Assembly (NCBI GenBank): GCA_023212695.1
Contig: JALCCG010000219.1
Coordinates: 1-35,933 of the forward strand
Length of the DNA stretch: 35,933 bases
Direction of reading: 5' to 3'
DNA from: Sporisorium sorghi
Lineage: Eukaryota > Basidiomycota > Ustilaginomycetes > Ustilaginales > Ustilaginaceae
The notes beneath the pieces were generated by a model. It made no database searches, was not told where the DNA came from, and saw only the letters and a program-made list of their open reading frames with translations. Shown in pieces: positions 1 through 35,933 of the stretch (position 1 is its first letter; the number at the start of each line of letters is the position of its first letter). Position numbers and translations under genes: made by a program.

Positions 1-71
<71 letters not shown>
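1..71. repeat. poly(A) tract, 71 nt
   Basis: An uninterrupted run of 71 adenines opens the window and ends at a G at position 72. It may be a genuine dA:dT tract, like the shorter ones near 11035, 24332, 28606 and 35848, or it may mark a low-confidence contig edge. The true length is uncertain because the run touches the window boundary. Confidence 0.9.
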
Positions 72-73
<2 letters not shown>

Positions 74-603
74 AAAGGCGCGAGCTCAGCAGTGTTGGTC
101 TGGTTGCTGCTGCGCGCCCCTCTATTTTGGACTTGTCTCGAGGCGGCTGAGCAGCGTGTGGAGGAAATCACTCAAAAAGAACGACTTCCGAGAAAATCAC
201 ACAAAGCGCTGCTGAGCCACCACGCGTTTTGTTTGATGCGTTTCCAATCGCTCAGCCAAACGTCGAGCTTTCTTTTTTTGCTTGTCAATCTCCTCATCAC
301 TTCCTTCCTTCTATCCCTACATCCACCAGCGACAAGGGCCATCCTCCATCTTTGATATTCCATCTTCAACTTTTTAATCGATTATCGCTGCAGCAGGTGG
401 ACCATCAAGCGTACCATCATCGATCATCAAGAACGCCTCGATCAAGGCAACGCGCTTTTTCTCGTTATTCGGCCTCGACTCCTCGCTCAAGATCGCAAGC
501 CGACTCCTAAAAATCATCGTCCAGCTCTCATCGTCACTGTGTCCCAGACCGTTGCTCACTTTGAGGCCCATGCCTTGCAAGGAGTGTGGTTGCCCGCGCG
601 CCG
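72..603. other. upstream region of the first gene
   Basis: This stretch holds no reading frame with recognisable protein features. The part from about 240 onward is pyrimidine-rich on the plus strand, as is common in fungal promoters and 5' untranslated regions, and it leads directly into the start codon at 604. No RNA gene or defined regulatory site was recognised. Confidence 0.5.
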
Positions 604-3216
604 ATGTATCCCTATAATAGCGCACGCGATAACTACCGTCCTTCGGATCCGCGCGGCCGTTCGCGCTCCCCGCCGCCCAGTCGCAACTATCAGGAGCGCG
701 AACGCGAAAGCAACCGTGCTCGTATCGTTCGGGACCATGACGCTCCAACCAAATCGCTGCCGCGCAAGCCAGGCACCTCGACCAACGCCCTTCCCGTCAA
801 CGCGAGTGGCAGCTACGCTCACAACTACGCTTCCTCGTCCGCATCGACGTCCAACCTCGATCGCAATGCGCCTGCAAGCCGTCCGGAGCCATCCTCCTCA
901 TTGCGCAGGGTGTCAGGCAGTAGCACCGCCTCTGTGATCGGACCCCAAGCCAATCTTGCCGAACGGCTGTATGCCTCTTCGACCGAGCTTCAGCTGTTCG
1001 AACGCATCCAGTCGAAGAACTTTTCCATCGTCAAGGCTCAATATCACCTGGAGGATCAGCAAAGGAGGCTCAAGAGCTTCCAAGACACTCAACTCAAGAA
1101 AAACCCCAACGAACCCAAGAACCTCGTCATGCTCAACGAAAAGCAACAGGCAATCGCAGACCTCGAGCAAAAGATCAAATCCGAAATGCACGACCTCTGG
1201 CGAATGAAAGTCGATCTCGACCTTCAACTGTACGCAACAATGATGGCGGCTCCCTTGGCTCAGCTCGAGTCCAAGCTGCAAGACTTCTCCCAGCAAGCCA
1301 AATCCGATCGCGACAAGGACCGTAAAGGCTACGAAGACTTCCAGAAGACTTGTCACTCTCACTTCGGCCAGAGCAACCGCTTCCAGAGCGAAATCAGCAA
1401 GATCAAGGGCGATCTTTCGGCGCTCACAAAGGACAACGACCGCATTCGTAACCAAGTCAAAGACGTTTGTAAGGACATGGACGCCGACGTCGGCGATCGC
1501 ATCAAGCGCCTCGAGGCCGGGACAAAGTCGCACGCAAGCATGTCCTCGGCCGCCAACGCTTCCGCGCGCGCCGCCTCGCCTGCGCCTTCCAGTCCCGCCG
1601 CAGCCCCTGTAGCCAGGCCCAACGCCACTTCGCCCGTTCAGGATCCTCGTTCTCGCCCTGCTGCATCAGCCTCTGCAGCTGCAGCGCCGTCTGCTGCGGC
1701 CACGACACAGAATCCTCCTGCCGCTTCCACCGCGTCCACCTCGTCCACCTCGGCTCCTGGCTCGCAAGCCGTCACTCAAGCCCAGTTCCGCAAATGGGCG
1801 CGAGATCGCGAGCAAGACCTCGAATTGCGATTCGACGAAGCCATCGATCGCGCCGTGCAGGAGGCCACCGTCGAGAACATGGCGTGCATGGAAGACCGCA
1901 TTCGAGCGCTGGCTCGCAGGTATAAGAGCAGGATGCTTCGGGGCGAGGACATCTCTGCGGACCAGGCTCAGGCTGCCTCCGATGCAAACACGGGCGCTCC
2001 TTTGAGCGAGGGTGCTACGGCAGCTGATGGCGCCGCCCCCATGGACGTCGACACCACGCAGGAGCAGAACCAAGTTGGTCCCAGTGCTCCTGCAGCAAAC
2101 GAAGTGCAGACCGCTCAGGCGACCATCGCGCAGACAAGTCAGAACGGCGTGACCGCATCCACCACGACGCAATCACAGTCTGACTCGGCAAGCGATGCAG
2201 CAGCTCCAGCACCAACTGCCACGTTGCCTACCGTCGCGACCGCACGCTCTGCTTCAGAAGCACCAAAGCACGACGACACAAGCTCCGCCTCTGCTGCGGT
2301 GCTCAATGCCAGTTCGGCATCTCAGCCAGTCGAGTCATCACCAGCCACCCCACCCGCCGATGGCGCAGGACAGTCGCGCATCGTCAAGCAGAACGGGAGC
2401 GGCAAGCAGTTCGCCGTCATGCCGGTCGAAGCGCTCGCAGCCATCCGCAACTCGCTCAAGCAGCACGAGACGCAGATCGCCGCGATGAGCAAGGACATGG
2501 ATGCCTTGCGCTTGCTGGAGAACGAGTCATTTGACAAGCTGCTCGAGTCGCCCGACAAGATCAAGCGGCTGCTGGAAGCGCTTCGACGCAATGGTCTTCC
2601 CGAAGTGGCGACGATCGTCAGCGAGGCTCGTGCGCAGCTTCAGCCCGACCTCGACGAGATCCGCACCGGGCTTGCTACTGTGGGCAGCTCGCAGCGGGCC
2701 TCAGAGAGCCGCCTGCAGGCGTTGGAGGAATGGAAACCCGAGGTGATGGCAACCATCGACAACAATTTCAAGGAGCTGGAGGGTCAGCACATGGCGCTCG
2801 ACGACCAGGCTTCACTGCAAGGCGCGCTGCTGTGCAAACTGCTCGAGCATGCGAATCCGCGACGACCGCCGCCGCCTTCTGCCACCTCGGCCAATGGCGC
2901 TCAAGGATCGCCCGGCGTGCAGTCTCCGGCGGTGGCGCAACCGTCTTCTTCGCACGTATCGACGCTGTCGAGTGCGATGATGCGGCCGGCGACTAGCATG
3001 GACGCGGCGGCAACGGCGCTTTCGGCGCACATGCAGCCTGCGGTCTATGCTCCGACGCAGCAAGGTGTGCATCATCCAGCGCACGTGCAGGCATACCAGC
3101 AGGTTCCACAGCAGCCGCAGCAGCAACAGGCGCAGCAGCAACAGCACACAGCTTATGCTGTTCCGCGAGCGGCGTACCCTTTCCAGGATCCCAACCAGCG
3201 TCAGGGATATCAGTAG
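604..3216 (+). CDS. coiled-coil, low-complexity protein of unknown function
   Basis: A single-exon frame of 870 codons. The open frame extends a little further 5', but the first ATG is at 604, so I start there. The first 30 residues carry an Arg/Ser/Pro-rich RS-like stretch. Residues from about 117 to 310 are highly charged and heptad-like, so a long coiled coil is likely. An Ala/Ser/Pro linker follows to about 390. A second charged helical block spans about 390-445, a further Ala/Thr/Gln linker runs to about 600, and a third helical block covers about 600-755. The tail is Pro/Gln/His-rich. I see no enzyme motif, membrane segment or zinc site and do not recognise the family. Alternating helical and disordered segments suggest a scaffold or nuclear assembly protein, but that is inference. 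Confidence 0.85.
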   Translation: MYPYNSARDNYRPSDPRGRSRSPPPSRNYQERERESNRARIVRDHDAPTKSLPRKPGTSTNALPVNASGSYAHNYASSSASTSNLDRNAPASRPEPSSSLRRVSGSSTASVIGPQANLAERLYASSTELQLFERIQSKNFSIVKAQYHLEDQQRRLKSFQDTQLKKNPNEPKNLVMLNEKQQAIADLEQKIKSEMHDLWRMKVDLDLQLYATMMAAPLAQLESKLQDFSQQAKSDRDKDRKGYEDFQKTCHSHFGQSNRFQSEISKIKGDLSALTKDNDRIRNQVKDVCKDMDADVGDRIKRLEAGTKSHASMSSAANASARAASPAPSSPAAAPVARPNATSPVQDPRSRPAASASAAAAPSAAATTQNPPAASTASTSSTSAPGSQAVTQAQFRKWARDREQDLELRFDEAIDRAVQEATVENMACMEDRIRALARRYKSRMLRGEDISADQAQAASDANTGAPLSEGATAADGAAPMDVDTTQEQNQVGPSAPAANEVQTAQATIAQTSQNGVTASTTTQSQSDSASDAAAPAPTATLPTVATARSASEAPKHDDTSSASAAVLNASSASQPVESSPATPPADGAGQSRIVKQNGSGKQFAVMPVEALAAIRNSLKQHETQIAAMSKDMDALRLLENESFDKLLESPDKIKRLLEALRRNGLPEVATIVSEARAQLQPDLDEIRTGLATVGSSQRASESRLQALEEWKPEVMATIDNNFKELEGQHMALDDQASLQGALLCKLLEHANPRRPPPPSATSANGAQGSPGVQSPAVAQPSSSHVSTLSSAMMRPATSMDAAATALSAHMQPAVYAPTQQGVHHPAHVQAYQQVPQQPQQQQAQQQQHTAYAVPRAAYPFQDPNQRQGYQ

Positions 3217-3855
3217 CGAACAAGATCTGTGGGCTTTTATCGTATCACTATCATGAAAACGCTCTGCACGAACACTCTGCCATGTATACCAATGCCGTCG
3301 CGCAGTAAGGCTCCCCTTTGTCCCCCTCTCTATATCAATCGAGCAAAGCTGTATCAGTAAATGTCACAACGTCTGTTGCTCTTTCAGAAGCTGTGCACTC
3401 GTCAGATGAGGTGTTCTAGAGTTGGCGATGCTGCTCAAGACGAGACCGAGGTGTTGATCGTCAAAAATTTTGCATCCAGATGAGTCTGTTAGACTTCGCT
3501 GCGGCTACACTGATTGAAGTTTCCGGCCCTGCGGAGAGGGGAGCCGTCTCGGAGCCGAAGCAAAATTGTAAAAATTCCCACGATCTGGCCAAAAGTCGCG
3601 TGGTTGACAGGCGATTTCAACCCTCTGCATTCGAGTCGAAATTCCCGCCCAAGGCTGGCCTCTGAGAAGTTCGGAAGCGGGGCGGCGTTGGTCGAGCTGC
3701 GAGCCAAGTTGAAACTGACAAGGCAGCAGAGCGGTGTCTTTTTGGAATTTGAGGTCAGTCAAGGCACAGCAAGCAAGAGATTCCAGCCGAGTACATCGTC
3801 CTCACCGTCGTCACCGTTCTCTTCACCTCAGCTCAAGACACATACATCGCCCATC
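3217..3855. other. intergenic region and RPS19 promoter
   Basis: About 640 nt between the stop of the coiled-coil gene and the RPS19 start. The last 100 nt are C/T-rich on the plus strand, consistent with the 5' leader of a ribosomal protein gene. No other gene or RNA is supported here. Confidence 0.5.
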
Positions 3856-5556
3856 ATGCCGAAGTACGTATGCGCTTCAACGAGCTAGCATAGCAGAAGC
3901 AATGTCGTCCGTCGCACGCATCCGCCCTACGGTCACCCATTGTTATGATCCAGCAGTCAGCATTCCGGCAACAGCAGCAGCAGCAACAGCCAACAACCGC
4001 AGCATGACACCTCGAATCGACCAGTAGGAGCATAGTAGACCATATCAGCGCGAGCAACCCTCAGCCTCTGCGATCAACATGGCGACGTCCATTCAGGCGA
4101 TATTGCAGGAGGGTGTAGCATCAGGCTGGAGCATCTGGTTCAGTGATGCGACCGACACGGCACTAGATGAAAGTCATCAGTGATGGAGAGGTACGGCAGA
4201 GACAAAAGATACCGACGGCTTGCTCGTACGATGATGGAGTCGCGGATGGATAGCATAGCAGACTCGCTCAGAGATTGGTTGGGACCGCGACGATAATGAT
4301 GGAATCGATGGAGGACAGACCAGCATACGTTGCGCAATACTGCCACGACATCCACTGTATCGGCTCGCATCGCAGCCTCCTCAAACGCCTTCTTGCTGCT
4401 GCATTCAGCCTTCGTCGGGTCGCATCATCGACCATCAGTCTTCTAGGCATGCGCCAATTCGACCTTCAGACCCGCGCTCTGCCGCCAACTTGAACCAGAC
4501 ACATGCCGACTACGCCTGCTGCTACATCGACTCCGGCCACCAACAGATCGTGCGACAGACATTGCTTCTTATGCGGCCAGCCACAACGACGTCAACCCCT
4601 ATCGCATCCTTGCTGACTTGACCTCCCTTCTCCCATTGACTTGTTTCGTACTCTTAGCGTTCGTGACGTCGACGCCTCTACCTTCATTGACGCTTACGCG
4701 CAGCACCTCAAGCGATCTGGTAAGTGTTCAGCAATGGCAAGCGCGCAACGACGTATAGCAGACGATTCCAGCAAGCAGTAGCGCCGAGGTCGGCTAGAAG
4801 CAGGAGGCAGGGCAGGAAGCGAGGACTTGGGATCAAGCAGTAGGGCAGTGGAGATGGACGGACCGTCGACGTATGGGCGACTAGCGCTTGGGATCTCAAC
4901 ACGCGCCGCATAGCGTACAGTCCTAAACTGAGGAAAAAGGACGGAAGGTCGAATGGCAAGGATCTTATCGACAGACACGACGGCGCAAAGCATGTGTGAG
5001 GCTACTCTTGGCTGATTTGGTGGATCGGCTGCTATACGTCGCTGTCAAGCCGCATCACTTCCAGCACCCATTTCGCATCTGATCACTGACCCTCGTTCCG
5101 CGCTCTCTATTAACCCTAACCAACCCCCCAACAGGCAAGATCGAGGTGCCCGTCTGGGTCGACATTGTCAAGACCGGCCACTTCAAGGAGCAGGCCCCTT
5201 ACAACCCGGACTGGTTCTACGTCCGTGCTGCCGCTCTCGCGCGTCACATCTACCTGCGCAAGGCTGTTGGTATCGGCCACCTGCGAAAGTTCCACGGTGG
5301 TGCCTCGAACCGCGGTTTCCGCCCTTCGCACCACGCCGACGCCTCCGGATCGGTGCAGCGCAAGGTGGTTCAGGGACTCGAGGGTATCGGTGTTCTCGAG
5401 AAGGACCCCAAGGGTGGCCGTCGCATCTCGCAGGATGGCATGCGTGACCTTGACCGAATCGCCGTCGCCTGTCTCGAGGCTGCTCGTGAGGAGGAGGAGG
5501 AGTCGTCCGAGGAGGAGGAGGAGGAGGAGGAGGAGGAGGACGACGACGACGAGTAA
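3856..5556 (+). CDS. RPS19: 40S ribosomal protein eS19
   Basis: Three exons: 3856-3863, 4658-4719 and 5135-5556, giving 163 residues. Exon 1 is only 8 nt (Met-Pro plus two bases), followed by a GTACGT donor. Exon 2 ends at a GTAAGT donor. All phases join cleanly into an N-terminus beginning MPNVRDVDAS. The body matches eS19: the PVWVDIVKTG and WFYVRAA segments, then the conserved RHIYLRK, GVGH-like and FHGGASNRG blocks, which form the rRNA-binding surface of the small subunit head. The family is normally about 145 residues and ends soon after the LDRIA segment. Here that segment is followed by a run of about 22 mostly acidic residues. The protein is needed for 18S rRNA maturation and 40S assembly. 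The two long introns (794 and 415 nt) contrast with the mostly intronless neighbours. Confidence 0.95.
3864..4657 (+). other. RPS19 intron 1 (794 nt)
   Basis: Bounded by GTACGT and CTTAG, with plausible branch sequences (CTGAC-type) 20-45 nt before the acceptor. It is unusually long for this gene-dense region. I looked for a C/D snoRNA, since such introns can host them, and found only imperfect C-box-like TGATG strings without a convincing D box. No hosted RNA is claimed. Confidence 0.85.
4720..5134 (+). other. RPS19 intron 2 (415 nt)
   Basis: Bounded by GTAAGT and ACAG. A CCCTAAC string about 20 nt before the acceptor is a good branch-point candidate and also forms a short telomere-like TTAACCCTAACC string. 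No gene is seen inside the intron. Confidence 0.85.
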
Positions 5557-6061
5557 ATGTGCTCTCGAGTTTTTTCGCCACCCCCATCGACTCTTTCATG
5601 ATTCCCCTTTTCATCCGACATCGTACGCAGCGGCATGGCGAGTTCTAGATCGATGACTTGTCCATTGCCCAGAGAGCCTTCGGATGACGCTTGCCAACGT
5701 CTTTTCCTCGATGCCGTTCCACTCTTCGTTTCCACCCCCTCTTCCCCCCCAAAAAAGAAGGCTCGTAGCACTTCCTTCAGTGGAATCGGCTTTCATGAAG
5801 GACGCACAACGTCAGACGAGGCTTCTTTCACTTTTGCATCTTGCTTCGGATGAACACCTCGCGTCATCCTTGCATCCAAAACCCATCCTCTCTCTCTCTC
5901 TTTGAGATCGCAGTTTGGCAAAACTGTGCTTCTCAATTTGTATCATCTCAACACATTCTCCGCCGCACCAGAAGAAAAAACCAGATTCTCTCCAAACCGT
6001 TTGTTCCGTGTGACATGTTGCTCCTTGGAATCGATGCTCTCTGAGATGAATGCGTGCTCTT
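5557..6061. other. convergent 3' intergenic region
   Basis: About 500 nt between the converging RPS19 (plus) and TANGO2-like (minus) genes. It is T-rich and C-rich, with a short (CT)n run near 5888-5904. It is expected to hold both 3' untranslated regions and nothing else is supported. Confidence 0.5.
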
Positions 6062-7036
6062 CTAGATCTGCCACTCGAACATCCTCTGCCCGCCGCTTCT
6101 GCCGGCAAACGCGCCGCTGCCCTCCGGGCCGTTGACGAGCGCCGCCTCGTAGCCGATCAACTTGAACGTGTCCCTCTCGACCATTTTGGCGCTGCCGTCC
6201 TTGCGCACCATGATGACGGTGCTTGTGCGCGTGGCGTACCAGTCCCTCTTCTCGCTGGAGAGCGGCAGTTCGAGTGGGGGGATGAGCACCGAGTGGCGGA
6301 GCTCGGCGCGATGGGCCGGTGCCGGGTTGGATGCGGTCCAGAGCAGGTCGAACAGTGCTTCTACCTTGTCACCTTCGGTTTGTGCGGAGGCGAGGATGGC
6401 GCGGAACGTGGTGGAGCCGGAGAGGACTTTGCTCCAGGGTTGGGTCAGGACGCTGTTCGACATGCCTCCGGGTGGTGGAGCTGTGTCCGATGTGGTTGAA
6501 GGGTGGGGTGTGAAGATGTCCGGGCTTCGGTCAGTGGCGAGGTGGCCGTCGGGGGTGCGGTTCGTGATGTACCCCACGACGGTGCCTTCTGTCGACAATG
6601 CGCCGACGAGCAGGTTGAACCCCGGATAGCGGTCCAGCTTCCTCGCCACCTTTCCCAAATACGCCTCAATCTCCGCGACTACCTCCTCCATCCCCCTGCC
6701 CCTCTCACATTGTGACTGTGCCACCAGCCAGTCCCTGACGAGCCGGCCGCGCGACTCGAACGCCTCCATCCCCGCCGGTAGTGGCGCCAAAAGCTCGGTG
6801 AAGTTCGTCAGCGTCGCAAAGGCACCGCTCCGCGTGATGCCCAGCCACGTGCCCCCGCCCGTCGCATCCCGTGCGCTCAGGATGGAGTGCTGCCCCGAGG
6901 AGGAGGAGGAGGAGGAGGAGGGCGAAAAGTCGTGCCATTCGGCAGGAAGTGTGGGGCGCGAGAGAAACTCGTCCCGGTTAGAGGCGATGACTAGGTCGTA
7001 GTGCGGGGGGTCGACGGCCCAGAATATCACGCACAT
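6062..7036 (-). CDS. TANGO2: TANGO2/NRDE-family protein
   Basis: 324 residues, single exon, stop TAG at 6062-6064. The N-terminus begins MCVIFW and carries the family-defining Asn-Arg-Asp-Glu motif at residues 20-23, followed by a GGGTWLG segment and a TNF motif. This is the signature of the NRDE/TANGO2 superfamily, which has an Ntn-hydrolase-like fold with Cys2 as the presumed nucleophile after Met removal. Animal TANGO2 is linked to mitochondrial and ER lipid or haem handling, but its biochemical reaction is unsettled. I chose the ATG at 7036 because it places Cys2 as the family expects. The frame stays open upstream and an in-frame ATG at 7243 would add 69 residues. A short poly-Ser stretch lies near residue 40. 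RPC11 lies upstream on the same strand. Confidence 0.88.
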   Translation of the reverse strand: MCVIFWAVDPPHYDLVIASNRDEFLSRPTLPAEWHDFSPSSSSSSSSGQHSILSARDATGGGTWLGITRSGAFATLTNFTELLAPLPAGMEAFESRGRLVRDWLVAQSQCERGRGMEEVVAEIEAYLGKVARKLDRYPGFNLLVGALSTEGTVVGYITNRTPDGHLATDRSPDIFTPHPSTTSDTAPPPGGMSNSVLTQPWSKVLSGSTTFRAILASAQTEGDKVEALFDLLWTASNPAPAHRAELRHSVLIPPLELPLSSEKRDWYATRTSTVIMVRKDGSAKMVERDTFKLIGYEAALVNGPEGSGAFAGRSGGQRMFEWQI

Positions 7037-7431
7037 CGTGCGCTCGCCTCTTCGAGTGAAAGGTTGGGGGACAGAGGGTGGTGGTGTGGCGTGAGGAAGT
7101 GATGTGAACGAGGTCGAGAAGCGAGGATCAAGGTTGCGTGTGGAGCACTTTTCAAGGGTCCAACCGTCGAAAGCCGGGTCAGCTGCGGCCGAGAGGAATT
7201 TCGCCCTTCGACACCACCGGCCTTCTACTTTACAGCTCACCATTACAACCTTGCCTGCCAAACACACCAGAATCGACACACGAACAGCTCAACACACACT
7301 CACACTCGACGCTGAAGCAGTAGCGAATGTCGTTGGTAACTAGAATTACAGATGTATGAGGATGTGCTATCGCACGGGTATACTGGTGCCAGCCGAAAGT
7401 GTGATGCGAGATCGAGGTTCGAGTGGTGAGC
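7037..7431. other. region between RPC11 and the TANGO2-like gene
   Basis: About 395 nt holding the RPC11 3' end and the promoter and leader of the TANGO2-like gene. The frame of the downstream gene is open back to about 7279, so part of this could encode an N-terminal extension. No separate gene is supported. Confidence 0.45.
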
Positions 7432-7958
7432 TCAGTTCTCCTTCCACTGATAAGCGCACTGGCCGTTTGTGCAGCGGTAGAACGTCGTCACTGTGAACGC
7501 ATGGCAAACAGAGTACAGCAAAGGTCAGCATTACAGCCTCGACTCTCTTGCAAGCCCTCACCCCGCTTCAAGCAGTAAAGACAATGTGCAATGAGACTTA
7601 CTCGGTTCGTCGGCAGACCTGATCTGGAGCTGCATGAAGAACGCCTTTGGGTTCTCGCACTTCGGGCACGGCGCTGTCGTTCCACCACCAAAACAAAGCA
7701 ACATCGTCAGCAATCCCACCCCTCTTCTCCGAACAAACATACACAGCGTGAACGCTTACCATCCGTGGAATCGACATTCTTCCAGCTCTCCTCGCCACCC
7801 ATCACATCGTCCACCTGTTTGCGCTTCAAGTGCTGGCGCGTCGTCATCTGGCGCACGATGGGGAATTCGTACGGACACGTATGGCACGACCACTTGTTGT
7901 GCCCCTGGTCATCGAGCTGGATCGTGAGGCAGTTGGCGCATGTTGGGCAGAAGAGCAT
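7432..7958 (-). CDS. RPC11: RNA polymerase III subunit C11 (RPC10/POLR3K)
   Basis: Three exons on the minus strand: 7958-7760, 7673-7602 and 7490-7432, encoding 109 residues. The introns are 86 and 111 nt with GTAAGC and GTAAGT donors, and all phases join in frame. The N-terminal zinc ribbon has CPTC and CHTC pairs, followed by the VDDVMGG and WKNVDSTD linker. The C-terminal TFIIS-like ribbon has a CPKC pair and a C-x4-C pair in the YRCTNGQCAYQW segment, as in the human protein. The QIRSADEPMTTF hairpin is intact and holds the acidic residues needed for RNA 3' cleavage. Family length is about 108-110 residues, so this is full length. The subunit gives Pol III its intrinsic RNA cleavage and supports termination and reinitiation on tRNA and 5S genes. 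Confidence 0.96.
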
Positions 7959-9056
7959 CCTGAAGCAGCGATGTAGCCGTAGAATCCTAGGGTGCTGTCA
8001 AGGTCTTGCCGATGTCAGAGGTAGTAGCGAAGGGTGAGCTGAATGGAGAGTGTGTGGAAGAGGATGAGCGCAGGAAGAAAGTTGAGAGAGAGTTCGGCTG
8101 GGAGAAAAAGTAGAGCTGTTTGCGTCTCCGAGTTCCGAGTTTTGTTTTTCAGTGTTAGACCGTGGGTGGGCGTGGTGGATCGGCCGGCGACTTTTCTTTG
8201 CGTGTGTGCGTGCTCCTTCAGCTGCTCCCATTGGGTGTAGCGCAAAGATCAACCGGCCGCTTCCTCCATGCTCACCTGCGATTCCACTTCAAACAGCAAT
8301 CGGATGCTCCACAGACGATGGCCATACGGGAAGGATCACTTCGGCGATTCTTCGCCGACAACGAGCAGTATCGCTGCGCTCTTCAGCAGGAGCTCTTCGC
8401 GGTGAGATAGATGTCAAAAGTCGGATGAACCGAAAAAGAGCAACGATCGGCACGAGACGAGAGGTGATTCATCCGTTTTATCCTTCCGATTTTCCTCTGG
8501 CTGTTCTTGTGCGTGTCATCATCGTTCGGACACAACGCGGGCACGGCTGTACTGCAGTGATGCGCGCCTTGACCACCCAAGAATAACCGATGCCAAGCCA
8601 CACAGCAACAGCAACAACGCAGCGCAGAATCTTTGGCGTGTGATTCGCTTGTACTTTTCACCTGGTGCCAGCGCCAGAGATGATCGCCCCTTGAGCTGTG
8701 GTGAGAAGTGAGAGTGAGATTTTGTGCCTGCTTGTCGGTCAATTCTTGGAATGAAGAGCGAACAGGCCGAGCGGGTGAGGGTTCGCTCAATCTCCGCTCT
8801 GCTCTGGGGCATTCCCCACTCTGACCACCGGGCCGGCCTGTTCCTCGACTCTTTGCGCTCTCTGCTTGTCTACGCATCCGTCTCCTTCCCCAGCACACTT
8901 CACCTTGCCTTCTCATCACGACCTTCCTTCGCGCTTCAACCCTCAAGCTGCCTTCTCGCAGGACATCTCTGGCTCCGTCATAGCGTAGATTGGCAACCCC
9001 CTGCATCCATCTCCACCTCAGCGCACTTGACCTCTCCGCACAGCATCTACAGCAAA
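7959..9056. other. divergent promoter region between RPC11 and GUT1
   Basis: About 1.1 kb between the divergent starts of RPC11 and glycerol kinase. The last 200 nt before 9057 are C/T-rich on the plus strand, as expected for the GUT1 leader. The frame of GUT1 stays open upstream to about 8724 with an ATG at 8751, discussed in the findings. No other gene or RNA is supported. Confidence 0.5.
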
Positions 9057-10589
9057 ATGCCGGATCTCGTAGGCTCGATCGACGCTGGCACCACCAGCGT
9101 CCGCTTCATGGTGTTTGACGAATTCGCCAAGGTGCAAGCGCTGCACCAGATGGAGTTCAACCAGTACTACCCGCATCCCGGTTGGCACGAGCAGGACGCA
9201 CACGAGATCATCGACTGCGTCTACGAGTGCATCGGCAAGGCGCTCGTCAAGCTCGAGCAAGGCGGTCAGTACAAGAAAACCGACGTCAAGGTCATCGGCG
9301 TCACCAACCAGCGCGAGACCACTGTCGTGTGGGACAAGAACACGGGCAAGGCGCTCACACGCGCCATCGCCTGGCCCGATGCCCGAACCACGCACACCAT
9401 CCGTCAGCTCGAAGCTAAGAGCGACAAGGGCGTCGACGCAGTCAAGGAGGAAACCGGTCTGCCGCTCTCCACCTACTTTGCTTCCGTCAAGCTGCGCTGG
9501 ATGCTCGACAACATCGACGAAGTGCGCAAGGCGCACGACGACAAGCAGATGCTCTTTGGCACCGTCGACAGCTGGATCGTCTACAATCTCACCGACAAGC
9601 AGGTGCACATCACGGATGCGTCGAATGCCTCGCGCACCATGTTCATGGACCTGCGCGCGCAGAAGTGGGACAAGAAGCTGTGCGACTTTTTCGGCATCGA
9701 CATGGCCATCCTGCCCGAGATCAGGAGCTCGTCCGAGGTGTACGGCAAAGTGTCGCACGGTGCGCTCAAGGGCGTCGAGATCGCGGGTATCGTCGGCGAT
9801 CAGATGGCGGCGCTGGTGGGCAACAAGTGCTTCCAGCCCGGCGAGGCGAAGAACACGTACGGCACGGGTGCGTTCCTTCTGTACAACACGGGCGACAAGG
9901 TTGTTTCCAGCAAAAACGGCCTGCTGTCGACGATTGCGTACAAGGCCGGACCCGATGCTCCCGTGCACTATGCGCTGGAGGGCTCGATCGCCGTGGCGGG
10001 ATCGGCGGTCAAGTGGGTGCGCGATAGCCTAGGTCTGATCAAGGAGGCCAGCGAGATCGGCGAGCTGGCGGGCCAGGTCGACGACACGGGCGGCGTCTAC
10101 TTTGTCACCGCGTTCAACGGCCTCTTCTGCCCCTACTGGGACGACACCGCTGCGGGCACCGTCGTCGGCATCACAGCGTACACGGACAAGCGCCACTTCT
10201 GCCGCGCGACGCTCGAGTCGACGTGCTACCAGACCAAGGCGATCCTGGACGCCATGTCCAAGGACTCGGGTGTCGCGCTCAAGGCGCTGCAGGTGGACGG
10301 CGGACTGACAAACTCCGATGTGGCGATGCAGATCCAGGCGGATATCTTGGGGATCAATGTGGAACGGCCCGAGATGCGCGAGAGCACTGCGCTGGGCTCG
10401 GCGCTGCTGGCGGGCTCGGCGGTGGGGCTGTTCGGGTGGGACATTGAGAAGCCCGAGACGCTGAGCAAGGTGAATACGGCGGGCAAGCAGGTGTTTGAGC
10501 CCAAGATTGACGAGGCGAAGCGCGAGAAGCTGCTGCACGGATGGGAGAGGGCGGTGGCAAGGGCCAAGGGGTGGAATGAGAACCCTTGA
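9057..10589 (+). CDS. GUT1: glycerol kinase
   Basis: 510 residues, single exon, stop TGA at 10587-10589. It phosphorylates glycerol with ATP to sn-glycerol 3-phosphate, the entry step of glycerol catabolism and a feed into glycerolipid synthesis. The FGGY-kinase fold is complete: the N-terminal phosphate-binding DAGTTS at residues 9-14, the glycerol-binding NQRET at 84-88, the catalytic Asp in GDQ at about residue 248, the YGTGAFLL loop, and the second FGGY signature around GGLTNSDVAMQIQ near residue 418. Length matches bacterial and eukaryotic enzymes. I start at the ATG in MPDLVGSIDAG because the conserved fold begins right there. An in-frame ATG at 8751 would add 102 low-conservation residues. 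No transmembrane segment is obvious. Confidence 0.96.
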   Translation: MPDLVGSIDAGTTSVRFMVFDEFAKVQALHQMEFNQYYPHPGWHEQDAHEIIDCVYECIGKALVKLEQGGQYKKTDVKVIGVTNQRETTVVWDKNTGKALTRAIAWPDARTTHTIRQLEAKSDKGVDAVKEETGLPLSTYFASVKLRWMLDNIDEVRKAHDDKQMLFGTVDSWIVYNLTDKQVHITDASNASRTMFMDLRAQKWDKKLCDFFGIDMAILPEIRSSSEVYGKVSHGALKGVEIAGIVGDQMAALVGNKCFQPGEAKNTYGTGAFLLYNTGDKVVSSKNGLLSTIAYKAGPDAPVHYALEGSIAVAGSAVKWVRDSLGLIKEASEIGELAGQVDDTGGVYFVTAFNGLFCPYWDDTAAGTVVGITAYTDKRHFCRATLESTCYQTKAILDAMSKDSGVALKALQVDGGLTNSDVAMQIQADILGINVERPEMRESTALGSALLAGSAVGLFGWDIEKPETLSKVNTAGKQVFEPKIDEAKREKLLHGWERAVARAKGWNENP

Positions 10590-11377
10590 TGAGGAGAGGC
10601 AAATCGAAAGAAGAAAGGATAGAACGCGGGACAGAAGGTGTATATCATAAGCAGCTTTGTCGCTATCAGAAGAAGCTAAGTGTAGAACTGGGCCGCTGTG
10701 AATGAAGATACGAGCGCTTTTTCTCGACAGAACGATGCGCAGGAACCCGCTTCTTCGAGTGAAGATTGTTGAGATGCATGTCTCCCGGGTATACACAGGC
10801 GAAAGGAGCTCGGCTGTGATGGATTTCTCGAAGATCAATCACATGTGCAGCTTGGCTGGGCTCGGGTTGGCTTGGCTTGCTGCACGGATCACTCAGCTTT
10901 GCTTCAACAATGCTTCTCGTCACTTCGGAGATCGCATCCGATAGACACTCTGTAGGAAGAGGATCGCCAACGCGGCCTACGCTCCACGGCATAGACGGGC
11001 AACCGCGGGCGGTTGTGGCTGTGGCTTGGTGCTGTTTTTTTTTTTTTTTTTTATTTTTTTTTCTCTTGGGCCGGGCATCTCGGCTTTTTCGTTTTGGCTG
11101 GATTTTTCGACTCGGCCCACCCGACGAAGCTCTATTTCTTGGTGACGCCGCTTAACGTTAGGGTTAGTTGAGATTCTCACCATCATCACCATTCAAAAGG
11201 GGCTCCCATCGCGCGCTCGGATCGTCCCGCCCTTTCGCTTCGTTCAATTCGCTCTCTCTACCACGACCTCGCTGCATCGGCAACTCCTATAGAGCGAACT
11301 GATCACATCGTAGATTGCTCCCATCCGCATCGCACATCCCATTCAAGCCGGCCATCGCTTTCACGCACTGCAACAAC
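10590..11377. other. intergenic region with T-tract and telomere-like string, CIA1 promoter
   Basis: About 790 nt between GUT1 and CIA1. It contains an interrupted T-tract (11035-11062) and, near 11155-11170, an AACGTTAGGGTTAG string. A TTAGGG pair upstream of a gene can bind TRF/Tbf1-type Myb factors in fungi, but one and a half repeats is weak evidence. The last 150 nt are C/T- and CA-rich leader-like sequence. Confidence 0.5.
11035..11062. repeat. interrupted poly(T) tract
   Basis: Eighteen T, one A, then nine T. It lies about 320 nt upstream of the CIA1 start, where a rigid nucleosome-excluding dA:dT tract would be plausible. No flanking target-site duplication was found. Confidence 0.9.
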
Positions 11378-12739
11378 ATGACGACAACAGTGACAGCAAC
11401 AGGCGCCGAGCCAGCACCACCCGCCAAATCGACCGCATCGCTGCATCTGCTCGCCGACCTCGAAGGCCACGCCTCGCGAGCATGGCATCTGGCATGGAAT
11501 CCGCGCATGCCCATCCTCGCCTCGTGCTCTGGCGATAAAGACGTTCGACTGCACGCCTACTCGTTCGTCTCGAAAACCTCCGCGGATGGACCTTGTAGCT
11601 CAGAAAAACCGTCATTCAACCTTCGAGAGGTGATCCCCACCGGCCATCAACGCACCGTCAGGCAGGTGGCGTGGTCGCCGGACGGCAAGATCCTCGCCAC
11701 TGCGTCGTTCGACTCGACGGTAGGCATCTGGGAGAGGATACAGGATATCGACGGCACTTCTGAAGTGGAACACAACACGCCTGGTTCGGGGCCCGTGGTG
11801 CTCAGCAACGGTGGCGCACATGTCGATGAACCCGAATGGGACTGCGTTGGGACACTCGAGGGCCACGAGTCGGAGTGCAAGTCGGTGGCCTTTTCCAACA
11901 CGGGCGGCGTGCTGGCGTCGTGCAGCCGCGACAAGTCGGTGTGGATCTGGGAGGTGCAGCCGGACGCCGAGTTCGAGTGCCTCTCAGTGCTGATGGAGCA
12001 CTCGCAGGACGTCAAGGTGGTTGCGTGGCATCCTACCGAAGAAGTGCTCGCGTCGGCATCGTACGACGACGCGATCAAGCTTTACATCGACGACCCATCG
12101 GACGACTGGTTCTGCTACACGACGCTGACGGGCCACGAATCGACCGTATGGAGTCTCTCGTTTTCGCCGTGCGGCAATTATCTGGCTTCGGCGTCGGATG
12201 ATTTGACAGTGCGCATCTGGCGCCGTCTGGATGCGGACGAGTGCGAGGCGCACGGCGTGAAGCCTGAAGGCAAGATGGCAGGGCGAAGGGGCGACAAGTG
12301 GATCGCGGTGAGCGTGCTCAGGGGACACCACGACCGCACCGTGTACAGTGTCTCGTGGGGCGTGGACAAGACGTCGACACGCAAGGGCAACTTGGGCCGC
12401 ATCGCGAGTGGTGGAGGTGATGGACGTATTTGCGTCTACCAGGTCACCGCTTCGGACGATACCAAGTCACTCGCACCCACGGTCGAGCTCGTTGCCAAGA
12501 TGGAGAGGGCACACGGGAGCGCCGATGTCAACTGCGTCTCGTGGGCGCCCGAGGGTCTGAATGCGAGAGCGGGCGCCACGGCCAAGATCGAGGAGATTTT
12601 GGACGAGGAGGACGAAGAGACACCAAAGGCGGCGGTTTCGCACGAGCTCATGGGTGACATGCTGGCGAGTGCAGGCGACGACGGCAGCGTCAGGGTGTGG
12701 ACGCTGCCTACTTCGCCGTATGCTGCGGCGGACAAGTAG
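11378..12739 (+). CDS. CIA1: cytosolic iron-sulfur assembly WD40 protein CIA1
   Basis: 453 residues, single exon. The first ATG in the open frame is at 11378, ten residues before the repeats start. WD40-type repeats run through the whole protein. Typical units are a GH dipeptide near the start and an SxDxTVxIW-like end, seen for example in GHESECKSVAFSN and SRDKSVWIWEV, and in GHESTVWSLSFSP and SDDLTVRIWRR. The order and spacing fit Cia1/CIAO1, the seven-bladed propeller that docks with Mms19 and Cia2 to hand [4Fe-4S] clusters to cytosolic and nuclear apoproteins. It is longer than the yeast protein (about 330 residues) because of loop insertions, including an acidic EEILDEEDEETPK-type loop near residue 410. 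The assignment over other WD40 proteins is from overall pattern, so it is good but not certain. Confidence 0.88.
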   Translation: MTTTVTATGAEPAPPAKSTASLHLLADLEGHASRAWHLAWNPRMPILASCSGDKDVRLHAYSFVSKTSADGPCSSEKPSFNLREVIPTGHQRTVRQVAWSPDGKILATASFDSTVGIWERIQDIDGTSEVEHNTPGSGPVVLSNGGAHVDEPEWDCVGTLEGHESECKSVAFSNTGGVLASCSRDKSVWIWEVQPDAEFECLSVLMEHSQDVKVVAWHPTEEVLASASYDDAIKLYIDDPSDDWFCYTTLTGHESTVWSLSFSPCGNYLASASDDLTVRIWRRLDADECEAHGVKPEGKMAGRRGDKWIAVSVLRGHHDRTVYSVSWGVDKTSTRKGNLGRIASGGGDGRICVYQVTASDDTKSLAPTVELVAKMERAHGSADVNCVSWAPEGLNARAGATAKIEEILDEEDEETPKAAVSHELMGDMLASAGDDGSVRVWTLPTSPYAAADK

Positions 12740-13074
12740 GCGCGGATGAAATGAGAAGCTATTCGAGCCTCGGTTGATCGCCCTTCCCGTCTCGTTCAGG
12801 GTGATCTCCCAAGAATTTTTTTTAAAGTCATCACAGCCCTTCCTCTGACGTGGTCTCTATAATCACATTGCGTTGTGTCACAGTGCTCTTTTGATGGAAA
12901 GACGATGTGATCGTGGTTGTAAAACGGGCAACGTAAGGTTTGAGGGGTTGTCATGCTGCGGCTGATCCGACAAGAAAAAAAAGTGGTGCGTGCGTTTGGT
13001 TGTCTGATCTCCCGATCTTGACTGAGAAAGGCGCCACAAGCGAAACACGAAATTGAGACGCGGAGGTAAGGCAG

Positions 13075-13153
13075 AGAGAGAGAGAGAGAGCGAATATCCG
13101 AAAATCAGAGAAAAGAGCGCGCCAGGCGGCTGCTGCTTCTGCTGCTCTCACTG
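13075..13153 (+). repeat. left copy of 79-nt duplication flanking the gap
   Basis: It consists of (AG)8 followed by 63 nt beginning CGAATATCCG and ending CTCACTG, directly before the Ns. The same 79 nt recur at 13252-13330. The AG run on the left is one unit longer (from 13073). Confidence 0.95.
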
Positions 13154-13251
13154 NNNNNNNNNNNNNNNNNNNNNNNNNNNNNNNNNNNNNNNNNNNNNNN
13201 NNNNNNNNNNNNNNNNNNNNNNNNNNNNNNNNNNNNNNNNNNNNNNNNNNN
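13154..13251. other. assembly gap (98 N)
   Basis: A run of 98 undetermined bases. Identical sequence abuts both sides, so this probably joins two overlapping contig ends rather than marking 98 missing bases. No coding frame needs to cross it. Confidence 0.97.
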
Positions 13252-13330
13252 AGAGAGAGAGAGAGAGCGAATATCCGAAAATCAGAGAAAAGAGCGCGCC
13301 AGGCGGCTGCTGCTTCTGCTGCTCTCACTG
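13252..13330 (+). repeat. right copy of 79-nt duplication flanking the gap
   Basis: Identical by eye to 13075-13153 over all 79 nt, starting immediately after the last N. It continues into unique sequence from 13331. Confidence 0.95.
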
Positions 13331-13782
13331 CTGCACGGTCGGTCACTCAGTCGGTCGCTCAGCTCAGAGAGAGACGCCAACACGAGAGAGCAGACAAGGC
13401 GAGGCAGCGCAACACTCTCAGACTCACAAACTCAGCTTCGTCCTTCTTCCGTTTCTCATCGCATCATCCTTTCCTTCTTCATCCATCTTATCCTCCATCC
13501 CTCGCTCTCTCACTCTACATCCAACGACACCGCCATCTACGCCAATTCCCTCGACACACTCGTTCCAAACGCGATCTCTTCACGCCCAAAAACTCAGCAC
13601 GTCTCGTCAAACATACACTGTAAAATCACATCGCATCGTGTTGATATGCACGTCAGTCACTCGTCGACTCGCACTTGCCAAGCATCGCGCTGAAAGACAC
13701 TCAGACCGTGTCGATTAAGTTCTTGCAGTCTCCTCTTTTCCCCCACACATTTGCACCACCCACCGCGTTCTCATCCGTTTAA

Positions 13783-16700
13783 ATGTCTGGTGGTCCGCAG
13801 CACCCTTTTCACACTCAGAGCAACCAGCACAACTACGTCTATCCTCCCTTTTCATCAGCGCCCAGCCAGTCTCCGCCTCCATACGGACACAACCTCCAGC
13901 AACCGGGCGCGTATCCGCAGCAGCATCACGGCAACTTCTTCCCTGCGTCGGACGCCGCCAGCTATCACGGTGCTGCTCACAATCAGCAACCAACTTCGTC
14001 CGGCCAGTTTGAATCGAACCAGTTCACATATCCCACCGCGTCTGCCGCTTCCACTGGTAACCTACTTGCCCCCGATTTCGACGTCAACGGAGCCGGCTTC
14101 CAAGGTCATTCTTCCGCTTCTCCTTATCACCTCCATCAGGGTCACTGGAATCATCCACAAGCTGCCAACAGCCCTTTCCAATCGCACTCGCCTCAGCCTG
14201 TCCCGCAGCACGCATACGCAAACTTTCCTCCCGCCTCGCACGAGCACTTCCAGCATCAGCAGCAGCATCATCATCATCAGCTACCCTCATTCGCGCCTTC
14301 AGCTGAGCACGAATCCATAGCGCAGCCTTTGAAGCAAGAAGCGGCCGAACTCGAATCCATCTCGACTCCTCCGCTTCCCCCCATCGATTCCACCGCCTTC
14401 TCGCCGCAGAAGCCAGCTTTCCGCATCAAGATCAAACGCACCTACAAGACGCAAGAATCCAGCTCTGGCGGACAACAAGCCCAAGCTCAGCTCCAGATCG
14501 ATCCCTCCGCCGTCACTTCCAGCGACATGCCAGCAAGAAGACCCACAAGGAGCGCTGCCACCGCAGCCTCGGCCAACATCCACAACTCTTACTCCGACAG
14601 CCCCGGAAATCGCTCTCTTCGCGCCCGCCAAGTCAAGCAGCAACCAGGTAGCGAAGAGGACTACGAAGAAGTAAGTCCCAAACGACAAAAAACACACGAC
14701 GACGTTGACGACGACGATGGCGAGGAGATGGAGGGGGAGGAGGAGGATGATCACGACGAATATGACGAGCAGCAGCAATTGGAACCAGAGCAGCCAGGTA
14801 GGAGATTGCGCGAACGCTCCCGTCAGCCAGCGGCAGCGCAGCAGATCCCGAAGATCACGTTGAAAAACAAGGACAAGGGCAAGGACAAGGGCAAGCAGAA
14901 AGCAGCTCCTCCTCGCAGCAATAGCAGCAGAGCTAGCAGCAGCGCCAGTGCAAACGCCAGTGCGAATGCCAGGGCCCAACCGCAGTCGAGGAGAGGCTCG
15001 TCCAAACCCGAATTGGAACCCACGCGCCGTAGTACGAGACTCTCTCGCGATTCGCAACCTCCTTCGTTTCAGGATCCAAGCCTTCTACTGCCGCCGCCCC
15101 CGTCGCAGAAGAAAACACGATCCTTCGAAGTCATGTCAGAACAGCAGAGACGTCAACTGGTAAGCTCATGTTCGGGGTTCGGAGAGTCAGGTCAGCTCGA
15201 CATTTGCGCAAAGATCGGGTCAGGAGGAGGAGAGGCGACAAGGCAGTGTCGTGATCGTCTGCCGCAACGTTTGAGGTGTCTGAGCGGCGCGAGCATGGTG
15301 GTGCTCGTGCTCTCAGCCCTCCCAAGTCGTACTGACCAGGTCTCGTCGGACCGTTCATCTTGATACGCCGCAGAGCCATTACTGACATTTTTGCTTCCTT
15401 CTCCATCCCTTTTCTGTTTCATTGCAGGACGCCGACGAGCATGACGATGACGATGAGGACGCTGATGCCGAGGAGGATGCCGACGGCGAGCACGACACTC
15501 ATGTCAAGCAAGAAGCTGTACATGACGACGACGAGGAACCAGAACCCGTCCTTTCCAAAAGCCGCTCCGGCCGCATTCGTCGCACCAGAGTCTCCAACAT
15601 GGCCGAATCCGAGGCGTCCGATGCCGAGGACGACGACGACGAAGCAGGTCCACGTCGCTCGTCTCGCCGTCTCAAGACCAACGCGCTTGACGGCTTTGTC
15701 GCCAGCGACAACGAAGGGGAAGAGGACGACGAGGGCGAGTATGGCGCTAAACGCCCCACCCGCTCCTCTGGACGCCTCACTCGCGGCAGCTCCAGTAACC
15801 GTCTCGCCGAGATGGCTGCTAAGAAGCGCGCCGCCAACGGACGCGGTCGACCGCCCAAGCGCAAACCCAAGGACGACGAGTACGAGCTCGAAGGCGAAGA
15901 AACCCCCGAAGAGGAACACATCTCGGGAGCCGAGGATGATCCGCTCGACATTCACAGCGACGAGCCCGAGGGCAGCCAGGGCAAGTCGTACTCGCTGCGT
16001 CAACGCAAGAAGGTCAACTACTCGCTCGTCCCGCCTCCAGCCTCGCCGCCGAGAGACGGTTTCGGACGCACCATCCGCAACAGTCGTGGCCGTGGCGCCA
16101 ATGGCTCCTACGATCTCGACCCTGCCGGCAGCGGTACGGCTTCAGGTGGCGCTGGCGGCATTGGCCTTCCCATGCCTTTCCCCGGTCGCGGCAAGAAGGG
16201 CAAGGAAGGCTGGGACGCCTTGCCTTCGTCCATGAGCGGCAAGGACTATGCACGCATATTTGGCGACCCCATCGACAGTTCCGACGACGAGTTGCAGAAT
16301 AATGCCTTCCGCAAGCCAGGTGCACCCGCTCCTCTTGGCGGTGGTGCTGTGGGCGGTCTGTTGGGCGCAGGTGGCGCTGGAGGCGCAGGTGCACCTCCAG
16401 GCGGCTTGACCGGCTCCGGCGGCACCGACAGCTTTGGACGCATCAAGAAGAGCGGCGATCCTCTCGCCGATGTCGACCCTCTCGGCGTCGACATGAACAT
16501 CGACTTCGACAGCGTCGGTGGTCTCGATGGCCACATCCAACAGCTCAAGGAGATGGTCATGCTGCCCTTGCTCTACCCAGAAGTCTTCCAACGCTTCAAG
16601 GTGACGCCGCCGCGTGGTGTGCTCTTCCACGGACCACCGGGTACCGGTAAGACGCTCGTTGCGCGTGCGCTTGCTGCGAGCTGCAGCACCGAGGGTCAGC

Positions 16701-18679
16701 AGGTCAGCTTCTTCATGCGCAAAGGTGCCGATTGTCTGTCGAAATGGGTCGGTGAGGCAGAAAGGCAGCTGCGTCTCTTGTTCGAGGAAGCCAGAAACTC
16801 GCAGCCGAGTATCATCTTTTTCGACGAGATTGACGGTCTTGCACCCGTGCGCTCGAGCAAGCAGGATCAGATTCACGCCAGTATCGTCAGCACCATGCTT
16901 GCCCTCATGGACGGCATGGATGGACGAGGTCAAGTCGTCGTCATCGGAGCTACCAACCGACCCGACAGCGTCGACCCAGCGCTTCGTCGACCTGGTCGAT
17001 TCGACCGAGAATTCTACTTCCCGCTGCCGTCGCTCGAGGCGCGCAAGAGCATCATCAACATCCACACCAGAAAGTGGGAGCCTCCGCTCGACGACGATTT
17101 CAAGGCGAGGTTGGCCGAGGTCACCAAGGGGTACGGAGGTGCCGACCTGCGCGCGCTCTGCACCGAGGCTGCGCTCAACGCGATCCAAAGGCGATACCCG
17201 CAGATCTACTCGACCACGGACCGTCTGCTTCTCGATCCGGCTTCGATTCAGGTGGACGCCAAGGACTTTATGATGTCGGTCAACAAGATCGTACCATCGT
17301 CTGCGCGAGCAAGCGCATCGGCTGCTGCGCCCTTGCCGGAGCGTCTCGCACCCTTGTTGCGATCTGTGGTCGAGGATGCCATTGGTGTGCTCGACAGGAT
17401 CCTCCCGCCCGTGTCCAAGCGAAACCCACTGGAAGAAGCGCTTTGGGAGGACGACGTGTTTGCTCCCAAGGGCCTCACGTCTGGCCTCTCGGCAGCCGAC
17501 AAGCTTGGCGGCGACCGCGGGTTCGGTCGTGAGATGCTCTTGCAGTCGTTCGAAGCGCAGCGTGTCTACCGCCCGCGAATGCTTGTTCATGGTGATGCTG
17601 GCATGGGCCAAGGCGCTGTTGGTGCTGCGCTCTTGCAGCATCTCGAAGGCTACCACGTTCAGTCGCTCGACATTGGCACTTTGCTCGGCGACAGCGCACG
17701 CACACCCGAGGCCGCCATTATCCAGCTCTTCGTCGAAGCTAAGCGACACAAGCCGAGTGTGCTTTACATTCCAGGGCTTGTCCACTGGTCGCATTCGGTC
17801 TCGGAGAGCGTCAAGACAACGTTCAAGGCGCTCCTTGACGGGTTGACAGATGCGGACCCCGTTATGCTCCTCGGCATCGCAGAAGCGTCTCTGGACGAGC
17901 TCGACGACGAAGTGCACTCGTGGTTTAACTTCCTTGAAGACGATGTCGTCGAGATCCCGCGACCCAATGAGGCGAGTCGACGCGATTTCTTCAAGGAGAT
18001 CTTTGATCACATCATTCGCCCTCCCACCGAGTTCCCCGATGCTCTCCCTCGACGCAAAAGGGTGCTGGAAGAGTTGCCAAAGGCACCGCCTCGCCCTCCG
18101 CGCAAGCTCACGCAGGCCGAGCTGCAGCAGCAGGCGGACAACGACGCCAAGCTGCTCGAACATCTCAAGTTCCGCCTGGGGCCCGTTCTCGCCGAGCTCA
18201 GGAAAAAGTTCAAGAAGTTCACTCGTGACGTCTGGGACGAGTACAACCTGAAAGAGCTCACGCAGACGTTCGACTGGAAGCGCGAGAAGGGCAAGATCAC
18301 CATCGAGCTGCGGTACTACGAGCCGCGCCAGCCAGTGGAGGCGGCCAACGACGAGACGGACGATGTGAATACGATGCTCGAGACCGAGGCGGACATCGCG
18401 GCCAAGCGTGGCATCACTGCAGCCCAATTCATGGGTCCTCCAGCGGCTACCATCACCGAGTTCGAGGCGGAACAGAACGGCGGCGAAGGTGCCGATGCTG
18501 AGGCTGCGGCGGCGGCGGGTGAGGGCGGCGATGTGTCGATGACCAACGGTGATGCAGTCGCAGCTGCCAACGGCGCTGCCGTCAATGGAGTTGCCAATGG
18601 TGTTGCTGATGCAGCAGCTCCTGAAGGTGAAAGCCTTGGCGAGAGTACCATTCCGCCCGCGTCTTCTCAGGTCAACGGC

Positions 18680-18713
<34 letters not shown>

Positions 18714-19831
18714 CCAGCGCGGATCCAGCATTTGCCGTCGCTACAGCCCCCGCTTCCGCCCCCGATGCTGTTGATCCTTCCACTACTCCGGCTCTCGCAG
18801 ACACGTCCATCGCCTCTGCGTTCAATGCCGCGAACGGCCACGGCAACGGCATCGCCGCCGACGACCCGGACTACCGCAAGCGCACGATGCCCATCTGGAC
18901 CACCAACCTCGAAAAGATGCAGAAACGCCTCTACTACAACGGCTACCTTTCGTGCTCGGCTTTCATGGAGGACATCCAGAAGATTGTCGAAAACGCCGAG
19001 GAAGCCGCCGAGGTGGACCAGGATCGCGTGTTCAGGGCGCACCAGATGCGCAACTTGGCCATCGTGCTGATGGATCAGTACATCGATGCTGGGTTCCGCG
19101 AAGAGTGCGATCGCATGGCGCTGCGACAGATGGCAAGGGAGCAGGAGGCTCGAGAGGCGACCGAGAAGGCCAAGCAGAGTGCAGAAGAGGCGGCGGCCAA
19201 GAAGGCCGAGGGTGCCAAGGGCGAGAGGGCGAGTGCTAGGATTGCGGGCAAGGAGCCAGAGTTGGCGAGCGGATTGAGCAGCAACAAGAGGCAGCGAAGC
19301 GTCAGTGCTCAAGTGAATCCAGCTGAGGCTGAAGCTGGCAAAGCTGCTGCTGCCGAGCCTTCGGATGCGATGGTGGTAGATGCCCCTGCTGGCGAAAAAG
19401 AGGCGCGAAAACGGGCTCGTCTCGAATCGCCTTCGCTCAACAACAACGACACCGCCGCCGTCAGCGCTGACGCGACCGAGACGCACGCCACCAGCACTGC
19501 AGGCGCTGCTGCTGCCCCTGCTGCTCCCGTTGCCCAGGCCGAAGCTCCCGCGGCCCAAGTCGAAGTCGAACAAGCACCCGAACACCCACCGCTGCAATAC
19601 ACGACAGCGTCGTACGAAAACCTCAAGACGTACATTGTCACGTCTTCGTCAAGCTACAACATCGATCAGCTGTCGCGTCTGCGCGCAGCATGCTTCAATG
19701 CGATCTGGGCGCACCGCAGCGATTGGGACCGCGACGAGCTGATTGGCAAGCTGATCGAGATCGCCAAGCGCTCGGAGGATGCGGTCAGGCGCGAGATGGG
19801 CAAGCGGGCGACAAGGGTGATTGGGATGTGA
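13783..19831 (+). CDS. YTA7: YTA7/ATAD2-type AAA-ATPase with bromodomain
   Basis: Two exons, 13783-15159 and 15428-19831, joined in phase across a 268-nt intron (GTAAGC to TTGCAG, branch TTACTGAC near 15378), giving 1926 residues. The N-terminal 800 residues are disordered: first Gln/His/Pro-rich, then several Asp/Glu blocks alternating with basic RRSSRRLK-type segments that could contact histones. AAA1 is intact, with Walker A GPPGTGKT at about 861-868, Walker B IIFFDEID at 921-928, GATNRPD sensor 1 at 966-972 and an RRPGRFDRE arginine-finger region. AAA2 is degenerate, with GDAGMGQGA in place of Walker A near 1181. A bromodomain-like region runs from about 1375 to 1690, split by a low-complexity insertion of about 140 residues. 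A conserved C-terminal helical segment ends the protein. The family (yeast Yta7, S. pombe Abo1, human ATAD2) is a hexameric histone H3-H4 chaperone acting on nucleosome density. Yeast Yta7 has about 1380 residues, so this copy is long. Confidence 0.94.
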
Positions 19832-20264
19832 AGAGTGATGCGGGTTTGGAAATTCTAGAGTGTTTCGTTGTTTGTTCGAGGAGTGTGCGAAGGGTGCGTG
19901 AAGAGAGGCTTTGAGGTGGTCGTATGTGCGAGCTTGCTGAGAGGACGTCTCTCAAGTGTTGAATGAGCTCGAGTTGGAGAGATCGGGTTGTGAGTCCATC
20001 ATGCTCACGGGCGATGGTCCTGCTCTCCTCAAAGCTGCTCTTCCTCGCGCGCCTGGTGGGTCGAACTCAGACTCGCTTGCCGTCAATCGCAGCTGTCTCA
20101 CAGATTCGAATCACAGTCATACTCGCACGAAATTCACACCAACTTGCACCGTAGACGTTCGATGTTCCCATTGCAGTAAGCATACAAAACCCATAACGAA
20201 CCAAATAGAAAGGAAGAAGAGGTATCAAATCCTTCTCGGGCGGCCATGACGGCAGTGGTGGGTA
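19832..20264. other. convergent 3' intergenic region
   Basis: About 430 nt between the converging YTA7 and RhoGAP genes. It holds a 10-bp palindrome GATTCGAATC near 20103-20112. No gene or RNA is supported. Confidence 0.5.
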
Positions 20265-23200
20265 TTACGCGCCTTCAGCCTCGGCCACCTCGGACAGCTC
20301 TCGTCGCGTTGTCGACTTTCTCCTCGCCACGCCAGCAGCAAGGGCTGGAGTCGCATCAGTGGGGGAACCAGCAGATGCCGATTCCTCTCCACTGTGCCTG
20401 AACCTCGACCCGCCTCCGCTGGCCAACAGGGGCGAAGAGGACGCCGATCCACCCGCCGCCGCCGACGCCAGCGCGGCAGACGACACGCGGTCCGCAGAGG
20501 GAGAGCTAAACGTAGCAGTGGCATTGGCGCCCGTCAGCGTAACTCCGCTCAGCTGGGACGTCAGCCCATCCGTATCCGCCGCGCCCGCCGTGGCAGCCAA
20601 ACCCGACGCCACCACCGGCTTGGTCGACCCACCACCACTGACCGGCGTGAAACTCGACCTCAAGTTCGTATTCGACCCCAACCGCCCCTTGGTCAGCCGC
20701 AGCGAGCCCGAGGAGTTGCGCCCGATCGTGCCCGCGCGGTGGAAGCCCGCAGGCGCACGGTGCCCTTCGCGCGACGCGATGCTGCGGCCCGTCGTGACAC
20801 CTGATTTGCGATCTTCGTCGACGCCATCGTCGTTGTGGATCGCAGTGTTGCCGGCCCACACGCTGGCGGAGGCCTGCGACATGTCCGAGGCGGTCGACTC
20901 GCCCCGCTTGTGCCCACCCAGCCCCAGCGCTGACGGCGAAGCAGGCGCATCGTGCAGACTCGGCAAGCGCCGACTCGCCACCGACGGCGACCGACTGGCC
21001 CGGCCCTCGCCCCCCTCGCGGCCCAGATCATCCACCAGATCCTGCACGCTGTTAACCTGCGCAACAAAGGTGATCTCGTCGAAAATCTCGTAGTAGTTCT
21101 CGATGCAGAACCGCACGATCGATCCCAAGCTCGTAGTACCCCCTGAGCTGTCGCTCGAGAGCGACGCTTTGCGCACCTTGGGCGACCTCGTCAGCGGCGA
21201 CGACTGCGCGGACTGTGCCGGTGTATTGGCCATCGACGCAATCCCATCCACCCGGCAGATGAGCACGTCCTTCATCGCATTGCCACTCGACACCAGGTTG
21301 GGCGCAATCACCGTCGCCAGGTTGGCCGCATCCATCTTGTTCTTGTCTCTGTACTGCGACACCTTGTGCAGCATCTCGAGCACGTAGCTCAGCAGGATGC
21401 CGCCGCACGGCGGGTCGATGGCGGGCAGCAGACGCGTGCGCAGGTAGTCGATCGTCTCGCGCGCCTGTGCGGCAGTCTGCTCTGCGTCGCCGTCTGCACC
21501 GGGCAAAGGAGGAGGCGGGCACGAGCGGATAAGCGGGTACGTGTTGGCCGTGAAGATGGGCCGAGGCAGCGATCGCAAAAACATCTTGAGCAGCACGGCG
21601 GGTATGTGCGGGTCTCGGTACTGCTCCAAGCTGACGGGGTGGCCGCGGTCGTAGCTCTCCTGTGCGGTCTTGAGCAGCGCCGACGAGGGCGATCGTCGAA
21701 AGATGCCCTCGACCTCGGCGGGGCGGATGCCGTCAAAGTCGCCCAGGATGGCCTCGACGCAGTCGCGCACTACGCGCGGCACACCGCCGCTCTCGGCCCA
21801 TACGCCCATCAGCTTCTCCAGTTCCACACCAAACACCTTCTCCGCATCAGGTTGGCCCGCCTCGGCCGAACCGCTCGGCGCTGCGGGCAGGCTGACGCGT
21901 TTCTCGTACCTCGCGTTCCACTGCAGCACCTCGGGCGGAATGTCGATCTGGGTGAGCGGCACGTGCTCCGCCAGCGCCGAGAGCGTATACAGCTGCGAGA
22001 CCTTTTTGGAAAACTTGGGCGAGACAAAGTAGGCGCCCGTGTTGACAAACTGCAGCAGCGAGCGCGTGAAGAACGTCGGGTGGACAATGTAGAGCTTCTT
22101 GAGGTTCTTGCGGAAGCGTCGGTCGAGTCGGCGGTAGGCGCGCCAGATCCAATTCCATCCTGGACGATGATGTCCGCCACCGGCAAAGTAGATGACGGTA
22201 TAATCGTTTTCGACGAAGAGATCCATGGTGTCCATGATGCGGTCGAGCAGCGCATCGTAGTCGACTTCATGGGGATCGGGAAGGCAGCAGGCGGCGAGCA
22301 CGACCATAGGTCGAGTCTCGTAGTCGAGCCCGGCTTGGAAGACGATGCGACGAACGTGCGCGTCGAGCTTTTCGGCGCGTGCGAGCGCCTCGGACCAGTT
22401 GGCTGCGGGCCGATACTGCGGCGTCGGGGATGGGGTTTGTACGGCGACGGGCATGTCTGCTTTAGGTGTAGTCGAAGGCCAGAGGAGGCCGGAACCAGAC
22501 CGGAGCTTGCCGACGGAAGGCTTGGATTGGAGTCTGGACAGCGTGGCGTATGCTCCTTTGGGGGACTCGTCCTTAAGGGAGGGCGATTCGGGAGGCAGAT
22601 CGTGGAAGTGACTCCGAGATGAGGATGGCGTTTGAGGAGGTGACGCAGACGCGGATGGCAGATCTTCAAAGATGCCGGCAAGTGGCCTGCGTCGTGGAGA
22701 GCTTGAAGGTGACCGCGAGGTTCCCGCTCTTTCGCGTCTCGTGTGCGTTGCTTGATTGGCGGATGCACCGCCGAGTTGGGATTGATCAACGTCGTCCTTT
22801 TCAGTGGCGTTAGCTGCTTCCAAAGGAGCAGAGATGCTGAAAGGGATGGCGCCTCTAGAGCGAGACGGCTTGGAGGAGGAAGGAGTCGCACGCGACGGTG
22901 AAGCAGACTTGCGCGACGTGGTTGTCTTGTTGCGAGCTGCAGCGGGTCCCCAACTTAGCAAGTTACCCCAACCACCTGGAATGGAAGGGCCAGGCGAATC
23001 GTTGTTCGGTTGAGGGGATGGAGGTGGTTGATGTCGAGAAGGACCACTTTCGCGTTGCTGTTGCTGTTGTTGCTGATTATAAGTACCCCAGAGCGAGGCA
23101 AAGACGTTGGAGAGTGTGCCCGTTGCTGTACGGTAGCCTGCTGCGGGTGTGTGCTGACCGGAAGGCGAAGAGATGGGAGTATTGAAACCCGAGGTGCCAG

Positions 23201-23276
23201 GAGAGTCGTGCTCCGGTTCGGCTCCGAGCTTGGAATGTGGTGGTGAGGAAGGCATGGTTGCGAGCAGAGCTGTCAT
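20265..23276 (-). CDS. CRAL-TRIO/BCH and RhoGAP domain protein (ARHGAP1/Ecm25-like)
   Basis: 1003 residues from the ATG at 23276, stop TAA at 20265-20267. Residues 1-290 are Ser/Pro-rich and disordered with a short polyGln. A CRAL-TRIO/BCH lipid-binding-like domain spans about 294-460, with VVLAACCLPDP, YTVIYFAGGGH and YIVHPTFF segments. A RhoGAP domain follows from about 482 to 680. It keeps the catalytic arginine in GIFRRSP (Arg527) and the NLATVIAPNL helix that positions the GTPase. The C-terminal 320 residues are Ser/Gly-rich and disordered. The arrangement matches p50RhoGAP/ARHGAP1 and yeast Ecm25, which stimulate GTP hydrolysis on Cdc42 or Rho to shape polarity and the cell wall. Which GTPase is targeted cannot be read from the sequence. 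The true start may lie in an upstream exon (see findings). Confidence 0.88.
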   Translation of the reverse strand: MTALLATMPSSPPHSKLGAEPEHDSPGTSGFNTPISSPSGQHTPAAGYRTATGTLSNVFASLWGTYNQQQQQQQRESGPSRHQPPPSPQPNNDSPGPSIPGGWGNLLSWGPAAARNKTTTSRKSASPSRATPSSSKPSRSRGAIPFSISAPLEAANATEKDDVDQSQLGGASANQATHTRRERAGTSRSPSSSPRRRPLAGIFEDLPSASASPPQTPSSSRSHFHDLPPESPSLKDESPKGAYATLSRLQSKPSVGKLRSGSGLLWPSTTPKADMPVAVQTPSPTPQYRPAANWSEALARAEKLDAHVRRIVFQAGLDYETRPMVVLAACCLPDPHEVDYDALLDRIMDTMDLFVENDYTVIYFAGGGHHRPGWNWIWRAYRRLDRRFRKNLKKLYIVHPTFFTRSLLQFVNTGAYFVSPKFSKKVSQLYTLSALAEHVPLTQIDIPPEVLQWNARYEKRVSLPAAPSGSAEAGQPDAEKVFGVELEKLMGVWAESGGVPRVVRDCVEAILGDFDGIRPAEVEGIFRRSPSSALLKTAQESYDRGHPVSLEQYRDPHIPAVLLKMFLRSLPRPIFTANTYPLIRSCPPPPLPGADGDAEQTAAQARETIDYLRTRLLPAIDPPCGGILLSYVLEMLHKVSQYRDKNKMDAANLATVIAPNLVSSGNAMKDVLICRVDGIASMANTPAQSAQSSPLTRSPKVRKASLSSDSSGGTTSLGSIVRFCIENYYEIFDEITFVAQVNSVQDLVDDLGREGGEGRASRSPSVASRRLPSLHDAPASPSALGLGGHKRGESTASDMSQASASVWAGNTAIHNDDGVDEDRKSGVTTGRSIASREGHRAPAGFHRAGTIGRNSSGSLRLTKGRLGSNTNLRSSFTPVSGGGSTKPVVASGLAATAGAADTDGLTSQLSGVTLTGANATATFSSPSADRVSSAALASAAAGGSASSSPLLASGGGSRFRHSGEESASAGSPTDATPALAAGVARRKSTTRRELSEVAEAEGA

Positions 23277-24327
23277 TGGAGGCGGCGGAGCAAGAGCAGG
23301 AGCTGTACATCCACCCACTTTCAGCGCCAAAAGCAGCCACAACCGTCCCGTAATCGATAAAGTCGAGTGTGCGGCGCTGGATGTATCGGGCGATGGTCGG
23401 GCTGACCTGTAAGAGCGACAAGGAGAGCGCGCAGGATGAGAATGTGGTGGGAAGAGCGAGCTTGCTAGACACGAGACCGAGATGCGATGCTCCCGTCAGA
23501 CGCAGAATGTGGAGCCGAGTGAGGATGCAGGAGGAGCAAGAAGCGGTAGAGATGCAGCTCTTTAAAAGGCTCCTTGCACATTCCAAGCCTCAAAAATGCG
23601 AGGCGGACCGACAAGGCAGACAGGCACGTTTCGATGCACAAGAGATGCGGCCGCCTCGCTGCGACTTTTGTGCATGTTTCAGTCGGTGCGAAAAAATTTG
23701 GGGGATGTGGGGCAGCAGAGCAGTCAACGCGCCTTGACGAGAGCGTGGAGCAGAGACTGAAAAAGAGGACCCTGAAATTTTGAGCTTGTCGGCGAGTTGA
23801 GTTTCTCTTTCTCCTCGACATGATCACACGCAGAGGAGCTGTTTCCACTCACACATATCTCACTCGGCGCTTATCACCTTGATCGGGCTATCCGTGAGGC
23901 TTGAGGTGGTCCGCTTTCTCACGGTCTCTGCCTGTCGTTCCGCGAAAAGGCTGCCTTTCGTCGCGGCTTGTCCGATGAATTCGAGGGTGAAAGCGATGCA
24001 GCCTCGAATGCTTTGTTGGGGCTGGCACTTGTGACCAAAGGAAAGAGGACATTGATGTCAATGAGAGAGGGAGGCAGCCTTGAAGAGGTTGTCGAAAGCT
24101 TTCAGGTCAAGAGCGAAACGGTCTCGTGATTCGGGCAAGACCAGTGAGAATCCATGTCATCGTCGTCAAAGGCTCAACCACAAGCAGCTCAGCTCCTGTC
24201 TGCTCACAGCTAACAGTCGAGATCACTATTCATGCTCAAGCGCTGGGCAGGCAGGCAGGCTGGCATCGCAAACAACCACGTGAGACAAGCTCAAACGCGC
24301 TCTTTCTCTCGTCAAGCTTCATACGCC

Positions 24328-24359
<32 letters not shown>

Positions 24360-24628
24360 CTGAAATAGGGGTTGTAGCCCTAACCGACCCTCATCAAAAC
24401 GATTGATGGCTGCCAGAGATACACAATTTTGGCTGTGCACTTTCTACTGATTCTCACAACCCCCTTGTCCAGCTTCTCGTTGATCGTTCCTGATTGGAGT
24501 GCTTCTGAGTGAGGCGTGTTGTAGCTTATCATGGGCGAAGGATCAGCGCGTAGACAGGACACGCGACACAGATCACGCGACATCGAGTGAGAGGATATCA
24601 TCCATTGCTCTTCCATTGCTGTTCGTTA
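23277..24628. other. region upstream of the RhoGAP gene
   Basis: About 1.35 kb between the RhoGAP start and the MFS gene 3' end, both on the minus strand. It contains a 28-nt T-tract (24332-24359), a CACGTG at 24277-24282 and a possible splice-acceptor-like CTCTTACAG on the minus strand near 23406-23414. Beyond a possible 5' exon of the RhoGAP gene I see no coding sequence. Confidence 0.45.
24332..24359. repeat. poly(T) tract, 28 nt
   Basis: Twenty-eight consecutive T flanked by C on each side, in the intergenic region 3' of the MFS gene. No target-site duplication was found around it. Confidence 0.92.
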
Positions 24629-26221
24629 TCATCCACTTCGTACATTCATGTTTCGCCACATAAACCCGATCAGACACGTTCCGATCAGCGTCACGGCCAG
24701 CTCGAGCGAAACAATGCTAAACTGCCCCACCTGATAGATAGTCGCCCCCCACAACGCGCCCGAGATACGGCCCACGTTGTTGCTCAGCTGAATCACCGTC
24801 GACGTGAGCCCGTTGTACTTGGCCGGAAGCTGTTTCGACAGCAGCGCCAGCGTAATCGTCGTCAATGCATTATACCCGAGCGCCACCAGGAACCAACTCG
24901 TAAAGAACGAGCCAAAGTTGAGCGAGTCGAGTGTGCCCAACCTGCCCACCGCCGACGCAGCCGGGCTGACGAGCGCGCCCATGTGCAGCGACAGCCCCAG
25001 CAGGCCACACAGCGTGCCCGCCGCCAGGATGAGTCGATCCTGCACGTACTTGGCCGCAAACACGAGCGCAAACATGATCGGCATCGTCGCCAGCCCACCG
25101 AGCGCGATCACGTTGCCCGCGTTGTGCTCGGACCACCCAAAGCGCAGGTGGCCAAACACGGGAATGTTGACCTCCCACGCTCCGAGCACGAGAAAGTTGA
25201 CCATGCTGAACCAGCACATGGTGAGCACCGAGAACTTTTGCGATGCGTTGAGCTCACGCAACATGCTGCGTAGCGTTGGTTCCTCTGGCAATGCCGCCGC
25301 CGCCGCCGCTGCTTGCTTTGCTGTAGTCGTTGCGCCTGTCGTCGGCGGCATGGCGGCAAGCTCGACCTGTGCTTGTGTCGGCGTCGGCACAGGGTCGCGG
25401 AACACACACCACGTAGCCACAAACAACACCGCAAACACACCGACCATCACCCACCCCGACGCGGTATATCCGTTCCACAGCCGGTGCTCCTCGGTCAGCG
25501 GCCGCACCTTCTTCGACAGCAACCCGCCAATGAACGGCCCCACAGCCATCCCCCCGACCTGCGACGTCACAAGGCACGCCGACATCATCGTCCGCTTGCC
25601 CGTCCCCACCACAGCCGCATCCGTGAAATACGACTTGACGTAGCGCCACGATACGAAGCCGGCGCCCGTCACGACACGGCCCGCGAGCATGACCCACGCC
25701 GAACCTGCCACGCCGGCGAGCGCGTACACTGTTTGGCCGAGCATGATGCATACCGCGCCGAACAGGACGGGGAAGCGATACGCGCGGTAGCGCAGCGAGA
25801 ACGGCACGAGGAGCAGGCCGGAGACGACGACGCTGACGCCGACGGTGAGACCGGAGAACCATGTCGAGGCGCCGAGCTCGTTGGCGTAGGGCGCGGAGGT
25901 GGGCACGATGATGAAGAAGGTCACGTTGAGTAGGAAGTTGAGGGTGAGGGCGATGGCGCTTTGCGAGATGGGCGGGGTGTGGTCCGCTGGGACGGTTGGG
26001 TAGAGAAGCGCGGCGGCGGCGGCGGCGGAGTGATCGGCGGGTATCGCAGTGCCGTCGGTTGGCGAGACGGCTCGCTCGATGCGATCAAGAGTGGGGATGG
26101 CGGGCAGGGCAATAGCTGCCTTGCTATCGATAAGAGGTGTTTCCTTCGATTCTGCCGCCATCGTGATCGCGTCGTCCGAAGTACGGGCGACCATAGCGCT
26201 TATGGGAAGCATTGCTGTCAT
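24629..26221 (-). CDS. major facilitator superfamily transporter
   Basis: 530 residues, single exon, stop TGA at 24629-24631. The open frame reaches further 5', but the first ATG is at 26221. Others at 26212, 26194 and 26161 are equally possible, and the last would start MAAESKETP. A soluble N-terminal segment of about 75 residues precedes roughly a dozen hydrophobic helices in two halves separated by a hydrophilic loop rich in Thr, Gln and Ala near the middle. The GRVVTGAGFVSWRYVKSYF segment after TM4-5 resembles the MFSD8/YajR/SPX-MFS branch of the superfamily. Membrane location and secondary transport are expected from the family. Substrate and compartment (vacuole or plasma membrane) cannot be assigned. 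Confidence 0.85.
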   Translation of the reverse strand: MTAMLPISAMVARTSDDAITMAAESKETPLIDSKAAIALPAIPTLDRIERAVSPTDGTAIPADHSAAAAAALLYPTVPADHTPPISQSAIALTLNFLLNVTFFIIVPTSAPYANELGASTWFSGLTVGVSVVVSGLLLVPFSLRYRAYRFPVLFGAVCIMLGQTVYALAGVAGSAWVMLAGRVVTGAGFVSWRYVKSYFTDAAVVGTGKRTMMSACLVTSQVGGMAVGPFIGGLLSKKVRPLTEEHRLWNGYTASGWVMVGVFAVLFVATWCVFRDPVPTPTQAQVELAAMPPTTGATTTAKQAAAAAAALPEEPTLRSMLRELNASQKFSVLTMCWFSMVNFLVLGAWEVNIPVFGHLRFGWSEHNAGNVIALGGLATMPIMFALVFAAKYVQDRLILAAGTLCGLLGLSLHMGALVSPAASAVGRLGTLDSLNFGSFFTSWFLVALGYNALTTITLALLSKQLPAKYNGLTSTVIQLSNNVGRISGALWGATIYQVGQFSIVSLELAVTLIGTCLIGFMWRNMNVRSG

Positions 26222-26516
26222 GATGATGATGGAGATGGTGCCAATGATGAACACTTCCCTGGTCCGTCAAGCGGACCTTGATGTGTATGGTGTCTGTAAG
26301 CACTCGAGTCATCCTTGACAGCGGGGACTCGTCTTGGAAGCGATCGCGTGGGCCGTGGTGCGCAAATCTCCGAGTTTCCCGCGGATAATTCTCAGCCGAG
26401 GGTATCTGGCACAGTGTGCGCTGCCCGATTGATTCATATCGGCGTCCATCTGGTCTCACTGACGCCCTCGTCTAGCGTCCTTCAGACACACACACCAAGA
26501 GGACTCCCAAAAGGTG

Positions 26517-26760
26517 TTTATCGATTGCATTCACAACAACGTACAGCACCAATCATCCGCACTAAACGAAATGTTGCCAGCCCGACCAAAACCTGTCGGC
26601 AATAGAAGACGAATCCCATACGAGCAAGCGCCTGTTACAGCAACCTGCTCAAGATCCGTCCAGGCTCCATGCCGGACGAGGCTGACGATGAAACCAAGCA
26701 TGGCTGACACACCCAGCAGCGTAGCGAATGTGTAGAACGCCGTACCACCGAATGTGCCTC
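26517..26760 (-). CDS. possible exon of an unidentified small hydrophobic protein
   Basis: On the minus strand, a frame beginning GTFGGTAFYTFATLLG reads through a hydrophobic helix-like stretch of about 20 residues and stays open for about 75 codons. An in-frame TGA lies directly upstream, at 26759, right where a CTGAG string could act as a splice acceptor. No joined first exon with an ATG could be built convincingly. The nearest ATG, near 26830, reads into a stop after six codons. A pyrimidine-rich stretch further upstream looks like a fungal promoter or leader. I do not recognise the family. It may be a chance frame. Confidence 0.22.
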
Positions 26761-26858
26761 AGCTGCCGCTCAGCGAGCTGATTTACTGTTGGACCCTCAC
26801 CAGGAACCGCTACGGCTTAGAAGAGCGCATGGCGGGCAGAATTAGGTCCAGAGAGATA

Positions 26859-26871
26859 GGGGGGGGGGGGG
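26859..26871 (+). repeat. G13 homopolymer
   Basis: Thirteen consecutive G in an otherwise A/G-rich plus-strand stretch. It is prone to length errors in sequencing and could form G-rich secondary structure. Confidence 0.9.
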
Positions 26872-27181
26872 AAGGGAAAGGAGGAGGGATAGGAAGGGAT
26901 ACTCAGAAAAGGATTGGAAGGGAATGGAGAGCGAAGGCGCGAAAGGAAGCTCAAACAGAACCGGATGCGGCGGAAGGATGGACGCAGAAGGACTCGCAGA
27001 CAGCGAACAGTGGCGACGAAACACGACGCAAGGACGATGTTGGCGATGTCGATGTCGAGGATGAGGATGAGGATGGTGGACGGAGAGAAGAAGGCTGAGA
27101 AGAAAGTCGAGCATTTATGCTTTGCCAAGACGCTCTCATTTTTCTCTTTTTCTTCCCTTTTCCGCAACCAAAAACGTCTGC

Positions 27182-27189
27182 TCACGTGA
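27182..27189. promoter_or_regulatory. TCACGTGA palindromic E-box
   Basis: An 8-bp palindrome matching the Cbf1-type bHLH site, about 295 nt upstream of the LEA1 start, between two outward-facing pyrimidine-rich stretches. Function is inferred from sequence and position only. Confidence 0.35.
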
Positions 27190-27483
27190 CGCGAATCGGC
27201 TGGAAAGCGCATTCGTGAATTGTTTGCTTTCCTTCTCCACTTCATACTTCATACTTCTTCTTCTCCTCCTCATCATCTCTTGCAAGCTACTGGCAAACCT
27301 CAAGCGACTCAACCCTCAATCTGGTCTCATTCGAAACAGCTTTCTGCTTCAGAGGACGCAAGACCACTCCAAGGACCCCGCATCGATTGCTGGACGAAGC
27401 AACTGTCCACGCTCCAATCAGCTTGACTGAAACCAAAGGCATCTCCCAACAACCACTCCTGCCACATCGCATAACCGCTCACA

Positions 27484-28236
27484 ATGAAGCTGACACCAGA
27501 GCTTCTATCACGGAGCAGCTCGTCGATCAACACACTCGGAGACCGCGAACTCGATCTGCGCGGCCTCAAGATCCCAGCCATCGAGAACCTCGGTGTGACA
27601 CGCGATCAGAACGATGCGATTGACTTTACGGACAACGACATCCGCTTCCTCGGCAACTTCCCCCTCCTACGACAGCTCGAATCACTGCAACTGGCCAACA
27701 ACTTGATATCGCGCATCGACTCACGCATCGCCTTTTCGCTACCGGCACTGCACACGCTCAACCTGACCAACAATGCGATATCCGACCTCGCTGAGCTGGC
27801 GCATCTGAGCAAGTGCAGCCGGCTCGAGTATCTGTGTCTGATGGGCACACCGGCGAGCCGAGAAAAGCACTACCGCGAGTTTGTGATTTGGAAGCTTCCG
27901 CAGGTGCGCGTGCTCGACTACCAGCGGATACGCGACAAGGAGCGCGCATTCGCGAAAGAGCTCATGGAGACAGAGGACGGGAAAACGTCGGCATTGGCAG
28001 CAAGCATCTTGAGGAAAGCGGACGGTGGGGCGATGGACGTGGATGCGGATGCGGTCCAGGTGGGCAAGCAGAAGACGTTTGAACCCGGAAGACTCAATGG
28101 GTCGTCAAGACGCCTGTTGACGGCAGAGGAGCGCAAAGCCATCGAGGATGCGATCGAGAGGAGCGAGAGTCTGGAAGAGATCCGCAAGTTGGAAGAGCAG
28201 CTCAAGATGGGGCATACGTTTGTTGCGTCGTCGTAG
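27484..28236 (+). CDS. LEA1: U2 snRNP protein A'
   Basis: 250 residues, single exon. The N-terminus MKLTPELL and the RELDLRGLKIPAIENLG block are hallmarks of U2A'. Leucine-rich repeats follow (for example LESLQLANNLISRI and LHTLNLTNNAISDL) and close with the LRRcap-type KHYREFVIWKLPQVRVLDYQ segment near residues 128-148. The protein pairs with U2B'' on stem-loop IV of U2 snRNA and is needed for stable U2 snRNP in branch-site recognition. The C-terminal 90 residues are charged and end in a helical EERKAIEDAIERS stretch. Length fits the family (about 240-255). The start is supported by the immediate match of the N-terminus to homologues. Confidence 0.96.
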   Translation: MKLTPELLSRSSSSINTLGDRELDLRGLKIPAIENLGVTRDQNDAIDFTDNDIRFLGNFPLLRQLESLQLANNLISRIDSRIAFSLPALHTLNLTNNAISDLAELAHLSKCSRLEYLCLMGTPASREKHYREFVIWKLPQVRVLDYQRIRDKERAFAKELMETEDGKTSALAASILRKADGGAMDVDADAVQVGKQKTFEPGRLNGSSRRLLTAEERKAIEDAIERSESLEEIRKLEEQLKMGHTFVASS

Positions 28237-28467
28237 CAGAGGCGACCTAGACATGCATTCTCCCGCTTGTGAATTCCTTCGATCCCTCTGCAAGCTGTCG
28301 TTGTCTCCCACTCTGCACCTGTACTCCGCATCAACCGCTTGTTCGGCTTTCTCGACATCATTCGGCTCAATGTCACCTTGTATTGCTAGCTATCCAATGA
28401 TCAACGGCTTGGTCTACTCTGCGCTGTGTGTTGCTCGCATACGGAAAGAGCCGTCGTCCTCGTCGCA

Positions 28468-28605
28468 GCAAAATCCAAGATTTGACCGGCTTTTTGCCCG
28501 TGATTTTCGGCTCCTTTTTTTTTTTTGGGTAATATTTTTATGACCCAAAGAATCGAATCGAGGCAGTAGAGCGCAGTGTGGAAGTCTTCGGATTTGGTGG
28601 CGGCG

Positions 28606-28644
<39 letters not shown>

Positions 28645-28664
28645 CACGCAAAATCCAAGATTTG
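28468..28664 (+). mobile_element. candidate poly(A)-ended retroinsertion with 17-bp direct repeats
   Basis: The 17-mer GCAAAATCCAAGATTTG occurs at 28468-28484 and again at 28648-28664. The 163 nt between them end in A38 (28606-28643) plus GCAC. A target-site duplication next to a long poly(A) tail is the mark of reverse-transcribed insertions such as SINEs or processed RNAs. Inside are a T12 run (28515-28526) and a 7-bp inverted repeat TTTGGGT/ACCCAAA (28524-28530 and 28543-28549) with a 12-nt loop. No clear Pol III A or B box is seen. The alternative is two copies of a partly palindromic regulatory motif with a slippage-grown A-tract. Confidence 0.4.
28606..28643. repeat. poly(A) tract, 38 nt
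   Basis: Thirty-eight consecutive A, about 105 nt upstream of the start codon of the lipoyl synthase fusion gene. Confidence 0.93.
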
Positions 28665-28748
28665 TGATTCGCTTTCGTTCTTCTTGAACTCAGGTTTGCT
28701 CCCATCCTCGCCACCACCATCATCCACTCTCCCAGCACCTTGTTCAAG

Positions 28749-31172
28749 ATGAGCTGCTGGACATCCTCAACGACAGCATCAGTGCGAGTGGCTGCACCTC
28801 GCCTGCTTCGTGCTCGCACCAACACCGCCATCCTTCCAAAGCAGCTGCTGTCCGCCGCCACACGAGCTCCCGTCGCCGCACTAGGATCCTCCTCAAGGAC
28901 TATCTTTTCATCAGCTCCCCGCAGCAACAGTGCGACTGCAGCTTCCAGTGCAGCTTCAAAGACCGTCTCTGGACAAGATCTTTCGATTGCGCTGGACGAA
29001 CACGGTCAGATCCCAGCAGCACCCTATTCGCATTTGCCACTCGCAGGCACCTCACCCTCCTACAAGGTTCACCTCATCGTTCACCCGTATGATCAAGCAC
29101 GACCTGTTGACACATGGCCTTCTCATCTCGAGTCTGTCTCGCCTTTTCTCTCCGAGCTCGAAAGCCGTGCGAAAAAGGGCGGCAGCCTCGAAGGGTACGG
29201 CATCTCGTTCTCGTCTGGTGACGCTCGTACTAACGCCGGTCGCGATGCGGCAGCGCTGAAGCCATGGGATCCGACCACCTCACGAATGATGCGTGCCGTC
29301 CCAAATTCGGCACAGGAGCAGGAGCAATTCGTCGTCTACGCTTACTCAACCAACGGCACCATGGCCAAAGTCGGCCCCGTCTCGCTCTCCACCCTCGATG
29401 CCGGCTCGTCCTTCCGACAGCGTGTCGACGACGCCCTTGCCTCTGCACAGCCTCAGACGGGTCGCGCAAAGCCGGGCGATGAGACGCACGTCTACGTCTG
29501 CACCCACGGCTCGCGCGACTGCCGCTGCGGAGTCGCCGGAACCGCCGTCTTTCAAGCACTGAAGGACGAGGTTCGCTCGCACCAAGCTTCCACCATCAAG
29601 ACCGGCAACGACGCACCCAAGAAGGTTCGAGTGTTCCCCATCAGCCACGTTGGTGGTCACGCGTGGGCGGCCAACGCGCTCGTCTACCCGCACGGCGACT
29701 GGTACGGCAACTTGCGCGTCACCGACTCGAAGCTGGTTCTGCGCGCCGCACTCTCGCCCGCCAGCTCGGTGCACGATTTGGAGGATCTGCGCGAGAGGCT
29801 CGTGCATTGGCCCAGGTGGCGTGGCAGGCTCGGACTCAGCAAGGCCGCTCAACGTGATCACTACGCAGAGTGGGGTCCTCCTACCATCAATGCCGCTCAT
29901 CTTACACCGAGGAGCAGAGGCATTGCCACTTCGGCCGCGCGTCCCAGCAGCAGTGTAATCGGTACGCTGTCTTCTGCGTTCTCGTCGCCATCTCTCGCCA
30001 AAGGTGCTTCTGTCAGGACGTACGCCACGGATGCATCTGACAGCAAGCCCGCGTCTACGGGCACCGACAAGAAACCGTCCGCTCGTATGGCCGCATTCCG
30101 AGAGAAGCTCGCCGCCGACCTCTCCATCGACGACTTTGCCGCGGGCGACGTCGATTCGATCATCACCTCCACCCCCGCCTCATCAGGGCGAGTGCAAATG
30201 GGGCGCACCAAAGACGCGCGTCTCCCCTCTCACCTCAAAACCAAGATCCCGACGGGTGCCAACTACACCCGTATCAAGTCGGACCTGCGCGGGCTGGGCC
30301 TGTCGACCGTATGCGAAGAAGCGCGCTGTCCGAACATCGGCGAGTGCTGGGGCGGCTCCGGAGGCAAGGACACTGCGACGGCTACGATCATGATTATGGG
30401 CGATACGTGTACGCGCGGCTGTCGGTTCTGTGCGGTGAAGACGAGCCGGACGCCTGCGCCGCTGGACGTGCACGAGCCCGAGAACACCGCCGAGGCGATC
30501 TCGCGCTGGGGGTTGGGGTACATTGTGCTGACCAGCGTTGATCGGGACGACTTGGCGGATGGCGGGGCGAGTCATATCGCGAGCACGATCAGCAAGATCA
30601 AGTTCAAGTCGCCCAAGATTCTCGTCGAGGCGCTGGTGCCGGATTTCTCGGGGGACACGGCGTGTGTCGAGACCATCGTGCGGTCGGGGCTGGACGTATT
30701 CGCGCACAATGTCGAGACCGTCGAGCGGACGACGCCGTTCGTGCGCGATCGAAGGGCCAAGTACCGCCAGTCGCTCGCCGTGCTCGCGCATGCCAAGAAG
30801 ACCTCGCCAGCGCTGATTACAAAGACGTCGATCATGCTCGGCTGCGGCGAGCAGGACGCCGAGGTCGAGCAGACATTGCGCGATCTCAGGCAGGCCAACG
30901 TCGACGTGGTCACGTTCGGCCAGTACATGCGCCCCACCAAACGCCACATGAAGGTCGAGGAGTACGTCTCGCCGGAGAAGTTCGAACATTGGCAAAAGAC
31001 GGCCGAGGAGTTGGGCTTCTTGTATGTCGCCAGTGGGCCGTTGGTGAGGAGCTCGTACAAGGCCGGTGAGTTTTTCATCGAGAACGTGCTCAAGCAGAGG
31101 AGGGCGATGGTGCAAGGGGTCGTGGATGAGGGCAAGATCAGTGTCGAGCAGGTTGGACGCAGTCGTGTGTAG
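28749..31172 (+). CDS. LIP5: AIM32-like [2Fe-2S] protein fused to mitochondrial lipoyl synthase
   Basis: 807 residues, single exon, first ATG at 28749, stop TAG at 31170-31172. Residues 1-75 are rich in Arg, Ser and Ala with few acids, a typical mitochondrial presequence. About 85-385 is a sucrase/ferredoxin-like (AIM32) domain with thioredoxin-like fold: C-x8-C at Cys251/Cys260 ([11 protein letters not shown]) and HVGGH at His300/His304, the ligand set for a bis-His [2Fe-2S] cluster. About 388-447 is a linker rich in Ser, Ala and Arg that itself looks like a presequence. About 485-800 is complete lipoyl synthase: auxiliary cluster CX4CX5C at Cys522/527/533, radical-SAM CX3CX2C at Cys554/558/561, and the RSSY motif at 767-770. 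The second half inserts two sulfurs into octanoyl groups on E2 and H proteins of 2-oxoacid dehydrogenases and the glycine cleavage system. Both halves appear functional. The gene fusion is seen directly. Its meaning is inference. Confidence 0.93.
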
Positions 31173-31372
31173 AGACAGAGGTGCGGATGGACAGTGTGGA
31201 TTCTTCGCAATTCGAAACGCTGCATTACAGATTCGGATCGTGATTTCGTGTGTGTGAGACGACAGAGTGAATGTGTGAAGCTGAACAGGGACAGACAGTG
31301 AGGCAATCGTGTATGAGTGCGTGGAACGAGGGAACAGAAGCTTTCACAACATAACCGGCTTGGGACGGGAAA

Positions 31373-32776
31373 CTAAAACGACGTACGCGAATCAAACAGC
31401 ACGGAGGACGACGACGCCTCGGACTCGGGAAGCGATATCAGGCTCTCCACCGACACCTCTTCTCCACTCGTCCACCTTGGACTCGAGAACAGCGCACTCG
31501 ATCCGTCCTCGCCCTGCTGCTGCTGCGACACCCAAGCGACCGACAAATCCAGCCCTCTCCCATCCTCCCCCTCCCTCTCCGCGCGCTCGAAACTACACCA
31601 CCCATCGACCTCAAACCCGACCGCGCTCCTCACCCTCTCCCTCACCTCCTCTGCCCCCGCGCCCCTCACTTTAACCGTCCAGACCGCCTCGTCCTCCAGA
31701 TCCACCTCGTCGACCAGCCCGGCGTCCCACAGCACGCGCAGCACCGCCTTCGCCCTCAAGTACCGCCGGTGCTCGTACTCCAGCACGGTCTGGGCGTCCA
31801 GCAGGAAAGCCTGGTCGAACAGGCGCGGGTGTGCCGAGGTGGGTGCGGTCGGGTGTCGGCCGCCGAGCGCGTCGTAGAGCGCGTCGATGAGGCGGATTGT
31901 CACTGTACATGTTGCTGGGTCAGAGAGGGGAAGGTGCGGGAACTGGAAGTAGAGGTTCATGTCCTCTGCACCGGCTTCGCTTTCAGTAGCACAGTGGCTA
32001 GCGGTGCTCTTCTGATCTACCTCACGCTGGCGCGTGGCGAACAGCAGCGCGTTCCTGGGCAGCTTCGCCCCTCCAAACATCCCACCGGTCCTCCTCGCCC
32101 CCACACCACTCTCCACCTTACCCGCCACAACCGCCGGCTTTCTGTGCACCATCCTCGCCTTGTCCTCCATCTCCGCGCCAACCAGCCGCAGCGCAAGCGG
32201 CGCATCCACTACCAGGTTATCGAACACCCTCGCTCCGCCGGAGGAAAACTTGCGCGCAGGCTGCAGCCCAACGCCTCCTCGCAGGGGCGACAGGCTGAGC
32301 TGGCCGGCGGCGGGCCGAGCGCCGATACCGCTGAGGGCCCCACGGGCGAAGCTGACGCTGGGCCGGTTGAGCGTTGCATAGGCGGTGGTGGGGGTGGTAC
32401 GGTGGGAAGTGGAGCGGAATGTTTCGATTGCGCCGCGGAGCAGCGGTGAGCGCACGGTGTATGTGGTGGCACGCTTGATGAGTGCAGAGTACAGCGCGTG
32501 CGGGCTGCTCAAGCGGTGATGTGCGAGTCGGACCGCGCGCGTTGCGGTCGAGAGCAGCCGCTTGAGGAGTGCGCTGAGGGTGCCGTGACTGCGGATGGCG
32601 CGTGTGGTAGAGTGGATGCCTCTGCTGGACGCACCCCGCGTGAAAGCGTGCGTGGACGAGGCGGAAAAGCTGCGAGTGTGGGGCGTGATGACGCTGGTCG
32701 GACGAGGACGCGACCTCGCCTTGCCCGCGGCATGCATCACCGCGCGCAGGCGACCTGGCGATGGCCGCAGTATCAT
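31373..32776 (-). CDS. Arg/Ser-rich, probably mitochondrial protein of unknown function
   Basis: 467 residues from the first in-frame ATG (32776), stop TAG at 31373-31375, single exon. The first 200 residues are strikingly rich in Arg, Ser, Thr, Ala and His and poor in acids, with presequence-like strings such as TRSFSASSTHAF and later QPARKFSSGGARVF near residue 180. A mitochondrial location is therefore likely. The C-terminal half turns acidic and helical, with LLDAQTVLEYEHRRYLRAKAVLRVLWDAGLVDEVDLEDEAVW around residues 320-365. No known domain, metal site or membrane helix is recognised. The gene converges on the lipoyl synthase fusion gene (200 nt apart) and diverges from the LC8 gene across a 241-nt shared promoter. 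Confidence 0.75.
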   Translation of the reverse strand: MILRPSPGRLRAVMHAAGKARSRPRPTSVITPHTRSFSASSTHAFTRGASSRGIHSTTRAIRSHGTLSALLKRLLSTATRAVRLAHHRLSSPHALYSALIKRATTYTVRSPLLRGAIETFRSTSHRTTPTTAYATLNRPSVSFARGALSGIGARPAAGQLSLSPLRGGVGLQPARKFSSGGARVFDNLVVDAPLALRLVGAEMEDKARMVHRKPAVVAGKVESGVGARRTGGMFGGAKLPRNALLFATRQREVDQKSTASHCATESEAGAEDMNLYFQFPHLPLSDPATCTVTIRLIDALYDALGGRHPTAPTSAHPRLFDQAFLLDAQTVLEYEHRRYLRAKAVLRVLWDAGLVDEVDLEDEAVWTVKVRGAGAEEVRERVRSAVGFEVDGWCSFERAEREGEDGRGLDLSVAWVSQQQQGEDGSSALFSSPRWTSGEEVSVESLISLPESEASSSSVLFDSRTSF

Positions 32777-33017
32777 TGTGTCGTTGGTATCGTAACCTGG
32801 AGTGGTGGTGGTCGGGTGGCAAAAATCCAGGGTCCAGTTGCGCACCGTTGCAGCTCGACGTGCATCTGCGCACAGCGCCCTTTTCTCTCGTACGATACAC
32901 GCGCTTTTCCCTTCGAGGTGTTGCTCAGCGCTTTTCTCCGAGTGTTGCTCTTCCCGCACCCTCCCTCCCCTTCCTCTCCATCCCTCATCCTCACCAACCC
33001 CCTCTCACCACTCAAAA

Positions 33018-33419
33018 ATGACAGAAGCGCTCACCTCTCCACCCGCCGACTCCACCACCACCGCCACCGCCAACGTGCGCGACCTCAAACCCGTAATCAA
33101 AAACGTCGACATGTCAGACGACATGCAGGCCGAGACGATCGACATCGCGTACGACGCACTCGAGAAGTTCACCGTCGAAAAGGACATGGCGGGCCACGTG
33201 AAGCGCACGATGGATCAGAAGTTCGGGCCGACCTGGCACGCCGTTGTCGGGCAAAAGTACGGCAGTTACGTCACGCATGAGACGAAGCACTTTATCTACT
33301 TTTGTAAGTGTGCCCTACACTCAGCGGGTAGTGGAACAGGAACGGGTGATGAGGTACTGACGAGACAGTTTTATTGGCGTAGATCTGGGCCAGATGGCGT
33401 TCTTGCTTTGGCGAGCGTA
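33018..33419 (+). CDS. DYN2: dynein light chain LC8
   Basis: Two exons, 33018-33303 and 33382-33419, with a 78-nt intron (GTAAGT to CGTAG, branch TACTGAC near 33355), giving 107 residues. The join restores a Tyr codon and the classic FIYFYLGQ strand. The core reads as LC8: KNVDMSDDMQ, the helix DIAYDALEKFTVEKDMAGHVK, PTWHAVVGQKYGSYVTHETKHF, and a C-terminal GQMAFLLWRA in place of the usual AILLFKSG. The canonical protein is about 89 residues, and the extra length is a Thr/Ala/Pro-rich N-terminal extension of about 20 residues. LC8 is a dimeric hub that binds short linear motifs in dynein intermediate chain and many other partners, and it also acts at nuclear pores in yeast. Confidence 0.95.
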
Positions 33420-33775
33420 GTGGCTACAGCGGGCTCGAGCTTCAATTGTACAACGCTTCCTTCAGGTTTTCCGTCAGTCGTAATGCCTCTTTTCGAACAA
33501 GTGCGAGGTTGCGATGTCTCCTTTCATGGGATGAGGTCAGCTTTTGACGCACAAGGACAAAGTTCCGGTTGGCTATCAAGCACTCTGATGGACGAGGTGA
33601 ATGAGGGGTGCGGTCAGTGGCCTTCGTCAAAGCGAAGTCACACAGTTTCATCTCGAGCGATGCGGATGTCCGACTGTGCGGATCGAAAGACACGACGAGG
33701 TGGAAGAGGACCATCGCTTCTATTGCGGCTTCGTCTATCGGAGCAGAGTGTATCATGTGGCGGAGAGGAGCTTCG
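33420..33775. other. convergent 3' intergenic region
   Basis: About 355 nt between the converging LC8 gene and the DNAJC28-like gene. Open frames cross it in both directions but have no protein-like features. No gene is supported. Confidence 0.5.
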
Positions 33776-35538
33776 TCAAGCACTGCCGACAATCCGCTGC
33801 CTCGCCCAGTGCAGACTCCTCTGGATCGCCGCGAGCAATCCGACATTCTGAACTTCCGCATCCTTCCCCGCATCGCCTTTCCCTGCCTCACCGCCTCCAC
33901 CACCACCCGCCGCAACCGCGCTCCCCAACCACCCGTCCAACCATCCCTTCCCCCTCTCTCCACCCCTCGCACCACTTGCTGAACTCACCTCTCTCCCCCA
34001 CACATCGTACCTCACCTCTGCCCTCTCCTTCTCGAGCAATTCATCCCAACCGTCCACCCTCGCGCCACCCGCAACCTTCCCACGCAGGATCCCAGACACC
34101 TCATACACCAGCCTCGGCAGCGTCCTCTTCCACATATTCGCCAGTTCCACATCGAGCACCATCAGCCCTTTCCTCGCTGTAAATGGCGCGAGGTGGTTGT
34201 GTTTGCGGAATGAGGTCGTTGAGGCGTTTGAGTTCGTGGGTGTGGTATGCGCGTTCGCGGGTTTCCCATTCGGGGTCGCGGTAGCGCGTGGCTGTGTCGA
34301 CGAGGCGCTGCGCCGCCTCGGTGCGTGCGGCGGGGAGGTCCAGGACGGACTTTGCTTCCGCTGCAGCGATGCTGTTGAGGGGCAGCGGCTGCAACCCATC
34401 CGCTAGAGTGGACGTAGTGATCATGCGGCTAGCGCGGCGCACCCACGACTCATCAAACCGCTGCCTCCACGCCTTGAGTTCCGTCTCGAGTTCCATATTC
34501 AGCTCGACCCACGGCGGTGCCGCACCCTGCCTTTTCACGATCCGGTTCATAAAGTACTCCTCCCTCGCAAGAAAGGGGTTCTTCTCCTCCATATCCCGCT
34601 GGATCGGTTTACCTCTCAACTTGTTCTCCCTAAACGACCCGGATTCGAGCGCCGCCTTGATGCGTTTTTCAATAACACTATCCCACCCCTGCGCGTGCCC
34701 CAGCTGGAGCTGCAGGTTCCGGTTCGTATCCGACACCGTATCCCCTTTCACCTCCCCCTCCCCCTCCCCCTCGTCGGCCGATTGGGAGAGCTGGTAGTCG
34801 ATCACGCTTGCCCCGGCGCTCGGCCGTCTTCATACCCGCCCGCAGCTGCGTCATCGCCCTCGGGTCGTCGACGGGGAGAGCGGACACATTGACGCCCGCG
34901 GCTTGGAGCTTGGTCCGCGCCTCGGACTTCGCGGACAGGAACTGGCCGTAGTATATACTGGGCGTCTCTTGTCCGACGCCGAGCAGGTGTGCGGGTCGCA
35001 CGTAGACGGCGCGCCACGGCTTCTGATCGGGTGTCTTGGGCAGCTTGCGCCCGTCCTCGTGTGCGCCCTGCACGCCGGGGGGGGGGGTAACGAACAGCGC
35101 GCTCCCGGTGGGGGAGGGGCCAGGGGCGGTGGGTGTCTGGATGCCAGCACGGATCTTCTCGTCCGCCGAGTCCTTGTGCTCGTTTCCTCGGATGCGTAAG
35201 GGTTTGTACTTGTCCATGACCATGCGCAGCACGGTGTCTTGGACGCGCTCGTCGCCTGTCCAGATCGGGTCGTTGGGGTCCTGCGTTCGGGACTGTTTTG
35301 AGAGGGCGGCTTCTTCTTCCTCTTCTAATCGCAGGGCGTCCTGGAGCAGCTTGTCAGAGCCGGTCAGGCCGGAAGATGGGCTGGTCGAGGGCTCGCCGCG
35401 AGGATTTGAGTTGAGGTGCATGGTCGAGGTGGAGAAGGAGCGCGCTGATGCCACTTGCCGAGGTGCAGTGGCGCTACATCTTGAGAGTGTTGGAGATGAG
35501 GTAGTCGCTATGAGTCGTACTCTTGATGAGCTTGCCAT
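33776..35538 (-). CDS. mitochondrial DNAJC28-like (DUF1992) protein, frame broken twice
   Basis: The start is the ATG at 35538, and the first 45 residues (MASSSRVRLIATTSS onward) look like a mitochondrial presequence. The gene then runs in three minus-strand frames: 35538 to about 34815, about 34810 to 34209, and about 34206 to 33776. DUF1992, the DNAJC28 conserved domain, is in the second part around 34450-34690, with WDSVIEKRIKAALESGSF, RGKPIQRD and PPWVELNMELE segments. The third part continues with LAPFTARKGLMVLDVEL, the expected downstream block. One surplus base in the GGGG run at 34811-34814 and one in the GG at 34207-34208 would explain both breaks. Removing them gives 586 codons with no remainder. 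No splice sites fit instead. Sequencing error, a strain-specific lesion or a pseudogene are all possible. A C11 run at 35077-35087 (minus strand) lies in the first part. Confidence 0.7.
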
Positions 35539-35885
35539 CTTGGAGTATAGTGGTGGAAACTAAGAAGGGAGAGGAGTGTAGAGGTGGAGGAAAGATCGGC
35601 TGGCTGGTGCTGAGCACTCCGCGGCTTCTTCTTGGCTTTCGCTGCTGTTTTGCCACCGCTCAGGGTCCATTTTCTTTATTCAGCCGAAACAAACAAGTCG
35701 CCGAAAAGAGCACACACTCTCACGCTTCATCCAGCCTCTGCGCCATCACACGACCTTGACCTGCTTCTGTTCTTTGATCACCACAGCGCAACACCACGTC
35801 TGCCCGCTGCAAAAGCAATACAGAAGATGTGGTTGAGGTGAAAGTCCAAAAAAAAAAAAAAAAAAAAAAAGCTGCAAAAAAGAAA
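35539..35885. other. upstream region of the DNAJC28-like gene and tRNA 3' flank
   Basis: About 350 nt holding the promoter of the DNAJC28-like gene and, at its far end, the downstream flank of a tRNA gene transcribed in the same direction. An A23 tract (35848-35870) lies in it. No further gene is supported. Confidence 0.5.
35876..35881 (-). terminator. Pol III terminator of the tRNA gene
   Basis: On the minus strand a T6 run starts 5 nt after the tRNA 3' end (TTTCTTTTTTGCAGC), followed by a T23 tract. Runs of four or more T terminate RNA polymerase III. The long second run would act as a backup. Confidence 0.7.
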
Positions 35886-35933
35886 CGACGCCTACAGGAT
35901 TTGAACCTATGCTCCCAGAGGGAATGGCATATT
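35886..35933 (-). tRNA. tRNA-Ser, 3' part, cut by the window end
   Basis: Reading the minus strand from the window edge: the end of the anticodon arm, a long variable arm with a CCC/GGG stem (CCCTCTGGG), a T arm ATAGG-TTCAAAT-CCTGT whose five pairs close, then AGGCGTC and a final G. A long variable arm marks a class II tRNA (Ser or Leu), and the unpaired discriminator G points to Ser, since Leu normally has A. The 5' half and anticodon lie beyond the window, so the isoacceptor is unknown and an intron cannot be judged. The 3' CCA is not encoded, as usual in eukaryotes. Confidence 0.82.

Follow-up and report, generated by a model that had tools for sequence, protein, structure and literature searches.

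The locus examined here raises the question of whether an Aim32-type [2Fe-2S] protein and a lipoyl synthase (Lip5) that share one reading frame act as a single enzyme or are parted after synthesis, and whether their pairing has a functional reason. The frame lies on the forward strand of the window, i.e., the whole stretch of 35,933 nucleotides of Sporisorium sorghi DNA that was analysed (contig JALCCG010000219.1). It opens with the ATG at 28749 and closes with the TAG at 31172, comprising 807 codons with no internal stop in the ORF translation; at the window's base composition, an open run of such length has a chance of about 6e-11. The closest in-frame stop on the 5' side is the one at 28665, the stretch from there to 28749 holds no in-frame ATG, and in-frame Met codons are found at 1, 180, 181, 205 and then 447. 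Three Pfam domains score above their cut-offs, namely Suc_Fer-like (residues 98-339), LIAS_N (443-527) and Radical_SAM (548-713). From the sequence features discussed below, we consider the product to be a tandem mitochondrial precursor that is probably split at a site in its linker into separate Aim32 and Lip5 proteins, a reading to which we assign a probability of roughly two in three.

28749 to 31172, forward strand: putative Aim32-Lip5 tandem precursor of 86.7 kDa (807 codons plus stop; at least 20 relatives have the same three domains)
28749 to 28907, forward strand: predicted N-terminal mitochondrial presequence, residues 1-53 (motif match; predicted cut after RTIF)

The first 73 amino acids of the frame contain no acidic residue, and the proposed mitochondrial location of both halves rests on such presequence-like features and on the relatives. 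An AF2 model of the whole chain, based on a 19-row alignment, has a pLDDT of 45, which is too poor to read any interface. The N-terminal half comprises the following features.

29040 to 29765, forward strand: Aim32-type thioredoxin-like [2Fe-2S] domain, residues 98-339 (Pfam Suc_Fer-like)
29499 to 29528, forward strand: predicted cluster cysteines C251 and C260 (C-x8-C), both invariant in a 94-row alignment
29646 to 29660, forward strand: predicted cluster histidines H300 and H304 (H-V-G-G-H, H-x3-H), H304 being invariant and H300 conserved in at least 90% of the same 94-row alignment

The domain is assigned to the thioredoxin-like [2Fe-2S] ferredoxin fold. It shares with Aim32 of S. cerevisiae and other Suc_Fer-like bis-His proteins the C-x8-C, the H-x3-H with HxGGH, a conserved Trp after the histidines and the presequence, but unlike yeast Aim32, which presumably is a stand-alone protein, the smut protein carries a Lip5 tail. 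The cysteine and histidine parts are 39 residues apart, within the 24-75 residues that belong to the definition of the bis-His motif C-x8-C ... H-x-G-G-H (PMC11138216). The presequence-like N-terminus and the database naming of some relatives as AIM32 point to the mitochondrial Aim32 rather than the cytosolic Apd1 branch, the tree containing neither yeast Aim32 nor Apd1. According to PMC8482512, what Aim32 does is not well understood; the yeast protein is presented there as a redox quality-control protein of matrix and intermembrane space, and its gene as non-essential and needed on respiratory media at 37 C. A need reported at 37 C implies growth at 30 C, and Aim32 would thus be at most an accessory factor for yeast Lip5. 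The C-terminal half comprises the catalytic features of a lipoyl synthase.

30024 to 31169, forward strand: predicted mature lipoyl synthase, residues 426-807, 41.6 kDa (Pfam, TIGR00510 and structure match)
30312 to 30347, forward strand: cysteines C522, C527 and C533 (C-x4-C-x5-C; motif in translation and alignment)
30408 to 30431, forward strand: cysteines C554, C558 and C561 (C-x3-C-x2-C; motif in translation and alignment)
31047 to 31058, forward strand: RSSY motif, residues 767-770 (translation)

This half reaches 429.7 bits with the equivalog profile TIGR00510 (lipA; cut-off 310.25) and its residues 453-784 match solved mitochondrial lipoyl synthases with an E-value of about 1e-131, which together with both cysteine motifs and RSSY identifies it as a lipoyl synthase. 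We take C522, C527 and C533 to be the ligands of the auxiliary cluster and C554, C558 and C561 those of the radical-SAM cluster, and we assume that the cluster-ligating serine of LipA sits in RSSY. That one ligand of the auxiliary cluster of LipA is a serine is stated in PMC11138216. Like Lip5/LIAS proteins in general, the smut enzyme has a complete catalytic part; unlike them, it makes up the second half of a tandem precursor and has no ATG of its own before its presequence site here. With NF053790, the profile of bifunctional lipoate-protein ligase/lipoyl synthase, the score of 325.3 bits stays far under the cut-off (800) and covers profile positions 322-604 of 606 only, so that the smut protein does not belong to this family; NF053790 proteins are also lipoyl synthase fusions, but their partner is a ligase. 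The first-pass annotation had read an uninterrupted 807-codon frame with both proteins, the ligands Cys251/Cys260 and His300/His304, and a full lipoyl synthase with both cluster motifs and RSSY. Translation and domain searches confirm the frame, the translation shows the ligand positions to be correct, and TIGR00510 and the motifs bear out the enzyme.

Six-frame searches of the 23.2-Mb assembly (469 contigs), which ignore introns, returned no second Suc_Fer-like gene. The sole other lipoyl synthase above the family cut-off (46% identity) lies on contig C309, which was discarded as the site of a second fungal gene since it seems to be a bacterial contaminant with M23 peptidase-, YutD- and NAD kinase-like neighbours (ORFs read by eye). 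A LIAS_N match on contig C47 was likewise set aside, being weak (16 bits) and under the cut-off. As far as six-frame searching of so fragmented an assembly can tell, the fungal lipoyl synthase is most likely supplied by the Aim32-Lip5 frame.

The fate of the tandem chain hinges on the linker between its two halves.

29883 to 29921, forward strand: junction tail, residues 379-391 (WG[PG][PGS]x4Ax3PxxR, from residue 375), common to the fusions and to Aim32-ferredoxin proteins
29922 to 30014, forward strand: putative decayed remnant of a Lip5 presequence, residues 392-422, hypervariable and with no acidic residue and no Met here
30015 to 30029, forward strand: predicted internal MPP/Icp55 site R423-T-Y425 / A426-T427, of which R, A and T are the same in every one of the 20 usable fusions

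Apart from R423-x-[YF]-A-T, the linker that joins the Aim32 tail to the Lip5 body is hypervariable and differs in length among the fusions. The pattern R-x-[YF]-A-T is present in all 20 usable fusions (P0001-P0020, the window's own among them), while 0.8 are expected from shuffled linkers; the shuffles behind this and the following site count preserve composition, not relatedness. Two further proteins were dropped from the fusion counts, i.e., P0021, which has the three domains but no cut site and a linker that was read as out of frame, and P0022, in which Aim32 is followed by a leucine-rich repeat protein, likely on a chimeric contig. Mean conservation amounts to 0.92 at the site, compared to 0.47 in the sequence preceding it and 0.45 in that following it (19 rows). 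The motif between the halves fits the canonical MPP site R-X-F/Y/L / A/S, where MPP cleaves behind R-X and the bulky residue is then taken off by Icp55 (PMC8847149). Lip5 proteins that are not joined to Aim32 show R-x-[LFY]-[AS]-[ST] in 141 of 178 N-terminal regions (shuffling: 9.4), where 24 of the 202 non-joined rows were skipped because an anchor or a start was missing or unusable, and extra domains are present in a few of those retained. The distance from site to catalytic core has a median of 68 residues in non-joined Lip5 and ranges from 50 to 76 in the fusions (21 rows, P0241 included). P0241 itself, whose first Met lies within a linker of this kind, may be either a stand-alone Lip5 or a cut ORF. 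The strict motif is absent from all five named Malassezia Lip5 rows (P0253, P0257, P0258, P0265 and P0267), which by eye show R-x-[IL]-H-[TI]; the ancestral site is therefore not visible in every near relative.

The segment preceding the site has fared differently from the site. The 28 residues up to the site arginine contain on average 2.9 basic residues in the fusions (n = 20) versus 4.25 in non-joined Lip5 (n = 134), and the hydrophobic moment before the site is 0.31 versus 0.49 (same n). The former value is even lower than that of the fusions' own shuffles (0.378), so that the segment is acid-poor and mildly basic, but a poor amphipathic helix. The fusions' own N-termini have a normal presequence look, with 5.53 basic residues per 40 amino acids, no acid and a moment of 0.50 (n = 17). 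A kept site next to a decayed helix is what one would see if cutting, and not targeting, were the role of the site. If the chain remained whole, site and helix should both drift, and if an internal start produced Lip5 alone, the targeting helix should persist, which it does not. Nonetheless, the low hydrophobic moment could equally mean poor recognition by MPP. On the simplest reading, the linker would be the relic of a Lip5 presequence: the fusion would have taken in a whole Lip5 precursor, of which selection kept the cut site.

The proposed course of events would start with a single import of the whole chain into mitochondria, directed by the N-terminal presequence. In the matrix, MPP would take off this presequence and also cut the linker at R423-T|Y, after which Icp55 would trim the tyrosine to leave a Lip5 starting near A426. 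The Aim32-type [2Fe-2S] protein (about 40 kDa) and the lipoyl synthase (about 42 kDa) would thereby be set free from each other in equal amounts. There is precedent for such processing, as MPP is reported to split the yeast tandem precursor Arg5,6 after import (PMC8847149, PMC8835746), and internal presequence-like segments with MPP sites are described for Atp25, S. pombe Etp1, Rsm22-Cox11 and others (PMC8847149). The smut frame resembles these in that a single frame holds two complete mitochondrial proteins, predicted to be of the matrix, behind an N-terminal presequence and with an internal canonical MPP site, cutting at which is predicted here. It differs in its partners and in that the internal targeting helix looks decayed with the cut site alone conserved. 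Both the Aim32-Lip5 pair and the decayed internal targeting signal would be new to precursors of the Arg5,6 kind, and if the chain is cut as predicted, it offers a natural experiment on what MPP needs. Among the open-licence PMC papers listed, no title or abstract contains a description of an Aim32-Lip5 fusion.

The spread of the fusion among basidiomycetes, which the first-pass annotation had left to be mapped, extends to at least 20 three-domain proteins besides the window's own (among 120 of 461 matches listed). Eleven of the 20 carry fungal names: Sporisorium, Ustilago, Melanopsichium, Moesziomyces, Pseudozyma flocculosa, Thecaphora frezii and Violaceomyces palustris. One three-domain record is named Cichorium and is presumably a contaminant. 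The three species that were checked belong to Ustilaginales, Urocystidales and Violaceomycetales, all of them Ustilaginomycetes. Lip5 without Aim32 occurs in Tilletiaria (Exobasidiomycetes), Malassezia, Sympodiomycopsis, Tilletia and others (among 120 of 7998 matches listed). The fusions fall on one side of a single branch in the Lip5 tree (support 96/89; 19 of 47 rows, P0014 with its cut C-terminus being left out) as well as in the Aim32 tree (support 100/100; 18 of 44 rows, without P0014 and P0019), both trees having long branches among the other rows. This fits one origin of the fusion, which on the simplest reading would lie in the ancestor of the sampled Ustilaginomycetes.

The related fungi without the fusion indicate what the Aim32 gene may have looked like before. 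Non-fused Aim32 relatives are found in Malassezia, Tilletiaria, Ceraceosorus, Sympodiomycopsis, Tilletiopsis, Pucciniomycotina, Agaricomycetes and a chytrid (among 120 of 241 matches listed). Among these listed matches, an adrenodoxin-type C-x5-C-x2-C...C follows the Aim32 domain in 50 of 119 non-fused rows. The 69 rows without this ferredoxin motif are mostly shorter than 400 residues (n = 64), apparently fragments or short Agaricomycete proteins; of the five with 400 residues or more, four appear on reading to be cut, merged or interrupted. Pfam Fer2 scores above its cut-off in 4 of the 10 proteins scanned, the others being recognized by motif only and P0189 lacking the module, and the P0122 module has its PDB matches among bacterial [2Fe-2S] ferredoxins and adrenodoxins (best E-value 9.3e-15). 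These Aim32-ferredoxin proteins of Malassezia, Exobasidiomycetes and Pucciniomycotina have a homologous Aim32 domain, and the Ustilaginomycotina-like ones share the junction with the fusions: the junction pattern occurs in 20 of 20 fusions and in all 30 non-fused Ustilaginomycotina-like proteins (of 43 rows) that keep the WG. Both kinds of protein share the junction tail and then diverge, the Aim32-ferredoxin ones having an adrenodoxin-type ferredoxin at the C-terminus in place of Lip5 and, as a negative control, no internal cut site in any of 27 linkers examined. Most simply, a whole Lip5 precursor would have taken over the position that a ferredoxin module had held at the C-terminus of an Aim32-ferredoxin protein. 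No Aim32-attached ferredoxin module was found in the S. sorghi genome. A relocated copy of the lost module was considered and rejected, since the only ferredoxin match in this genome resembles Yah1, as which we take it to be marked by its C-terminal signature. The Aim32-ferredoxin architecture has no mention in titles and abstract openings of the open-licence PMC papers listed.

If the precursor is cut, the pairing itself may still be accidental, i.e., two unrelated matrix proteins were joined by chance and the joint was kept as cleavage restores both. We give this somewhat less than even odds, in an estimate that overlaps with that for the tandem precursor as both include the cutting step. 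Composite precursors such as Rsm22-Cox11, the parts of which we take to be functionally unrelated, provide a parallel. They are reported in PMC8847149, and yeast Aim32 has been linked to redox quality control and import rather than to lipoate, PMC8482512 containing no word that begins with 'lipo'. What speaks against mere chance is that Aim32 is joined at the same junction to an adrenodoxin-type ferredoxin in related fungi, and that human FDX1, a [2Fe-2S] ferredoxin of the same class, is needed for lipoyl synthase (PMC10470009, PMC12855868). As FDX1 serves the human enzyme, the two fusions point at one module of Aim32, ferredoxin and lipoyl synthase; Aim32 is tied to ferredoxin in some fungi and to lipoyl synthase in others, which makes for a two-step argument that is suggestive only. 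The functional link that the first-pass annotation had seen in the fusion thereby gains independent support, but the single tethered enzyme that it implied is not favoured, given the site in 20 of 20 fusions. We infer that the Aim32 half could re-supply clusters or deliver electrons; more weakly, co-supply of the two products may matter because Aim32 serves lipoate synthesis, whether as an electron donor or as a factor that shields or rebuilds the sacrificed cluster. In its fullest form, Aim32 would be a dedicated partner of lipoate synthesis, acting in the sampled Pucciniomycotina and non-smut Ustilaginomycotina in an Aim32-adrenodoxin relay that feeds electrons to the clusters of lipoyl synthase or protects them, while in Ustilaginomycetes the ferredoxin module would have been lost and replaced in the same gene by an MPP-released lipoyl synthase supplied 1:1. 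We regard this version as tentative and rather unlikely; if true, the poorly understood Aim32 family gains a pathway. The tandem gene in three orders and the Aim32-ferredoxin fusions of sister lineages at any rate define one testable pathway for Aim32 and lipoyl synthase.

Alternatively, the chain may remain uncut as a bifunctional enzyme, with lipoyl synthase receiving electrons or protection in cis from the [2Fe-2S] domain. The window's frame and, as modelled, at least 20 three-domain proteins do encode one polypeptide, its long flexible linker would permit contact, and the FDX1 requirement of the human enzyme (PMC10470009, PMC12855868) is compatible with a tethered electron donor. Such an enzyme has, however, no reason to retain a cleavage site in 20 of 20 proteins amid a hypervariable linker, all the more as none of the 27 Aim32-ferredoxin linkers has one, and we consider it distinctly unlikely.

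Two independent products, with Lip5 made from an internal promoter, by alternative splicing or from an internal start and carrying its own presequence, are improbable in our view. A separately made Lip5 would also need a retained cleavage site, 5 of the 20 fusions do have a Met in the stretch that leads from the end of Aim32 to the site, translation could begin within the linker at a codon other than ATG, and closely related Lip5-only entries exist (P0241-P0243; among 120 of 7998 matches listed). Yet the other 15 fusions have no Met there, the window's frame offers no in-frame ATG between codons 205 and 447, and the decay of the targeting helix is at odds with a Lip5 that is targeted on its own. 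Of the Lip5-only entries, P0242 starts downstream of the cut site and P0243 shortly ahead of the catalytic core, so that these look like truncated gene models. Aim32, having no stop codon of its own, would moreover be made only in joined form unless the mRNA is truncated. When introns are sought with a single strict donor consensus, the linker has no candidate, and the lone one (30662-30854) lies within Lip5 and would shift the frame.

An assembly or annotation artefact is next to negligible as an explanation of the tandem precursor: the 469-contig assembly is fragmented with an apparent bacterial contaminant, and other fungi have Lip5 models joined to unrelated neighbours, but at least 20 other records have all three domains, the junction pattern recurs in 20 of 20 usable fusions, and the frame has no stop and its linker no Lip5-start Met, unlike the Rhodotorula model P0053.

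In the Aim32-type half of the fusion, C258 (window 29520-29522), which sits in a D-C-R-C motif and lies outside the set of four described cluster ligands, is an invariant third cysteine across the 94-row alignment of Aim32 homologues. Other genes of the window are:

6062-7279, minus strand, TANGO2-like gene
8724-10589, plus strand, FGGY carbohydrate kinase gene
20265-23342, minus strand, CRAL-TRIO plus RhoGAP gene
27484-28236, plus strand, leucine-rich repeat (LRR_9) gene, immediately upstream of the fusion

Downstream of the fusion, a 528-aa frame (31373-32959, minus strand) gave zero matches in a Pfam search at E 0.001. In the database protein P0022, the Aim32 part is fused to an LRR_9 protein, which probably represents a chimeric contig uniting the neighbouring LRR_9 and Aim32 genes.

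Lip5 models joined to other domains occur elsewhere among the matches listed. Three Rhodotorula models (P0046, P0052 and P0053) are fused with an MT-A70 domain; the internal Lip5 start methionine is absent from the first two and kept in P0053, and because of this surviving methionine at least P0053 looks like a merged gene model. Four Agaricomycete models (P0044, P0064, P0095 and P0119) include a ribosomal S28e domain (PF01200) that seems to lie at the C-terminus; they may be either merged models or real fusions. The smut-like P0241 (416 aa) comprises Lip5 only, with its first methionine inside a linker bearing ARTYAT; either the ORF is cut, or the species it comes from starts Lip5 separately.

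Six Aim32-like proteins of Malassezia and Ceraceosorus among the matches listed (P0129, P0133, P0139, P0141, P0146 and P0162) bear the database name lipoyl synthase or lip5-lipoic acid synthase, although none of them has a lipoyl synthase domain among its listed domains (P0129 and P0139 were re-scanned for domains). This label was probably passed on from the smut fusions. Finally, contig C309 within the fungal assembly that holds the fusion reads as a bacterial contaminant; its lipoyl synthase is flanked by genes that, from our reading of the ORFs, are M23 peptidase-, YutD- and NAD kinase-like.
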